The notes below the pieces were generated by a model, which was not told where the DNA came from, searched no databases, and worked only from the letters and a program-made list of their open reading frames with translations. From assembly GCF_011764585.1 (NCBI RefSeq), contig NZ_AP022853.1:1781501-1845500 (forward strand): a DNA stretch of 64,000 nucleotides, written 5' to 3'. This DNA comes from Sulfurimicrobium lacus. Lineage in GTDB: Bacteria; Pseudomonadota; Gammaproteobacteria; Burkholderiales; Sulfuricellaceae. A program made the position numbers and the translations under genes. This document shows positions 1-64,000 of the stretch, piece by piece. The first letter of the stretch is position 1. Every line of letters begins with the position of its first letter.

Positions 1-1
1 C

Positions 2-946
2 AAGGGCTGGGTGGCGGGCGGCTATGGACTGGCAGCAATCTCGCGGCCGCTGTTCTACCTGGCGTCGAGCTGGCCTATGGTGCTGGCGCTGCGCTTCGCC
101 GACCGGGTGGGAAAAGGCCTGCGCACCTCGCCCCGCGACGCGCTGCTGGCCGGTGCGGTGGACGAAGGCCGCCGGGGTTTGGCGTTCGGCCTGCACCGGG
201 CCATGGACAACGCCGGCGCGGTAATCGGGCCGCTTCTTGCAGCCTGGCTGCTGGCGCGGGGGGTGCCGATCAAGGACGTGTTCCTGTGGTCCATCGTGCC
301 GGGCATCATCACCGTCGTACTGGCCTTGGGCGTCAAGGAACCGCCAGTAGTTCCGGCAACCCAGCGCCCGGTATTTTCGTGGAAGCTGGACAGCTTCCCG
401 CCCGCCTTCAAGCGCTATTTAGCGGTGCTGGCGCTGTTCACGCTGGGCAATTCGTCCAACATGTTCCTGCTGCTGCGCGCCAAGGAACTCGGCCTGCCGG
501 ATTACCAGGTGCCATTGTTGTGGGCGCTGACTTCGGGGGTGGCGATGGTCTTTTCCACGCCGCTTTCCGCCCTGTCCGACCGCCTTGGCCGGGTGCGGCT
601 GATTCTCGCCGGATGGGCGGTGTATGGCCTGTTCTATCTGCTGCTCGGCATCAACGGTTTTCACGCCCTGCTGCTGTGGCCGCTGTTTGCATTCTACGGC
701 CTGTTCCTCGCCGCGACGGAAGGCGCCGAGAAAGCCCTGGTGGCCGACCTTGCCCCACGCGACAAGCTCGGTACGGCCTACGGCTGGTTCAACCTCACTG
801 CCGGAGCGATGCTGTTGCCCGCATCGCTGATATTCGGCTGGCTGTGGCAGGGCGTTGCCGTCGAGGCCGCATTTGCTTTTTCCGCCTGTTGCGCGCTGGC
901 GGCGGCCTTGTTGTTGAAATCATGGGTGATGCGTCCCACGCCATAA
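2..946 (+). CDS. MFS transporter, 5' end outside window
   Basis: Inner-membrane major facilitator protein; substrate unknown. The reading frame is open to the left edge, so the true start lies upstream; a GTG at 11 is only an internal candidate. The visible part shows the loop motif GKGLRTSPRDALLA followed by FGLHRAMDNAGAVIGP, typical of a MFS subgroup with a conserved loop between helices 2 and 3 and a charged helix 5, then about eight hydrophobic helices. The C-terminal half carries the repeat loop SALSDRLGR. It ends at TAA 82 bases before the enolase start, so co-transcription with eno is possible. The family is clear; drug, sugar or organic acid specificity cannot be read from the sequence. 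Confidence 0.85.
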   Translation, partial: KGWVAGGYGLAAISRPLFYLASSWPMVLALRFADRVGKGLRTSPRDALLAGAVDEGRRGLAFGLHRAMDNAGAVIGPLLAAWLLARGVPIKDVFLWSIVPGIITVVLALGVKEPPVVPATQRPVFSWKLDSFPPAFKRYLAVLALFTLGNSSNMFLLLRAKELGLPDYQVPLLWALTSGVAMVFSTPLSALSDRLGRVRLILAGWAVYGLFYLLLGINGFHALLLWPLFAFYGLFLAATEGAEKALVADLAPRDKLGTAYGWFNLTAGAMLLPASLIFGWLWQGVAVEAAFAFSACCALAAALLLKSWVMRPTP

Positions 947-2897
<1,951 letters not shown>

Positions 2898-2901
<4 letters not shown>

Positions 2902-2911
2902 TCTAGATCAT
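2898..2911. promoter_or_regulatory. FNR/Crp-type palindrome before cytochrome gene
   Basis: Perfect 14-base palindrome ATGATCTAGATCAT overlapping the stop of the Crp/Fnr-type gene. Its core TGAT-N4-ATCA matches the FNR/ANR consensus TTGAT-N4-ATCAA at four of five bases per half. A -10-like TATGCT lies at 2934-2939. If that sets +1 near 2946, the palindrome is centred at about -41.5, the class II FNR promoter position. Promoter assignment is inference. Confidence 0.55.
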
Positions 2912-2983
2912 ATTGAATTTCCATCGTCCGGCCTATGCTGGCACAGCCATCGCTGTTGATGGTGCAGCATTACTGGAGAAAAT

Positions 2984-3484
2984 ATGAAAATTGCCGTGAT
3001 TGCCCTTGCCCTGTTTGCCTCTTTCGCTGCCAACGTCTACGCCTCAGACGGCACGGTGCCCATTGCAGGCCCAAAGAATACAACTGTAGCGGATACCAGA
3101 GAAACCGTCGTTTTGCCCGGATTCGAACGCGACAAGATATTGGCGAGCATGCGCCGATTTCTCAAGGGAACTCAGCAAGTAATTGAGGGGCTTGCCTCGA
3201 ACGATATGAAGATGGTTGCACAGGGCGCTCGATCAACGAGCCCGCAGCCACTCAGTAAAGCTTCGCTTAAAGCTAGGGAAAATTGCCCCAAGGGATGTAA
3301 CGAACTGTGCGAAGCAATGCATGGCGGATTCGACAGCATTGCTGCTGAAGCCGAGGCAGGCAAGAACAAGCAGGTGATTCTGGAAAAGCTGAGTGGAACT
3401 TTGCAACGGTGTACGGCTTGCCACGATACTTATCGCTATGACATGCGCGCTGGCAATGAGTTGCCAGCGCTGGAGAAACCATGA
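2984..3484 (+). CDS. Secreted c-type cytochrome (c'-like) with three extra cysteines
   Basis: Predicted periplasmic one-heme cytochrome, 166 residues. A signal peptide (MKIAVIALALFASFAANVYA) precedes a helical domain with the heme motif CTACH near the C-terminus (143-147), arranged as in cytochrome c'-like proteins. Against the frameshifted relative at 5811-6241, the segment LPQSFKDIGGPTH is here CPKGCNELCEAMH: Cys at 101, 105 and 109 replace Leu, Phe and Gly, while His113 is kept. Such a CxxxCxxxC set is unusual and could bind metal or form a disulfide. Codon use looks less GC-rich than in neighbours. An FNR-like palindrome lies upstream and a hairpin downstream. Electron-transfer partner unknown. 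Confidence 0.8.
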   Translation: MKIAVIALALFASFAANVYASDGTVPIAGPKNTTVADTRETVVLPGFERDKILASMRRFLKGTQQVIEGLASNDMKMVAQGARSTSPQPLSKASLKARENCPKGCNELCEAMHGGFDSIAAEAEAGKNKQVILEKLSGTLQRCTACHDTYRYDMRAGNELPALEKP

Positions 3485-3539
3485 AAAACGGCATCATAAT
3501 GGTCCCTGCGCTGCGCATTACCGAATATTGATAACGGGA

Positions 3540-3563
3540 GCCGACGGGAACCGTCCCGCCGGC
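3540..3563. terminator. Hairpin after cytochrome gene
   Basis: Ten-base arms GCCGACGGGA and TCCCGCCGGC with one mismatch around a 4-base loop, between the cytochrome stop and the DUF4395 gene. No immediate U-run follows, so it may be a weak or factor-assisted terminator. Confidence 0.4.
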
Positions 3564-3594
3564 ATTCTGCGATTCTGGTTTTATAGGTCATTCC

Positions 3595-4341
3595 ATGGGC
3601 AAGATTTTCGAGTTTGGCGAAGCGCTGGACGGTTACACCGTGCCGGTGCTCAACGAGCGCGAGGTGCGGGCGAGCGCCGGCATCCTGTTCTTCTTCGCCC
3701 TGGTATCCTTCATGAATGCCTGGCTGGTCGGCGACTTCCGCTTGACCCGGGTTTTTGTGGCGGCCTTCCTGATCGATTTCACCATACGCATCTTCATCAA
3801 TCCCAAATACGCGCCCAGCCTCATCCTCGGACGCTTCGCCGTGAGATGGCAAACGCCCGAATATGTCGGTGCGCCGCAGAAACGCTTTGCCTGGAGCATC
3901 GGCTGGGCATTAGCGCTGACCATGCTGTATCTGGTGGTACTCAACCGCATCATCGGCCCGATCAACCTGATCGTCTGCTCCACCTGCCTAGTCTTGCTGT
4001 TCTTCGAGGCGGCGTTCGGCATCTGCCTCGGCTGCAAAATCTATAATCTGTTTGCCCGGCAACAGGCGCAGCACTGCCCCGGCGGCACATGCGACGTACG
4101 GAGTTCATTACCCATCGGGGTCGCGCAGTCAGTTGTGACTGCACTGTTTTTAGTGGCACTGTTTTTCCTCGGCAAAACTTTGCTGAACGATCCGCGAGAT
4201 ATCCGTTTCCTGGAAAAGAATGCCACACCTTCAACCGCGCCGACTCAGTCCGGCTCGGACAGCGGCGATTGCACGCCACCTGACTGGGCCGTTGCCATGG
4301 GCCACGCCGAGCAATGGAAGCTGCATCACAACTGCAAATGA
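3595..4341 (+). CDS. DUF4395 family inner-membrane protein
   Basis: Integral membrane protein of 248 residues matching the DUF4395 pattern: N-terminal NEREVRASAG, then paired hydrophobic helices and the motif RFAVRWQTPEYVGAPQKRFAW between helices. A cysteine-rich stretch follows (CSTCLV, FGICLGCKIY, HCPGGTC). DUF4395 proteins often sit near thioredoxin-, rhodanese- or sulfur-handling genes, and the conserved CLGCK suggests thiol or sulfur chemistry at the membrane; the biochemical function is not established. A C-terminal periplasmic-type tail with more Cys and His (GDCTPP, KLHHNCK) is extra. It ends 19 bases before the next gene, so the two are probably an operon. Confidence 0.75.
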   Translation: MGKIFEFGEALDGYTVPVLNEREVRASAGILFFFALVSFMNAWLVGDFRLTRVFVAAFLIDFTIRIFINPKYAPSLILGRFAVRWQTPEYVGAPQKRFAWSIGWALALTMLYLVVLNRIIGPINLIVCSTCLVLLFFEAAFGICLGCKIYNLFARQQAQHCPGGTCDVRSSLPIGVAQSVVTALFLVALFFLGKTLLNDPRDIRFLEKNATPSTAPTQSGSDSGDCTPPDWAVAMGHAEQWKLHHNCK

Positions 4342-4360
4342 GCAAAAGGGAAGCCAGGCC

Positions 4361-4777
4361 ATGACGACACGCAGACATTTCATCCTTTTCATCGCCGCCA
4401 CCATGCTGACGATTGCCAGCGGCGTTTCCCAGGCAGCGCAGCCAAGCGTCGAAATCGTCGCCATGGCGCACCCGCCCGTTCAAAGCGCGCTCAAACCGCT
4501 GCGCGAATGGCTGGCCAAACAGGGCGGCAAACTGCAAGTGGCCGAGATTGACGCCGAAAGCCCCCAGGGTGTGAAGCGGCTTGCCAGTATTGGCCTTGCG
4601 GGGCATGTCCCGATTGCGATTCTGATCGACGGCAAGCAGCAATATCGGCGCAAGGACGGCAGCATGGTGACATTCGTGAATTTTCCCGCAGTCAAGGAAA
4701 GCCCGCCGGGAGCGCGGGGCGATTGGCAAATCACCGATGTGCAAGCCGCCATCACGGAAAGGCTGAACAAACCATGA
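4361..4777 (+). CDS. Small secreted protein, thioredoxin-like size
   Basis: Protein of 138 residues with an N-terminal signal (TTRRHFILFIAATML...SQAA). ATG 4361 is chosen because it places the basic-hydrophobic signal first; a longer frame from 4220 would overlap DUF4395. The mature part has an alternating beta-alpha pattern (VEIVAMAHPPVQSALKPL, then IAILIDGKQQYRRKDG), which resembles a thioredoxin-like or redox-partner fold, but no CxxC is present. The product is not recognised. Position just after the DUF4395 gene suggests a periplasmic partner for it, followed by a likely terminator. Confidence 0.6.
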   Translation: MTTRRHFILFIAATMLTIASGVSQAAQPSVEIVAMAHPPVQSALKPLREWLAKQGGKLQVAEIDAESPQGVKRLASIGLAGHVPIAILIDGKQQYRRKDGSMVTFVNFPAVKESPPGARGDWQITDVQAAITERLNKP

Positions 4778-4829
4778 GCCTGATACGCGCGGAAAATTCA
4801 GAGTTCGGCGAGAAGCAGAATCTGCGCCG

Positions 4830-4857
4830 GGTGAGCTGTTTGCTCGCCTGTATTTTT
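4830..4857 (+). terminator. Probable rho-independent terminator
   Basis: Stem GGTGAGC / GCTCGCC with one G-U pair and a 5-base loop, followed by TGTATTTTT, between the small secreted protein and the metallo-beta-lactamase-fold gene. Confidence 0.5.
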
Positions 4858-4893
4858 AACCATTAATCGGAAATTTGGAAAGGACTTCAAATA

Positions 4894-5814
4894 ATGCGGA
4901 TCGTCTTGTTATTCCTGCTTCAGTTCGGCTTGTCGGCATGGGGAAATGCCTGGGCGCTTTCACTCTCGCCCGTGCCGGTAGCGCCGAATGTCTACGCCTT
5001 CATCGGCGACACGGGAATGCGCAGCGTCGAGAACGAGGGCATGAACGCCAACAGCGGCTTCGTCGTCACCGATGAAGGCGTGGTGGTGATCGACAGCGGA
5101 TCCACGTGGCAGGTGGCGAAGGAAATCCATCGCGCTATCAGAGCGGTGACCAGACAGCCGGTGAAAATAGTCGTCAATACCGGTGGCCAGGACCACCGCT
5201 GGCTGGGCAACGGCTACTTTAAATCCATCGGCGCCGAGATCATCGCCGCCCGGCCGGCTCTGGCCGATATGCAGGCGCGCGGCGCGATGCAACTGGACGG
5301 CCTGAGTCAGACCCTGGGCGAGAAAGCGGCGGGAACGCAGCCGGTTTACCCCGACCGCTTGTTCGACCAGTCCGAAACCCTGCGCCTGGGCGGGCAAGAA
5401 ATCCAGTTGCTGTATTTCCACGGCGGTCACACGCCGGGCGACAGCGTGGTGTGGCTACCTAAGCAAGGCGTGCTGTTTTCCGGCGATTTGGTGTTCGTTG
5501 ACCGGTTGCTCGGGGTGCTGCCTTTCAGCAGCGCGACCGACTGGCTGGCCTCTTTCAACGTGATGGAAAAGCTGGGGCCGAAGACCATCGTTCCCGGCCA
5601 CGGCCAGGTCTGCGATCTTGATCGGGCGCGTCGCGATACCGGCGATTACCTGCGCCTGCTCATCACGCACATGAAGCAGGCAGTGGATAAAGGCATCGCT
5701 TTGCAGGAAGCCATCGACAGCCTGGATCAGAGCGCTTTCAGCCGCCTGGCCAACTTCGATCTGCTAAAGGGCGGAAATGCCAGCCGCGTCTATCTGGAGA
5801 TGGAGAGCCAATGA
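4894..5814 (+). CDS. Secreted metallo-beta-lactamase-fold protein with altered first metal motif
   Basis: 306 residues with a signal peptide, so probably periplasmic. The fold is supported by GFVVTDEGVVVIDSGST, GGHTPGDSVVWLP, LFSGDLVF and IVPGHG. The first metal motif, normally HxHxDH after an NT pair, reads NTGGQDHRWLGN (Asn95-Asn106), so the first two histidines are missing while later His and Asp ligands remain. Relatives with a normal motif include SoxH/quinoprotein-associated hydrolases and persulfide dioxygenases; the substrate here is unknown. The stop overlaps the start of the frameshifted cytochrome gene (ATGA), and a TauE/SafE exporter follows, so a role in sulfur or thiol metabolism is plausible but inferred. 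Confidence 0.75.
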   Translation: MRIVLLFLLQFGLSAWGNAWALSLSPVPVAPNVYAFIGDTGMRSVENEGMNANSGFVVTDEGVVVIDSGSTWQVAKEIHRAIRAVTRQPVKIVVNTGGQDHRWLGNGYFKSIGAEIIAARPALADMQARGAMQLDGLSQTLGEKAAGTQPVYPDRLFDQSETLRLGGQEIQLLYFHGGHTPGDSVVWLPKQGVLFSGDLVFVDRLLGVLPFSSATDWLASFNVMEKLGPKTIVPGHGQVCDLDRARRDTGDYLRLLITHMKQAVDKGIALQEAIDSLDQSAFSRLANFDLLKGGNASRVYLEMESQ

Positions 5815-6241
5815 GAGCTCTTTACTGCTGTTCACTGCTGGTACTGGCTCTCGCTTCGGCTTCCGTGCGGGCGGATATCGACCACCCGGCTGATACCAGG
5901 ATCAATCTCGATTGACGGTTCAGGAGCGTGCCGAATTTCTGGCTGAAATGAGGCAAATGCTGGCCAGCGTTCAAGGCATCATGCAGGGGATCGGCGAATC
6001 CGACCGTGGCAGGATTGCAGAGTCCGCTCGCCTGTCTGGCAATCGGATGGCGCGTGCCACTCCGAATACGGTGCGTGCCAGGTTGCCGCAGTCCTTCAAG
6101 GATATCGGCGGCCCAACCCACATGATGTTCGAGGAACTGGCCGTCCGCGCGGAAACAGACGAAATGGACATGATAGCCCGCGATGCCGGGAAGCTGATGA
6201 ATCAATGCATGACCTGCCATGCCACGTTCCGGGTTCAATAG
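5811..6241 (+). pseudogene. c'-like cytochrome interrupted by a one-base frameshift
   Basis: ATG 5811 overlaps the preceding stop and encodes a good signal peptide (MRALYCCSLLVLALASASVRA) and INLD, then stops at TGA 5913. The rest continues in the -1 frame from 5912 (TVQERAEFLAEMRQML onward) and includes LPQSFKDIGGPTH and heme motif CMTCH near the end. One extra T at 5912-5913 would give an intact reading GAT-TTG-ACG and a protein of about 143 residues. So this is a very recent single-base deletion, a sequence error, or, less likely, a -1 slippage site. The coding part is otherwise undamaged. Domain type is that of the one-heme cytochromes at 2984 and 9446. Confidence 0.75.
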
Positions 6242-6251
6242 CCGGGCAAAG

Positions 6252-7154
6252 ATGCAAATGGACTGGCTGAGTGTTTCCTTCCCTGTTTCCGGCGTTCATA
6301 CCTGGCTGTGGCTGCCGCCCCTGGTGGCCTTCGTGCTCTCGTTTTTCTGCTCCATGGTCGGCATCTCCGGTGCCTTTCTGCTGATGCCGTTCCAGATGAG
6401 CGCGCTGGGTTTCGCCGGTCCCTCCGCCAGCGCCACCAACCTGGTGTTCAACCTGTTCGCCACGCCCGGTGGCGTGTGGCGCTATGTGCGCGAAGGGCGG
6501 ATGTTCTGGGCGCTGGCGGGGCTCATCACCCTGGGCTCGTTGCCCGGCATCGTGCTGGGGTTCTATCTGCGCGTCCTGTATTTGCCGGACGCGGCACGCT
6601 TCAAACTGTTCGTCGGCGTGGTCTTGTTGCTTCTGAGCTGGCGTTTGCTGGCCGAATTCGTGCCGTGGAAATCTACAAGGCAGCAAGCCGCCACTATTGC
6701 TTCGTCCCCGGACATGAGCCTGCGCATCCGGCATGCCGGATTAAAGCGGGTGACATTCGTCTTCCAGGGCGAGGAGCACGGATTCAGCACCTTCGCCATG
6801 CTGGCCCTCGCCTTCGTGGTGGGCATCATCGGCGGCACCTACGGCATCGGCGGCGGGGCGATCATCGCGCCGTTCTGCATCGCGGTATTCCGCCTGCCGG
6901 TGCATGCGGTGGCAGGCGCGGCGCTGGCGGGGACTTTCGCTACTTCGCTTGCCGGGGTGGCGGTCTACTCCTTCCTGCCGCTGCCGGGCGGCGGGTATGC
7001 CGCACCCGACTGGTGGCTGGGCAGCCTGTTCGGCCTGGGCGGACTGGCCGGGATGTACCTGGGCGCGGCTTTCCAGCGGCATGTTCCGCAACGGGTGCTG
7101 AAAGGGGCGCTGGGCGTGCTGCTCGCCGGTTTGGGCGGGTTTAATTTGTTGTGA
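6252..7154 (+). CDS. TauE/SafE family anion exporter
   Basis: Inner-membrane protein of 300 residues with about eight helices in two halves. Both halves carry the family glycine signature: FCSMVGISGAFLLMPF near the start and GIIGGTYGIGGGAIIAPF in the second half, each followed by a helix with an ASATN/AGAALAGT-type turn. Members export sulfite, sulfoacetate or other organosulfur anions. Start ATG 6252 (ATG 6258 is possible) is 10 bases after the cytochrome stop, making it the last gene of the 4894-7154 unit with the metallo-beta-lactamase-fold protein. Sulfite export is a reasonable guess in that context but not shown. Confidence 0.85.
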   Translation: MQMDWLSVSFPVSGVHTWLWLPPLVAFVLSFFCSMVGISGAFLLMPFQMSALGFAGPSASATNLVFNLFATPGGVWRYVREGRMFWALAGLITLGSLPGIVLGFYLRVLYLPDAARFKLFVGVVLLLLSWRLLAEFVPWKSTRQQAATIASSPDMSLRIRHAGLKRVTFVFQGEEHGFSTFAMLALAFVVGIIGGTYGIGGGAIIAPFCIAVFRLPVHAVAGAALAGTFATSLAGVAVYSFLPLPGGGYAAPDWWLGSLFGLGGLAGMYLGAAFQRHVPQRVLKGALGVLLAGLGGFNLL

Positions 7155-7177
7155 AAGGGGATTGCCGGCGCGGTTTT

Positions 7178-8512
7178 TTACCCCCAGGGCAACGTCAGGA
7201 TCGCCTCAAGCCCGCCGCCCTGAGGGTTACATAGCAACAGGTCGCCACCGTGCATCCGGGCGATGTTGCGCGCGATGCCCAAGCCCAGGCCGGTGCCACC
7301 GGTATCGCGGCTGCGTGAATTTTCCAGGCGATAAAAGGGCTCGAATACCCGTTCGAGTTCGGCCTCCGGAATGCCCTGGCCTTGGTCTTGGATATGGATT
7401 TGCAGTTGTGTGTCCTGGTCGTTCACGGTGACGGTGGCGCTTTTCCCGTATTTGACGGCGTTGTCGATCAGATTTCCCAGGCATCGCTTCAGGGCCGCAG
7501 GCTTGCAGGGATAGGGCTGGGCAGCGATGCCTGACAGCCTGACTTGCTGGCCGATTTCCGCTGCGTCTGCCTGGAGACTTTCCAGCAAGGCCATGATGTC
7601 CACGGGTTGCACCGGCTCCGGGTTTTCCACGCCGCGCATGAAATCCAGGGTGGCGGAAACCAGAGACTCCATTTCCTCCAGATCCTTTACGAATTTTGTT
7701 CTGAGATCGTCGTCCTCCAGCAGTTCGGCCCGGAGCCGCAAGCGGGTGATGGGGGTTTTCAGGTCGTGCGACATGGCGGCGAGAACCCGCGTGCGTTCCC
7801 GGAGATAGCTGACCAGGCGTGATTGCATGGTGTTGAAGGCATGCGCTGCGCGACGCACTTCGGTCGGACCTGTTTCCAACAGGGGCGGGCTGTTGATGTC
7901 CTTGCCCAGCTTTTCGGCTGCGCTGGCGAGGGTGTCAAGGGGGCGTGTGGCGAGGCGCACGGCGAGCAGCGAAAGAAAAATCACTGCGGCGAACAGGATC
8001 AGCAGACTGAAAACCAGATGGGGTGGCAGGGGAAAGGCTTCACCGCTCGGGCGTGCTTCGATGGATACAAAAGTCCCGTCTTGCAGGTGTGTCTCTGCAG
8101 TGAAGGCGATTTTTTGTTGTGGTTGAAGATGCTGATCCGTTTCGGAAACCGTGACTTCGACTGAAGGGCTTTCCCCAAGCAGGTCGTGCAGCATTCCGGC
8201 GAAACCGGCGGCCTGGGCTGTGTTGTCAGGGTTCTGGGGTTCCTGGCTGGGGGAGCGGGGGGCGAGGGAAACCGATAGCGTTGAAGAATTGAGCGTTGCG
8301 CCGAGCTTTTGCCGCTCGGCGGGGGACAGTGAATTCAGCAGCCGGATGGTGTCGGCAATGCGTTGCGCCGCCTCCAGGCTGTTCGAGCGAAACAGCAAAC
8401 GATCGCGCTCGCGCAAGTGGAAAGAAACGTTGAACGATTGCACCAGAATCAGGCCGCCGAGCAGGATCAGAACCATGCGGCTGAAGAGGGATTGAGGCAA
8501 CAGTCGCATCAT
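7178..8512 (-). CDS. Sensor histidine kinase (EnvZ/CpxA type)
   Basis: Membrane sensor of 444 residues: N-terminal helix (LFSRMVLILLGGLILVQSF), a periplasmic domain of about 130 residues, a second helix (LVFSLLILFAAVIFLSLLAV), HAMP, H-box AAMSHDLKTPITRLRLRAE, then the ATPase domain with NLIDNAVKYG, DQGQGIP and GGTGLGLGIARNI. All catalytic boxes look intact. Its start overlaps the end of the response regulator gene (ATGA), so the pair is translationally coupled. The stimulus cannot be read, but divergent targets encode a cytochrome, TolC and an ABC exporter, and nearby boxes resemble CpxR sites, which suggests envelope or toxic-compound stress. Confidence 0.9.
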   Translation of the reverse strand: MMRLLPQSLFSRMVLILLGGLILVQSFNVSFHLRERDRLLFRSNSLEAAQRIADTIRLLNSLSPAERQKLGATLNSSTLSVSLAPRSPSQEPQNPDNTAQAAGFAGMLHDLLGESPSVEVTVSETDQHLQPQQKIAFTAETHLQDGTFVSIEARPSGEAFPLPPHLVFSLLILFAAVIFLSLLAVRLATRPLDTLASAAEKLGKDINSPPLLETGPTEVRRAAHAFNTMQSRLVSYLRERTRVLAAMSHDLKTPITRLRLRAELLEDDDLRTKFVKDLEEMESLVSATLDFMRGVENPEPVQPVDIMALLESLQADAAEIGQQVRLSGIAAQPYPCKPAALKRCLGNLIDNAVKYGKSATVTVNDQDTQLQIHIQDQGQGIPEAELERVFEPFYRLENSRSRDTGGTGLGLGIARNIARMHGGDLLLCNPQGGGLEAILTLPWG

Positions 8513-9231
8513 TTTCCCGTTTCCACCTGTACCGCCAGGACGTAGCCCTCACACCGCACCGTCTTGATGAGGGCGGGTTCCTTGGCATCGTCGGCCAGGC
8601 GGTGGCGGAGCCGGCTCACCTGAACGTCGATGCTTCTTTCGAAAGGATCCGTTTCCCGTCCCCGCATCATGTCCATGAGTTGATCCCGGCTGAGAACCCG
8701 GTTGGGGTGATTGAGGAATATCCGCAACAGGCGGAATTCGGAACCGCTCAGCGGAACCACCACCCCTTGCGGCGAGACCAGTTGGCGCGAGACGGTGTCA
8801 AGCTCCCATCCGGCAAAGCTAACCCGGGCCGCATCGCCGGCTTCCATGTTTCCCGGCAAGGCCTTTGCCCGGCGCAGAATGCTCTTGATACGCGCCAGCA
8901 GTTCACGCGGGTTGAATGGCTTGGACAGGTAATCGTCGGCGCCCATTTCCAGGCCGAGGATGCGATCCAGATCCTCGCCACGGGCGGTGAGCATGATCAC
9001 CGGGATGTCCGAGCGCGCCCGCAGATTACGGCATAGCACCAGGCCATCGTCTCCGGGCAGCATCAGGTCGAGCACGATCAAATCCACACGCCCCTTATCC
9101 AGCGCCGTCAGCATACCCTTGCCTTCCGCCACGGCGGTGGTCCGATAGCCGTTTTTCTGCAGGTAATCACCCAGCAGGCTGCGGATTTCGGCATCGTCGT
9201 CCACGATAAGAATGTGTTCAGGTGTCGTCAT
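8509..9231 (-). CDS. OmpR-family response regulator
   Basis: 240 residues: receiver domain with acidic pocket VDDDAEIR, phospho-acceptor in VLDLMLPGDDG and Lys in LSKPFNPRELLARI, then an OmpR winged helix (SGSEFRLLRIFLNHPNRVLSRDQLM, and VSRLRHRLADDA). Start ATG 9231 is preferred to an upstream ATG at 9267 because MTTPEHILIVDDD is the usual N-terminus. It heads the operon with the kinase at 7178. A GTAAA-N5-GTAAC box 44-58 bases upstream and an inverted second box further out suggest autoregulation and control of the divergent cytochrome-TolC unit. Confidence 0.92.
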   Translation of the reverse strand: MTTPEHILIVDDDAEIRSLLGDYLQKNGYRTTAVAEGKGMLTALDKGRVDLIVLDLMLPGDDGLVLCRNLRARSDIPVIMLTARGEDLDRILGLEMGADDYLSKPFNPRELLARIKSILRRAKALPGNMEAGDAARVSFAGWELDTVSRQLVSPQGVVVPLSGSEFRLLRIFLNHPNRVLSRDQLMDMMRGRETDPFERSIDVQVSRLRHRLADDAKEPALIKTVRCEGYVLAVQVETGK

Positions 9232-9274
9232 GGTGCGTTTATACCCTGTTAGGCCAAAGCCATGCATGGAAATT

Positions 9275-9289
9275 GTAAAGCAGTGTAAC
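9275..9289 (+). promoter_or_regulatory. CpxR-like tandem box near regulator start
   Basis: GTAAA-GCAGT-GTAAC: two half-sites with 5-base spacing, one base from the enterobacterial CpxR consensus GTAAA-N5-GTAAA. It lies in the divergent region between the regulator (start 9231) and the cytochrome (start 9446). Confidence 0.5.
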
Positions 9290-9299
9290 GACCCGGCAT

Positions 9300-9370
9300 C
9301 TTGTCACAGTAAGTTACAAAAAAGGCCTGCCCTGACATATGCCAGTTACACCCCGGCGGTTAAATGCGCT
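9300..9370 (+). promoter_or_regulatory. 71-base promoter-region repeat, copy A
   Basis: Segment upstream of the cytochrome-TolC unit that matches 11275-11345 at 59 of 71 positions without gaps. It contains GTCAC-AGTAA-GTTAC at 9303-9317, which read on the minus strand is GTAAC-N5-GTGAC, a CpxR-like pair in the opposite orientation to the box at 9275. A conserved CGGTTAAAT near the end could be the -10 region. Confidence 0.65.
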
Positions 9371-9445
9371 AGCGGCTTGAGCCGGAGGGGCGCGGATTTT
9401 GCGCTCCGTTTCCATAAACAGTCATTTTCCAAAGGATGTCCTGAT

Positions 9446-9898
9446 ATGAAACCTCCCCACAATCTTGTCCTTAATTTTGTCGCATCGGCCTGGTTGTTAT
9501 TCACCATGACTGGCGTGCACGCGGCTGAGCCACTCGTCTTGCAGAATGTCATGAAGGACCTTGGCAAGAACATGCAGACCATCACCGACGGCGTTTCCCG
9601 AGAAGACTGGGAACTGGTGGAGAAAACCGCGCCCCTGATCGCCGATCATCCCCAGCCGCCGATGTCTGAAAAAATGCGCATCATGGGCTTCATGGGCAGC
9701 AACATGGGCAAGTTCAAAGCTTATGACGGTGAAACGCACGATCAGGCGTTGGCCATCGGCAAGGCAGCCAGGGCCAAGGACGGCCAGGGCATCATTCTCT
9801 CCTTCCAGAAACTCCAGACCAGTTGCTACAACTGCCACAGCGAATTCCGCAAGCCGATTGTGGAGCATTTCTACGGCAAGAAAGATGCCGCCCAGTGA
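9446..9898 (+). CDS. Secreted c'-like cytochrome of the exporter regulon
   Basis: 150 residues. Start ATG 9446 with AAAGGA upstream begins a signal peptide ending near VHAAE; upstream in-frame codons lie inside the shared promoter and are rejected. The mature domain is helical with MRIMGFMGSNMGKFKAYD in place of the usual LPxxFKxxGxxTH region, and a heme motif CYNCH near the C-terminus. Periplasmic electron carrier or ligand-binding cytochrome of unknown partner. It is 28 bases ahead of tolC and behind copy A of the repeated promoter, so it is probably induced with the efflux genes by the 8509/7178 two-component system. Confidence 0.8.
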   Translation: MKPPHNLVLNFVASAWLLFTMTGVHAAEPLVLQNVMKDLGKNMQTITDGVSREDWELVEKTAPLIADHPQPPMSEKMRIMGFMGSNMGKFKAYDGETHDQALAIGKAARAKDGQGIILSFQKLQTSCYNCHSEFRKPIVEHFYGKKDAAQ

Positions 9899-9926
9899 TC
9901 CTGATTCCGTTGCCAGGAGAGTCAGA

Positions 9927-11258
9927 ATGAAACGCGTGATCCTGACCTTCCTCATCAGCAGCACCCTTGCCCCCACAAGCCAGGCCGCCGACACGACCAA
10001 CCTGATGAGCGTCTATCGCCAAGCACTCGCCTGCGATGCCGTCTTCGCCTCTGCCAGTGCGTCCTATCAAGCCGCCCGGGAAAAACTGCCGCAAGGCCTT
10101 GCGCAGTTGCTGCCCAACGTCAATTTGAGTGCCAGCACCACGTGGAACGGGCTGGATGTCTCCTACTCGGGTGCAACCTCGCTGCCCAGCGGAAAACGGG
10201 ATTACAACTCCAACGCGTATACCGTTTCCCTGAATCAGCCCCTTTACCGCATCCAGAACTGGAAACAATATGAAATTGCAAAAGTCCAGGTTGGGCAGGC
10301 GGAAATGCAGCTTGCCCTCGCACAACAGGATTTGATGCTGCGCGTCGCACAAGCCTATTTCGACGTATTGCTGGCCCAGGCCAATGCCACCCTTGCGGCT
10401 GCTCAAAAGCAGGCGATCAAGGAGCAGCTGGCCCAAGCCAGGCGCAACTTCGAGGTCGGCACCGCGACCATTACCGATACCCACGAAGCCCAGGCCAGGC
10501 ATGATCTGGCGGAAGCCGCCGAAATTGCCGCCAGCAACGAACTGGAAGTGAGAAAACGGGCGCTGGAAAGAATCATCGGCAAGGCGCCCGGCCCGCTCGC
10601 CGGCGTGGAAGAAAATTTCCCGCTTCTGCTGCCCGAACCCAACGACATGAATCAATGGGTGAAAACAGCGGAGCAGCAAAGCCTGCCCGTGCAGATTCAG
10701 CGTGCAACGAGCGAAATCGCCAAGCGGGAGGTGGAGCGCAATCGGGGGGCACACCAACCCACCCTCGATCTGGTCGCAAGCTATTCCGATGGATCGGCCA
10801 GCGGCAGTCTTTACGGCGTCGCCAGCGACACCCGAGCCTCCGCGATCGGGGTCCAGTTGAACTTCCCTCTTTATCAGGGCGGCAGCGTCAATTCCAGGGT
10901 CAGGGAAGCTGTCGCCAATCAGGAAAAGGCCAACCACGATCTGGAACAAACGTTGCGTCAGGCCGAGTACGCCACGCGTGAAGCCTTCCTCGGCGTCGCC
11001 AGCGGCATGGCGCAGGTCAAGGCGTACAAACAGGCTCGTATTTCCAGCCAGAGTTCACTGGACTCCTCCAGGCTGGGCATGGAAGTGGGGGTACGCACCT
11101 TCGTCGATGTGCTCAACGCGCAGCAACAACTCTTCAGCACCAGCCGCGACCTTAACAAGGCAGTCTACGATTACCTCCTCAGCCGGCTGAAACTCAAGCA
11201 GGCCAGCGGTTCCCTGAGTGAGGAAGATTTGCAGCAGCTTAACCTGCTGCTGAAATAG
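9927..11258 (+). CDS. TolC-family outer-membrane channel
   Basis: 443 residues with a signal peptide (KRVILTFLISSTLAPTSQA). Two outer-membrane efflux domains are visible, each with the long helices and beta segments of TolC: YRQALACDAVFASASASYQAA, SLNQPLYR, then LNFPLYQGGSVNSRVREA and the C-terminal repeat with FVDVLNAQQQLFS. ATG 9927 follows AGGAGAG. It probably provides the outer-membrane exit duct for the ABC exporter at 11765-14860; a short hairpin separates the two units, but both have the same repeated promoter segment. Cargo unknown. Confidence 0.92.
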   Translation: MKRVILTFLISSTLAPTSQAADTTNLMSVYRQALACDAVFASASASYQAAREKLPQGLAQLLPNVNLSASTTWNGLDVSYSGATSLPSGKRDYNSNAYTVSLNQPLYRIQNWKQYEIAKVQVGQAEMQLALAQQDLMLRVAQAYFDVLLAQANATLAAAQKQAIKEQLAQARRNFEVGTATITDTHEAQARHDLAEAAEIAASNELEVRKRALERIIGKAPGPLAGVEENFPLLLPEPNDMNQWVKTAEQQSLPVQIQRATSEIAKREVERNRGAHQPTLDLVASYSDGSASGSLYGVASDTRASAIGVQLNFPLYQGGSVNSRVREAVANQEKANHDLEQTLRQAEYATREAFLGVASGMAQVKAYKQARISSQSSLDSSRLGMEVGVRTFVDVLNAQQQLFSTSRDLNKAVYDYLLSRLKLKQASGSLSEEDLQQLNLLLK

Positions 11259-11275
11259 GCGGGGAATCGCCCGCC
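11258..11275. terminator. Short GC hairpin after tolC
   Basis: GGCGGG / CCCGCC with a 6-base loop directly at the tolC stop and abutting promoter copy B. Only TTGT follows, so termination would be partial. Confidence 0.4.
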
Positions 11276-11345
11276 TTGTCACACTAAGTTACAAAAATGG
11301 CCGGTTGTGACATACGCCGTTTACACCGCCGCGGTTAAATACGCT
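11275..11345 (+). promoter_or_regulatory. 71-base promoter-region repeat, copy B
   Basis: Second copy of the segment at 9300-9370, same length and spacing, 12 differences. It keeps GTCAC-ACTAA-GTTAC (11278-11292), the TGACATA block, the TTACACC block and CGGTTAAAT. It lies 38 bases upstream of the small periplasmic protein that leads the exporter unit. Shared control with copy A is inferred. Confidence 0.65.
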
Positions 11346-11382
11346 TTGTTTAATTCAAGCAAAAATCAAAAGGAGCACTGAT

Positions 11383-11673
11383 ATGTATGGCAAGAAATGG
11401 ATGCGGGTGGCCACACTGGCTTTGGGTCTCGTGAGCCTGAACGTCCTCGCTGCGCAGGATTTTTCCGCGCTGAACACGGCGGAATTGATGCAGCTGAAAC
11501 CAAGCGAGATGGGTGACGAAGACCGCAATGCGTTTCGGGCTGAGATGCAGAAACGCTCCGTGAGCATGAGCGCTGCGGAACAAGAAGCGGCTCGTAATCA
11601 GATGCGCGAACAAAATAGAGGCCAGGGAGGTGGGCGGCGCATGCAAGGCGGCGGCATGGGGCGGGGGCGCTGA
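11383..11673 (+). CDS. Small periplasmic protein, DUF1104/Spy-like, Gly-Arg-rich tail
   Basis: 96 residues with AAAAGGAG upstream of ATG 11383. Signal peptide up to about VLAAQ, then LNTAELMQLKPSEMGDEDR and FRAEMQKRSVSMSAAEQEA, an arrangement like DUF1104 small periplasmic proteins and loosely like Spy/CpxP stress proteins. The last 20 residues are almost only Gly, Arg, Met and Gln (GQGGGRRMQGGGMGRGR), which may be disordered and could bind nucleic acid, metal or anionic envelope polymers; function unknown. It is the first gene behind promoter copy B and likely part of the same stress regulon as the exporter that follows. Confidence 0.7.
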   Translation: MYGKKWMRVATLALGLVSLNVLAAQDFSALNTAELMQLKPSEMGDEDRNAFRAEMQKRSVSMSAAEQEAARNQMREQNRGQGGGRRMQGGGMGRGR

Positions 11674-11764
11674 GCTTGAACCATATATTGATGCGCACCG
11701 GAAAATTAGCGGAAAATGACTCAACCCGGATGTTTCACACCTGGGACAAGTCTTGGGAGCAGCG

Positions 11765-12955
11765 ATGAAAATCCCCTTTACCCTGCCACGTCAGGCCTGG
11801 TTTGCCATCTTTGCCGTTGCGCTGCTGCTGGCCCTGGGCTGGGTGGCCACCTCCAGCGGGCCGCTCGCACCGATCAAGGTGACCGTGACCAAGGTTGCCA
11901 GGGGGGAAGTGGCGCCCGCACTGTTCGGCATCGGCACGGTCGAGGCGCGGCGCGCCTATCTCATCGGGCCGACGTCCGCTGGACGGGTGAGAAGCGTGCT
12001 GGTGGATGTGGGAGACAGCGTGAAAGCAGGCCAGTTGCTGGCGGAAATGGACCCGGTGGACCTCGATGCGCGGGTGACTTCGGCCGCCGCGGCGACGGCC
12101 CGCGCGGGGAGCGCCGTGACGACGGCGCAAGCCCAGATGCGGGATGCGAAGAGCCGCCAGGCATTGGCTGCCGGCGAGGCGCGACGCTACGTCGACTTGG
12201 CGCGCCAAGGGTTCGTCAGCCAGAGCGTGGTGGATGGCAAGTTGCAGCAGCAGCAGTCCGCGGATGCCCAGCTTGCCGCCGCCGAGTCCGCTCTGACGAG
12301 CGCCCGGCAAGACCTGGCCCGACTGGATGCCGACCGCGAGGGGGCGAAGCAGCAACGGGGGAATATCCGCCTGGAGGCGCCCGCCGACGGCGTGGTGACT
12401 TCGCGTGATGCCGAGACCGGCTCCACCGTCGTGGCAGGGCAGGCGGTGCTCAAGCTGATAGACCCGGCCAGCCTGTGGGTCAAGACGCGGCTGGACCAGA
12501 GTAGATCATCCGGTTTGCAGGTGGGGCTGCCTGCCGACATCACGCTGCGCTCCAAGGCACGGGAATCCTTTGCAGGCAAGGTGGTTCGCATCGAGCCGAA
12601 CAGCGACAGCGTGACCGAGGAGCGACTCGCCCAGGTGGCTTTTGATCTCATGCCGCAGGGGGTGACGAGTGGCGAAATGGCCGAGGTGACGCTGCACCCG
12701 CCTGCGCTTCGCGACGTGCTGCTGATCCCGAATGCAGCGCTGCGCCAGCGTGGCGCCAAAGCGGGTGTGTGGCTGCGCGCCGATGGACTGTTGCGTTTCG
12801 TGCCAGTGAAAACCGGCGTGGAAGGAATTGACGGCAAAATGCAGATCGTCGAGGGCGTGAAGGCGGGCGACGAGGTGGTTGTCTACAGCGAGAGCGATTT
12901 GAAGGACGACAGCCGCATCAAGGTGGTTGGTTCATTGGCTGGAAAATCCCAATGA
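11765..12955 (+). CDS. Periplasmic adaptor (membrane fusion protein) of ABC exporter
   Basis: 396 residues, one N-terminal membrane helix (AWFAIFAVALLLALGWVA), then a split lipoyl domain (GRVRSVLVDVGDSVKAGQLLAEMD and IRLEAPADGVVTSRDAETG), a coiled-coil hairpin rich in Ala and Gln between them, a beta barrel and a membrane-proximal domain. This is the DevB/MacA/HlyD plan. ATG 11765 is chosen over a TTG at 11753. It bridges the inner-membrane ABC transporter encoded next (ATGA overlap) with a TolC channel, most likely the one at 9927. Confidence 0.9.
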   Translation: MKIPFTLPRQAWFAIFAVALLLALGWVATSSGPLAPIKVTVTKVARGEVAPALFGIGTVEARRAYLIGPTSAGRVRSVLVDVGDSVKAGQLLAEMDPVDLDARVTSAAAATARAGSAVTTAQAQMRDAKSRQALAAGEARRYVDLARQGFVSQSVVDGKLQQQQSADAQLAAAESALTSARQDLARLDADREGAKQQRGNIRLEAPADGVVTSRDAETGSTVVAGQAVLKLIDPASLWVKTRLDQSRSSGLQVGLPADITLRSKARESFAGKVVRIEPNSDSVTEERLAQVAFDLMPQGVTSGEMAEVTLHPPALRDVLLIPNAALRQRGAKAGVWLRADGLLRFVPVKTGVEGIDGKMQIVEGVKAGDEVVVYSESDLKDDSRIKVVGSLAGKSQ

Positions 12956-14145
12956 TCAGCCTGGCCGGCCGCGACATCCTGCATTCCTGGAGCAAATTCG
13001 TTCTTACCGGACTGGGGCTCGGCCTGCTCATTGGCGTCACATTTACCATGGCGGGCGTCTACCGCGGCATGGTGGACGACGCCAAGGTGCTGCTCAACAA
13101 CAGCGGCGCCGATCTGTGGGTGGTGCAAAAGGACACCTTGGGTCCCTATGCCGAGTCGTCCAGCATCCACGACGATGTCTACCGCGGCATTCTCGGCATG
13201 CCCGGCGTGGCCCAGGCCGCCAATGTCACCTATCTCACCATGCAGGTGCGCAAGGGCAGCGCCGATGTGCGCGCCATGGTGGTGGGTTTCGAGCCCGGCC
13301 AGCCGGGTGAGCCGGGCTACCTGGTGGCGGGCCGGCGCGTTACCCGCAGCCATTACGAGGCGGTTGCCGATGTCAAAAGCGGTTTCGCCCTGGGCGACCG
13401 CATCAGCATCCGCCGCCACGATTACGCCGTGGTCGGACTCACCCGGCGCATGGTGTCTTCCGGCGGCGACCCGATGGTGTTCATTCCACTCATGGATGCC
13501 CAGGAAGCGCAGTTTCTCAAGGACAACGACGCCATCGTCAACGAACGCGTGCGCACCGCCGCCAATCCCGCGCTCAACCGCCCCGGCGTACCGGGCCTGC
13601 TGGACGCCGTCAACGCCTCGCAGACCAGCAACCACAATGTTAACGCGGTGCTGGTGCGGGTGGCCGAGGGCCGCTCTGCCGCGCTGGTGGGACGGGACAT
13701 CGGCCGTTGGAAGCATTTGCAGGTCTTCGACCGCGCGCAGATGGACGAGATTCTGGTCGCCAAGCTGATTGCCACCTCTGCCAAGCAGATCGGCATGTTC
13801 CTGGTGATCCTGACCATCGTCAGTGCAGCCATCGTGGCTTTCATCATTTACACCATGACCCTGGGCAAGATCAGGGAGATCGCCGTGTTGAAGCTGATCG
13901 GCACCCACAATCGCACCATCGCCGGCATGATCCTGCAACAGGCGCTGGGCTTGGGCCTGATCGGTTTCGCCGTGGGCAAGATCGCCGCCACCGTGTGGGG
14001 GCCCGCTTTCCCGAAATACGTGCTGCTGCTGCCCGAGGATGCGGTGCGCGGCTTCGTCATCGTGATGGTGGTCTGCACCCTCGCCAGCACGCTGGCGATA
14101 CGCGCGGCGCTCAAGGTCGATCCGGCCACGGCGATCGGGGGCTGA
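12952..14145 (+). CDS. FtsX/DevC-type ABC exporter permease
   Basis: 397 residues. One helix near the N-terminus (FVLTGLGLGLLIGVTFTMAGV), a periplasmic domain of about 230 residues, then three helices, including IGMFLVILTIVSAAIVAFII and the conserved LGKIREIAVLKLIG turn of FtsX-fold permeases. This is the single-FtsX arrangement of DevC and LolC/MacB-like mechanotransmission exporters. It overlaps the adaptor gene by ATGA and is followed one base later by its ATPase. Such systems pump glycolipids, antibiotics or peptides from the periplasm or inner leaflet; the cargo here is unknown. Confidence 0.9.
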   Translation: MISLAGRDILHSWSKFVLTGLGLGLLIGVTFTMAGVYRGMVDDAKVLLNNSGADLWVVQKDTLGPYAESSSIHDDVYRGILGMPGVAQAANVTYLTMQVRKGSADVRAMVVGFEPGQPGEPGYLVAGRRVTRSHYEAVADVKSGFALGDRISIRRHDYAVVGLTRRMVSSGGDPMVFIPLMDAQEAQFLKDNDAIVNERVRTAANPALNRPGVPGLLDAVNASQTSNHNVNAVLVRVAEGRSAALVGRDIGRWKHLQVFDRAQMDEILVAKLIATSAKQIGMFLVILTIVSAAIVAFIIYTMTLGKIREIAVLKLIGTHNRTIAGMILQQALGLGLIGFAVGKIAATVWGPAFPKYVLLLPEDAVRGFVIVMVVCTLASTLAIRAALKVDPATAIGG

Positions 14146-14146
14146 C

Positions 14147-14860
14147 ATGGACAAAGCCATCGGCATCCACATCGAAGGCCTGAGCAAGCGTTACGGCGCG
14201 GGCGACACCGCCGTCGATGCGCTCAAGGAAGTGAACATGAGCGTGGCTCCCGGCGAGGTAGTCGGACTCATAGGTCCGAGCGGTTCCGGCAAGACCACCC
14301 TGCTCAAATGCCTGGGGGCGGTGATCGAACCGACCAAGGGCCGCATGACCCTGGGCGGCGAAGTGATATACGACAACGCCTGGAAGATTGCCGACCTGCG
14401 GGTGCTGCGCCGGGATCGTATCGGCTTCATCTTCCAGGCGCCTTACCTGATCCCCTTTCTCGACGTGACCGACAACGTGGCGCTGTTGCCCATGCTGGCC
14501 GGGCGGCCCAACGGGGAAGCCCGCGCCCGTGCGCTGGAACTGCTGCAGGCACTCGATGTGGCGCACCGGGCAAAGGCGGAAACCGCCGAGCTTTCCGGCG
14601 GCGAACAGCAGCGGGTGTCCATCGCCCGGGCGCTGGCCAATCGCCCGCCGGTGGTCCTGGCCGACGAACCCACCGCGCCGCTGGACAGCGAGCGGGCGCT
14701 GGCGGTGATGCGCATCCTCAACCAGATGGCCAGCCAGTACCAGACCGCCATCATCGTCGTGACCCATGACGAGAAAATCATCCCCACGTTCAAGCGCATT
14801 TACCATATCCGCGACGGGCGGACTTTCGAGGAGGCTGGCGAGGGGCTGTCTCTGGAGTAA
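14147..14860 (+). CDS. ABC exporter ATPase (LolD/MacB/DevA type)
   Basis: 237 residues with Walker A GPSGSGKTT, signature LSGGEQQRVSIARAL, Walker B VVLADEPTAPLD and H-loop VTHDE. It belongs to the 3.A.1.122/125-like class that partners FtsX-type permeases. Two residues differ from the most common EPTGNLD (here EPTAPLD). One base separates it from the permease stop and two bases from the next gene, so it is part of a tightly packed operon. Confidence 0.95.
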   Translation: MDKAIGIHIEGLSKRYGAGDTAVDALKEVNMSVAPGEVVGLIGPSGSGKTTLLKCLGAVIEPTKGRMTLGGEVIYDNAWKIADLRVLRRDRIGFIFQAPYLIPFLDVTDNVALLPMLAGRPNGEARARALELLQALDVAHRAKAETAELSGGEQQRVSIARALANRPPVVLADEPTAPLDSERALAVMRILNQMASQYQTAIIVVTHDEKIIPTFKRIYHIRDGRTFEEAGEGLSLE

Positions 14861-14862
14861 AT

Positions 14863-16173
14863 ATGAATACCCGTGCGTCCATCATTCCTCTGCGTGCACC
14901 AGTGATTCGGCGCAATTTTTGCGGCTGGCTGGCCCTGATCACAATGCTCCTGCTGTGGCTTACGCCAGCGGCAGCCCAGTCCGACGATCTCTGGGTCACA
15001 CCCGGCCCGGACGGCCGCATGCATGTGCAGCTTTATTTCTTCTGGTCGGCCACCTGCCCGCACTGCCTGGAGGCGCGGCCTTTCGTCGAGGCCATCCCGT
15101 CCGTCCGGCCCTGGGTGACGCTGCATTCCCTGGAACTGACCCGGCACCCCGCGCATGCGCGCCAGTACCAGGACATGGCGGCGCAACTGGGGCAGGAGGC
15201 CGCTTCGGTGCCGGCCGTGCTGTTCTGCGGGGAGATGCACGTGGGCTGGGACGCGGCCGAAACCACCGGGGCGGAGATGCTGCGTCGGCTCGATGCGTGC
15301 CAAGCGCGGGTGCTCGCGGGTGCTGTGGCCCCCGGTCCGGCACCGGCCAAGCTTATGCTCCCGGTGCTGGGCGAGGTGGACCCGCAGCATTTTTCCCTGC
15401 CCTTGCTGACACTGGCTATCGCCGCGCTGGACGCCTTCAACCCCTGCGCCTTTTTCGTGTTGCTGTTCCTGCTTTCCTTGCTGGTGCACCAGAAAAGCAA
15501 GAAGCGTATGCTCGCCATCGGCGGCATCTTCGTGCTGTTTTCCGGGCTGATGTATTTCGCCTTCATGGCCGCCTGGCTCAGCCTGTTCCAGTTGCTCGGC
15601 AACCTCGCCTGGGTGACGCTGGCGGCCGGGGCGCTGGCGGTGCTGGTCGGCGCCGTCAACGTCAAGGATTTCTTCGCCTTCGGGCAGGGGCCGAGCCTGT
15701 CCATCCCGGAATCGCGCAAGCCGGACATTTACCGCCGTGCCCGCGCCATCGTCAGCGCCGACAATCTCCCGGCGATGGTCGCGGCAACGATATTTCTGGC
15801 GATTGCCGCCAATTTCTACGAGCTGCTGTGCACGGCCGGCTTTCCCATGGTCTATACCCGCTTGCTCAGCTTGAGCGGATTGCCGCCAGCCGGCCGATAT
15901 TTCTACCTGGCCTTCTACAATCTCGTCTACGTGGTGCCGCTGGCGCTCATCGTGCTGGCATTCGTGCGCAGCATGGGCGCGCGCAAGCTGACGGAACGGG
16001 AGGGGCGGCTGCTGAAGCTGCTGTCCGGCACGATGATGCTGGAACTGGGCATGCTGCTGCTGATCGCGCCGGAGCGCCTGAACAATCTGGCCGTGGCATT
16101 CGCTTTGCTGGGCGTTGCCGTGCTCGCCACCTGGGTCGCAGCCTGGATCACCAGCGCAAAAAAACAAGCCTAA
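14863..16173 (+). CDS. Thioredoxin domain fused to CcdA/DsbD-like membrane domain
   Basis: 436 residues. A signal or anchor segment is followed by a thioredoxin-fold domain with the redox pair CPHC (65-68) in FFWSATCPHCLEARPF and the cis-Pro region SVPAVLFCG, then about seven helices of CcdA/DsbD type, with the membrane cysteines in ALDAFNPCAFFVLLF and ELLCTAGFPMVY. In DsbD the thioredoxin domain is usually at the C-terminus; here it is at the N-terminus. Likely carries reducing equivalents across the inner membrane to periplasmic thiols. It is the last gene of the exporter operon, which suggests that the exporter, TolC or cytochrome cargo needs thiol reduction. Confidence 0.85.
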   Translation: MNTRASIIPLRAPVIRRNFCGWLALITMLLLWLTPAAAQSDDLWVTPGPDGRMHVQLYFFWSATCPHCLEARPFVEAIPSVRPWVTLHSLELTRHPAHARQYQDMAAQLGQEAASVPAVLFCGEMHVGWDAAETTGAEMLRRLDACQARVLAGAVAPGPAPAKLMLPVLGEVDPQHFSLPLLTLAIAALDAFNPCAFFVLLFLLSLLVHQKSKKRMLAIGGIFVLFSGLMYFAFMAAWLSLFQLLGNLAWVTLAAGALAVLVGAVNVKDFFAFGQGPSLSIPESRKPDIYRRARAIVSADNLPAMVAATIFLAIAANFYELLCTAGFPMVYTRLLSLSGLPPAGRYFYLAFYNLVYVVPLALIVLAFVRSMGARKLTEREGRLLKLLSGTMMLELGMLLLIAPERLNNLAVAFALLGVAVLATWVAAWITSAKKQA

Positions 16174-16224
16174 GGAACCCCTGATCAAGTCATCGCGACC
16201 GCGTTTGACTTGATCAGGGGTTCC
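16174..16224. repeat. Long perfect inverted repeat, probable bidirectional terminator
   Basis: Perfect 19-base arms (GGAACCCCTGATCAAGTCA and its complement) around a 13-base loop, starting right after the stop of the thioredoxin-CcdA gene. There is no T-run. The length and perfection exceed a normal terminator and suggest a dispersed palindromic element that may have been recruited as one. Confidence 0.6.
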
Positions 16225-16309
16225 CTAAGGGCTGGCCAGTATCATTTCGGCTTCCGTGGTGCCGTAACCGTGTGCTTGGAGTAAAATTGGTTACAACGGA
16301 CCAAAACTC

Positions 16310-17131
16310 ATGAATCACCTAGATAAAACAATTTCCATCCTGACCCTGCCCGGGCTGGCTTTCTTGAGCGGCCGGGCCGCGGCTGCATCGGAATACGCCG
16401 GCCTTCTGGATGACTTTTTTCATTTCGACGCCAGCAGTCTGATCTGGATGCTGATCGGGGGGGCGATTGTCACCACGGGGGTTATTCTTCGTTCGCGCGG
16501 CGCCCGCGAGGCCGATCCATCGATGCGCAAGCCTGCGCTGCAAATGCCTTCCGAGGCCAAACCGGCGACAAACGGCGAAACGCGTGGTGGCAATAACGAT
16601 GTGGCACGCACGGCGCAGTATTGGCTGGATCTCGACGAGGCCACCACCGTTACGGTAGAGGAGATGTCGTGCATCGAGGAAGAGGCGGAAGTTTTTCTGA
16701 TGATGGGCCGCCCAGACATGGCGATCAAGTTGTTGCGCGATTACCTCGAAGCCGAGCCGGACTGCAAGGCCAACGCATGGTTCAAGCTGCTTGATATCTA
16801 CCACGTCCAGGAATTGCGCGAACCTTTCAACCATCTGGCGAAAGAGATCAAGACGCGCTTCAATGTAGCGCTCCCCACCTGGGAGGCCAATCGTGCCGTT
16901 GCGCAATTGCGCTATGGGCTCGAGCATTTCCCCAATTTGCTGTCCAAGATATCGCAGCACTGGAATGACCCGTCGGGGCTGGAAATATTACATGAGCTGA
17001 TGAGGGAGAATCGTCAGGGCGAACGCATGGGCTTTCATGAGGAGGCCTTCCGGGACATGCTGTTGCTGTCCGATGTGCTCGAGGCGAGGATGGCCGAATC
17101 AGCGGCGCAAGCGGACAGTCCGGACGATTGA
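16310..17131 (+). CDS. FimV-like membrane protein with helical repeat domain
   Basis: 273 residues: N-terminal signal-like segment, one membrane helix (SLIWMLIGGAIVTTGVILRS), a low-complexity linker, then a helical repeat part with EEEAEVFLMMGRPDMAIKLL and LLDIYHVQELREPFNHLAKE, which resembles the C-terminal cytoplasmic domain of FimV/TspA proteins. In FimV that domain binds partners controlling type IV pili and polarity. The LysM and periplasmic parts of full FimV are missing, so it is a short relative. Gene stands alone, converging with the PLP gene at 17135. Role uncertain. Confidence 0.6.
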   Translation: MNHLDKTISILTLPGLAFLSGRAAAASEYAGLLDDFFHFDASSLIWMLIGGAIVTTGVILRSRGAREADPSMRKPALQMPSEAKPATNGETRGGNNDVARTAQYWLDLDEATTVTVEEMSCIEEEAEVFLMMGRPDMAIKLLRDYLEAEPDCKANAWFKLLDIYHVQELREPFNHLAKEIKTRFNVALPTWEANRAVAQLRYGLEHFPNLLSKISQHWNDPSGLEILHELMRENRQGERMGFHEEAFRDMLLLSDVLEARMAESAAQADSPDD

Positions 17132-17134
17132 CAC

Positions 17135-18583
17135 CTAGTTTTTTGCTAGGCGCATCGCCAGTTGAGCTGTTTTGTCCAAAGCCATCAAGGCGCGCCCGAT
17201 CACCGCAGCAGCCCCATCGTTTTTCGTCGCCTCGACGACGAGTCGCGCGCTGACGCACAGGCGTAGCGCGCTGACCGTCACCCCGTCGCGCATGCCGCAG
17301 GCCACCGGCTGTCCCAACTGGCAGCGCAACGCCGCAGTCTCTCTGGAAGAAAAATAACCCTCTCCGCTCAGGTCCAATTGCAGGAGGCGGCTGATCCGTG
17401 TCGTTTCTTCAGCGTTCAATGGCTTCCTTCCGCTTTGAGAATCGTTGCGATATAGCAGGAAAGGAAATATCGTCGGGATCGCGTCCCACCGCGTCGCCGC
17501 AACCAACGGGCGACGGTCGAGGGGCGGCGTTGGCAGTAGCTCGAATAGCGGATCGGTTGCCAAACGGTTGCGGACCGCCTGTGCAAAATCCCGCAGGAAA
17601 TCGCAGACGGCGTTTTCCGGTAGCGCGCGGAAGGCGCGCAATTCCGTCAATGCGGCTTCCCAGCGCAACAGCAAGCCGGGGTTTGTCCCGCCGACCGAGC
17701 CGGGCAGGGCGGGACGGCGAATATTGTTGCGCAGATGCGGCGCTGCAGTGGAAGGAATCAGCAGCACACCGGAGAAGGTCGGTCCGGCGATGAATTTAGA
17801 GCCGGTCAGACCCACCATGAAGCCCTGTTCCAGGTAGGCGCGCAGGGTCGAGTTCGCGATGCGGAACTGGCATGCATCGACCAGCACGTCGATCGACTCG
17901 GGCCGCAGGGCATGGAGTCTCGCCACACAAGCCGGGCTTGGCGCGATCAGCCCGGTCTTGGAGACGTCGACCAGAATCAGTAGTACGCGCTGCCCTTGCG
18001 CACCGGCCGCGGCTGCCAGCGTTTCCACTTCGGCGTCCACCTGCGCGGCGGGGCGCGGCGTTCCGTCGCCATGGCGTATCGGTACGCTGGCGATTTCAAG
18101 CCGGCTGTCGGCGGCCAGGGAGCTTGCCACGCCGCTGCCGGTTTCGGCTGTCTCCACCATGATGGCCAGTGTGGGCCGGTCTTGCGAGGCGCCGACGAGT
18201 TGCCCGGCAAGCGAGTGCAGGTCGGTGCCGGACGAGGCGAAGATGGCATCCAGCCCCGGAAGATCGGCAATGCCGCATAAGCGGATCAATTCCTGGCGGA
18301 TATGTTCGAATTCGCGTTCATAGACGATATCTGGCGTCTCCGTTGCAGCGGCGTTGAGGACGCGGTTGCGCAGCCCGTCCGCAGCGGCAAAGCCCGCCGC
18401 CGAAATGGCTGTGGCGGTCGACGAGCCGAAGGCGGCCAGTTCCGGGTCGGGAAACGGCGTGCAGCCGTAGCGGTTCGCGCCGCCATCGGGATCAAGTGCG
18501 ATGCGGGCATCCCCGCCGGCGACCAGTAGCTGCGCGGTTTCGGGCAGACTAGGGGCGGCATCCTGTGGATGAGGGATCGGCAT
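17135..18583 (-). CDS. Class V-type PLP-dependent enzyme
   Basis: 482 residues. Probable PLP-lysine in GLTGSKFIAGP (Lys263), ring-contacting Asp and Gln in LVDACQ (236-239), and a phosphate-binding ASSGTDLHS. The pattern is closest to class V aminotransferase/kynureninase/cysteine-desulfurase folds, but length and flanks do not fit a named enzyme. It is the third gene of a minus-strand operon after an ATP-grasp ligase (20-base gap) and a PLP decarboxylase. It may generate or trim an amino or keto group on a substrate handled by those two; the reaction is unknown. Stop TAG lies within a small hairpin shared with the convergent neighbour. Confidence 0.65.
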   Translation of the reverse strand: MPIPHPQDAAPSLPETAQLLVAGGDARIALDPDGGANRYGCTPFPDPELAAFGSSTATAISAAGFAAADGLRNRVLNAAATETPDIVYEREFEHIRQELIRLCGIADLPGLDAIFASSGTDLHSLAGQLVGASQDRPTLAIMVETAETGSGVASSLAADSRLEIASVPIRHGDGTPRPAAQVDAEVETLAAAAGAQGQRVLLILVDVSKTGLIAPSPACVARLHALRPESIDVLVDACQFRIANSTLRAYLEQGFMVGLTGSKFIAGPTFSGVLLIPSTAAPHLRNNIRRPALPGSVGGTNPGLLLRWEAALTELRAFRALPENAVCDFLRDFAQAVRNRLATDPLFELLPTPPLDRRPLVAATRWDAIPTIFPFLLYRNDSQSGRKPLNAEETTRISRLLQLDLSGEGYFSSRETAALRCQLGQPVACGMRDGVTVSALRLCVSARLVVEATKNDGAAAVIGRALMALDKTAQLAMRLAKN

Positions 18584-18603
18584 CCTGTTGCGGGCGCTGA
18601 TTT

Positions 18604-19815
18604 TCAGGGTTGCTTGCGCGCGGCGTCGACCAGCATGGCGCTAAAAGCCGCAAACACTTTCTGCATCTGGGGCCGTTTGTAGGGAAAGAGGTCGACCGGG
18701 TCGATCGCGTGCACGATCATGTTGCTGTCCACTTCGAATATCAGCAGCTTGCCATCGCTGCTTTCGCCGCAGTCGATGCCGAGGTAATCGAGTCCTGCGC
18801 GCTCGTGGATCGCGTGCAGGGCGGCGGCGTGGCGTTGCGCGAAATCGGTGTCGAAGCTGTCCATGCAGCGCGCTTCTTCGGCGCGTTTTTCGGCGCTTTC
18901 TGCCATTCCTGCGTTGAGGTAATGGATCATCCAGTGTTGCGAAATGGCGAGATGGCAGAGGAATGGCCGGCCGTCGATCAGCACGATGCGGTATTTGCGG
19001 AACAGGCCGTCCGGCGCACGGTAATCGACGAAGCGCGCGATATAGAACTCATCCTGCGGCATGGCCTGCAGGTAGGCTGCGATGGCTGCGGGATGGTCGA
19101 GCTTCTCGAGCCCCTGGCCGGCGTGCGAATCGACCGGCCGGACGATGACCGGGAAGGCGCCGTCTTCGAGCACGCCGGCGATGTCCAGCACTCCTGCGCC
19201 GATGCGTTGCAGCGTTTGCCGGTCGACGCGCAGCGTGGCCGGCATGACCACGCCCGGCGTCGATTGAAGCAAGGCGCAGGCGGCGTCGCGCGACATCCGG
19301 GCGATGCGCTCGGGCTGGTTGAGCACCGGGCGCGGCCAGGTTGCGGCGACACGCTCGAGTTCCTTCAGCAGCGGCAGTGTCTGGTCGGATTCGCCCACGG
19401 CGACGAACAATATGTCGTGATCGGGCAGCGCGGCGGGAGAGGGCAGGCCCGGCCCGATATAGAGGATGTCGAGCGCGATGCCGGAATGCTCGAGCAGGAA
19501 TTCCACCGGGGTGTTGGACATCAGATCGCCCGGCGCCATGATGGCGAGCACCTTGATTTTTGCCGCGTCGGCGGCGGTCGGCGGCGTGTAAATCTGCTGC
19601 ATGGCCAGTGCCTGAAGCTGGGTGGCGAGGGCGATGTCGCGGTTCCCCCTGAGTTGCAATACCGTCGACAGGTCCATCAGGGCGTTGGCATCTTCCGGAT
19701 TGCGCCCGGCGCGGGCGACCAGTTCCGCACCCAGCGGCCCGAGATCGACCCCGGAATAGGCCATTTTCATCAGTGCGGCCAAGCCGATCAGTGGTTCCTG
19801 GTTGTGCTGATTCAT
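18604..19815 (-). CDS. ATP-grasp ligase with N-terminal helical repeat
   Basis: 403 residues. The first 75 residues form helices of TPR character (GRNPEDANALMDLSTVLQLRGN). A Rossmann-like pre-ATP-grasp segment follows (KVLAIMAPGDLMSNTP...ILFVAVGESDQ), then the ATP-grasp core: FPVIVRPVDSHAGQGLEKL, YRIVLIDGRPFLCHLAI and the Mg-binding end IFEVDSN. Such enzymes join a carboxylate to an amine or thiol through an acyl-phosphate (RimK, glutathione synthetase, carnosine synthase types). Between a decarboxylase that could make the amine and a second PLP enzyme, a small-molecule amide or dipeptide pathway is an attractive guess. The usual ATP-site Lys appears as Arg in IVRP. Confidence 0.75.
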   Translation of the reverse strand: MNQHNQEPLIGLAALMKMAYSGVDLGPLGAELVARAGRNPEDANALMDLSTVLQLRGNRDIALATQLQALAMQQIYTPPTAADAAKIKVLAIMAPGDLMSNTPVEFLLEHSGIALDILYIGPGLPSPAALPDHDILFVAVGESDQTLPLLKELERVAATWPRPVLNQPERIARMSRDAACALLQSTPGVVMPATLRVDRQTLQRIGAGVLDIAGVLEDGAFPVIVRPVDSHAGQGLEKLDHPAAIAAYLQAMPQDEFYIARFVDYRAPDGLFRKYRIVLIDGRPFLCHLAISQHWMIHYLNAGMAESAEKRAEEARCMDSFDTDFAQRHAAALHAIHERAGLDYLGIDCGESSDGKLLIFEVDSNMIVHAIDPVDLFPYKRPQMQKVFAAFSAMLVDAARKQP

Positions 19816-19830
19816 TGTGCTTTCTTTGCG

Positions 19831-21285
19831 TTAAATGGTTTGAGTTCTGGCCTCGCCGAACGCAATCGTGGCCTGCAGCAGAGCGTCGATGTCACTCGTT
19901 GCGGTGCGGTGGTTGATGATCGCGGCGCGAATGGCGAGGCGGCCGTTGACGGTGGTGGTGGAGGGCGCGGCGATGCCGGACTCCTGCAGGTCGACGGCGA
20001 TTTGCGCGTTAACCTTGTCGGCATCCGCGCAGCGGTAGCCGAAACACACGATGTTGAGCGAAACCGGGGCGAGAAGTTCCAGCATCGGCGCTTGCTCGAT
20101 GCCTGTCTGCATGTAGCGGGCCAGCGCACAGGTGGCGGAAATGCTCTGCCCGAGTTTTTCCGCGCCGTAGGCCTTGATGGTGAACCAGGTTTTCAGCGCC
20201 CGGAAGCCGCGCGAGAGGTCCGGCCCGAAATCGCACGGCCACGGCGACCCACCGGCCAGGCCGCAGCTTTCACGCCGCAGGTAGGCCGCGGGCGAGGCGA
20301 AGGTGTCGTAATGGAGCGCCCCGTCGCGTACCAGGATAAAGCCGGCATCGTAGGGCACCTGGCCCCACTTGTGGAAATCGAAGGCGATGGAGTCGGCGCG
20401 CTCGATGCCTGCCAGGCGCGGCGCAATGTCCGGTGCCAGCATGCCGAGGGCGCCGTATGCACCGTCGATATGGAACCAGATTTTTTCCTTGTGCGCGATG
20501 TCCGCCAGCGCGCGCAGGTCGTCGATGGCGCCGACGTCGACCGTGCCGGCGGTGCCGGCGATGAAGAAGGGGGTGAAGCCTGCGGCGCGGTCGGCGGCGA
20601 TACGGTGTTCGAGGGCGGCGAGATCCATTTCGTAGCGCTCATTCATCGGGATGATGCGCAGGCTAGCCATGCCTAGCCCCGAGAGATCCATCGCCTGCGC
20701 GATGCAGCCATGGGCGCCGGCCGAGGTATAGGCGCTCAGGCGCTTGTCCCCGGCGGCGATGCCGTGCTGGCGCACGCCGAGGCCGAGGGCGGCGGTTCTG
20801 GCTACCAGCACTCCGATCAGGTTCGCCATGGAGGTGCCGGTGACGAACAGGCCGCTGGCGCTGGCGGGAAAACCGAACAGTTCGCGCACCCACTGCACCA
20901 CCTGACGTTCCACCTCGACCGGCATCTGGTCGCGCCCGCCCAGGTTGGCATTCAGACCGGCGGCGAGCATGTCCGCCAGCATGCCGACCGGCGTCCCGCC
21001 GCCGTGAACCCAGCCCATGAAGCCCGGATGCGCGTTGCCGACTGCGTAAGGGAGAATGTCCTGCATGAAGCTGGCGTGCAGTGCGGCGAGGTCGCCCGGC
21101 TGCCGTGGCAGGGGTTCGTGGAACAAGTCGCGCACCGCCTGGGGGATAGGCTGCCAGACGGGGCGCTCGCGCAGGTGTTCGAGATAGTCGAACATGTCGT
21201 CGAGCATGCGGTGGCCTTGTGCCCGGATATCATGCCAGTCGGCGGGGTCGAGCGTGCTTTGCGGGGGTTGTGGTTTTGGGTCCAT
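19831..21285 (-). CDS. PLP-dependent group II decarboxylase
   Basis: 484 residues of the aromatic-L-amino-acid/glutamate/histidine decarboxylase fold II family. Landmarks: HPGFMGWVHGGGTPVG near residue 86, TSAGAHGCI with ring-stacking His192, FHIDGAYGAL with Asp274, and the Schiff-base lysine in FDFHKWGQVPYD (Lys306). Expected reaction: amino acid to amine plus CO2; substrate not readable. It is the first gene of a three-gene minus-strand operon, 15 bases before the ATP-grasp gene. Some family members have evolved into amide- or aldehyde-forming enzymes, so decarboxylation is probable rather than proven. Confidence 0.85.
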   Translation of the reverse strand: MDPKPQPPQSTLDPADWHDIRAQGHRMLDDMFDYLEHLRERPVWQPIPQAVRDLFHEPLPRQPGDLAALHASFMQDILPYAVGNAHPGFMGWVHGGGTPVGMLADMLAAGLNANLGGRDQMPVEVERQVVQWVRELFGFPASASGLFVTGTSMANLIGVLVARTAALGLGVRQHGIAAGDKRLSAYTSAGAHGCIAQAMDLSGLGMASLRIIPMNERYEMDLAALEHRIAADRAAGFTPFFIAGTAGTVDVGAIDDLRALADIAHKEKIWFHIDGAYGALGMLAPDIAPRLAGIERADSIAFDFHKWGQVPYDAGFILVRDGALHYDTFASPAAYLRRESCGLAGGSPWPCDFGPDLSRGFRALKTWFTIKAYGAEKLGQSISATCALARYMQTGIEQAPMLELLAPVSLNIVCFGYRCADADKVNAQIAVDLQESGIAAPSTTTVNGRLAIRAAIINHRTATSDIDALLQATIAFGEARTQTI

Positions 21286-21409
21286 CAGGGTGTGGGGCTT
21301 GGTTGGGAGAGCGGGTCCGGACTGACAATTCCGGGAATGGTAAGATACTAATGCAGATTAGGGTAGCAATACCTGTACCGGCAACGCGGACATGAATGGA
21401 GGACTGAGT

Positions 21410-22204
21410 ATGAAACGCTGGCTTTTGCTCCTGGTGCTATTGTTTTCCTTCAGCGCGCTGGCACAGCAGGAACTCGAAATCATCCCGCTCCAGCATCGTG
21501 CCGTGGAACAAGTACTGCCGGTCATCAGGCCTTTCGTCGAGGCGGGCGGTATGGTTTCCGGCATGAACAACCAGATCATTCTCCGCGCCAGTCGCAAGAA
21601 CCTCGAACAGATCAGGGAAATCATCGCCAACCTGGACACCCCCCCGCGGCGCCTGATGATATCCGTCAGCAGCGATATCAGCCAGGAAAGCGCGCGCCAG
21701 GGCGCTGCCGTTGCGGGGCGGATAGAGTTGGGGGAAGGGGGCGGCACCCGGATCAGGGGGCGGGTTTACGACACTCTCAGCAGCACCAGCAGGAGCGGCA
21801 ACCAGCACATCCAGGTAGTCGAAGGCGGGAGCGGCTACATCGCGATGGGACGTTCGGTGCCGGTTCCCATGCGCCAGGTGGTGCTTGGCCCGGGCGGGGC
21901 GATCGTCTCGGAAGGCGTGGTGTACCGCGATATCGGCAGCGGCTTCCACGCCGTACCCCGAGTGGCAGGCGATACGGTCACGCTGGAGATCAGCCCGCAG
22001 TTCGATGCGCAGGAACGCGGTGCGCCGGGCGCTGCCACGATTCAGCGGCTTTCCACCACGGTTTCAGGAAGGCTGGGCGAATGGATCGAGCTTGGCGGCA
22101 GCGTTCAGGAAGAGGACTCGCGCGAGCGCGGCTATACCAGCTACGGCGCGGGCAGCCAGCGCGACAACCGGCGCGTGTGGCTGAAGGTCGACGAAATCAA
22201 ATAG
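21410..22204 (+). CDS. Short secretin-like exported protein
   Basis: 264 residues. ATG 21410 follows TGGAGGA and begins a signal peptide (KRWLLLLVLLFSFSALAQ). Residues 20-80 match a secretin N1-type domain (IIPLQHRAVEQVLPVIRPFV, NNQIILRASRKNLEQIREII, LDTPPRRL). The rest resembles the first part of the secretin barrel domain (SVPVPMRQV, VTLEISPQFD, TTVSGRLGEWIELGGS), but the membrane-spanning gate and lip are missing: it is less than half the size of PilQ or GspD. No pilus or type II genes are adjacent. It could be a periplasmic accessory that caps or pairs with a full secretin. Confidence 0.7.
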   Translation: MKRWLLLLVLLFSFSALAQQELEIIPLQHRAVEQVLPVIRPFVEAGGMVSGMNNQIILRASRKNLEQIREIIANLDTPPRRLMISVSSDISQESARQGAAVAGRIELGEGGGTRIRGRVYDTLSSTSRSGNQHIQVVEGGSGYIAMGRSVPVPMRQVVLGPGGAIVSEGVVYRDIGSGFHAVPRVAGDTVTLEISPQFDAQERGAPGAATIQRLSTTVSGRLGEWIELGGSVQEEDSRERGYTSYGAGSQRDNRRVWLKVDEIK

Positions 22205-22228
22205 CTGTTCCCGTAGCGAGCGGGGCGC

Positions 22229-23854
22229 TTAAACCTTGAATTGGCTAATGGACTGTCTCAGCTGGTCGGCTACGCTCTTGAGACGCATGGCTTCCTCGTC
22301 GGTCTGCTGGGCAGCCATGCTGTTTTCTTCGGCCATGTAGGCGATGTTTTCCACATGTTTGGCAATTTCATCGCTGGCTGAGTGCTGCTCCCTTGCCGAC
22401 AAGGCGATGTTCCCCATGCCTTGATTTACCCGGGTTACGGTTTCGGTCGTTCCTGTGAGTATGAGTGCTACTGACTTCATCATTTCCTGGCTGGCCTCGA
22501 TGGAGCTCATGCCCTGATGGATGGCCTTGTCCACGTCCATGGAATATTGTCCGATGGACTGCGTTACGGCGTCGATTTCACTCGCCGCCTGACTCGATTT
22601 CTCCGCCAGCTTGCGAACTTCATCCGCCACCACCGCGAAGCCGCGCCCCTGTTCTCCCGCACGCGCCGCTTCGATGGCGGCATTGAGGGCGAGCAGGTTG
22701 GTTTGGTCGGCAATGTCCTTGACCTGCCGGGTCATGTTGGTAATGGTGGCAGTGCTTTGGACGAACTGGCCGACCGAAGCTGCGATTTCCTTCACCGCAT
22801 TGCCAACCTGGCCGACCTCGCCTGCCAGTTTCGAGATGCTGGCATTGCCTTCGTGCGCTTGTTCCTGGCTAGAGTGGGCGAGCTGGCGCATCGACTCGGT
22901 CGATTCGGTTACGGACGCAATGCTGCTGGCCATTTCCTCCACGGCAGCCGCAGTGGCGCTGGACTTTTCGCTTTGCTGCTGGCTGCTTTCCCTTACCTGG
23001 GAGGTGGCCGCTGCCATGCTGGTGGATGCGCTCAGAAGTTCGTCGGATGCGGTGGAAATGCCTGCAATAATATTGCGCAGTTCCCCACGTATGCGCTCGG
23101 CACAAGCGGAGATCCTGCCGATTTCGTCGTGGGAGGTGTGCAGGATGGCCATGGAAAAATCCCCGGTGGCCAGGCGTTCCAATCCTTCGACGGTCTGACG
23201 GGCTGGGTGAATGATGCTGGTGCGAATCATCCAGACCAGCACGACGGCGGCGAGCAGGGTTGCCAGGGTCATCAGGAAGATGCTGGTTTTGATGCCGCCA
23301 TATCCGTTCGCGACGGCTTGTTTCGAAGTGTTATTGGCTAATACGGAGATGGCTTCCGCGGCCTGGGTCAAAAGCCCTGTGGGTGCTCGGTCCATTCCCT
23401 TGACCGAATGGTCACCGGCCTTGCTGTCAAAATTGGCGTCCTTGAATGCCTGCAAACCCTTGCGGTAGTCCTCTCCCATCTTTTGGTGTGCGGCCTGGAA
23501 GTCTTCCAGAAGCTGGTGGGCCTTGGGGTCCTTTACCGTTTTCAACAGACTCTGGACATTTTCCTGCACTTTGCGTTCATGTTTTTCGAAGCCGCCCCAG
23601 TACTTGTCGAGTGCGGCCGGGTCGCTGCCACGCAGCAGGGTGTCCTTCCATTCCTGCACTTGTTTCTTGAATTCGGTTTGGGTGTCGAGGATGGAAAATG
23701 CTTCATCGCTATGGGCGCTGACTTCTGTCTCGAATGTATGGATGCTTTGCCATGAAACCCAGAAGCCATAGAATGCCCCGCTCAGGAGCAGGGCGAATCC
23801 AATTGCGGAAATCGCCAGAAGTTTATTGAGAATACTGCGGTTGACCCAGCTCAT
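22229..23854 (-). CDS. Methyl-accepting chemotaxis protein
   Basis: 541 residues, standard transmembrane receptor: helix 1 ([21 protein letters not shown]), a helical periplasmic domain of about 160 residues, helix 2 ([20 protein letters not shown]), HAMP and a signalling domain with the tip sequence [19 protein letters not shown]. It detects a ligand or redox cue and signals to CheA/CheW. The C-terminal CheR-binding pentapeptide is absent (ends QFKV), so adaptation must use other receptors. No che genes are nearby. Ligand unknown. Confidence 0.93.
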
Positions 23855-24071
23855 GCACGACCCCTTGAATTTTATGTAGACATCATTTGCGAGGGATTCT
23901 AGTTCTCGAATGACATTATTACAATACCATGACGTAAATATGGTCTTTAGTGTGTGTCATATGTGGAGCGAAATTGGAGGTTGAACTTTTTGTGCAAAAA
24001 TTGAACTTAATTCTGAAGCAAGCAGACTAAAATCTCTTGCGTCCAAAAATCACCATGAAGACTGCTCTGGC

Positions 24072-24962
24072 ATGAATATTAAATTCGCCCTGTTTCCGCT
24101 ACTGATATTTTCGCTGCTTCCCAATCCTGGCAACGCCATGACTGCGGAGGAAACCACCATGATCAGCAATGCTGCGGAACGCGGCAACGATGGAGCGCAA
24201 TTGCTTTTTGCCATCGAATACCTGCATGGCGACGGCGGCGTCAAGAAAGACGAAAAGCTTGCTGCATACTGGTTCGAACGCGCCGGCGCGCAGGGGAACT
24301 CGACCGCCCAGCTCATGTTGAGCGATTTATACGAGCAGGGTCTGGGCGTGCCGAAGGACCTGAAGCTGTGTGCCGATTGGCGCATCAAAGCGGCGAACCG
24401 GGGCAACACGACGGCCCAACTCAAATTGGGAAAGATGTACCTCGCGGGTAACGGCGTCGAAAAAGATGCCGAAAAAGCCAAGTACTGGCTCAACCGTGCC
24501 GCTGTGGAAGGGAGTGGGGAAGGGAACAGCGAAGCGCAGTTCCTGCTCGGCCGCATGTACCTGCAGCGCAACGCCAGCGAGAAGGACCGCAAGCTGGCAG
24601 GTAACCTGCTCGCGCAGTCCGCCTCGCAGGGTTATGCTTCCGCGGTAGAATTCCTGAAATTCATGCAGGATGCGGGCTACGAGTTTTCCGAATTCCTTCA
24701 CAGTCACCCGGTCGATATTCACAAGCTGGCCGAGGATGGCGACGTGAATAGCCAATACCAGTTGGCCACCCGTTATGAAAGCGGGCACCTGGAAAAGCAG
24801 GACTACGTGAAAGCCCTGTACTGGTTTCACAAGGCAGCAGAAAAAGGCGACAGGATGGCCATGAAGAGCCTGGCGCATATCTACGAAAAGGGTCTGGATG
24901 GCGTTGCGGTGGACGCGAAGACCGCAAAATACTGGGCCGACAAGGCGCAGGAAAACCAATAA
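24072..24962 (+). CDS. Secreted Sel1-like repeat protein
   Basis: 296 residues with a signal peptide (LFPLLIFSLLPNPGNA) followed by about six Sel1 repeats, visible as units such as GNSTAQLMLSDLYEQGLGV, GNTTAQLKLGKMYLAGNGV and GDRMAMKSLAHIYEKGLDGV. Each forms a two-helix hairpin, and the array makes a protein-binding solenoid. Sel1 proteins often act as envelope adaptors or in signalling and virulence. Its partners are unknown. The upstream 217-base gap to the divergent chemoreceptor is AT-rich relative to the rest and should hold both promoters. Confidence 0.88.
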   Translation: MNIKFALFPLLIFSLLPNPGNAMTAEETTMISNAAERGNDGAQLLFAIEYLHGDGGVKKDEKLAAYWFERAGAQGNSTAQLMLSDLYEQGLGVPKDLKLCADWRIKAANRGNTTAQLKLGKMYLAGNGVEKDAEKAKYWLNRAAVEGSGEGNSEAQFLLGRMYLQRNASEKDRKLAGNLLAQSASQGYASAVEFLKFMQDAGYEFSEFLHSHPVDIHKLAEDGDVNSQYQLATRYESGHLEKQDYVKALYWFHKAAEKGDRMAMKSLAHIYEKGLDGVAVDAKTAKYWADKAQENQ

Positions 24963-24994
24963 TAAATATCAATTAGGATAGGGCAGTAGTTAAA

Positions 24995-25675
24995 ATGATC
25001 ATCGGCTGGAGCTCAATTTCGTACGACCTGATTAGCCTGGCGCTAAGCGTCATCTTGCTTGTGGCATATCACGTCTATCTCAACTACAAGATCGGCCAGA
25101 ACCCCGCCTACACGGTGCAGGCGGTAAATGTCATGGCGCGCACGATCTGGGTGGAGACCATCATGCACGAAGGCAAGGACATCCTGGCCGTGCAGACGCT
25201 GCGCAACTCCACTATGGCGGCAACGTTCCTGGCCTCGACGGCCGTGTTGCTGATTATCGGCGTGCTGACCCTGACCGGGCGCGGCAACGAATTCAGCGAT
25301 TCATGGCATGCGCTCAACATGATGGGCGGGCGCCATACCGAACTGCTGCTGGCCAAGCTGCTGCTGATGCTGCTGGACCTGTTCGTGGCATTCTTCTCTT
25401 TCTCCATGTCCATCCGGCTTTACAACCATGTCGGGTTCATGATCAACGTGCCGCTCAAGCGCCGTCACAAGATCATCAACCCCCAGCACGTGGCGATTCA
25501 CCTCAACCGCGCCGGCAAGTACTACAGCATCGGCATGCGCGCCTATTATTTCCTGCTGCCTCAGGTGTTCTGGCTGTTCGGCCCGCATTTCATGCTGGCC
25601 GCCAGTGTCGGCCTGATCTTCGCGCTCTATCAAATCGACCGGGCACCCAAGAGCATGCGGACCGAGACGGTATGA
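24995..25675 (+). CDS. DUF599 inner-membrane protein
   Basis: 226 residues with about four hydrophobic helices, no signal peptide and the DUF599 features VYLNYKIGQNPAYTVQAVN at the N-terminus and AIHLNRAGKYYSIGMRAYYF near the C-terminus. Function of the family is unknown. It starts 32 bases after the Sel1 gene, so it may share its transcript, and converges with the AI-2E-type permease. Confidence 0.75.
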   Translation: MIIGWSSISYDLISLALSVILLVAYHVYLNYKIGQNPAYTVQAVNVMARTIWVETIMHEGKDILAVQTLRNSTMAATFLASTAVLLIIGVLTLTGRGNEFSDSWHALNMMGGRHTELLLAKLLLMLLDLFVAFFSFSMSIRLYNHVGFMINVPLKRRHKIINPQHVAIHLNRAGKYYSIGMRAYYFLLPQVFWLFGPHFMLAASVGLIFALYQIDRAPKSMRTETV

Positions 25676-25708
25676 AAACGTCCGTTTCTGGCGAAACCGG
25701 CAGTAACG

Positions 25709-26743
25709 CTATGACTCGGGTGTCAGTTTCCGCATCAGGCTGAACCCCACTGCCAGCAGCGTCGGGCCGATAAAGATGCCGACGAAGCCGAAAGCGAGCA
25801 CGCCCCCCATCACGCCGAGCATCACCAATAGAAACGGCAGGCTGCTGCCGCGGCTGATAAGCAGGGGTTTGATGATGTTGTCCACGCTGCTGATGAGGAA
25901 GATGCCCCACAGCAACATGAAAATGGCCCACCCCGTTTCGCCCTGCTGGAACAGCCAGATCGTCGCGCCTCCCCAGACCAGGGGCGGGCCAACGGGGATC
26001 AGGGACAGCAGGAAGGTGGCGACGCCAAGCAGCAACGCGGCCGGCACGCCGGCGATGGCGAAACCGATGGTTGCCACGATGCCCTGTGCCAAGGCGGTTC
26101 CCAATAATCCGTAGGCGACGCCGCGCACCGTTCCGTTGACGATGGCGAGCATGTTCGCGGCCTGATCCCCGGCCAGCCTGTTCATTCCCGCCCCGATCGA
26201 TCGTATCAGGGCCTCTCCATCGCGGTAAAAGAAGAAGCTGATGAACGCGGCCAGGCTCATTTCCATGACGCCTTGCCCCAGCACCATCCCGCTAGCCAGG
26301 AGGAAATTTCTGGCAGGCTCCAGCATGCGTTTCGCCAGGGCGAGCATTTCCTCCTGGCTGGAGACGATATTGCGCCAGTACTCCTCGATCGGCCCCCCCA
26401 CCAACGGCAGCCCGGTCAGCCATGTCGGCGGCTCCGGCGGGCCGGCATCAATGGACTCTTTGACTGCGTCGTAAAAAGCCGAGACGTTGTCGGCGAGGTT
26501 GTATGCCACCAGCGCCAGCGGCAAAATGACCACTATGATGAGCGATAGCGTCATGCTGAGTGCGGCGAGGCTTTGCCGGTTTTTCAGCCTGCGCAGCAGC
26601 CAGAGGTACATCGGCCAGGTCGAGACGCAAACCACGGCAGCGAACAGCATGGCGGTCATGAAAGGCCTCAGCACAAGCAGGCAACCTCCGACCAGAATGA
26701 TCACGGCAGCAAGTTGCGCATAAATTTCAAAGCGTTTTTCCAC
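25709..26743 (-). CDS. AI-2E family membrane permease
   Basis: 344 residues with eight hydrophobic segments and family motifs in the C-terminal part: LIPVGPPLVWGGATIWLF and SVDNIIKPLLISRGSSLP, then LGVMGGVLAFGFVGIFIGP. The family includes AI-2 exporters such as TqsA and Na+/H+ antiporters; most members are uncharacterised, so the substrate is left open. Divergent from yaeQ with 91 bases between the starts. Confidence 0.88.
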   Translation of the reverse strand: MEKRFEIYAQLAAVIILVGGCLLVLRPFMTAMLFAAVVCVSTWPMYLWLLRRLKNRQSLAALSMTLSLIIVVILPLALVAYNLADNVSAFYDAVKESIDAGPPEPPTWLTGLPLVGGPIEEYWRNIVSSQEEMLALAKRMLEPARNFLLASGMVLGQGVMEMSLAAFISFFFYRDGEALIRSIGAGMNRLAGDQAANMLAIVNGTVRGVAYGLLGTALAQGIVATIGFAIAGVPAALLLGVATFLLSLIPVGPPLVWGGATIWLFQQGETGWAIFMLLWGIFLISSVDNIIKPLLISRGSSLPFLLVMLGVMGGVLAFGFVGIFIGPTLLAVGFSLMRKLTPES

Positions 26744-26834
26744 GGTGGCAGGCCTTTCCTTACTCGCTAAATTGCAAAAAACGGAACGCCAAATCAGGTA
26801 TTCTTCAGCGTTTTATCCAAGGTAACGGGATTAT

Positions 26835-27386
26835 ATGGCTCTTAAAGCAACTATTTTCAAAGCCGATCTGCAAATTTCCGACATGGACCGCAATTACTAC
26901 CATGAGCACGCGCTGACCATCGCGCGTCACCCCTCCGAAACCGACGAGCGCATGATGGTGCGCGTGCTGGCTTTTGCGCTCCACGCCCATGAAGCGTTGG
27001 CGTTCGGCCAGGGCTTGAGCACCGATGACGAGCCCGACCTGTGGCAGAAGGACTTGACCGGCGCCATCGAGCTCTGGATAGACGTCGGCCTGCCCGACGA
27101 AAAACTGGTGCGCAAAGCCTGCGGACGTGCCCGGCAGGTATTCATCTATACCTACGGCGGGCGCGTCGCCGATATCTGGTGGGATCAGAATTGTTCCAAG
27201 TTCGAGCGCTCTTCCAACCTCGCCGTGGTGAATCTGTCGGTGGAGAGCAGCCGCGCCATGGCCAAGCTGGCGCAGCGCAACATGCAATTGACCTGCACCA
27301 TTCAGGACGGTCTGGTCTGGCTGGCGGACAAGGAAAATACCGTGCAGGTGGAAGCGACTGTGCGCAAGGCGCCGCCATCCCTGTAA
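26835..27386 (+). CDS. yaeQ: YaeQ family protein
   Basis: 183 residues, the usual family length, from MALKATIFKADLQISDMDR to the C-terminus. Conserved blocks: ARHPSETDERMMVRVLAFAL, GLSTDDEPDLWQKDLTG and IELWIDVGLPDEK. YaeQ has a PD-(D/E)XK-nuclease-related fold and was linked to suppression of RfaH-dependent haemolysin expression; its biochemical role is unclear. Monocistronic or leading into the SulP gene. Confidence 0.92.
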   Translation: MALKATIFKADLQISDMDRNYYHEHALTIARHPSETDERMMVRVLAFALHAHEALAFGQGLSTDDEPDLWQKDLTGAIELWIDVGLPDEKLVRKACGRARQVFIYTYGGRVADIWWDQNCSKFERSSNLAVVNLSVESSRAMAKLAQRNMQLTCTIQDGLVWLADKENTVQVEATVRKAPPSL

Positions 27387-27418
27387 CATGACGGGAATAT
27401 TACGGACTTGCGCATCCC

Positions 27419-29665
27419 ATGCGCGGCATTCAAGTGACAGCCATGACGCCAACAGCAATAACAGACGGATTTAAGAGATTTTTCGGCGGCAAGCACCTGT
27501 CGGGCGATATCTGGGGCGGCCTGGCTTCCATGCTGGTGGCTTTGCCCGCGGCCATTGCCTTCGGCGTGACCATCTACGCGCCCCTGGGCGGTTCGTTCGA
27601 GGCGCAGGGTGCGCTTGCCGGCGTGCTCGGCGCCACCGCGCTGGGGCTGGTCTCGCCGCTGTTCGGCGGCAGTTCGCGTCTGATCACCTCGCCCTGCGCG
27701 CCGGCTGCCGCGGTGCTGTCGGCGCTGGCCATCACCTTCACCCAGCAGGGCGTTTTGCCGCTGGCCGTGCTGTTGCTTCTGGGCATGATCGGCCTGTTGG
27801 CCGGCAGTATCCAGATCGCCCTCGGCCTGCTCGGTGTCGGCAGGCTCATCAAGTTCATCCCGTTCCCGGTGGTCAGCGGGTATCTCAGCGGTGTGGGGCT
27901 GATCATTATCGGCAGCCAGATTCCGAAGCTTCTCGGCGTACCTGGTGGCGTGCACCTGCTCGCTGCCTTGCGCGCGCCATCGACCTGGGTGTGGCAGTCC
28001 CTGCTGGTCGGCGCCGCGGTGATCGCGACCATGGTGCTGGTGCCGCGCATCACGCGTGCCGTTCCTGCGGCGATTCTCGCGCTGCTGGCCGGCGTGGCGA
28101 GTTACCAGGTGCTGGCGTGGATAGACCCGGCTCTCATGACCACCCACAACAACCCGCTGCTGGTGGGCGCGCTGGCGCAGGGCGAGAGCGGGCTGCCCGA
28201 TATCCTGCGTCAGCACTGGCAGGCGCTTTCCAGCCTCGAAAGCGCCAATGTTCTCGGGGTGCTGCTGCCCGCGCTCACGCTGGCGGCGCTGCTGTCGATC
28301 GATACCCTGAAAACCTGCGTGGTGGTCGACAACATGACCAACTCGCACCACGATTCGAACCGCGAACTGGTGGGGCAGGGGCTGGGCAATATTGCCTCGG
28401 CGATGATCGGCGGCGTGCCCGGATCGGGCACCATGGGCGCTTCGGTCATCAACATTTCCAGTGGCGGCACCACGCGCCTTTCCGGTTTCATGGCCGGCGT
28501 GTTTACGCTGATCGCTTTCCTTTTGCTGGCGCCGCTCATCGCCTGGGTGCCGATCGCCGCCCTGGCGGGCATTCTCATCGTCATCGGTTTCCGCATGATA
28601 GACACGCACAGCCTGGCGTTCTTCTTCAGCCGGTCCACGCGCTTCGACTTCCTGGTCATCCTGTCGGTGATTCTGGTGGCCATTTTCGGCGACTTGATCG
28701 TGGCTTCCGGCGTGGGTGTGGCCTTGGCGATCCTCCTGTTCATCCGCGAGCAGACGCGCAGTTCGGTGGTGCGCAACCGTTTCGAAGGCAATGAAGTATT
28801 TCTCAAGCATGCCTACAAATTCCAGGACATGGAACGCATCGCCCGCAATGCCGCCGAATCGGTGGTGTTCGAACTGCAGGGCAGCCTGTTCTTCGGCACT
28901 GCGAACCAGTTGCAGCTGGCGCTGGAGCAGGAAGTAGGCACGCGCAAATACGTTATCCTCAGCATGCGTCGCGTGCAGTCGCTGGATGTAACGGCGACGC
29001 ACATGCTGGAACAGATCAAGGACCAGTTGGAAGAAAAGGACGCTTACCTGGTGTTCTGCGACATTCCCAAGGGGTTGCCCAGCGGACTCAAGATGAAGCG
29101 CTTTCTCAAGGACACCGGGGTGGTGCGTTCGAGCAACAAGGCATTCGCCTTCCGCGAACTCGACGAGGCGCTGGAATGGGTGATGTCGCAGGGGGACGGT
29201 GCGGTGGTCAGCCAGAACCTGCCGGCTCTCGAACTGCGGCAAGTTCCCATCTTCATGAACCAAAATGAAGAAACGCTGAAAACGCTGGAGGCAGTCATGA
29301 CTGTCCGACACATCCAGGCGGGTCATAAAATACTCAGCGCCGGGGACGAGGACGATGAACTGCTCATGATTCGTCGTGGCACGGTCAAGGTTACGGTGCC
29401 GATCCACAAAAAGGACAGCTATCACCTGGTGACCAGCGGACCGGGAGATTTTCTTGGCGGCATGGGTTTTCTCGAGGGTGGCGGCCATGCGACCGATGCG
29501 CTGGCGCTTTCGGATGTCGAGGTTTACGTGTTGACGGGCAAGAACTTCAGTAATTTGGCCAGGCAGTACCCTAATCTGACGCTCGCCATCATCGAAAACG
29601 TGGCGCTTAACCTGTCGATCCGGCTGCGCATGACGATCGCCGAACTACAGGCCCTGCGTGGATAG
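27419..29665 (+). CDS. SulP/SLC26 anion transporter with STAS and cyclic-nucleotide domains
   Basis: About 748 residues: SulP membrane domain (20-420; AIAFGVTIYAPLGGSFEAQG, LISGVGLIIIGSQIP-type helix, VPGSGTMGASVINISSGG), a STAS domain (about 450-570, FELQGSLFFGTANQLQLAL and RVQSLDVTATHMLEQI) and a C-terminal cyclic-nucleotide-binding fold (about 620-735; RRGTVKVTVPIHKKD, GDFLGGMGFL). Transports an anion such as sulfate, bicarbonate or a carboxylate. The added cNMP-type domain is uncommon and could gate transport by cAMP, relevant as an adenylate cyclase lies at 61919. ATG 27443 is an equally possible start. Confidence 0.88.
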   Translation: MRGIQVTAMTPTAITDGFKRFFGGKHLSGDIWGGLASMLVALPAAIAFGVTIYAPLGGSFEAQGALAGVLGATALGLVSPLFGGSSRLITSPCAPAAAVLSALAITFTQQGVLPLAVLLLLGMIGLLAGSIQIALGLLGVGRLIKFIPFPVVSGYLSGVGLIIIGSQIPKLLGVPGGVHLLAALRAPSTWVWQSLLVGAAVIATMVLVPRITRAVPAAILALLAGVASYQVLAWIDPALMTTHNNPLLVGALAQGESGLPDILRQHWQALSSLESANVLGVLLPALTLAALLSIDTLKTCVVVDNMTNSHHDSNRELVGQGLGNIASAMIGGVPGSGTMGASVINISSGGTTRLSGFMAGVFTLIAFLLLAPLIAWVPIAALAGILIVIGFRMIDTHSLAFFFSRSTRFDFLVILSVILVAIFGDLIVASGVGVALAILLFIREQTRSSVVRNRFEGNEVFLKHAYKFQDMERIARNAAESVVFELQGSLFFGTANQLQLALEQEVGTRKYVILSMRRVQSLDVTATHMLEQIKDQLEEKDAYLVFCDIPKGLPSGLKMKRFLKDTGVVRSSNKAFAFRELDEALEWVMSQGDGAVVSQNLPALELRQVPIFMNQNEETLKTLEAVMTVRHIQAGHKILSAGDEDDELLMIRRGTVKVTVPIHKKDSYHLVTSGPGDFLGGMGFLEGGGHATDALALSDVEVYVLTGKNFSNLARQYPNLTLAIIENVALNLSIRLRMTIAELQALRG

Positions 29666-29680
29666 CGAAGCAACCTCGGA

Positions 29681-30844
29681 TTAAGTCCCGCACCCCACCA
29701 CCGCGTCTTTCCCTGTGCTTTTGGCTTGATACATGCGCAGGTCGGCGATGGCAACCAGTTCATCCCAGGTCTTAGCGTTGTCGGCGGTATATTCGGCAAT
29801 GCCAAAACTTGCCGTTTGCGGCAGGTTGTCCGGGCGCAGCCCAAAGCCCTGTTTACGCAGTTGCGCTACCTTTTCCATGGCTATGTCACATGAAGCATTG
29901 GGCAATACCAGGATGAATTCCTCCCCGCCCCAACGCAGCAGCAGATCGCTCTTGCGCATATTCTTTTTCACTGCACTGCTAAATCTGGCCAATACCCTGT
30001 CGCCCTCGGTGTGACCGTAGAAGTCATTCACTTTTTTGAAGTTGTCGAGGTCGAAGAAGACGACGGAAAGCGGCTCATCGTTTCTTTTCGCCAGGTGAAA
30101 CAGGAAATCCAGCAAGTCCACGCCGCTCAGGCGGTTCAGCGCGCCGGTGAGGGAGTCGCGCGCGCTGTGTTCGACGATGACCGACATGAAAGACAATTGA
30201 CTCATGCCGGCCAGGGTCGCGACGGAGGTGATCAGGAACAGCAGCCAGAATGCGCCCAGATGGGAACTCCAGCTCAACATGTCTACCTGCATGACTGCCA
30301 CTACCCCTTCCGACAACAGGATAGGGGTGGCAAAGGCAAGTCCTTCCTTGGCAGTCAGGGGGAATACGCTCAATCCGGCGGCCATCACAAAGGGCAGGAA
30401 GGCGTAGCCCGCGGCGATCGCATCGGCCATGCCGGCCATTTGGTAATGGGACAGCAAGGGGTGGGAGAACAGAAAAAACGCTGTCGGAATGGCAAACATG
30501 GCGGCCATTCCGCGGTAAGCGATGCGGATGTCGGACGAGCCGCGGCAATAAAGCGCAAGAAGGATAAAAGCAGCGCTGGTCACGATGCGGCCAGCCATGA
30601 GCATGGCCATGATCGGCCAAGGGAAAGCCAGCACGTCTATGATGATCCACAGCGGCGTAAGAACGGCGAACGCCCCGGCGACCAGGCGTACCCGCGATGA
30701 GATGATTTCAGCCCGGCGCCGAGAAAGAAGCGGGGAGTGCTCGTGTGCGGAGAGCAGTGCCGGGAAGCCAGCGTAGGACTTGGAAGCGAAAATTCGCTTC
30801 AGTGTCGTTTTTGCGGCGATCGATAGCGAGTCGGGAACTTTCAT
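29681..30844 (-). CDS. Membrane-bound diguanylate cyclase (GGDEF)
   Basis: 387 residues: about six N-terminal helices forming a membrane sensor, then a GGDEF domain with active motif WGGEEF (about 306) and the inhibitory-site RxxD (RKSD) five residues before it. Expected to make c-di-GMP from two GTP, with product inhibition. Upstream D in FFDLDNFKKVNDFYGH is present, so the enzyme looks active. The 232-base upstream gap contains two copies of a TAGGG-TAAATCC-TA repeat. It may supply c-di-GMP to the HD-GYP/PilB-like pair at 55.7-59.7 kb. Confidence 0.92.
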   Translation of the reverse strand: MKVPDSLSIAAKTTLKRIFASKSYAGFPALLSAHEHSPLLSRRRAEIISSRVRLVAGAFAVLTPLWIIIDVLAFPWPIMAMLMAGRIVTSAAFILLALYCRGSSDIRIAYRGMAAMFAIPTAFFLFSHPLLSHYQMAGMADAIAAGYAFLPFVMAAGLSVFPLTAKEGLAFATPILLSEGVVAVMQVDMLSWSSHLGAFWLLFLITSVATLAGMSQLSFMSVIVEHSARDSLTGALNRLSGVDLLDFLFHLAKRNDEPLSVVFFDLDNFKKVNDFYGHTEGDRVLARFSSAVKKNMRKSDLLLRWGGEEFILVLPNASCDIAMEKVAQLRKQGFGLRPDNLPQTASFGIAEYTADNAKTWDELVAIADLRMYQAKSTGKDAVVGCGT

Positions 30845-30980
30845 TTGGCGCCCCGCATAACGGAGACTGCGACCGGAACGGTGGCGTTTTGGAGAATCGT
30901 ATCAATACTGTTCGGTAGCATATTTGTAATCTGAAAATTTCGGCAAAGAATGATAGTGGAACTTTGTCTTGTTGTTGTCA

Positions 30981-31018
30981 TAGGGTAAATCCCTATGTTT
31001 ATTAGGGGCTAAATCCTA
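30981..31018. repeat. Two TAGGG...TAAATCC...TA repeats upstream of diguanylate cyclase
   Basis: TAGGGTAAATCCCTA (30981-30995; with flanks CATAGGG/CCCTATG it is an inverted repeat) and TAGGGGCTAAATCCTA (31003-31018) 22 bases apart, 137-174 bases upstream of the cyclase start. Likely operator of an unidentified regulator. Confidence 0.4.
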
Positions 31019-31076
31019 CAGCACAATGCGAGGCGTGTGTAAAAAAGGAGTCCGAGCAGCCGGTTTCCCGGGTGTG

Positions 31077-31409
31077 TCAGGCGAGGACATTGACGACTCG
31101 GCCGACTACTTGTCCGCTGGTATTGACTGTCGGTGGCGGTGTCTGCGCGGTCGGCGGTGCGTTGTGAGTGAGTCGGTCCACTCCCGTTTGCAGCGCCTGG
31201 GACGTCTGCGTTTGCTGGAGCGCACGGGTTTGCCTCTGCAGCTGTGCGAGCCGCGCCCGGTCCTGTTGCAACAGGCGCTGGTCTTCCTGCAGTCGGGCCT
31301 GATCTCCATTCAAACGCGATTCGTCCGCAGCCACTCGCGCTTGAGCCAGAGCGGTCGATATATAGGAACCATTGATAGGTGCTAAAGCCATGATATTCAC
31401 CGCCATCAT
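31077..31409 (-). CDS. Small glutamine/arginine-rich coiled-coil protein
   Basis: About 110 residues; not recognised. Start ATG 31409 (or ATG 31391 giving MALAPINGSY). The middle is a regular, very charged helix, ESRLNGDQARLQEDQRLLQQ and onward, with Arg, Asp and Gln at heptad-like spacing, then a Thr/Pro-rich tail ending GRVVNVLA. Predicted a coiled coil of perhaps 55 residues. No signal peptide or membrane helix. Neighbours do not hint at a role; codon use is normal, so it is probably a real gene, but start and function are uncertain. Confidence 0.5.
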   Translation of the reverse strand: MMAVNIMALAPINGSYISTALAQARVAADESRLNGDQARLQEDQRLLQQDRARLAQLQRQTRALQQTQTSQALQTGVDRLTHNAPPTAQTPPPTVNTSGQVVGRVVNVLA

Positions 31410-31527
31410 GCTTGGATATTTTCTTCTACTCCGGGGCCAAGCAAAAGGCAAGTTCCATAATTACGTAGGTAATCCGGGCGCTCCGGAACCCTTGCGGCAG
31501 ATCGGCTGCCTTAGGCAATACGCCCGG

Positions 31528-31544
31528 TTTAAGTCTGTTTTAAG
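31528..31544 (+). promoter_or_regulatory. PmrA/QseB-like tandem box before response regulator
   Basis: TTTAAG-TCTGT-TTTAAG: exact direct repeat of six bases with 5-base spacing, the layout of PmrA/BasR boxes (YTTAAK-N5-YTTAAK). It lies 50-66 bases before the regulator start at 31594 and points to autoregulation. Confidence 0.6.
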
Positions 31545-31593
31545 GCTGTGCCGCTAATGTGCGTCATGCCAAGAATGGAGTTCAGGAGGAAGC

Positions 31594-32256
31594 TTGCGAT
31601 TACTGCTGGTCGAAGATGACAGGATGATAGGGGAGAGCGTGCGCAAAGGGCTGCGCCAGGAGAGGTTCGCTGTCGACTGGGTGCAGGATGGACGCGCTGC
31701 GGAGCTGCTGCTGCAGAGCGAGGATTTCGACCTCCTGCTGCTCGACCTGGGGTTGCCGCGCAAGGAAGGGCTGGATGTGCTGCGCACCCTGCGCGAGCGG
31801 AACAACCCGATCCCCGTGCTCATCCTGACGGCGCGCGATGCCGTGGCGGACCGGGTCAGGGGCCTCAACGCCGGGGCCGACGATTACCTGGTCAAGCCTT
31901 TCGATTTCGACGAGCTGGTGGCGCGCATTCATGCCTTGTTGCGGCGCCAGGCGGGGAGGGCTGATCCCCTGATCCGCTACGGTACGCTGGTGCTGAATCC
32001 GATCACCCACGAAACCCTGCTGGACGGCAGGCCGCTCACGCTTTCGGCGCGCGAGCTTGCGTTGCTCGAGGCCTTTGTCGCCCGCCCCGGCGCGGTGTTT
32101 TCCGTTGCCTCGCTGCAGCAGAAAATGTACGGTCTGGATGACGACGTCGGGAGCAATACCGTCGAGGTCTATATCCACGCCCTGCGCAAGAAACTGGGTC
32201 CTGATTTCATCCGAAACGTGCGCGGCGTCGGCTACATGGTGCCTAAAATCCCATGA
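31594..32256 (+). CDS. OmpR-family response regulator (PmrA/QseB type)
   Basis: 220 residues. TTG start at 31594 sits 4 bases after AGGAGGA and gives the natural N-terminus MRLLLVEDDRMIGESV. Receiver domain with phospho-acceptor in LLDLGLPRKEG and Lys in LVKPFDFDELVARI, then a winged helix with LSARELALLEAFVARPGAVFS and VEVYIHALRKKLG. Closest to the QseB/PmrA/TctD group. Its stop overlaps the kinase start (ATGA). A matching tandem box precedes both this gene and the DegP-like gene at 33670, so it probably activates itself and the protease. Confidence 0.92.
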   Translation: MRLLLVEDDRMIGESVRKGLRQERFAVDWVQDGRAAELLLQSEDFDLLLLDLGLPRKEGLDVLRTLRERNNPIPVLILTARDAVADRVRGLNAGADDYLVKPFDFDELVARIHALLRRQAGRADPLIRYGTLVLNPITHETLLDGRPLTLSARELALLEAFVARPGAVFSVASLQQKMYGLDDDVGSNTVEVYIHALRKKLGPDFIRNVRGVGYMVPKIP

Positions 32257-33584
32257 GATCGATCCGTCGCACGCTGCTGCTCTGGCTCTCGGCCGGACTG
32301 TTCGCCGGGATCGCAGTGGCTGCCGGCCTGACTTACTACCAGGCGCGCGAGGAAGCCAACGAACTGTTCGATTACCAGATGAAGCGCATGGCGGCGTCTC
32401 TCCCGCACAATGCTTTCGCCCCGCTGGCATCGGTCCCCGGCGACGAATTCGACATCGATGAGGACGTCGTGATCCAGATCTGGGATAAAACCGGTATTCC
32501 CATTTATCTTTCGCAGCGCCATCCGAGCCTGCCGCAACGCGCGGAACTGGGGTTCACCAACGTCTCCACCCCCAACGGCGTATGGCGCGTATACAGCGCG
32601 CAACTGGGCGAAACCGTGGTGCAGGTGGCTCAGCCGCTCAGCGCGCGACGCGCCATCGCGGCGCAGACGGCGTTCAGGATGACCCTGCCCCTGCTGATCC
32701 TGATGCCGTTCATGGGCGGGCTGATCTGGCTCGCCGTGGGCAGCGGCCTGGCTCCCGTGCGGCGCATTGCGCACGATGTGCAGGCGCGCGATTCGACATC
32801 GCTTTCGCCCATTTCCAGCGCCGGCCTGCCGGAGGAGATCGAGCCCCTGACGCATGCACTCAACGACCTGCTTGCCCGGCTCGAACGCTCGATCGGGATA
32901 CAGCGTTCTTTCGTTGCCGACGCCGCGCATGAACTGCGCACGCCGCTTACCGCGCTGAAGCTGCAAATCCGGATGGTCGAACACGCACAGGACGACAGCG
33001 AACGGAAAGCGGCGATCGCCGACCTCAAACAGGGCCTGGAGCGCGCCTCCCACCTGGTTCAGCAGCTACTCACCCTTTCCCGGCAGGAAGCCGATGTATC
33101 CGAAACTACGTTCAAGCGCGTCGACCTGCTCGACATCGCCCGCCTGGTGGTCGGCGAGCAGGCGCCGATCGCCGCGCAAAAAAGCATCGATCTCGGCATC
33201 GAGGAAGGAACGCCAACGCTCGTCACCGGGGATTTCGAGGCGCTGCGCATGATGCTGGGTAACCTGGTCGACAACGCAGTGCGCTACACGCCGGCTCACG
33301 GCCGCATCGACGTGAGCGTTATCCCCTCTGCCGGTCAAGCGGTGCTGAGCGTGACAGACAACGGCGAAGGCATCCCCGAGGAGGACAGGCAGCGGGTATT
33401 CGACCGCTTTTACCGTGGCGAGGGCGCCCAGATCGAGCAAGGCAGCGGGCTCGGGCTGGCCATCGTGAAGAACATCGTCGACCGCCACCACGGCAACATT
33501 GCCCTGGAGTCCGGGCCGGATGGGCGGGGGCTGCGCGTGAACATCCGCTTCCCGCTGGCGACCGTGGCAGCATCTGCGGGATGA
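32253..33584 (+). CDS. Sensor histidine kinase (PmrB/QseC type)
   Basis: 443 residues: N-terminal helix (LLLWLSAGLFAGIAVAAGLTY), a periplasmic domain of about 125 residues with an acidic patch (FDIDEDVVIQIWD), a second helix (LLILMPFMGGLIWLAVGSG), HAMP, H-box FVADAAHELRTPLTALK, N-box NLVDNAVRY and G-boxes DNGEGIP and GSGLGLAIVKNIVD. Phosphorylates the regulator encoded before it. The acidic periplasmic patch resembles those that sense cations or antimicrobial peptides in this kinase group, but the signal is not known. Confidence 0.92.
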   Translation: MRSIRRTLLLWLSAGLFAGIAVAAGLTYYQAREEANELFDYQMKRMAASLPHNAFAPLASVPGDEFDIDEDVVIQIWDKTGIPIYLSQRHPSLPQRAELGFTNVSTPNGVWRVYSAQLGETVVQVAQPLSARRAIAAQTAFRMTLPLLILMPFMGGLIWLAVGSGLAPVRRIAHDVQARDSTSLSPISSAGLPEEIEPLTHALNDLLARLERSIGIQRSFVADAAHELRTPLTALKLQIRMVEHAQDDSERKAAIADLKQGLERASHLVQQLLTLSRQEADVSETTFKRVDLLDIARLVVGEQAPIAAQKSIDLGIEEGTPTLVTGDFEALRMMLGNLVDNAVRYTPAHGRIDVSVIPSAGQAVLSVTDNGEGIPEEDRQRVFDRFYRGEGAQIEQGSGLGLAIVKNIVDRHHGNIALESGPDGRGLRVNIRFPLATVAASAG

Positions 33585-33587
33585 GGT

Positions 33588-33604
33588 TTTAAGTTTGTTT
33601 TAAT
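33588..33604 (+). promoter_or_regulatory. PmrA/QseB-like tandem box before protease gene
   Basis: TTTAAG-TTTGT-TTTAAT, differing from the box at 31528 in one half-site base and one spacer base. It begins 4 bases after the kinase stop and 66 bases before the protease start, and its AT-rich flank (TTTTCC TTTTTATGAT) may supply the -10 element. Confidence 0.6.
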
Positions 33605-33669
33605 TTTTCCTTTTTATGATGCATCCCTTAGGTAGATCCAGAACTACCGTGAATCGCAAGGAGAACGTC

Positions 33670-35148
33670 ATGAACCGAAACGCTTTTTTCCGCAGCACCG
33701 TTTTCGCCGCCGTCGTCGCGGCTGCAGTCGGCGCTTATGTGCACTTCGAGTCGCCGGGCGCCGGCCAGGCGCAGGCTGCCATGTTTGCGCAATCCGTACC
33801 CGTCGCGGCACCGGTCAGCAGCGTGGCCGCGCCCTCGGGTGTGGTCGATTTTTCCGGCATTGTCGAGCGCTACGGCCCCGCCGTGGTCAATATCAGCGTG
33901 AGCAGCCAGGCGCGGGTCAACGATGTGACGAATGGCATGCCTAACCTGGACCCCAACGACCCGTTTTACGATTTCTTCCGCCGCTTCGGACCGCATTTCC
34001 CGAATCTGCCGCGCAATGGTCAGATCACGCGCGGCGAGGGCTCGGGCTTTATCGTCAACAGCGACGGCGTGATCCTCACCAACGCACACGTGGTCGACGG
34101 CGCGCAGGAAGTCACCGTCAAGCTGACCGATCGCAGGGAATTCAAGGCCAAGGTGATCGGCAAGGACAAGCAGTCCGACATCGCCGTGCTCAAGATCGCT
34201 GCCAGCAACCTGCCCGTAGTGAAGATCGGCGATCCCGCCAGCGCCAAGGTGGGCGAGCCGGTGCTGGCGATCGGCTCTCCTTACGGATTCGAGAACTCGG
34301 CCAGCGCGGGCATTATCAGTGCCAAGTCGCGCACGCTGCCGCAGGACAACTACGTTCCTTTCATCCAGACCGATGTCGCGGTGAATCCGGGCAATTCCGG
34401 CGGGCCGCTGTTCAACGTCCGGGGTGAAGTGATCGGCGTCAATTCGCAAATATATAGCCAGACAGGCGGCTACCAGGGACTGTCGTTTGCCATCCCGATC
34501 GATGTGGCGAGCAAGGTGCAGAACCAGTTGCTGCTCCACGGCAAGGTCACGCGCGGGCGGTTGGGGATCGTGATCCAGGACGTCAGTCAGGCGCTTGCAG
34601 ATTCATTCGGCCTGAAGCAACTCAAGGGCGCCCTGGTCAGCTCGGTGGAAAAAGATAGCCCGGCAGGCCGCGCCGGCATTGAGCCTGCGGATGTGATCGT
34701 GCGTCTTGGCGACAAGGACATCAACAGTTCGACCGACCTGCCGGCACTGGTTGCCGACCTGCAGCCGGGCACGTCGATAAAACTGACCCTGATCCGTAAA
34801 GGCACCCCCAAAACGCTGACGGTCACCGTCGGCGAAATGAAAGCGGACCAGACTGCCGGCGGCGATGAGGGCAGCGTGCAGCAAGGTCGCATGGGGCTGG
34901 CGGTCAGGCCGCTGGACCGGGATGAACAGCGGCAGGCCGGCGTTCCCGGGGGACTGCTGGTCGAAGATGTTGCCGGCCCGGCCGCGCGTGCAGGCATCCA
35001 GGCCGGTGACGTGGTGCTGTCGCTCAACGGCACGCCGGTGAACAGCGTCGAGCAGTTGCGCAGTCTCGCCGCTAAAGCCGGAAAGCACGTGGCGCTGCTG
35101 ATCCTGCGTGATTCGAACAAGATATTTATCCCCCTCAACCTCGGGTAA
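33670..35148 (+). CDS. Periplasmic serine protease, DegP/DegQ type
   Basis: 492 residues. Start ATG 33670 with AAGGAGAA upstream. Signal or anchor segment, then a trypsin-like domain with the catalytic triad His140 (TNAHVV), Asp170 (SDIAVLK) and Ser243 (GNSGGPLFN), followed by two PDZ domains (about 285-375 and 395-485, with GALVSSVEKDSPAGRAGI and GGLLVEDVAGPAARAGI). Folds or degrades damaged envelope proteins, and its PDZ domains recognise unfolded C-termini. It follows a two-component operon by 85 bases and carries the same tandem box, so the system most likely controls envelope proteolysis. Confidence 0.93.
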   Translation: MNRNAFFRSTVFAAVVAAAVGAYVHFESPGAGQAQAAMFAQSVPVAAPVSSVAAPSGVVDFSGIVERYGPAVVNISVSSQARVNDVTNGMPNLDPNDPFYDFFRRFGPHFPNLPRNGQITRGEGSGFIVNSDGVILTNAHVVDGAQEVTVKLTDRREFKAKVIGKDKQSDIAVLKIAASNLPVVKIGDPASAKVGEPVLAIGSPYGFENSASAGIISAKSRTLPQDNYVPFIQTDVAVNPGNSGGPLFNVRGEVIGVNSQIYSQTGGYQGLSFAIPIDVASKVQNQLLLHGKVTRGRLGIVIQDVSQALADSFGLKQLKGALVSSVEKDSPAGRAGIEPADVIVRLGDKDINSSTDLPALVADLQPGTSIKLTLIRKGTPKTLTVTVGEMKADQTAGGDEGSVQQGRMGLAVRPLDRDEQRQAGVPGGLLVEDVAGPAARAGIQAGDVVLSLNGTPVNSVEQLRSLAAKAGKHVALLILRDSNKIFIPLNLG

Positions 35149-35174
35149 CGTTCGCAAGTCTTCGACCAAAACAA

Positions 35175-35205
35175 GGGGCTGCGGCGCTTCGCTGGCCGCA
35201 GCCCC
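35175..35205 (+). terminator. GC-rich hairpin after protease gene
   Basis: Perfect 11-base arms GGGGCTGCGGC and GCCGCAGCCCC around a 9-base loop, 26 bases after the protease stop. Followed by ATATT, so it is a probable but imperfect rho-independent terminator. Confidence 0.6.
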
Positions 35206-35238
35206 ATATTGCTGTTTGTCCTGAATATACGGTGCCTC

Positions 35239-35547
35239 ATGGGAAAACAAAGAGAATCGGTCGACCTGTCCGGTCACATCCTGCCCACCTCGGCAACCAT
35301 GGTCGGCGTCTGTGTGACGGCAATCGGGATCATCCGCCTGATGCATGCCGGAACCGTTGGTTTCTACGTGGATAAACTGCTCGCCATCGACAGTGTACTG
35401 TTCGTCATCTGTTCGGCATTTTCTTTCTATTCGGCGCGCAACACGCAGCGCTCGGCGCAACTGGAAAACATTGCCGAATCGATCTTCCTGGCCGGGCTGA
35501 CCTTGCTGGGGATCGCGTCTGTATTCATGACCTTCAAGGTAGGGTGA
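35239..35547 (+). CDS. Small three-helix membrane protein
   Basis: 102 residues from ATG 35239. Three hydrophobic segments are visible (about 20-40, 52-70 and 80-100: TMVGVCVTAIGIIRLMHAGT, IDSVLFVICSAFSFYSA and SIFLAGLTLLGIASVFMTF) with few charges between them. The family is not recognised. No catalytic motif is visible. It sits between a terminator-like hairpin and the convergent ATPase operon. Confidence 0.55.
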   Translation: MGKQRESVDLSGHILPTSATMVGVCVTAIGIIRLMHAGTVGFYVDKLLAIDSVLFVICSAFSFYSARNTQRSAQLENIAESIFLAGLTLLGIASVFMTFKVG

Positions 35548-35580
35548 ACGCGGCAGGCTTCCCGCGCGAGATATCCGGAT

Positions 35581-36435
35581 TCATTCGCTCATGCCCAGCG
35601 CCTCGAGGCTCAGCATGATGGTCTCGATTTCCTCGGTGATTTCCTCCTGGCGCAGGCGATTGATGTGCAGGGCGCATTCGGTCACGCGCTTGTCCAGTTG
35701 GCGGATGGCCTTGTCCATGTGCTCGAGGCGTTGCTGGTTTTCCACCATCAGCGAGCTGTAAAAAGCTTCATGGAGTGCAGCGTAAAGGTAGTGGTCGGTG
35801 AGCTTGGCGAGGAAATCGTCGGGCGCGAGCGTGAGCAGCGGTGCATGGGAATAGTGATGGGCCAGCGGCTTCGGTTCGGGCAGGGGAAGCAGGCGGCGCA
35901 TCTTGATGTCTTCCGTTTCGCTGCTGTGGTAGATGACGACCAGCCCGAGCAGTTGGCCGCCCGGCAGTGCGCGTTCCAGCAGCGTGAACTGGCTGATGAC
36001 GGCGCTCAACACCGCTTCCACTTCTTCCGCCACGCTGGGGCCGCCGATTACGGCGGCGAGGGCGGGGTAGTCTTCCAGTTTGGCGGCCAGCCGATGGCCG
36101 ACGGCGACAACCGGCGGCCTGTCCGCTTCAGGCAATCGTTCCTGAACTGCCTGCGCGATGCTTTCGTTGAAGTCGCCGCACAAGCCGTGTTCCGAACCGA
36201 CCACGAGGTAGGCATTGCGCACGGTTTGGTCGTGTGCCGATGCGTTGCCGTAATGGGCCATGAAATCGCTGGCGACGGTCTCGATCGTCGCCACGGCTTC
36301 CTGCTGGATGGCGAGGAAACGCGTGAGCTTCAGGGTTTCCATGAGGGCCAGGTTTTTCATCGCGACCATGATGCCTTCGATTTCGCCCAGGCCGGCGACC
36401 CGGCTTTGCAGCTCATGCCGGCGGCTCATGCTCAC
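35581..36435 (-). CDS. atpG: N-type ATPase gamma subunit
   Basis: About 284 residues, the last gene of the N-type ATPase operon. The rotor stalk signature is present: [20 protein letters not shown] at the start and [24 protein letters not shown] at the C-terminus, the two helices that form the coiled coil inside the alpha/beta ring. Overlaps the end of atpA by about 23 bases. GTG 36435 is used; ATG 36429 is an alternative. Links catalytic head and c-ring. Confidence 0.88.
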
Positions 36436-37915
36436 CCTCCGTCAGCCACATCCAGACTGCGTTGCGCCATTGCTCCCTGCCGTCGGCGAGCGTCAGGCCG
36501 GAGTCGGCCACCTGCTGCCGCAGCCGCTCCAGTCGTGGCGCAAGCTGTGCCCGTTCGACCAGATCGAACAGCCCTTCGTTGTGGGCGACCAGCCAGGCCA
36601 TTTCGAATTCGATCGGCAGCGGGCTCAGGCGGTCCTGTTTCATCAGTTCGCGCAGGGTCTGTCCGCGCTTGATGCGGGCTTCCATGCTGGCCTCGAGCCG
36701 GGAGCCGAAGCGCGTAAAAACTTCCAGTTCGAGAAATTGCAGGTAGTCGAGCTTCATGCGGCCGGCTTCGGCCTTGATCGCCGGATGCTGCGCTTTGCCG
36801 CCGATACGCGAGACGGACTTCGTCACGTCGAGCGCCGGCAGGAAGCCGCGCGCGAACAGTTGCGCATCCATGTAGATCTGACCGTCGGTGATGGAGATCA
36901 GGTTGGTGGGGATGTACGACGCGATTTCGCCCAGTTCGGTTTCGATGATGGGCAGCGCGGTCATGCTGCCGCCGCCGCAGTGCGCCACGAGACAGGTGGA
37001 GCGCTCCAGCAGGCGCGCATGGAGATAGAAGATGTCGCCGGGGTAGGCCTCCCGCCCCGGCGGGCGGCGCAACAGCAGCGAGAGTTCGCGGTAGCTGAGC
37101 GCATGAGTGGTGAGGTCGTCGTATATGACCAGCGTGTCTTTGCCCTGCCACATCCAGGCTTCCGCCACGGTGCAGCCGGCGAACGGTGCCAGATATTTCA
37201 GGCCGGGCATGGCCGTGGCTTCAGCGGCGACGACCGTGGTGTATTCCAGGGCACCCGCCCGGCGCAGGGTTTCGATGGTGCCCACGACCGAGGAGCGTTT
37301 CTGGCCGATCAGGACATAGACGCAAAAAACGTCTTTCCCCTTCTGGTTGATCACGGTGTCGAGCGCCAGCGAACTCTTGCCCGTGCTGTTGTCGCCGATG
37401 AACAACTGGCGCTGCCCTTTGCCGATCGGGATCAGCGTGTCGATGATCTTGTTGCCGGTGTAGAGCGGCTTCTGGACAAAGTCGCGGCTGGTGATGGGCG
37501 GCGACAATACGTCGAGATCGCCGCTGGCCTCGGTGTCAGGGCGGGGGAGGCCGTCAAGGGGTTCGCCAAGCGGGTCGATGACGCGCCCCAGCAGGGCGTC
37601 GCCGACGCCGATGCTCAGCTGCTTTCCCGTGAGGTAGGCGGCCGTGCCGGCGGTCAGGCGCTCGGTCTGGCGCAGGAGAATGACGCCGAGGCGTGCCTTG
37701 GCGAGGTGGAAGACCAGGGCCTGGCTGCCGTCTTCCAGCTCGATGATTTCATCCATGCTGGCGGACGGCAGGTCGCAGATCCACGCGATGCCGTCGCCGA
37801 CGGACAGGACTCTGCCGACCTCGGAGATGCGCAGCCGGAAGCTGTAGTTCTTCAGCCAGGCGGATCTTGCCGCAATCGGCGAGGTTTCCCGAATGTCTCT
37901 CTTAGTCGCGTCCAT
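36413..37915 (-). CDS. atpA: N-type ATPase alpha subunit
   Basis: 500 residues, nucleotide-binding non-catalytic subunit of the F1 head. P-loop [12 protein letters not shown] replaces the common GDRQTGKT, including the Mg-side Gln by Ser; otherwise the fold is complete, with [22 protein letters not shown] and arginine-finger SVSRIGG. ATG 37915 overlaps atpF by 14 bases. Divergence from housekeeping alpha subunits and the neighbouring subunit order identify an N-type (F1Fo, atpDCQRBEFAG) enzyme, normally present beside a standard F-ATPase elsewhere in the genome. Confidence 0.93.
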
Positions 37916-38651
37916 GGCCGTTGCCGCTGAAAAATGCGAGTTCGTCGCGCAGATTGGCATGCAGCACCCAAGGCCCGATGCTGATCCTGACGCCGCTCAG
38001 CAATTCGGGATCGGTGCTGAATTCCGCAGGCAGTTCTTGCTCCACCAGCCGGGTCAGGGTTTCGAGCAATTGCGCGCGCGGCCCGGCTGGCAGGGGGAAT
38101 GCGCTGGCGACGTGGATGCGCAATTGGCTTCGGTCCGCCGCCGCGATCAGCGGTCTCGTTTCTTCCGGCGTGAGTTTCTGCAAGTCTTCCAGCAGCACGT
38201 CGAACAGCGCGTCTTCGAGCTCGGGCGAGGCCAGGCGCGTCAGCAGTGAAGCGGCGAACTGGCTGGCCTGCGTCAGCGCCGTGATCTCGGTCGTGCGCTG
38301 CCACTCCTGAAGCTGCCGCTTTTCGAGGGCGGCATTTCTTTCGCGCTCGCCTTGCAGCTCGGCGGCGAGATCGGCCATCATGCGCGCGCGCTTGGCGCCG
38401 ATTTCCTCGATCAGCTGCGTCTGGGCCGCGTCTCGCGTTCTCTCCCATTCCGCCAGGCATCGCTCCTGCTGCGCCTTCAGTTCCAGCGCCTCGTCCTGGC
38501 TTTTCCGCGCAGCGGCCAGGGTCTGATCGATCTGCGCCCGGCGCCTGGCGATGACGTCGAGGACCGGGCGATAGAGGAAGCGCTTCAGAATCCACACCAG
38601 GACCAGGAAATTGATCGCTTCCAGCAGAAATGTCGTCCAGTCAAGTTCCAC
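37902..38651 (-). CDS. atpF: N-type ATPase b subunit
   Basis: 249 residues from a GTG start, longer than a standard b subunit (about 156) but usual for N-type ATPases. One N-terminal membrane helix ([20 protein letters not shown]), then a long charged helix ([20 protein letters not shown] and onward), and a C-terminal region of about 100 residues that may stand in for the missing delta subunit, since no atpH is present in this operon. Acts as peripheral stator. Confidence 0.88.
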
Positions 38652-38666
38652 GGCCAGTCCCCGGTT

Positions 38667-38936
38667 CTATTTGTTAAGCAGGTATTCCAGCAGCGGGTTG
38701 CGGAACAGCACGATCAGCACGATGACCAGGACGTAAATGGCGAGCGATTCGATCATCGCCAGCCCGATGAACAGGGTGCGCGTGATGGATTTCTCGGCTT
38801 CCGGCTGGCGAGCCAGGGCGTCCAGTGCCTGGCTGATGGCACGGCCCATGGCGAGCGCCGGGAACATGACGCCGAGCGCGATGGCCAGCACCGCCCCCAG
38901 CGTCGACAGAATAGTGAACCACGTCATGTCACTCAT
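38667..38936 (-). CDS. atpE: N-type ATPase c subunit
   Basis: 89-residue hairpin of the rotor ring. Loop ARQPEA, ion-binding Glu63 and Ser64 in MIESLAIYVL with Tyr68, as in Na+-binding c subunits. In helix 1 the position aligned with Gln32 of the Ilyobacter ring, commonly Glu in N-type enzymes (PALGEGRA), is Met30 here (PALAMGRA). That weakens a Na+ site and may favour H+. Located between atpB and atpF, normal for this operon. Confidence 0.9.
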   Translation of the reverse strand: MSDMTWFTILSTLGAVLAIALGVMFPALAMGRAISQALDALARQPEAEKSITRTLFIGLAMIESLAIYVLVIVLIVLFRNPLLEYLLNK

Positions 38937-39615
38937 GGTTTTCTCCCTCCTTGTTTTTCTGAAATTCCTGCGACTGCATCGCGCCGGAAACGTAGATCAG
39001 CGCGAGCATGCCAAAGATATACGCCTGTACCACCGCTTCCACAATGTGCAGCATCAGCAAGGGCACCGGCACGAGGAAGCCTGCCACCAGCAGTACCAGC
39101 AGGGCCGCCATCTGCAGGCTCATGATGTTGCCGAACAGGCGCACGGCGAGCGCCACGGTGCGCGAAATTTCGCTGATGACATGGAACGGCAGCAGGAGCG
39201 GGCTGGGCCGCGCGTAATGGCGCAGGTAGGCGAGCCAGCCGTCGACGCGCACGCCGTACCAGTGCACCGAGAAGAACACCAGGATGGCGAGCGCGGCAGT
39301 GACCGAAAGATTGCTGGTGGGCGAGGACAGGCCGGGAATGACGCCGACCAGGTTGGCGACCAGGACGAATATCCACAACGTGCCGATGAAGGGCAGCACC
39401 AGCAGCGACTTGTCCGGAAGGATGGCTTCGATCGCCGCCTGCATCGCCGCAACGATGCCTTCCAGGGCAAGCTGGAACGGCCCCGGATCGAGACTCAGGC
39501 GCCGCGTGGCGAGCCAGCAAACCAGCCCTAATACAAGCATGATGCCCCAGGTGGTGACCACAGCTTCGCCGATCGCCAGCGGGCCGAGGTGAAACAGGGT
39601 TATCGCTTTTTCCAT
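38929..39615 (-). CDS. atpB: N-type ATPase a subunit
   Basis: 228 residues with five or six helices and the essential Arg in ALAVRLFGNIMS, plus LVGVIPGLSSPTSN and EAVVQAYIFGML. Forms the ion half-channels next to the c-ring. Start ATG 39615 overlaps the atpQ stop (ATGA), so there is no room for an atpR gene between atpQ and atpB, where it normally lies. Confidence 0.92.
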   Translation of the reverse strand: MEKAITLFHLGPLAIGEAVVTTWGIMLVLGLVCWLATRRLSLDPGPFQLALEGIVAAMQAAIEAILPDKSLLVLPFIGTLWIFVLVANLVGVIPGLSSPTSNLSVTAALAILVFFSVHWYGVRVDGWLAYLRHYARPSPLLLPFHVISEISRTVALAVRLFGNIMSLQMAALLVLLVAGFLVPVPLLMLHIVEAVVQAYIFGMLALIYVSGAMQSQEFQKNKEGENHE

Positions 39616-39887
39616 CAGTGCCCCCTGACGAAGAGATACACGTTGAGTGCGCCGACCAGAACGCCGACCACGATCAGGCCGACGGTCCAGCGCACCGAGT
39701 AGCCCTGGACCAGCTCGTCCAGCCAGTTGCCGAGATAGGCCCCGATCACCACCGGCAGCGCCAGCAGCAAGGCCAGCGTGCCGAGATAGACGGACAGCGC
39801 GAGCAGGGACGAGCGCTCACGTTCGGCCTGCTGCATGCGGCGCGCCTGCTGTTCGACTTTATGCTTGAGCTTCTCGCCGTTTTCCAT
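39615..39887 (-). CDS. atpQ: AtpQ, AtpI/ATPase-gene-1-like membrane protein
   Basis: 90 residues: a charged N-terminal part followed by two helices (ALSVYLGTLALLLALPVV and WTVGLIVVGVLVGALNVYLF) with the GAYLGNWLDELV turn that marks the PF09527 family. In N-type operons this protein is named AtpQ and is thought to help assembly or ion supply. ATG 39887 is two bases from the end of atpC. Confidence 0.8.
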   Translation of the reverse strand: MENGEKLKHKVEQQARRMQQAERERSSLLALSVYLGTLALLLALPVVIGAYLGNWLDELVQGYSVRWTVGLIVVGVLVGALNVYLFVRGH

Positions 39888-39889
39888 GG

Positions 39890-41784
<1,895 letters not shown>

Positions 41785-41814
41785 CTACTTTGGCGCTGCC
41801 ACCGGGTCAGGACT

Positions 41815-42663
41815 TCAGCTGAGCAGGCGGGCTATCCGCTCGCGCGTGCTGGGATGGCTCTGCAGCCAGGGCGACGAACGTGTTCTGCCAGGGAAAATCT
41901 GTTCCCAGTAACTTCCGTGCAGCTGTTTCAGCTTGTCGAGCGCCGACGCCAGCCCGGCGGGATCTCCGGTCAACAATGCCGCATTCAGGTCGGCGTCGAA
42001 TTCCCGTGCACGGGACAAGGCCAGCGTGAGCAGTGTCACAGCATAAGGTGCCAGCACCAGCAGCAGGATCAGCAGCAATGGCGGCGATTGGCCGGAAATC
42101 AGGTAGATCGGCAGGCTCACGACAACCAGCAACAAGCCGAAAAATGCCATCAGGACGGTTAGCTGGGACAGTAAGGCGGCCAGGTTCAAAAGGCCGATGT
42201 CGTTGGCGCGGAAATGGCTGATTTCATGGGCCAGGACGCCGACCAATTCCCGCTCGTCGAGGAGTTGCAGCAGGCCCTGCGTGATGGCGATAACTGATTG
42301 CTTTCCCCGCCCCAGGGAAATCGCGTTGGGCTCGGGTGACGGCAAGTAATAAAGCCGCGGTGCATGGTTCAAATCGGCACGCTGGCTGAGCTCTTCCACC
42401 AGCGCATAGCCTTCGGCCCACTGTGCCGGGCTCAGGGGTACGGCGCGGAGCAGCGCCAAAATCCAGTTGCTTGGCGTGTTCCGGGAAAGGGCAAGACCAA
42501 AGGCGACCATGGCCGCAGTCCAGATTACCGCAACATCACCCCAAACCAGCCAGCCGATCGAGGAGGCAATGGCTGCCATTGCGCCGATCAGCAGAACGGC
42601 GTGAAGCAAATTCCTCAATCGGGTAGTAGAACGCAACCATGCCATGATCGTTCCAGTAGCCAT
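41815..42663 (-). CDS. M48 family membrane metalloprotease (HtpX-like)
   Basis: About 282 residues. Two N-terminal helices (LLHAVLLIGAMAAIASSIGW, VAVIWTAAMVAFGLAL), zinc motif HEISH in LVGVLAHEISHFRAND, two further helices, and third-ligand region SRAREFDADLNAA. C-terminal SHPSTRERIARLL is as in HtpX. Degrades damaged membrane proteins. ATG 42663 or 42645 start; an ATG at 42735 is less likely. Transcribed divergently from the corrinoid operon. Confidence 0.85.
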   Translation of the reverse strand: MATGTIMAWLRSTTRLRNLLHAVLLIGAMAAIASSIGWLVWGDVAVIWTAAMVAFGLALSRNTPSNWILALLRAVPLSPAQWAEGYALVEELSQRADLNHAPRLYYLPSPEPNAISLGRGKQSVIAITQGLLQLLDERELVGVLAHEISHFRANDIGLLNLAALLSQLTVLMAFFGLLLVVVSLPIYLISGQSPPLLLILLLVLAPYAVTLLTLALSRAREFDADLNAALLTGDPAGLASALDKLKQLHGSYWEQIFPGRTRSSPWLQSHPSTRERIARLLS

Positions 42664-42796
42664 TCGCCGGGAATAGGGTGTTCCAACTATAACGCCATTC
42701 CGTACTTCCTTGCTGTTCAGGATGACGAAGTGCAATATATGAACGTCTGGTTCAGGCAGCTCTCGGAAAGCCTGATTTCCTGCGCGGAGGGACGAA

Positions 42797-43429
42797 ATGG
42801 ATGCGTTGACGCGCGATCTGCGAGAAGCCCTGGAATCTCTGGATCGCCCCCGTATTGAGGCGCTTTTTCAGCGGGCGATGCTCCGCTATTCGCCGATGGA
42901 AGTCGCGGAGGGGGTGATCGTTCCTGCGCTGGAACAGCTCGGGGCTGCGTGGGAAGCCGGCACGGTCGCTTTGTCCCAGATCTACATGAGCAGCCGCATC
43001 TGCGAGGAAATGATCGAGCGCGTGCTGCCTCCCATGGCCCCTGAGCGGAAAGGTCAGCCGCGCCAGGCCATCGTCGTTCTCAGCGATTACCACATGCTCG
43101 GCAAGCGCATCGTCCTCGCCGTCATGCGTGCGAGCGGTTTCGATATTCTCGATTACGGGCGCATGAACGTGGGAGAGCTGGTGGAGCGTGTCCAGTCCGA
43201 CAACGTGAAGATACTGCTGGTCTCTGTCCTCATGCTGCCCGCCGCGCTCAAGGTGAAGGCGTTGCGCGCGGCCCTGGACGCCAAGGGAATCGAGATCCGC
43301 ATCGCAGTGGGTGGCGCGCCTTTTCTGTTCGATCCCGAGTTGTGGCGCGAGGTGGGCGCAGATGTCATGGGCCGCACCGCTGCAGATGCCGTGGCCATCG
43401 TCCGTCGCTGGATGGAGGAAATGGCATGA
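42797..43429 (+). CDS. Corrinoid (B12-binding) protein of methyltransferase system
   Basis: 210 residues. Helical cap domain (1-85; IVPALEQLGAAWEAGTVALS) followed by a Rossmann-like B12 domain with the cobalt-ligand motif DxHxxG as DYHMLG (Asp97, His99, Gly102) and RMNVGELVERV, GGAPF regions. This is the MtaC/MtbC/MtgC-like shuttle plan, so it most likely carries a methyl group on cobalamin. It is the first gene of a three-gene operon with a UroD-fold protein (ATGA overlap) and a DUF1638-histidine kinase. No matching substrate:corrinoid methyltransferase is nearby, which favours a signalling role over catabolism. Confidence 0.88.
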   Translation: MDALTRDLREALESLDRPRIEALFQRAMLRYSPMEVAEGVIVPALEQLGAAWEAGTVALSQIYMSSRICEEMIERVLPPMAPERKGQPRQAIVVLSDYHMLGKRIVLAVMRASGFDILDYGRMNVGELVERVQSDNVKILLVSVLMLPAALKVKALRAALDAKGIEIRIAVGGAPFLFDPELWREVGADVMGRTAADAVAIVRRWMEEMA

Positions 43430-44463
43430 TGACCTCGATGCAAAGAGTCATGACGGCCATGGCGCATCAGGAGCCCGACCGCGTCCCCCTGTTCCTCCTC
43501 ACCACCATGCACGGGGCCAAGGAGCTGGGGCTGAGCATCCGCGATTATTTTTCCCGCGCCGAGTTCGTGGCCGAGGGGCAGATGCGCTTGCTGGAGAAGT
43601 ACCGCAGCGACTGCCTCTACCCGTTCTACTACGCCTCACTCGAAAATGAAGCCTTCGGCGGCGAGACCATCTTCATCGACGACGGGCCGCCCAATTCTGG
43701 CGGCCCTGTCATCGGCCGCAGCGAGGACATCGACCGCCTCGCACCGCCGCGGGTAGCGGACTTGGCCTGCCTGCAACGCGGGCTGGAGACCATCCGTATT
43801 TTGAAAGAGCGGGTGGGGGACAGCGTACCCATCATGGGCTCGGTGATTTCTCCCTTCTCGCTGCCCATCCTGCAGATGGGATTCGACCGCTACATCGAGC
43901 TGATCTACGAGCAACCGGAGCGTTTCGCCCGCCTGATGGCGGTCAACCAGTCATTCTGCGCGGACTGGGCCAACGCCCAGCTGGCTGCGGGCGCCACGGC
44001 CATCGGCTATGCCGACCCGATGTCCTCGACCACCAACATCCCGCGGGCGCTCTACCTGAAGACCGGCCACCGGGTGGCCATGGAGACCCTGCGTTTGATC
44101 AAAGGGCCGGCGGCGATCCATCTCGCCTCGGGGCGCGGGTTGGGCATCGCCGAGGACATCGTCGCCACCGGGACGCCGGCAGTGGGCGTCAGCACCCTGG
44201 AGGACCTGACCGAGTGGAAGTCTGCCGTGGGCGATAGGCTTACCCTGCTGGGCAACCTGAACGGCGTGACGATGCGGCACTGGACAGGGGCCGAGGCAGA
44301 GCACGAAGTGAAGCAGGCGATTGCCAAGGCCGGGCGCGGCGGCGGCTTCATCCTCGCCGATAATCACGGCGAAATCCCGTGGCAGGTGCCGGACGAAGTC
44401 CTGCTGGCCATTCGCGAAGCCGTCGACCTTTGGGGGCGCTATCCACTGGACTGGGTGGAATAG
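43426..44463 (+). CDS. UroD-fold methyltransferase-like protein with altered zinc site
   Basis: 345 residues from ATG 43426. TIM-barrel relative of uroporphyrinogen decarboxylase and of MtaA/MtbA methylcobalamin:CoM methyltransferases (QRVMTAMAHQEPDRVPLF start, MGFDRYIELIYEQPE). In MtaA/MtbA zinc binds His-x-Cys and a later Cys; here the first pair is His232-x-Ala234 (IHLASGRG) and the later site is Asn313-His314 (LADNHGE). So the thiol-activating site is changed. Uroporphyrinogen-decarboxylating residues are also not obvious. Likely interacts with the corrinoid protein at 42797 as a non-CoM methyl acceptor or sensor. True substrate unknown. Confidence 0.82.
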   Translation: MMTSMQRVMTAMAHQEPDRVPLFLLTTMHGAKELGLSIRDYFSRAEFVAEGQMRLLEKYRSDCLYPFYYASLENEAFGGETIFIDDGPPNSGGPVIGRSEDIDRLAPPRVADLACLQRGLETIRILKERVGDSVPIMGSVISPFSLPILQMGFDRYIELIYEQPERFARLMAVNQSFCADWANAQLAAGATAIGYADPMSSTTNIPRALYLKTGHRVAMETLRLIKGPAAIHLASGRGLGIAEDIVATGTPAVGVSTLEDLTEWKSAVGDRLTLLGNLNGVTMRHWTGAEAEHEVKQAIAKAGRGGGFILADNHGEIPWQVPDEVLLAIREAVDLWGRYPLDWVE

Positions 44464-44467
44464 CGTC

Positions 44468-46306
44468 ATGAGCGGAAAACTGTGCCTCCTGTGTTGCCAG
44501 AATGTTCGCGCCGAGGTCATGGCGGCTGTCGCAGCAGAAGGCTGGTCTGACGTGTGCGTCGCTGCTTATCCTGCTCGCTGCGGCCGTCCGCCACTGAGCT
44601 GGGACGAACTGCGTCCCCTTGTGGCAGAAGGCTGCGCCCAGGTAATGATCTTCGGGCGCGCCTGCCTAAAGGGGCTGGACAACCCGCCCGAGGATTGGCC
44701 GCCGGTGCGCCTGGTGGCCCAGAAAGAGTGTTTCCATCTGGTGGCGAGCGCGACCCTTGTCGACGATGCGATCGCGCGGGGTGCTTATCTCATCACCCCC
44801 GGCTGGCTCGACGACTGGCGCGGCAACCTGCGCAGGCTGGGTTTCGACGAGGGGGGCGCGGCGGGATTCTTTCACGATTTCGCCCGCGAACTGCTGCTGC
44901 TCGACACCGGCGTTATCCAGAATAGTTCCCTCAAGCTTGCCGAACTGGCGGACGCGGTCAAGTTGCCAGCTTCAAGCGTGGCTGTCGGCATCGATTACAC
45001 ACGCCTGCTGCTGGCCAGACTGGTGGCCGAGTGGCGCCTGGAGGGGGAGCGGAAGCAGGCGCAGGAGCGAGACCATCGCCATGCGCGCGAACTGGCCGAC
45101 CATATTTCCGCCATGGATTTTCTCGGCCGGCTGGCGCAGCTCAAGGACGAGCATGAGACGATCGCGGCAATCGAAGAGATGTTCCGCATGCTGTTCGCGC
45201 CTCAGGAGTTTCACTATGTGCGCTTCGAGGGCGGCGTCGCACAGTTCGACGAAGCGCTGCCGGAACTGTCGAGCCAAGTCAGGGCTCTGCATGACGACCG
45301 GGCCTGGAGCGCCTCGGGCACGGGCTTTCTCCTGCGCATCTCCAGTGCGGGTGAACCGCTGGGAGTCGTCGCTGCAGACGGTTTCGCTTTTCCGGAATTC
45401 CGCGACAGCTATCTCAACCTGGCGCTGTCCATCGCCGGCGTTTGCGCCCTGGCCATCGAAAACGCCCGTGCTTATCGACGGATCAAGGAGGTCGAAGATG
45501 CGCTGCGGGAGTTCAATGCCACCCTGGAGCAACGGGTCGCGGAAGAGGTGGCGAAGAACACGGAACAGGAACGGCTGCTGATCCAGCAGTCGCGACTGGC
45601 AGCGATGGGAGAGATGATCGGCAACATCGCTCACCAATGGCGGCAGCCGCTGAGCGCGCTTTCCCTCCTGATCACGAACATCAAGGAAGATTATGAGTTC
45701 CACGAACTGACGCCAAAATCCCTGGGCGACGCCATCGGCAGGGCGCAAAACCTGCTGCGCAGAATGTCCTCCACCATCGACGATTTTCGCGATTTCTTCA
45801 AGCCCAACAGGGAAAAGACCGTTTTCAGTCTCCGCGCGGTGGTCGAAAATGTCATGGAAATCATCGGATCGAGCCTGTCGGCGCACAACATCAAGGTCGA
45901 TCAGAAAATCACCGACGACGCGCTGGTGTGCGGTTTTCCCAACGAGTTTGCCCAGGTGCTGCTCAATATCATGACCAACGCCAAAGAAGCGATCATCTCG
46001 TCGGACCGCAAAGATGGCCTGATCGAGATACGCGGCGAGCGTACCGACGGCCAAGCGACGCTCAGCGTGAAAAACAACGGCGGATGGATTCCGGAAGACA
46101 TCCTGCCGAAGATATTCGACGTCTACTTTACGACCAAGGGAACCGGCACAGGCATCGGGCTCTACATGTCGAGAATGATCGTGGAAAATCATCTGAGTGG
46201 CCGAATCGAAGCGCGTAACCTTCAGGAAGGTGTCGAATTTATCGTTACATGCCCGGTGGCGACGCCTGTGCCGGGGCGGCCAACCCGGGCTGAGAAAAAG
46301 TCGTAG
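44468..46306 (+). CDS. DUF1638-GAF-histidine kinase of corrinoid operon
   Basis: 612 residues, no membrane helix, so soluble. Order: a DUF1638-like domain (1-195) with clustered Cys (6, 9, 10), a GAF-type domain (about 215-340), a coiled coil and a HisKA/HATPase kinase. H-box GNIAHQWRQPLSALSL has phospho-acceptor His389, the N-box NEFAQVLLNIMTNAKEAI is normal. The ATP-lid G1 box reads KNNGGWIP (Asn536, Trp540) instead of DNGGGIP, a change of the adenine-contacting Asp. DUF1638 proteins are otherwise found in methyltransferase clusters. No response regulator is adjacent. Probably senses methyl-corrinoid or partner state; kinase activity needs proof. Confidence 0.82.
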   Translation: MSGKLCLLCCQNVRAEVMAAVAAEGWSDVCVAAYPARCGRPPLSWDELRPLVAEGCAQVMIFGRACLKGLDNPPEDWPPVRLVAQKECFHLVASATLVDDAIARGAYLITPGWLDDWRGNLRRLGFDEGGAAGFFHDFARELLLLDTGVIQNSSLKLAELADAVKLPASSVAVGIDYTRLLLARLVAEWRLEGERKQAQERDHRHARELADHISAMDFLGRLAQLKDEHETIAAIEEMFRMLFAPQEFHYVRFEGGVAQFDEALPELSSQVRALHDDRAWSASGTGFLLRISSAGEPLGVVAADGFAFPEFRDSYLNLALSIAGVCALAIENARAYRRIKEVEDALREFNATLEQRVAEEVAKNTEQERLLIQQSRLAAMGEMIGNIAHQWRQPLSALSLLITNIKEDYEFHELTPKSLGDAIGRAQNLLRRMSSTIDDFRDFFKPNREKTVFSLRAVVENVMEIIGSSLSAHNIKVDQKITDDALVCGFPNEFAQVLLNIMTNAKEAIISSDRKDGLIEIRGERTDGQATLSVKNNGGWIPEDILPKIFDVYFTTKGTGTGIGLYMSRMIVENHLSGRIEARNLQEGVEFIVTCPVATPVPGRPTRAEKKS

Positions 46307-46375
46307 CCCGCTCAACGGTCCATGCCGCGCCTCGTCATGGAGGGACATGGCCATCGCAAGGATACTGCCAACCAA

Positions 46376-46996
46376 ATGCACTATGGGGAGAGGTTCAACG
46401 CTTTGACTCATCTCGTCGGGGCCGTGCTGGCGCTCGCTGGCGCCATCGTGCTCATCGTGGTGGCGGCGCAGGACGGTGATCGGTGGAAGGTGGCGAGCGT
46501 CGCCATCTACGGCGTGACGCTGGTATTGCTTTACAGCTTTTCCGCGCTTTACCACAGTAGCTTGCGCGGGCGTGCCAAGGACATCCTGCGCAAGCTGGAT
46601 CACCACAGCATCTATCTCCTCATCGCCGGCAGTTACACCCCGTTCTGTCTCGTGACGCTGCGCGGCCCTTGGGGCTGGTCGCTGTTCGGTGTGGTATGGG
46701 GGCTCGCGGTGCTCGGCAGCCTGCAGGAACTGAGGTCGAAGAGCGGTGCGCGAATCCTGTCAGTGGTGTTCTACGTCGTGATGGGCTGGGTGGTCCTGGC
46801 GGCCCTGGTCCCGTTGCGACAAGCGCTGGGGTCGGCCGGTTTCGCCTGGCTCACGGCCGGCGGGCTGTTTTATACGATCGGTATCGTATTCTATGCGCTT
46901 GATACCCGCATCCCCCACGCACACGGTGTCTGGCACCTGTTCGTGATCGCCGGCAGCGCCGCCCATTACGTTGCAATCCTGAATTATGTGCTGTAA
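46376..46996 (+). CDS. Hemolysin III / YqfA family membrane protein
   Basis: 206 residues with seven helices and family motifs GERFNALTHLVGAV at the start, YSFSALYHS, LRKLDHHSIYLLIAGSYTPF and PHAHGVWHLFVIAGSAAHYVA. Related to the adiponectin-receptor fold (PAQR), which carries a zinc site formed by the His and Asp in these motifs. Bacterial function is poorly known; a link to membrane lipid homeostasis is discussed. ATG 46376 is chosen; two upstream ATGs would only add a hydrophilic tail. Confidence 0.88.
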   Translation: MHYGERFNALTHLVGAVLALAGAIVLIVVAAQDGDRWKVASVAIYGVTLVLLYSFSALYHSSLRGRAKDILRKLDHHSIYLLIAGSYTPFCLVTLRGPWGWSLFGVVWGLAVLGSLQELRSKSGARILSVVFYVVMGWVVLAALVPLRQALGSAGFAWLTAGGLFYTIGIVFYALDTRIPHAHGVWHLFVIAGSAAHYVAILNYVL

Positions 46997-47122
46997 GCGG
47001 GCAGGGGCTCAAAGCCGGTGCTTGAAAAATGATCGACAAGCCGAGATGGATTTTTCATTCTGGTGTAAGTTGTATGGGAGCGGCAATGGCCGCAACACGA
47101 TTTCAACTCTAAAAAGAAGCTT

Positions 47123-47767
47123 ATGACACTATTGCCCGTTTGGACCGAGCACATAAAATATCTGGTGGGTATTTTCGCCATCCTGAATCCGCTCGGCGCC
47201 ATTCCCATTTACCTCAGCCTGATGGCGGATCGTCGCCCGGAGGAGATGTACCGCACTGCGTTCAAGGCCTCTGTTGCAGTGGCGGTGATCCTTACGCTTG
47301 CAGTCTGGGGGGGTGATGCTTTGCTGTCGTTCTTCGGTATCGGCATCCCGGCATTCCGTATCGCAGGCGGCCTGCTGGTGCTGATCATCGCCATCGCCAT
47401 GTTCGATGCCAGAACCAGTCAGGCCAAGCACACTGATGCAGAGCAGGCCGAGGCGGAGGTCAAGAATGACATTGCCGTGGTGCCGCTGGCGATTCCCCTG
47501 CTGGCAGGGCCAGGGGCGATCAGTCTGACTATCGTCGATGCGCATCAGGTGATCAGCCTGACCGACAAGCTCGCGTTCAGCCTGGGGATATGCGGTGTCG
47601 CAACGATCGTCTGGGTGGTATTGCGGCTGGCCGAGCCGATCGGCGCGCGTCTGGGCACGGGCGGACTCAACATCGCCACCCGAGTCATGGGGCTGATACT
47701 TGCCTCCATGGCGGTGCAATTCATGGCGGATGGATTGCTTGAATTATTTCCCGGCTTGTCTCACTGA
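47123..47767 (+). CDS. MarC family integral membrane protein
   Basis: 214 residues, six helices. MarC/YchE landmarks: IFAILNPLGAIPIYLSL near the start, FGIGIPAFRIAGGLLVLIIA, IPLLAGPGAISLTIV and ATRVMGLILASMAVQFMADG. Function is unresolved; the family was first named for multiple antibiotic resistance but no clear role is proven. Preceded by AAAAAGAAG and followed by a strong bidirectional terminator. Confidence 0.9.
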   Translation: MTLLPVWTEHIKYLVGIFAILNPLGAIPIYLSLMADRRPEEMYRTAFKASVAVAVILTLAVWGGDALLSFFGIGIPAFRIAGGLLVLIIAIAMFDARTSQAKHTDAEQAEAEVKNDIAVVPLAIPLLAGPGAISLTIVDAHQVISLTDKLAFSLGICGVATIVWVVLRLAEPIGARLGTGGLNIATRVMGLILASMAVQFMADGLLELFPGLSH

Positions 47768-47802
47768 GGTGTTGCTGGAAGCGGCATTTTTTTAAGGAAA
47801 AG

Positions 47803-47830
47803 AAAAAGGCCATCCGAAGATGGCCTTTTT
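47803..47830. terminator. Bidirectional rho-independent terminator
   Basis: AAAAAGGCCATC - CGAA - GATGGCCTTTTT, a perfect 12-base stem with T-runs on both strands. It ends the marC transcript on the plus strand and the tRNA-Arg transcript on the minus strand. Confidence 0.9.
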
Positions 47831-47839
47831 CTTTATTTC

Positions 47840-47916
47840 TGGTGCGCCGGAAGAGATTCGAACTCCTGACCCCTTGGTTCGTAGCCAAGTACTCTATCCA
47901 GCTGAGCTACCGGCGC
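47840..47916 (-). tRNA. tRNA-Arg, anticodon ACG
   Basis: 77 bases including an encoded CCA. Seven-base acceptor stem GCGCCGG/CCGGCGC, D-arm with AGCTCAGCTGG, anticodon arm CTTGG-CTACGAA-CCAAG with anticodon ACG, and T-arm GGAGTTCGAATCTC. The wobble A is expected to be edited to inosine by TadA to read CGU, CGC and CGA. Confidence 0.95.
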
Positions 47917-47967
47917 AATTTGAAGACGCGAATTATATGGAAATCTCGCGATCTGTGCAAGCAAAAG

Positions 47968-49158
47968 CTACGACAAAGCCTGCTGAATCCTGTTCAGGGC
48001 ATTTTCCAGGTTGCTCATCGAGGTGGCGAAGGAGATGCGGAAATAGCCTTCGGCGCCGAACGCTGAGCCGGGGACCACGGCGACGCCCTTTTCCAGCAGG
48101 TATTCGGACAGGGCCATGTCGGTGGCTTCCTTGATCAGGCCGCGCTGGTGCAGGCTGGCGATGGCTGCACGGGCATCGGGGAAGGCGTAGAACGCGCCGC
48201 CGGCCTGGAGACATTTCAGGCCAGGCATTTCGTTGAAGCGGCGCACGACAAATTCATGTCTTTCGCGGAAGGCCTTGACCATGGGGGTGATGCATTCCTG
48301 GTCGCCATCCAGCGCGGTCTGGGCCGCGACCTGGGAGATCGAGGTGGGGTTGGAAGTGGACTGCGACTGCAGGATTTCCATCGCCTTGATGATTTTTTCC
48401 GGGCCAGCGGCGTAGCCGATGCGCCAACCGGTCATGGAGTAGGCCTTGGAGACGCCGTTCAGCACGATGCAGCGGTCTTTCAGTTCCGGGGTGGCGTTGA
48501 GGATGTTGACGAATTTCTCGCCCGAGAGGTTGACGTGCTCGTACATGTCGTCGGTGGCGACCAGCACGTGGGGGTTTTTCATCAGCACTTCGCCCAGCGC
48601 CTGCAGTTCGCTCCGGGTATAGACCGCGCCGGTGGGGTTGGACGGGCTGTTGATCATGAACAGCTTGGTCCTAGGGGTGATGGCTGCGGCCAGCTGTGCG
48701 GGAGTGATCTTGAAGCCTTGCTCGATGCCGCAATCGACGATCACCGGCTTGCCTTCGGCGACCAGCGTGATGTCGGCGTAGGAAACCCAGTACGGGGCGG
48801 GGATGATGACTTCGTCGCCGGGGTTGATGACGGCCAGCACCAGGTTGAAGATGGTCTGCTTGCCGCCCACGCCGACGATGACTTCGCGGTTGTTGTAGTC
48901 GAAGCCGTTGTCGCGCTTGAATTTGGCGATGACGGCGTTTTTCAGGCTGGGGATGCCGCCCACCGGGGTGTATTTGGTGAAGCCGTCGTCGATGGCTTTC
49001 TTGGCGGCGTCCTTGATGTGCTGCGGGGTGTCGAAATCAGGCTCGCCGGCGCCCAGGCCGATGATGTCCTTGCCCTCGGCTTTCAGCTTGGCTGCGCGGG
49101 CCGTGACGGCGAGGGTGGGGGATTCCTTGATGGCTTGAACGCGCTGTGACAGTTCCAA
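47968..49158 (-). CDS. Class I aspartate/aromatic-type aminotransferase
   Basis: 396 residues, class I PLP enzyme of the AspC/AatA-type gamma subgroup. Conserved Lys in VSKAYSMTGWRIGYA, NSPSNPTG, GAGEPDFDTP and the C-terminal RISFATS arginine that binds the alpha-carboxylate. Transfers amino groups between aspartate or glutamate and oxo acids. Start is TTG 49158, 8 bases after AAGGA, giving ELSQRVQAIKESPT, the normal N-terminus; an upstream ATG at 49206 would add 16 residues. Divergent from uvrB with 82 bases between the starts. Confidence 0.92.
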   Translation of the reverse strand: MELSQRVQAIKESPTLAVTARAAKLKAEGKDIIGLGAGEPDFDTPQHIKDAAKKAIDDGFTKYTPVGGIPSLKNAVIAKFKRDNGFDYNNREVIVGVGGKQTIFNLVLAVINPGDEVIIPAPYWVSYADITLVAEGKPVIVDCGIEQGFKITPAQLAAAITPRTKLFMINSPSNPTGAVYTRSELQALGEVLMKNPHVLVATDDMYEHVNLSGEKFVNILNATPELKDRCIVLNGVSKAYSMTGWRIGYAAGPEKIIKAMEILQSQSTSNPTSISQVAAQTALDGDQECITPMVKAFRERHEFVVRRFNEMPGLKCLQAGGAFYAFPDARAAIASLHQRGLIKEATDMALSEYLLEKGVAVVPGSAFGAEGYFRISFATSMSNLENALNRIQQALS

Positions 49159-49240
49159 TGTTCTATCCTTGAGTAAGCGGGTCGGGTATTTGCCCGCGTG
49201 GTACAATTCTGCTGTTTAACAAAACCGTCAAATTCTACCT

Positions 49241-51256
<2,016 letters not shown>

Positions 51257-51334
51257 ACATGCAGCCGGCGTCGCTGGACAATGAAAGTTAGCCAGACTAG
51301 ACTAATCAGCAATATTTTATTAAGGAGTCTATCC

Positions 51335-51583
51335 ATGCACGCCGTAAACATGCTGCAGGCCAAATCCAGTCTTTCCCGCTTGGTGGAATCCATTGAACAA
51401 GGTGAGGAGCGCGAAATCATCATTGCTCGCAACGGACGACCGGCGGCAAAGCTGGTTCCCGTGGATGCCTCGCTGCCTGGTCAGCGCATCGGTGTGGCCA
51501 AGGGTGTTTTCGAGGTGCCTGACGATATCGACGCCAGTAATACCGAAGTGGCCGCCTTGTTCCTGGGAGGGGCACCCCGTTGA
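51335..51583 (+). CDS. Phd/YefM-type antitoxin
   Basis: 82 residues. ATG 51335 with TAAGGAG 8 bases upstream. The N-terminal Phd fold is visible: HAVNMLQAKSSLSRLVESIE followed by EIIIARNGRPAAKLVP. Binds DNA as antitoxin and autoregulator of the pair. Its end overlaps the toxin start (TTGA). Confidence 0.88.
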   Translation: MHAVNMLQAKSSLSRLVESIEQGEEREIIIARNGRPAAKLVPVDASLPGQRIGVAKGVFEVPDDIDASNTEVAALFLGGAPR

Positions 51584-51966
51584 ATCTCTTGCTGGACACG
51601 CATGTGGCGTTGTGGGCCATCACCGACAATCCCCACCTCCCAACCCGTGCGCGCGAGCTGCTTCTTGCGCCGCGCAGCACAGTTTGGGTCAGTGCAGTCA
51701 GTGTGTGGGAGATTGCCATCAAGCACGGCCTGGGACGGGGAGATATGCCTGTGTCCGGTCAGGATGCGCTGAACTACTTCCGCCAGGCCGGGTATCGCCT
51801 GCTTGCCATTGAGCCTGAGCACGCGGCTATGGTTGAGGGTTTGCCTGGACACCATCAGGATCCATTCGACCGGCTGCTTGTGGCACAGGCGTTAGCGGAG
51901 CCGATGCGACTATTAACCCACGATGCGACGGTGGCCCGGTATAGCGATACCGTTATCCTGGTTTAA
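51580..51966 (+). CDS. PIN-domain ribonuclease toxin (VapC-like)
   Basis: 128 residues from TTG 51580 inside the antitoxin stop. PIN signature acidic residues: Asp6 in LLLDTHVALW, Glu in SVWEIAIKHGLG, Asp in HQDPFDRLLVAQAL and Asp in LLTHDATVARY. Expected to cut RNA (often tRNA or rRNA) when released from antitoxin. Four acidic sites intact, so probably active. Sits between uvrB and rimO, which may reflect late insertion. Confidence 0.88.
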   Translation: MNLLLDTHVALWAITDNPHLPTRARELLLAPRSTVWVSAVSVWEIAIKHGLGRGDMPVSGQDALNYFRQAGYRLLAIEPEHAAMVEGLPGHHQDPFDRLLVAQALAEPMRLLTHDATVARYSDTVILV

Positions 51967-51999
51967 ATGAACCACAATCCTGAAGTGTCACGATAAATT

Positions 52000-53316
52000 A
52001 TGTCCAAATCCCCAAAAATAGGCTTCGTCTCGCTCGGCTGCCCCAAGGCGCTGGTCGATTCGGAGCAAATCCTCACCCAGCTGCGTGCCGAAGGCTACGA
52101 CATTTCGCCCAGCTATGAGTCTGCCGATCTGGTAGTGATCAATACCTGCGGCTTCATCGACGCGGCGGTGGAAGAGTCGCTCGACGCCATCGGCGAGGCG
52201 CTGGCCGAGAACGGCAAGGTGATCGTCACCGGCTGCCTGGGCGCGCGACCCGAAGTCATCATGGAAGCGCACCCGCAGGTGCTGGCGGTGACCGGCCCGC
52301 ATGCCCTGCAGGAAGTGATGAGCGCGGTGCACCAGCATCTGCCGCAGCCGCACGACCCGTTCACCAGCCTGATCCCGGAACAGGGCATCAAGCTGACGCC
52401 TCGGCACTACGCCTATCTGAAAATCTCCGAGGGCTGCAACCACCGCTGCACCTTCTGCATCATTCCGTCCTTCCGTGGCGATCTGGTCAGCCGTCCGGTG
52501 AGCGAGGTGATGCGCGAGGCGGAAAACCTGGTCAAGGCGGGCGTAAAGGAACTGCTGGTGATTTCGCAGGACACCAGCGCCTATGGGGTGGACCTGAAAT
52601 ACCGCGCCGAATTCTGGCAGAGCAAGCTGCTGAAAACCCGCATGACCGAACTGGCCGGGGCGCTGGGCGACCTGGGCGCCTGGGTGCGGCTGCATTACGT
52701 CTATCCCTATCCGCACGTGGACGAAGTGATCCCGCTCATGGCGGAGGGCAAGATCCTGCCCTACCTCGATATCCCGCTACAGCACGCCAGCCCGCGCGTG
52801 CTCAAGGCCATGAAGCGGCCCGGCAACCAGGACAGCAACCTGGCGCGCATCAAGCAATGGCGCGAGATTTGCCCCGATCTGACGCTGCGCAGCACCTTCA
52901 TCACCGGCTTCCCCGGCGAAACCGAGGACGATTTCCAGCAGCTGCTGGATTTCCTCGGCGAGGCGCGGCTCGACCGCGTCGGCTGTTTCACCTATTCACC
53001 GGTGGAAGGCGCAGCGGCCAATGCCTTGCCCGACCAGGTGCCGGAAGAAGTGAAACTGGAACGTCAGGCGCGCCTCATGGAACTGCAGGCGGAAATCAGC
53101 GCCGAGCGGCTGGCGCAAAAGATCGGCCGGACGCTGACGGTGCTGGTGGACGAGGTGGATGAAGAGGGTGCCGTGGCGCGCAGCATGGGCGATGCGCCGG
53201 AAATCGATGGCCTGGTGTACGTGGAAGATGGAACAGGTCTGAAGCCGGGCGATTTCGTCACGGTCACGGTCGAGGACGCGGACGAGCACGACTTGTGGGC
53301 TAGCCGGACGGCGTGA
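52000..53316 (+). CDS. rimO: Ribosomal protein S12 methylthiotransferase RimO
   Basis: 438 residues. N-terminal methylthiotransferase domain with three cluster Cys ([36 protein letters not shown]), radical-SAM motif [14 protein letters not shown] (CxxxCxxC) and a C-terminal TRAM-like domain. Adds a methylthio group to Asp88 of S12 using S-adenosylmethionine and iron-sulfur clusters. Length and motifs are those of RimO rather than MiaB. Confidence 0.97.
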
Positions 53317-53336
53317 TGCGCCGCCCGGTATCGGGC

Positions 53337-54008
53337 TTAGCGGTGTGCCAGCATGGCCAGGATGTTGCGTGCGACTACGGCATCGGCATCCATCATCGCC
53401 CATAGCGTATCGGGGTCGATTGCCAGGAGCAGGGATGCTTCCACGGCGACGACCGGGGCCGACATGGTGCTCTCGCCCAGCGCGGAAATTTCGCCGATGC
53501 ATTGTCCGGCGGAGAAGTTCATGGTGCGCGCCTCGTCCAGTTCCGCCTTGAGGCTGCCTCCCATCACCAGGAACAGATGGTTGTTTTTCGCGCCGGCGGC
53601 AAGCAGCGTTTCGCCCGCTTCCAGTTCATACAGGGGGCAATCGTCCAGCAGCGGTTCCACCGCGTCCAGGTCGACGCCATTGAATAGCGCGGTTTGGGCC
53701 AGGGGACTGGTCGATTCGGCTGGCTTTTTCGAAGCCTTGAGGCTGCCGATACTGATGGGAATGACCTTGGCTGCGGGCTTTTCGCCTGGATATTGGGGGC
53801 GGTCGGCGGAAAGCCGGCCGAGCGTTTCGAGCAGTTCTTTCTCGCGTACGGAAATCAGGCCGAAAATATCGCGAATTTCCTCGATGGTGTTGTCGGTCAG
53901 CGGGTTGTCCTCACCGTCTCGCGGCGTCACGTCCTTGACGACGCTGCCCAGCACCTTGCGCATGACGCGCAGGATTTTTTGTTCGGAAGAAAAGTGTTCG
54001 GTGCTCAT
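53337..54008 (-). CDS. Cyclic-nucleotide-binding-fold regulator without HTH
   Basis: 223 residues: an N-terminal charged helical region (1-85; EEIRDIFGLISVREKELLE), a Pro/Ser linker, and a cNMP-binding fold (105-220; ELEAGETLLAAGAKNNHLFL, AGQCIGEISALGE). Phosphate-binding cassette GEISALGES is close to the consensus GELALL...RAA, but the second Arg is not obvious. No DNA-binding domain, so it probably acts by protein contact. It lies downstream of the phosphotransferase gene and within 10 kb of an adenylate cyclase and a cAMP phosphodiesterase. Confidence 0.7.
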   Translation of the reverse strand: MSTEHFSSEQKILRVMRKVLGSVVKDVTPRDGEDNPLTDNTIEEIRDIFGLISVREKELLETLGRLSADRPQYPGEKPAAKVIPISIGSLKASKKPAESTSPLAQTALFNGVDLDAVEPLLDDCPLYELEAGETLLAAGAKNNHLFLVMGGSLKAELDEARTMNFSAGQCIGEISALGESTMSAPVVAVEASLLLAIDPDTLWAMMDADAVVARNILAMLAHR

Positions 54009-54035
54009 GAAAATCCTTGGTAAAAACAGGCTGCG

Positions 54036-55631
54036 CTAAAAAATTAAATCTTGACAGAATTCGTCGGGATTGTCCATCAGACCTTCGGCGAGCCGCAACA
54101 GGTCGGCTTCCATGGATGGCCCGCTGGTCACGGTGGTAGTCCAGTTCTTTTCCTCCACGGCGATGCCTTCGCCGCCGCGCAACTGCGCTTCCAGCACTTG
54201 CAGCGTGGCTTCCGACGCATCGCGGCCGAGGTTTTGGCGCTGCACGATGCGGCGGCGCAATTCATTCTCTTCGGCGTGCAATTCAAGAATCATGAACGGG
54301 ATTCCCAGTTCCAGCGCCAGTGCGCGGAACGCATTGCGTTCGGTGCGCTTCAGGAAAGCCGCATCCACAATGGCGGGAAACCCCGACTGCAGTACTTCTC
54401 GGGCCAGTTCTTCGAGGCGCCGGTAAGTCCTGATATGGGCATCCGGCGCATATAGTCCCTGGTCGACGCCGGACTGGCTGCGCGCACCCGGCGCGAGGCC
54501 GAACAGGCGCTTGCGCTCGACGTCGGAGCGCAGGCGGATGGCGCCGCTTCGTTCCAGCAGCAACTGGGTCGCGGTGGTTTTGCCCGATCCGGAATAGCCG
54601 TGGGTGATCAGCAGCCAGGGGCGGGCAGGGCGGGCGAAAAGTGCGGCGAGCTTCAGGTAGGCGGCGGTCTGGTGGCATACGGTCTGCAGCTGGTCCGGCG
54701 TCAACCCGCCCTGGTCGGCCCGGATGCATGCCACCTTGGCGCGCACCATGGCGCGGTAGCCGAGGTAATAGGGCAGCAGGGCGAGGCCGCCGAAGTCGCC
54801 CGTGTGCTCCAGGTAGGTGTTGAGGAAACGCTGCGCCAGGTCCGGGCGGCCGCGGTCGTGCAGGTCCATCACGACGAAGGCCGTATCGTTGATGACGTCG
54901 ATCCAGCGCAATGCGGGGTTGAACTCGATGCAGTCGAACAGCACGGGCTGGTCGTCGATCCACGCCATGTTACCGAGGTGCAGGTCGCCGTGGCATTCGC
55001 GCACGAAGCCGTGCTCGCGACGCGCGGCAAAATCGGCGCGGCGGCGGGTGAATTCCTCCTCGCTCCACTGCCTCAGGGGGGCGAGCGCTGCGCCTTGCGG
55101 CAGCGCGCCCGCGCGTTCGGCGATCTGGTCAAAATTTTCCCGCACCGGCTGGTGCACGGCTTCGGGCGTGCCCAGGCCTTCCGGTGGGTTGGCGGCAGTG
55201 TCGGCATGGACGCGCGCCACTTCGCGGGCGACGGCGTCGAGCTGCGGCGGTGTGACTTTGCCGTCCGCCAGCATGCGGTCGAGCAGGGCTTCCTGCGGGA
55301 AGCGCAGCATTTTGACCGCGTATTCGATGGCCGGCCCCGCGCCGCCGAGTTCGGGGTCGGTGGGGGTGCCGCCGATTGCGACGACATCGAGATACAGCTG
55401 CGGCGCCAAGCGCCGGTTGAGGCGCAGTTCTTCGCGGCAGAAAAAACGGCGTTTCTCCAGCGTGCTGAAATCGAGAAAGCCGAGGTTGACGGCTTTCTTG
55501 ATCTTGTATGCGTATGCGCCGGCGAGCAGGACCCAGGAAATATGGGTTTCGATCAGCTCGACCGCGTCAGCTGGGTGGTCGTAGCGGGCCGGGTCGCACA
55601 GGGCCCGGATCAGGGTCGCCTGGTCATTCAT
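54036..55631 (-). CDS. Phosphotransferase-fold/P-loop kinase fusion
   Basis: 531 residues. N-terminal part has aminoglycoside-phosphotransferase-like motifs (HISWVLLAGAYAYKIKKAV, CHGDLHLGNMAWID with catalytic Asp and Mg-binding D in FDCIEFNP). The C-terminal third is a P-loop kinase (LITHGYSGSGKTTATQL, DVERKRLFGLAP, VDAAFLKRTERNAF). Known in many proteobacteria as bifunctional 'aminoglycoside phosphotransferase family/AAA' protein; substrate unknown. Start ATG 55631. Precedes the cNMP protein by 27 bases. A repetitive hairpin lies upstream. Confidence 0.82.
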   Translation of the reverse strand: MNDQATLIRALCDPARYDHPADAVELIETHISWVLLAGAYAYKIKKAVNLGFLDFSTLEKRRFFCREELRLNRRLAPQLYLDVVAIGGTPTDPELGGAGPAIEYAVKMLRFPQEALLDRMLADGKVTPPQLDAVAREVARVHADTAANPPEGLGTPEAVHQPVRENFDQIAERAGALPQGAALAPLRQWSEEEFTRRRADFAARREHGFVRECHGDLHLGNMAWIDDQPVLFDCIEFNPALRWIDVINDTAFVVMDLHDRGRPDLAQRFLNTYLEHTGDFGGLALLPYYLGYRAMVRAKVACIRADQGGLTPDQLQTVCHQTAAYLKLAALFARPARPWLLITHGYSGSGKTTATQLLLERSGAIRLRSDVERKRLFGLAPGARSQSGVDQGLYAPDAHIRTYRRLEELAREVLQSGFPAIVDAAFLKRTERNAFRALALELGIPFMILELHAEENELRRRIVQRQNLGRDASEATLQVLEAQLRGGEGIAVEEKNWTTTVTSGPSMEADLLRLAEGLMDNPDEFCQDLIF

Positions 55632-55647
55632 GGTGGGAAAAGCCGTC

Positions 55648-55719
55648 AACCACGGAAGACACGGAAGACACGGAGCAACAAGAAGATCTTCTTCCGTGCT
55701 TTCTGTGTTCTCCGTGGTT
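55648..55719. repeat. Imperfect inverted repeat built on ACACGGAAG units
   Basis: Left arm AACCACGGAAGACACGGAAG with a third CACGGAG unit; right arm ends TCCGTGGTT. The centre GAAGATCTTC is itself a palindrome. The unit (C)CACGGA(A/G)GACACGGAG is a dispersed repeat seen in several proteobacterial genomes. It fills the gap between two convergent-in-series minus-strand genes. Confidence 0.6.
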
Positions 55720-55743
55720 CAAAGTTGTTTTTGGGAGCATGCG

Positions 55744-57372
55744 CTACGGCGTGTAGCCAGGAATCTTGCCGACATCCACCGCGTCGATCTGGTAGGGCTC
55801 GAGGTAGTCCTTCGCATACTGCAGATACACCTGGTTGCGAATGAAAATGTCGAACAGGTCGGGGTCGATGTGCTGGTCCAGTTTCATGCGCCCGAGGATG
55901 CTCAGGGCGTCGCTTAACTTCTTGCCTTCCTTGTAGGGACGGTCCTTTGCGGTCAGTGCCTCGAAGATGTCGGCGACGGCCATGATGCGCGCCTGCAGCG
56001 TCATGTCGGCGCCCTTGAGGCCCTTGGGGTAGCCGCGTCCGTCCATGCGCTCGTGGTGGCCGCCGGCGTATTCCGGAACCTTCTTCAGATGGGTCGGCCA
56101 GGGCAGGGCTTCCAGCATGTGGATGGTGGAGACGATGTGGTGGTTGATGGTCTCGCGCTCCTCGGCGGTGAGCGTGCCGCGCTCCACGTTGAGGTTGTAG
56201 ACCTCGTCCTGGCTGAGGAAATCGGATTCCTTGCCCTGCTCGTTTATCCAGCGGTACTGGCCGATCTGCTGCACGCGCTGCTGCAGCGCGGGCGACATGA
56301 ATTCGCCGCCGATGTTGGCCTTGCGCAGGAATTCGCGGTCGTCGTCGAGTTGTGCGATGCGTTCGCGGCAGGTTTTTTCGCTTGCCGCAAGGTCGCCGTG
56401 GCCCATTTCCAGCGCAGCGACCTTCTCTTTCAGCAAGGCGATTTCGGCGTCGCGCTTGAGCACTTCGAAGCGCGTGTCGATCAGGCGGATGCGGTCGAAC
56501 AGGGTATGCAGCTTGGTGGCCTTGTCGACGACATGCACCGGCGTGGTGATCTTGCCGCAGTCGTGCAACAGGCCGGCGATCTTGAGCTCGTAGCGGTCCT
56601 TGTCGCTCATGTGGAAGTTCGCCAGCGGGCCTTCCGTGGCGCGGCTCGCCGCTTCCGCCAGCAGCATGGTGAGCACCGGTACGCGCTCGCAGTGGCCACC
56701 GGTGTAGGGGGATTTTTCGTCGATGGCGATGTTGATGAGGGTGATGAAGGATTCGAACAGCTCCTCCAGCTGGTTGATCAGCGCGCGGTTGGTGATGGCG
56801 ATGGCCGCCTGGGAAGCCAGGGACTCGGCCAGTCGCTGGTCTGAGCTGGAGAAAGTCGTGACCTCGCCGCTGTCCGGATCGAGCGCGTTGAGCAGCTGCA
56901 ATACCGCGACGATCGTGCCCTCGTGGTTCTTCATCGGCACGGTGAGGAAAGACCGGGAGCGGTAGCGGTTGGCCGCGTCGAACTTGCGCGTGCCGGAAAA
57001 ATCGAAGCCCTGCTCGTGGTAGGCGTCGGCAATGTTGACCGTCCTGTCGTTGAGCACCGCGTATGCCACGACGTTGTGGTTGTTGGGCTCGCCGTTGTGA
57101 TCGTAGAGCGCGACCGGCGGGAAGTTCACCGGTTTCCCGGTGGTGCCGCCCAGCGCGATGCCGAGGGAGTTGGTGCGCACGATCTCGAAGCGCAGGGCCT
57201 TGTATTCCGTGACGCTATACAGCGTGCCGGCGTCGCAGTGAGTGATCTTGATGGCTGCCAGCAGAATGGATTCCAGCAGGCGGTTCAGGTCTTTCTCCCC
57301 GGAGAGCGCTACGCCGATGGCGTTGAGCTCTTCCAGGCGCTGCAGCAGCGGGTCGGATTTGGGTTCCTGCAT
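55744..57372 (-). CDS. GAF-HD-GYP c-di-GMP phosphodiesterase
   Basis: 542 residues. N-terminal GAF domain (about 10-200), a helical linker, then HD-GYP: His-Asp in LLHDCGKITTP (270-271) and the GYP motif HHERMDGRGYPKGLKGADM. An unusual insert of about 120 residues with coiled-coil character (LLKEKVAALEMGHGDLAASE) lies between the HD and GYP parts. Expected to hydrolyse c-di-GMP to GMP under control of a GAF ligand. Start ATG 57372 is 12 bases after the end of the upstream ATPase, so both are probably one operon. Confidence 0.88.
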   Translation of the reverse strand: MQEPKSDPLLQRLEELNAIGVALSGEKDLNRLLESILLAAIKITHCDAGTLYSVTEYKALRFEIVRTNSLGIALGGTTGKPVNFPPVALYDHNGEPNNHNVVAYAVLNDRTVNIADAYHEQGFDFSGTRKFDAANRYRSRSFLTVPMKNHEGTIVAVLQLLNALDPDSGEVTTFSSSDQRLAESLASQAAIAITNRALINQLEELFESFITLINIAIDEKSPYTGGHCERVPVLTMLLAEAASRATEGPLANFHMSDKDRYELKIAGLLHDCGKITTPVHVVDKATKLHTLFDRIRLIDTRFEVLKRDAEIALLKEKVAALEMGHGDLAASEKTCRERIAQLDDDREFLRKANIGGEFMSPALQQRVQQIGQYRWINEQGKESDFLSQDEVYNLNVERGTLTAEERETINHHIVSTIHMLEALPWPTHLKKVPEYAGGHHERMDGRGYPKGLKGADMTLQARIMAVADIFEALTAKDRPYKEGKKLSDALSILGRMKLDQHIDPDLFDIFIRNQVYLQYAKDYLEPYQIDAVDVGKIPGYTP

Positions 57373-57383
57373 GGGTTTACCCC

Positions 57384-59732
57384 CTATTTGATGCAGACGG
57401 AACGCACCTGTTTCATGTCGGTAATGCCCTGCAGGACTTTTTCGATGCCGTCCTGCCTCAGGGTGCGCATGCCCTGCGACAGCGCCGTCACGGTCATGTC
57501 CGCGACGCGCGCGTGTTCTTGGATATTTTTCTTGATCTCGTCGCTGCCCACCAGCAGTTCGTGCAGGCCGACGCGGCCCTTGTAGCCGCTCTTGTTGCAT
57601 TCCTCGCAGCCCACCGCGTGGTTGAGGACGAATTCGCCCTTGTCATTGGCGAAGGATTTTTTCCATTCCTGGCGCAATTTGTCGCGCGCGGCGCTCGCGT
57701 CCTCGAGCCATTCCGGCGTGTTTTTCAGTTCTTCCGCATACTCGGACAGCAGGGATTCGATCTCCTGCTCGGATGCGACATACGGCTTCTTGCACTTGCT
57801 GCACAGCCGCTTGCCCAGGCGCTGCGCCAGGATGCCGAGCAGGGCGTCGGCGAAATTGAACGGGTCCATGCCCATGTCGAGCAGGCGCACGATGCTTTCC
57901 GGCGCGCTGTTGGTGTGCAGGGTGGAGAACACCAGGTGGCCGGTGAGCGAAGCCTCGATGCCGGTAGCGACCGTTTCCTTGTCGCGCATCTCGCCCACCA
58001 TCACCACGTCCGGGTCGGCGCGCAGGAAGGCGCGCATCGCCACGGCGAAGGTGATCCCCGCCTTGGGGTTGACCTGTACCTGGCGCAGGCCCTTCTGGGT
58101 GATTTCCACCGGGTCTTCCGCCGTCCAGATCTTGGTTTCAGGTGTGTTGATGTAGCCCAGCACCGAGTGCAGGGTGGTGGTCTTGCCGGAGCCGGTCGGG
58201 CCGCACACCAGGAACAGGCCATAGGGCTTGCTCACCACTTTTTTCAGCGTTTCCAGGTTGCGCGCGCTCAGGCCCAGGTTGTCTACCGGGATCGGCTTGC
58301 CCGCGGCGAGGATACGCATCACCACGTCTTCCAGCCCGCCCGCGGTGGGAATGGTGGCGACGCGCAGTTCGATGTCGAGGGGACCGTATTTCTTGAACAT
58401 GATCTTGCCGTCCTGGGGTTTCCGCTTCTCGGAAATGTCCAGGTCGCACATGATCTTCAGCCGCGCCAGGAGTGCGGCGCGGTGGCTGGGCGGGATCTCG
58501 ATGTAGGGGAACAGCGTGCCGTCGCGGCGGAAGCGCACGATGGTCTTGTTTTTGCCCGGGTAGGGCTCGATGTGGATGTCAGAAGCGCCCTGGTTGTAGG
58601 CGTCGACGATGATCTTGTTGACCAGCTTCACCAGCTCGTTGTCGGCCGCGGCGGACATTTCGTCGGCGCTGGACGCGCCCTCCGGTATGTCTTCGTCCTG
58701 CAGGTTCGACAGCAGGTCGTCGATGGAGCCCATGCTGCCGGCGGCGCCGTAAAACAGTTCCAGAGTCTTGGCGAATTCGCGCCGGGTGCAGACTTTGTAG
58801 AGCAGTTTGTGCTTGGGGAAAATATTGCACACCACGCGCGAGCCCATGATGCGGTCGGGTTCCGGGGTCAGGATGACCAGGCCTTCCGGCGTGTCGTCGA
58901 TGGGTAGCCACAGGCTGCCTTCGACATACTCGCGCTTGAGGTTTTTCAGCAGCTCGTCCGACTTGATGCGGTCGGCTTTGAACGGTTCGTAGGGCACATG
59001 GTAGAAGTCTGTCAGCGAGCGGCCGAGGTCGGCCAGATTGACCTGAAACTCGTCGAGCAGGATTTCCTCGATATCCTTGCCTTTGCGGTGTGCCGAGCGG
59101 GCCGCCAGCTCGATTTCGGCAGCGGACAGGATGCCCTGGTCGATGAGGTAGTCGAATTTTGTGCGGATGCGAGAGCGATGCTTGAAGGCGATGGCCAGTG
59201 TCTTGGCCAGTTCCTGCAAGCCTTCCTCGGCGGAAGTGGGGAAGGGCGAACCCGAGAGGGAATTGATCAGCTGGATGACGCCCATCAGTTCGCCGTCGTT
59301 GGCGTCGATGATCGGCGCCACCAGCATCTGCTTGGTGCGGTAGCCGGTTTTGCGGTCGATGTCCTTGAGGAAGGTGATGCCGGGGTTGTACTTCTTCAGT
59401 TCGGCATCGTCATAGACGTCGGCGATGTTGACCATCATTTTGTTGAACGCCACGTATCCTGCCACGCTCAGCGGCGAAATCGGCAGCTTGAAGTCCTTGA
59501 ATGCGCCCAGGCCGGTTTTGATCTTGGTGGCGATCGAGCTCTTGTCCTCGCTGACGCTGTAAATGGTCAGGCGGTCCGCCTCGAACAGCGCGCTGATGTC
59601 GCTGGAAAGCTGGAGCATGATCTCGTCGATGTTCTGCGTGGCGTGGATCTTGTTGGTGACGGCCTGCAGCTTGCGCGAGAAAATGAGCTGGCCGCTGAGA
59701 TCGGTGGTGTTTGCTGATGCCTGGGTATTCAC
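57384..59732 (-). CDS. GAF domain fused to PilB/GspE-type ATPase
   Basis: 782 residues. An N-terminal GAF domain (1-185) precedes a degenerate MshEN-like helical region (190-330), then a type II/IV secretion ATPase with Walker A GPTGSGKTTT (511-520), Asp box, Walker B RADPDVVMVGEMRD and a tetracysteine Zn site (CSKCKK and CEECNK). PilB/GspE drive pilus assembly or secretion; no pilC, pilM or secretin is adjacent. The GAF domain is not normal for this family and matches that of the next gene in position. A possible nucleotide-regulated motor. Confidence 0.88.
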   Translation of the reverse strand: MNTQASANTTDLSGQLIFSRKLQAVTNKIHATQNIDEIMLQLSSDISALFEADRLTIYSVSEDKSSIATKIKTGLGAFKDFKLPISPLSVAGYVAFNKMMVNIADVYDDAELKKYNPGITFLKDIDRKTGYRTKQMLVAPIIDANDGELMGVIQLINSLSGSPFPTSAEEGLQELAKTLAIAFKHRSRIRTKFDYLIDQGILSAAEIELAARSAHRKGKDIEEILLDEFQVNLADLGRSLTDFYHVPYEPFKADRIKSDELLKNLKREYVEGSLWLPIDDTPEGLVILTPEPDRIMGSRVVCNIFPKHKLLYKVCTRREFAKTLELFYGAAGSMGSIDDLLSNLQDEDIPEGASSADEMSAAADNELVKLVNKIIVDAYNQGASDIHIEPYPGKNKTIVRFRRDGTLFPYIEIPPSHRAALLARLKIMCDLDISEKRKPQDGKIMFKKYGPLDIELRVATIPTAGGLEDVVMRILAAGKPIPVDNLGLSARNLETLKKVVSKPYGLFLVCGPTGSGKTTTLHSVLGYINTPETKIWTAEDPVEITQKGLRQVQVNPKAGITFAVAMRAFLRADPDVVMVGEMRDKETVATGIEASLTGHLVFSTLHTNSAPESIVRLLDMGMDPFNFADALLGILAQRLGKRLCSKCKKPYVASEQEIESLLSEYAEELKNTPEWLEDASAARDKLRQEWKKSFANDKGEFVLNHAVGCEECNKSGYKGRVGLHELLVGSDEIKKNIQEHARVADMTVTALSQGMRTLRQDGIEKVLQGITDMKQVRSVCIK

Positions 59733-59746
59733 GATTATTCCGATTT

Positions 59747-60511
59747 TTAAAACTCAAATAGTTGGCCGAGAGCCAGCACGCTCGGTGCCGTGCCGTGCAC
59801 TGCGGCGCGAATTTCGGACAGGATCCGCGGCTGGTCTCCCGGCCCCAGGTGGGTAATGTGAATTTCTGCCTGTTTCAGCAGCATGGGCAACTGTTCGGCC
59901 AGAAGGGCGGGGTAGTAGTGCCTCGATGCATGGGCGATGTCGTTTTCCTCGTTGGCAAAGGAGGTCTCGATAATGAGGTGGCGCAGATTCTCCACCTCGT
60001 TGAGCGCTTCCCAGAACTCGGGGCAGTCGATGGTGTCGCCGCTGTAAGCCAGGCTGGCCTTGCCGCTGTCGAGCAGATAGCCTACCGCCGGGACAGTATG
60101 TCGTGCCGGGAGCGGGGTGATTTTGCGGCCGTTCAGTTCCACGGTTTTGCCCGGCGCGACGGGCTGGAAGCGCAGCCAGGGGAATTCGGCATTGGGGATC
60201 TGGGTGAAGTCCGGCCACAGTTTCCAGTTGAACATGTGCTCCTGCAGAATGGCGATGGTTTCCGCCAGCGCATAAACCGTGAGCGGATGGCCGCGCGTGC
60301 CAGCTACAGAATCGAGCAGGAAGGGGATGCTGACCGTGTGGTCGAGGTGCGAGTGGGTGATGAATGCATGATCGATGCGCCGCATTTCCGCCAGCGTCAG
60401 ATCGCCCACGCCGGTGCCGGCATCGATCAGGATGTCGTGGTCCAGCAGCATCGAAGTCGTGCGCAACCCGGCTGCGATGCCGCCGCTGCATCCCAGAATG
60501 CGAAGTTTCAT
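59747..60511 (-). CDS. Class II cAMP phosphodiesterase-like metallo-hydrolase
   Basis: 254 residues, metallo-beta-lactamase fold with the class II cyclic-nucleotide phosphodiesterase signature HSHLDHTVSIPFLLDS; also ARHTVPAVGY, LAYSGDT and ITHLGPGD with further metal ligands. Expected to hydrolyse cAMP to AMP. It is encoded with the adenylate cyclase (61919) in one minus-strand gene series, giving a matched synthesis/breakdown pair. tRNase Z is excluded by lack of its exosite and shape of the motif. Confidence 0.82.
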   Translation of the reverse strand: MKLRILGCSGGIAAGLRTTSMLLDHDILIDAGTGVGDLTLAEMRRIDHAFITHSHLDHTVSIPFLLDSVAGTRGHPLTVYALAETIAILQEHMFNWKLWPDFTQIPNAEFPWLRFQPVAPGKTVELNGRKITPLPARHTVPAVGYLLDSGKASLAYSGDTIDCPEFWEALNEVENLRHLIIETSFANEENDIAHASRHYYPALLAEQLPMLLKQAEIHITHLGPGDQPRILSEIRAAVHGTAPSVLALGQLFEF

Positions 60512-61377
60512 CAGTTCTTTGCGCCGTTCGGAACGAGGTGGCGGAAACGGTCGCTCACGCTTTGCCCCTGGTAATGGTCGAAATTGGACTGCATCAGGCC
60601 GGACAGCGTGTCCAGTCGGCTGTCGGGCGAAGGGTGGGTGGAAAACAGCAGCGACACGTCGCTGCTCCCGGAGAGTCCCTCCAGCGTTTGCAGTACGGCG
60701 GGCAGGCCGTATGGATCGTAGCCCGAGCGGGTGGCAATGACGATTCCCATGCGGTCGGCCTCGTATTCGTCACCCTTGTCGAGGCCGCGCACCATCACTT
60801 CCTTCATGCCGCTGATCAGGTTCTTGCTCAGTTCCTTGCCATAGCCGCCGCCCCCTTTCTGTTCTACCGCGATGCTCGCCACGTCGGCTAGAAATCCCAT
60901 TCCGCCTGCTTTCTTCATGGCGGCGAGGTGATGCTTGCGCAGTACATGGGCAATTTCATGCGACAGCACCCCGGCCAGCTCCGCTTCGCTGCGCATTTTC
61001 CTCAACAGACCGCTGGTGACGAAAATGTGTCCGCCAGGCGTGGCGAAGGCATTGACGCTGTTGGAATCCAGCACGCCGAAATACCAGGGCAGATCGGGGC
61101 GCTCGGTCTGCAAAGTCAGATAGCGTCCCACCTGGTTGACGTAGCGTTGCAGCGCCTCGTTCTTGGCCAGGGGCGCAGCGCCGAGCAGGACGGAAGCCAT
61201 GCCTTCGCCGATGGAAATTTCCTCGGGTTCGCTGACGTCCTTGGACGCTTCGCCGAGGTTTTTCCCCGCGCTGATTATCTTGTTCAGGTCCAGGTTAAAG
61301 CCGCCGATTGCCCACGTCTGTGTGGCAAACAGGGCGCTCAGGGCAAGTACGGCCAACTTCGCTCGTGCATATTTCAT
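60511..61377 (-). CDS. Periplasmic M48 metalloprotease
   Basis: 288 residues with a signal peptide ending near TWAIG. Zn-binding HEIAH (140-144), third ligand Glu in EYEADRMG, and the conserved FATPGGHIFVTSGLL and STHPSPDSRLDTL loops of BepA/LoiP-type outer-membrane quality proteases. Shorter than BepA (no TPR). Stop overlaps the start of the phosphodiesterase gene. Likely checks assembly of outer-membrane proteins. Confidence 0.9.
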   Translation of the reverse strand: MKYARAKLAVLALSALFATQTWAIGGFNLDLNKIISAGKNLGEASKDVSEPEEISIGEGMASVLLGAAPLAKNEALQRYVNQVGRYLTLQTERPDLPWYFGVLDSNSVNAFATPGGHIFVTSGLLRKMRSEAELAGVLSHEIAHVLRKHHLAAMKKAGGMGFLADVASIAVEQKGGGGYGKELSKNLISGMKEVMVRGLDKGDEYEADRMGIVIATRSGYDPYGLPAVLQTLEGLSGSSDVSLLFSTHPSPDSRLDTLSGLMQSNFDHYQGQSVSDRFRHLVPNGAKN

Positions 61378-61922
61378 CAGTTATCTCCCCAGGGTGAGGA
61401 AGCCGGACTCGCGGATGATTTTCCTGCAGATGCGCCCAGGTATTCCACCGACTGTTTCTGGAGGTGCGCGCTGTTCGCGAACTTGAGCGCTTCGCCCTTG
61501 CTCGCACCGTAGCTGTGCATGCGCTTGAGCTCTGCCGGGTTGGGGCTGGCGTTCTGGATGGCATCCTTGGTGATGTCCAGGCCTTTTACGCCGGTTGTGA
61601 CGGTCGTGCCGCTGCTGCCGGTGCGCGCCACGTTGAACAGTTCGCCCAGTCCGGAACCGCCGCTTTTTGCGCTGCCGTCGCCGAAGCGCAGATTCAGCAT
61701 CCTGACCCAGCCCTGACCCGCCGCGGGCGGTTTGATTTGGGTCCACCCTCCCTGGCGTTTGAGCACTTCCACTGCGGTCTTGCTGGGTAGCGTGGCGATG
61801 GTGGCGGCATCCGTGAAGGGTTCCCGCTTGAGTTCGGTCTCGCGGGTGGTGACCGCAGTTTCAGCCGCCGCCGACAGGCTGAAAATCAGCCCCAAGGCAT
61901 ACCATATAACTGAAAATCTCAT
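61377..61922 (-). CDS. Secreted SH3-like domain protein
   Basis: 181 residues, signal peptide (VIWYALGLIFSLSAAAE), then a bacterial SH3 domain with TELKREPFTDAATIATLPSK and VLKRQGGWTQIK, followed by a Gly/Ser linker and a helical tail. Such domains bind peptidoglycan or protein ligands. Start overlaps the stop of the adenylate cyclase gene (ATGA) and its stop overlaps the protease start, so it is co-translated with both. Confidence 0.8.
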   Translation of the reverse strand: MRFSVIWYALGLIFSLSAAAETAVTTRETELKREPFTDAATIATLPSKTAVEVLKRQGGWTQIKPPAAGQGWVRMLNLRFGDGSAKSGGSGLGELFNVARTGSSGTTVTTGVKGLDITKDAIQNASPNPAELKRMHSYGASKGEALKFANSAHLQKQSVEYLGASAGKSSASPASSPWGDN

Positions 61923-63760
61923 GCCGTTTTTCCCCCTGGTTCGAACAAATGCACTTCCTGATTTCTTCCCTTTACCTTATAGAATCCGTGGTCGATAAAG
62001 TCAAACATATCCTCGCACAAAGCCTTGGTCTCGGCCGATACCAGGATGCGCGCCACGCCCTTGGTCTGGCCCTCGATGCGGCTGGCCAGGTTCACGGTGT
62101 CGCCGATGGCGGTGTAGTCCTGGCGCCGCTCCGAGCCGATGAAGCCGACCACCGCCGGGCCGCTGTGGATGCCGATGCCCACATCGAAAGACGCGCCCGC
62201 CTCGCCCAGTTCGCGCTTGAATTCCTGCAGGCGTTCGCTCATTTCCAGCGCTGCCGCGACGGCGTTTGCCGCGTGGTCCGGATCGGCCGCCGGCGCCCCC
62301 CAGAAGGCCATGATGGCGTCGCCGATAAACTTGTCCAGGGTGCCGCCGTGGCGGAAGATGACTTCCACCTGCATGCTGAAATAGCGGTTCAGCATCGCCA
62401 CCACTTCCGGCGCAGTGTGCTGCTCGGAATAGGTGGTGAAGTTGCGGATATCGGAAAACAGCACCGACAGGGTCTGGGTCTGGCCGCTCAGGCTCTGTGC
62501 CGTTTTGCCCTGGCCGACCAGCTGGTCCACCACGCGCGGGTCGAGAAAGCGGTTGAACATCTGCACCGTCTGCTCGCGTGCTTTTCGTTCGCGCAGGTAC
62601 TCGCGCAGCGCGGCGGCAAAATAGAATGCCCAGGCAAACAGCAGCGGGGTCAGCACCGGCATCAGCCATTGCCAGGCAACGGCGGCGTAAGCCGCGCCCA
62701 GCAATAGGGCGCTGACGCCCAGCAGCACGCCGCCCACGGCAAGGGTGTGGCGGTGGTGGCGCAGGAAGGCGAGCAGCAGCCCTGCCACCAGCACCAGGGC
62801 CAGCAGCGGGGCGGCAAAGGCGGGCGCGGCCTGCAGGTAGCCGCGGTTTTTCAGGTTGTCGATGGCGGTGGCGAGGATTTCCACCGCGGTGTGGCGCCCG
62901 CTGATGGGGGTGTTGCGGATGTCGTGCAGGCCGGCGGCGGAAGCGCCGACGATGACGATTTTCCCCGTCAATTCGTGCTGGTCGCGCCGCGGCGTCTTGC
63001 GGCCGGCATCCTGGTAGAGGTCGGAATAGGAAATGTGCGGATGGGACAGCGCCCCGCCGCGCCAGCCGAGGATGATCTGCTGCCGGTCCGGCACGGCATA
63101 GCCCAGGTCGCGCGCTACCCGCGCCGGGAGCGACGGGACGCGCCAGCCGTAGGCCGGCATGTAGAGGTCATAACGGCGCCCGACGCCGTCTTCGTCTTCG
63201 TGGTAATTGATGGTTCCCACGCGCCAGTTCTTCTCGGCCAGGACCACCGGCAAGGAAACGGCCAGCCGCGCATCCGGCTGCGCGCTCCCGGTTGCCGCGA
63301 TGCCCGTAAGCGGCGCGAGGATTTTCAGCGGTACGCCGACGCCGTCGCCGTTGGCTTCCAGGCGCACCATGGGAAAGTAGGTGTTGCGCGTCGCAGCGAC
63401 CGTCTCGTCGAACAGGGCGTCGCTTTCCGGGCGGTCGATGTCCTTCTCGGTGAAGGTGAGGTCGAATACGATGGCTCGCGGTTGCTGCTTTTCCAGCGCG
63501 GCGACCAGTTCGCCATGCACGGAACGCGGCCACGGCCACCGGCCGACTTCATCCGCCATGCTGGCCAAGCTTTTTTCGTCGATGTCGACGATGACGATAT
63601 CGGGGTCGGCCTGCAGTCTCAGGGCATGGCTGCGGATGAAGAAGTCCGATACCCGGTTTTCCAGCGGCAGCAGGAAATGGAGCGCCGACAGTTCGGTCAC
63701 CGCCAGCAGGGCAATGGCGCCGGCCAGGAGGAAAAGGGTATTGATGGAAAATCGTCGCAT
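61919..63760 (-). CDS. CHASE2 adenylate cyclase (class III)
   Basis: 613 residues. One helix, a periplasmic CHASE2 sensor domain (LQADPDIVIVDIDEKSLASM through VGASAAGLHDI), three membrane helices, a coiled segment and a class III cyclase domain: LFSDIRNFTTYSEQ, FIGDAIMAFWGAP with Lys in LDKF, and YTAIGDTVNLASR. Lys and Asp at the purine-specifying positions fit adenylate rather than guanylate. Makes cAMP in response to an unknown periplasmic signal. ATG 63760 is preferred over an upstream ATG. First gene of the downstream series. Confidence 0.92.
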   Translation of the reverse strand: MRRFSINTLFLLAGAIALLAVTELSALHFLLPLENRVSDFFIRSHALRLQADPDIVIVDIDEKSLASMADEVGRWPWPRSVHGELVAALEKQQPRAIVFDLTFTEKDIDRPESDALFDETVAATRNTYFPMVRLEANGDGVGVPLKILAPLTGIAATGSAQPDARLAVSLPVVLAEKNWRVGTINYHEDEDGVGRRYDLYMPAYGWRVPSLPARVARDLGYAVPDRQQIILGWRGGALSHPHISYSDLYQDAGRKTPRRDQHELTGKIVIVGASAAGLHDIRNTPISGRHTAVEILATAIDNLKNRGYLQAAPAFAAPLLALVLVAGLLLAFLRHHRHTLAVGGVLLGVSALLLGAAYAAVAWQWLMPVLTPLLFAWAFYFAAALREYLRERKAREQTVQMFNRFLDPRVVDQLVGQGKTAQSLSGQTQTLSVLFSDIRNFTTYSEQHTAPEVVAMLNRYFSMQVEVIFRHGGTLDKFIGDAIMAFWGAPAADPDHAANAVAAALEMSERLQEFKRELGEAGASFDVGIGIHSGPAVVGFIGSERRQDYTAIGDTVNLASRIEGQTKGVARILVSAETKALCEDMFDFIDHGFYKVKGRNQEVHLFEPGGKTA

Positions 63761-63877
63761 ATTCCGGCAGGGTAACGGCAAACCGCAGGACGGGCAACCG
63801 CGCCGGGATCCGTTCCTCAAGCGGGCAAAATTGAGCTACAATTTCCACCTTTACACAGCTTTTTCCGGAGAATTACG

Positions 63878-64000
63878 ATGTCTATGTCCGACCGCGACGG
63901 CCTGATCTGGTACGACGGCAAGATGGTGAACTGGCGCGATGCCACCACCCACGTGCTGACCCACACCCTGCACTACGGCATGGGCGTATTCGAAGGGGTC
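63878..64000 (+). CDS. ilvE: Branched-chain aminotransferase, 3' end outside window
   Basis: First 41 codons from ATG 63878 with CCGGAG upstream: [19 protein letters not shown] and [12 protein letters not shown], the conserved N-terminus of IlvE class IV aminotransferases. Transfers the amino group of Glu onto branched-chain keto acids. Divergent from the adenylate cyclase gene; only the start is visible, so the gene symbol is probable rather than certain. Confidence 0.85.

Follow-up and report, generated by a model that had tools for sequence, protein, structure and literature searches.

The B12-based sensors known to us mostly carry a fused B12 domain and act as photoreceptors or DNA-binding regulators. 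A different arrangement has been described in the mec cassette, which comprises the kinase MecA with PocR, the corrinoid protein MecB, the URO-D superfamily proteins MecC, MecE and MecI, and the receiver MecD; it further includes the transporter MecJ and MecF, a proposed MTII, and it is induced with dichloromethane (PMC9768040). Stand-alone DUF1638 proteins have fitness patterns like those of a split B12 methionine synthase, and the gene of one of them, Phaeobacter PGA1_c13340, adjoins a corrinoid protein gene, as reported in another study (PMC5764234). For cobalamin photoreceptors, a light signature consisting of GxxW, EH, GxxH and GxxxP has been published (PMC11796333).

We analyzed a stretch of 64,000 nucleotides from Sulfurimicrobium lacus (hereafter, the window), in which a sequence-only reading had pointed to a tight set of three genes, with the following features:

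42797..43429, + strand: corrinoid protein gene (P0001, 210 aa; Pfam B12-binding_2 and B12-binding), with a B12-binding_2 helical cap at aa 6-75 and a B12-binding domain at aa 92-200
43085..43102, + strand: codons of the cobalt-ligand motif D97-x-H99-x-x-G102 (72/73 aligned rows)
43426..44463, + strand: gene for a URO-D-fold barrel (P0002, 345 aa) akin to the MtaA/CmuA family
44119..44136, + strand: codons of H232-L-A-S-G-R in P0002, at the place of the MtaA HxC, with Cys replaced by Ala
44359..44373, + strand: codons of D312-N-H314-G-E316 in P0002, a conserved loop of the barrel clade
44468..46306, + strand: predicted sensor histidine kinase gene (P0003, 612 aa; DUF1638-GAF-HisKA-HATPase_c)
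44468..45025, + strand: DUF1638 domain of P0003 (PF07796; aa 1-186; Cys10, Cys38, Cys66, Cys88; alpha/beta model)
45149..45499, + strand: GAF domain of P0003 (aa about 228-344), from AlphaFold2 and Foldseek
45605..46261, + strand: kinase output half of P0003 (Pfam), with HisKA at aa 380-446 and HATPase_c at aa 492-598

On re-reading, the coordinates, the ATGA overlap of the P0001 and P0002 genes (43426-43429) and the 4-base gap between P0002 and P0003 (44464-44467) all proved exact. P0001 matches Pfam B12-binding at 55.2 bits (cut-off 32.1) and B12-binding_2 at 48.1 bits (cut-off 23), and the intact DxHxxG ascribed to it is present as D97-Y-H99-M-L-G102. D97, H99 and G102 are identical in all corrinoid rows except one, a partial ORF gapped there, so that the motif is found in each of the 72 rows covering it; S143, L145, G172 and G173 likewise each occur in 72/73 rows. 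DxHxxG, SxL and GG make up what we take to be the cobalamin motif of methyltransferase-type corrinoid proteins, and the P0001 family carries it, each residue being found in 72/73 rows. The closest NCBIfam relative of P0001 is TIGR02370 (methyltransferase cognate corrinoid protein), which it matches at 79.2 bits, below the cut-off of 215.3.

P0002, previously described as an MtaA/MtbA-like barrel, does have the URO-D fold (Pfam URO-D, 171.6 bits; cut-off 23.9) and is related to MtaA/CmuA, with scores under the NCBIfam family cut-offs (TIGR01463 mtaA_cmuA, 96.7 bits against 235.4; MtaA_Meth, 68.7 of 400; MtbA, 66.1 of 600). Identity with the uroporphyrinogen decarboxylase HemE was rejected (TIGR01464, 45.3 bits against a cut-off of 302.95); two other strong URO-D genes, at 449 and 442 bits, are present in the same genome. 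The zinc site for thiol activation in MtaA and MtbA is HxC...C. H232-L-A-S-G-R of P0002 aligns with HIC-GN of the MtaA structure 4ay7, and this zinc site was not found in the barrel clade: H232 is present in 69/75 barrel rows and A234 in 75/75, HxC is HxA in every row, and no Cys is conserved at 90% or more anywhere in the barrel, the MtaA C-terminal Cys lying outside the 4ay7 alignment. The other conserved loop has D312 in 73/75, H314 in 71/75 and E316 in 73/75 rows.

P0003 is, as predicted from its domains, a sensor histidine kinase, with both HATPase_c (62.2 bits; cut-off 26.4) and HisKA (33.8 bits; cut-off 26.9). The DUF1638-like domain reported at its N-terminus is recognized by PF07796 at 28.6 bits, barely above the cut-off of 27, and assignment to the family draws additionally on conserved residues common to P0003 and the stand-alone members. 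Cys66 and Cys88 are found in 30/30 stand-alone rows and in 48/59 and 57/59 fused rows, respectively (loci L075 and L082 being left out of the 59-row count), and Cys10 is found in 12/12 stand-alone rows that reach the N-terminus, the other 18 of the 30 being without it owing to the chosen start codon. Across the third proteins of the set, 55/61 have a DUF1638 match at E 0.001. The AlphaFold2 model of residues 1-345 has a mean pLDDT of 94.5; its DUF1638 domain is alpha/beta (mean pLDDT 95.9), and the four cysteines lie where strands 1 to 4 end or right behind those points. Solved structures offered no good match for this fold (best E 0.003, to generic two-lobed alpha/beta proteins), and a relationship to saposins was set aside, the profile-search matches of E 0.05-0.16 being taken as chance. 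Pfam yielded no GAF match in P0003; with the model, Foldseek retrieved 10 GAF-containing structures at E ≤ 0.001, with modest TM-scores (e.g., 6oaq, 5w10, and 4y2f).

The comparative sample consisted of at least 74 orthologous barrel loci in GTDB genomes (46-80% identity; L103 and L105 are partial matches only). Among the matches listed, the corrinoid gene occurs at 72/74 barrel loci, being directly upstream on the same strand at 66/74 by the script criterion, and a DUF1638-GAF signalling gene occurs at 66/74, including two, L075 and L082, that retain the GAF part only. The signalling gene starts -59..+41 nt from the barrel stop in 64/66 cases, with starts chosen near that stop; by a start-codon-free distance from profile alignment, 62/64 lie -47..+101 nt from the barrel. 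No DUF1638-GAF gene was recognised at six barrel loci with inspectable DNA: at L087 and L088 the barrel has no signalling gene beside it, L079 and L086 have neither a signalling nor a corrinoid gene, and L095 and L101 have a PAS/GAF-kinase-receiver gene in its place. A reverse search of 398 Pseudomonadota genomes gave 59 DUF1638 matches, of which 8 are fused; contig ends truncate two of these 8, which were assigned by low score; of the seven new cases besides the window, one begins at its contig end, and the corrinoid and barrel genes are directly upstream in 6/6 with upstream DNA. As a within-genome control, 30 URO-D loci listed of 116 matches were compared in 14 carrier genomes, and the signalling gene was absent from 22/22 other URO-D loci and present at 8/8 clade members, the latter largely the same loci as above. 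Pairwise distances of barrel, corrinoid protein and DUF1638-GAF half agree (Spearman 0.56-0.65, Pearson 0.75-0.79; 51 rows), with weaker agreement between barrel or DUF1638-GAF half and the kinase half (Spearman 0.20-0.26, Pearson 0.58-0.67; 36 rows), all being raised because the loci share ancestry. Besides members of many bacterial phyla, carriers include at least one lineage of methanogens, and Zoogloea oleivorans and Azoarcus sp. KH32C are among the culturable ones; of 72,556 PLSDB plasmid records, 1 matched at E 1e-60. The sequence-only reading had staked its proposal on co-conservation, and the set is indeed kept together at distant loci across many phyla; three-way co-conservation, reverse search and within-genome control rule out chance neighbours.

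The output half of the third protein varies. Six third genes cut by contig ends were dropped before the Pfam scan, which found HATPase_c in 43/61, GGDEF in 16/61, with L053 and L063 as examples, and SpoIIE in 1/61. Readout by phosphorylation, as originally suggested, is not general, since GGDEF replaces the kinase in 16 of these proteins. The best barrel tree (58 rows, after removal of the three short barrels L098, L103 and L105; 17/55 inner branches weak) requires 12 output changes, against a mean of 24.6 for shuffled outputs, which came as low as 12 in 0/200 shuffles. Because they cluster on the tree, outputs are largely inherited and swapped only occasionally. Three GGDEF members share a 100/99 clade with the kinase of the window, whose nearest barrel relatives carry GGDEF. 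These comparisons demonstrate that the corrinoid protein, the barrel and the DUF1638-GAF half stay together as a unit to which different output halves are attached.

Beyond the set, the signalling genes and their shadows, the sole ORF family common to at least 4 listed loci is ABC-ATPase-like (6/74), and no catabolic family is common to at least 4 of the 74, a count that a gene differing per locus would escape. Corrinoid proteins of this kind are usually activated by RamA. It was found near 0/74 barrel loci among the matches listed, and a pterin-binding methyltransferase match near 1/74 (none in the window), in a search that spanned the full 8 kb on both sides at 37/74 loci. RamA (PF14574) is encoded in 20/43 carrier genomes, most of them MAGs (one of the 43, that of L088, has no signalling gene beside the barrel), and in 12/61 genomes of the window's kin, the window's own included. 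RamA dependence is thereby ruled out as a requirement, and with RamA in only 20/43 carriers, the cobalt would have to be returned to Co(I) in some other way. Elsewhere in the same genome lies a sister module of corrinoid protein, barrel, RamA and HD-GYP or GGDEF, with RamA where DUF1638 would be and c-di-GMP-type outputs; homology between the GAF-type domains of the two modules was unsupported (hhalign probability 10%).

Because the genes are co-conserved across phyla, the input is joined to different outputs and no catabolic gene recurs, the interpretation of the set as a sensor rather than a catabolic cluster, as first proposed, is well supported, with strong comparative evidence, and we infer a self-contained corrinoid-state sensor with modular output. 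The best explanation as a whole, to which we give roughly an even chance, is a cytoplasmic module in which the barrel would methylate or demethylate the cobalt, DUF1638 would read its state and the output would relay it. The barrel, putatively MT1-type, would move a methyl or other one-carbon group between a small molecule and the cobalt of P0001, a transfer made questionable by HxA in place of the MtaA HxC in 75/75 rows. Docked on P0001, in the way that stand-alone DUF1638 proteins may act in B12-dependent methionine synthesis, DUF1638 would distinguish methyl-Co(III) from Co(II)/Co(I), or loaded from empty, with a possible contribution from a metal or redox site formed by Cys10, 38, 66 and 88. 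The GAF domain and surrounding helices would pass the signal to the output, here kinase autophosphorylation, and phosphoryl transfer to an unlinked response regulator would follow. We counted the methionine synthase-like fitness of stand-alone DUF1638 in favor of the DUF1638-corrinoid reading, and the sister module, with its RamA and c-di-GMP-type outputs, in favor of the sensor explanation.

An unlikely alternative is a redox or oxygen sensor in which cobalt and the DUF1638 Cys site track redox and the barrel supplies methyl or poise with no specific substrate. The strand-end placement of the four cysteines in the model would suit it, as would the literature link of DUF1638 with B12 reactivation, the presence of sulfate reducers, Geobacter, cable bacteria and sulfur phototrophs among the carriers, and the sister module's use of RamA, of the corrinoid reductive activase family, in the DUF1638 place; yet it gives no clear reason for keeping a URO-D barrel with the corrinoid gene at 72/74 listed loci, and no redox partner recurs near them. 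We regard as improbable a sensor of corrinoid availability, in which the barrel would help with loading or have no catalytic role and the module would report apo versus holo P0001, that is, B12 supply. The missing MtaA HxC (75/75 barrel rows) and the lack of a recurring substrate-linked gene family near the listed loci agree with this idea, but conservation of H232 (69/75) and D312/H314/E316 (71-73 of 75) suggests chemistry or ligand binding, and B12 transport and synthesis genes are not among the recurring neighbours, judged by family recurrence rather than name search.

More improbable still is that the genes form a conventional cluster for catabolic demethylation, regulator included, comparable to the mec cassette for dichloromethane, which also unites kinase, corrinoid and URO-D proteins (PMC9768040). 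Two local contexts speak for it: at L078, some 2 kb upstream of the set, there is an ORF resembling pterin-binding methyltransferases, and on a plasmid of Azoarcus sp. KH32C the set has fae/fhc genes on one side and a methanol/ethanol-family PQQ dehydrogenase gene on the other. Against it, the pterin-binding match stands alone among the 74 listed loci; RamA is at none of these loci; and the output is not just a neighbour of the conserved unit but part of a fusion with it. The original statement that no substrate methyltransferase lies nearby holds in that no separate one adjoins the set, although the substrate-side role, that of an MT1-type enzyme, could fall to the barrel. Fae was found in 5/44 genomes searched, two of the five being Methylococcaceae of the window's barrel clade, and not in the window's genome. 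Used as queries, 22 Azoarcus neighbours found no methanol-oxidation or tetrahydromethanopterin gene beside other sets, matching only HD-domain, one RuBisCO-like, one sigma-54 and metallohydrolase proteins (the last in the window, 38 kb off); methanol oxidation was therefore rejected as a general context. Hardly credible is a cobalamin photoreceptor of the CarH/photocobilin type feeding a kinase or cyclase: cobalamin domains are established as light sensors, including one that is accompanied by a diguanylate cyclase domain (PMC11796333), several carriers are named as phototroph genera and GxxW is present (G49 in 69/73, W52 in 68/73 corrinoid rows), but the EH places are V/I in 69/73 and Tyr in 70/73 rows with His in none, the Gly of GxxH is in only 2/73, and a CarH-type light-responsive domain was rejected with EH and GxxH missing.

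Returning to the corrinoid-state sensor, we see its novelty on the input side, the sensing function being what the comparisons suggest and the output ends being standard. With a little less than even confidence, we extend it to a general class of corrinoid-redox/methyl signalling, in which the barrel would load cobalt with methyl from an environmental or metabolic donor and DUF1638-GAF would read the cobalt state and drive a kinase, c-di-GMP synthase or phosphatase, the RamA sister module feeding HD-GYP/GGDEF likewise. If so, many phyla would use a methyltransferase-type corrinoid protein and its barrel as separate sensory subunits to which outputs can be plugged in, DUF1638 would gain a function as state reader of corrinoid proteins, corrinoid/URO-D pairs easily mistaken for methylotrophy genes would be explained, and one-carbon or redox state would be tied to two-component and c-di-GMP control.

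Searches of the open-access PMC literature turned up no account of the module, in line with the initial impression that no system of this composition had been described. P0001 resembles the cognate corrinoid proteins MttC, MtbC, MtaC and MtgC in its cap, B12-binding domain and conserved motif residues, but scores under the TIGR02370 cut-off and has a signalling protein as operon partner. P0002 shares the URO-D fold and a partner corrinoid protein with the MtaA/MtbA methylcobamide:CoM methyltransferases and the MtaA/CmuA family, but lies below all family cut-offs and has HxA instead of HxC. The stand-alone DUF1638 proteins (Phaeobacter PGA1_c13340, Ruegeria SPO2162) have a homologous domain with Cys10, Cys66 and Cys88 in common with P0003; unlike the fused type, they have no GAF domain or output, carry a conserved His beside the place of Cys38 and score 83-114 bits against PF07796, compared with 28-47 bits. 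CarH, photocobilins and other cobalamin photoreceptors likewise use a B12 protein as sensor, but with the B12 domain fused to the output and with EH, whereas here a separate methyltransferase-type protein without EH has a barrel partner. The nearest system, mec, likewise groups a sensor kinase with a corrinoid protein and members of the URO-D superfamily; it differs in that its kinase carries PocR, which Pfam did not find in P0003, and in its further catabolic members, whereas no linkage to MTII or catabolic genes of the mec kind marks the present set at the 74 listed loci, where the partner of corrinoid protein and barrel is a DUF1638-GAF protein with an exchangeable output.

The three genes lie where the sequence-only reading had placed them, with exact coordinates and with the ATGA overlap and 4-base gap in agreement:

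42797-43429, plus strand: corrinoid protein gene (P0001, 210 aa), with Pfam B12 cap and B12-binding domains over the cut-off
43426-44463, plus strand: URO-D-fold barrel gene (P0002, 345 aa), with Pfam URO-D over the cut-off and an ATGA in common with the corrinoid gene
44468-46306, plus strand: kinase gene (P0003, 612 aa), 4 bases after the barrel gene, with Pfam DUF1638, HisKA, and HATPase_c

All Pfam domains of these window proteins exceed the cut-off, DUF1638 of P0003 barely so, and Foldseek identified the second domain in the P0003 structure model as GAF. Judged by eye, a peptidase-like gene on the opposite strand flanks the set upstream and a hemolysin-III-like gene downstream. The genome is a single contig of 3.83 Mb. 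An ATP synthase cluster at 35581-41763 (minus strand) resembles, by eye, an alternative N-type (Na+-linked) ATPase operon.

The barrel was used to scan GTDB species contigs, and the best 80 loci of 209 matching relatives entered the analysis: 74 orthologous loci (L033-L106, 46-80% identity; L103 and L105 partial) and distant ones (L107-L112, 23-27%). Among the 74 orthologous loci from this best 80 of 209, a corrinoid gene is present in 72 and, by our script's criterion, lies immediately 5′ of the barrel on the same strand in 66; a DUF1638-GAF gene is present in 66, including L075 and L082 with the GAF part alone. The set, for which the sequence-only reading had proposed a cross-genome search, is thus co-conserved. 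With start codons chosen near the barrel stop, the signalling gene starts −59 to +41 nt from that stop in 64 of 66 loci, and the profile-alignment distance, independent of start codons, is −47 to +101 nt from the barrel in 62 of 64 measurable genes; the two distant signalling genes belong to cable bacteria, in which the corrinoid gene separates them from the barrel. Of the eight loci without DUF1638-GAF in this count, L062 and L065 stop at contig ends, L095 and L101 carry a PAS/GAF-kinase-receiver gene in its place, in L087 and L088 no signalling gene adjoins the barrel, and in L079 and L086 (Bacteroidales) both partners are missing beside it.

By tree labels and record titles, the carriers, mostly MAGs, belong to Pseudomonadota, Thermodesulfobacteriota, Myxococcota, Chloroflexota, Bacteroidota, Bacillota, Actinomycetota, Acidobacteriota, Verrucomicrobiota, and Lentisphaerota, with Methanolobus as an archaeal carrier. 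The set is sporadic in the window's own lineage: with up to 13 candidates scored in each of 99 other related genomes, P0003 matched at E 1e-40 in 9 (8 to the kinase half alone) and full-length only in G086, with no match in the 7 genomes of the same genus. Two barrels flank the corrinoid gene in a cable bacterium (L059:2415-7475), the second without the His of the DNHGE loop, and in a Desulfobulbaceae MAG (L065:7965-11208), where the second runs into the contig end. Additional corrinoid-domain proteins (about 375-406 aa) are encoded near the set at L072:12239-13456, L097:10925-12049, and L105:236-1351; those of L072 and L097 lie directly 3′ of it and carry the B12 cap and B12-binding domain after an N-terminal stretch of about 170-200 residues that matches nothing in Pfam.

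In a reverse control, DUF1638 was searched in 398 Pseudomonadota genomes, giving 59 matches in 57 genomes. Of these, 51 are stand-alone and 8 (window included) are of the fused type, 2 of the latter being truncated at contig ends and classed by their low score. Excluding the window, corrinoid and barrel genes lie upstream in all 6 fused loci with upstream DNA (the L145 corrinoid gene is cut by a contig end and the L146 barrel split over two ORFs), and the seventh starts at its contig end. The within-genome control covered 30 of 116 URO-D matches from 14 carrier genomes, with 1.5 kb on either side. All 8 loci scoring at least 512 against the clade profile, largely loci already counted, have a signalling gene (separated from the barrel by the corrinoid gene in one), and a DUF1638-GAF-type signalling gene was found within 1.5 kb of none of the other 22 (score ≤158); one of these 22, adjoined by a hybrid kinase, is that of the sister module described below.

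The output half of the third protein varies. A Pfam scan of 61 third proteins (60 plus that of the window; six cut by contig ends were dropped) recovered DUF1638 in 55, HATPase_c in 43, GGDEF in 16, receiver in 11, and SpoIIE in 1, with no recognised output domain in L068. On the best barrel tree (58 rows, three short barrels dropped, five output labels), the output changes 12 times, the minimum possible being 4 and the shuffled mean 24.6, with none of 200 shuffles as low; weak support affects 17 of the 55 inner branches, and the well-supported ones by themselves require at least 4 changes for GGDEF. This clustering suggests that outputs are mostly inherited and swapped now and then. The window's kinase form and three GGDEF forms share one barrel clade (support 100/99), and the closest barrel among the best 80 of 209 relatives (L035, 80% identical) belongs to a GGDEF form. 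Compared with the kinase-bearing L038, identity is 69% for the barrel and 55% for DUF1638-GAF, but only 22% for the kinase half. Pairwise distances of barrel, corrinoid protein, and DUF1638-GAF correlate (Spearman 0.56-0.65, Pearson 0.75-0.79; 51 rows), and those of barrel or DUF1638-GAF with the kinase half less so (Spearman 0.20 and 0.26, Pearson 0.58 and 0.67; 36 rows); only the contrast counts, because shared ancestry inflates all these correlations. The pattern looks like a conserved input with exchangeable effectors.

In the corrinoid protein, D97, H99, and G102 are present in all 72 rows covering them, and S143, L145, G172, and G173 each in 72 of 73. The barrel clade has a conserved D-N-H-G-E loop and a His at the place of MtaA's His (69 of 75 rows), but Ala at the place of MtaA's Cys (75 of 75); P0002 was therefore rejected as an MtaA on the features tested. 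The barrel may transfer methyl groups by another route or only bind a ligand. In DUF1638, Cys66 and Cys88 occur in 30/30 stand-alone rows and in 48/59 and 57/59 fused rows, respectively, and Cys10 in 58/59 fused rows and all 12 stand-alone rows reaching it; Cys38 is special to the fused type (57/59), stand-alone proteins having an invariant His adjacent to that place. In models with mean pLDDT of 94.5 and 95.9, the four cysteines are found at strands 1 to 4 or immediately after them, a placement consistent with one putative metal site. Foldseek found no close match of the DUF1638 model among solved structures.

One study (PMC5764234) reports that the fitness patterns of a stand-alone Phaeobacter DUF1638 resemble those of split B12-dependent methionine synthase and that its distribution in alphaproteobacteria is nearly that of a RamA-like protein; its authors group DUF1638 with B12 reactivation, without making a specific proposal for it. 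Another study reports higher abundance of a Ruegeria DUF1638 protein during growth on N-osmolytes (PMC12478193). On the simplest reading, DUF1638 would handle corrinoid proteins and, fused to GAF and an output, would report the state of the corrinoid protein. The three genes very probably form a conserved sensory module, and we put at about even the chance that the corrinoid state is set by barrel-catalysed one-carbon transfer. Redox sensing is unlikely but deserves consideration, and sensing of corrinoid supply is decidedly improbable.

Catabolism with its own regulator is slightly less plausible still. ORF families common to at least 4 of the 74 loci are the three set genes, other signalling proteins, overlapping shadow ORFs, and an ABC-ATPase-like family scattered over 6 loci; nothing else belongs to the set. 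In direct searches of the 74 loci, of which only 37 reach out to a full 8 kb on either side, RamA had no match. The pterin-binding part of the MetH encoded in the window's genome had a single one, at L078:2966-3793 (Firmicutes MAG, 37 bits), the only pterin-binding methyltransferase-like ORF found near these sets. PF14574, the family of RamA-type activases, was found in 20 of 43 carrier genomes and in 12 of 61 genomes related to the window's; it is missing from the carrier G086, rated 100% complete. The module can thus do without a RamA, although contigs absent from MAGs make the count less firm. On the Azoarcus sp. KH32C plasmid pAZKH (L190:17772-39011, 262.8-284.0 kb of the plasmid), the set and a second ATP-binding protein have fae/fhc genes on one side and a methanol/ethanol-family PQQ dehydrogenase region on the other; the one-carbon signal hinted at by this context did not generalise to other loci. 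An ORF at 4867-5811 of the window, about 37 kb from the set, resembles the pAZKH quinoprotein relay system zinc metallohydrolase (phmmer, 108 bits).

The window's genome also encodes a sister module, at about 328.4-333.1 kb (G000:C1), in the order corrinoid, URO-D, RamA, PAS/HD-GYP. Genes for a hybrid kinase, a REC-HisKA_3 kinase, and a LuxR regulator flank it:

L113:3618-12754 (G000:C1, about 326.6-335.8 kb), minus strand: sister cluster including flanks, in the window's own genome

The four-gene order recurs in all 8 genomes of a non-randomly chosen sample (5 of 11 RamA-bearing relatives and 3 of 20 RamA-bearing carriers). Pfam confirmed HD-GYP in 2 of the 5 relatives, the other three matching the whole HD-GYP protein, and the three carriers (one Thiorhodococcus and two Chloroploca) have a GGDEF protein in its place. 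The sister module supports a broader principle, the coupling of corrinoid/barrel pairs to signalling.

We found no description of a system with this input in the open-access literature, and the input side would be new; its function is one that we infer. Cobalamin photoreceptors are known, one with a cyclase domain (PMC11796333), but light sensing by the set is very improbable, as its corrinoid protein rows do not carry their light signature in full. The mec cassette (PMC9768040) resembles the set in combining a kinase, a corrinoid protein, and URO-D proteins, whereas its members are part of a catabolic cassette.
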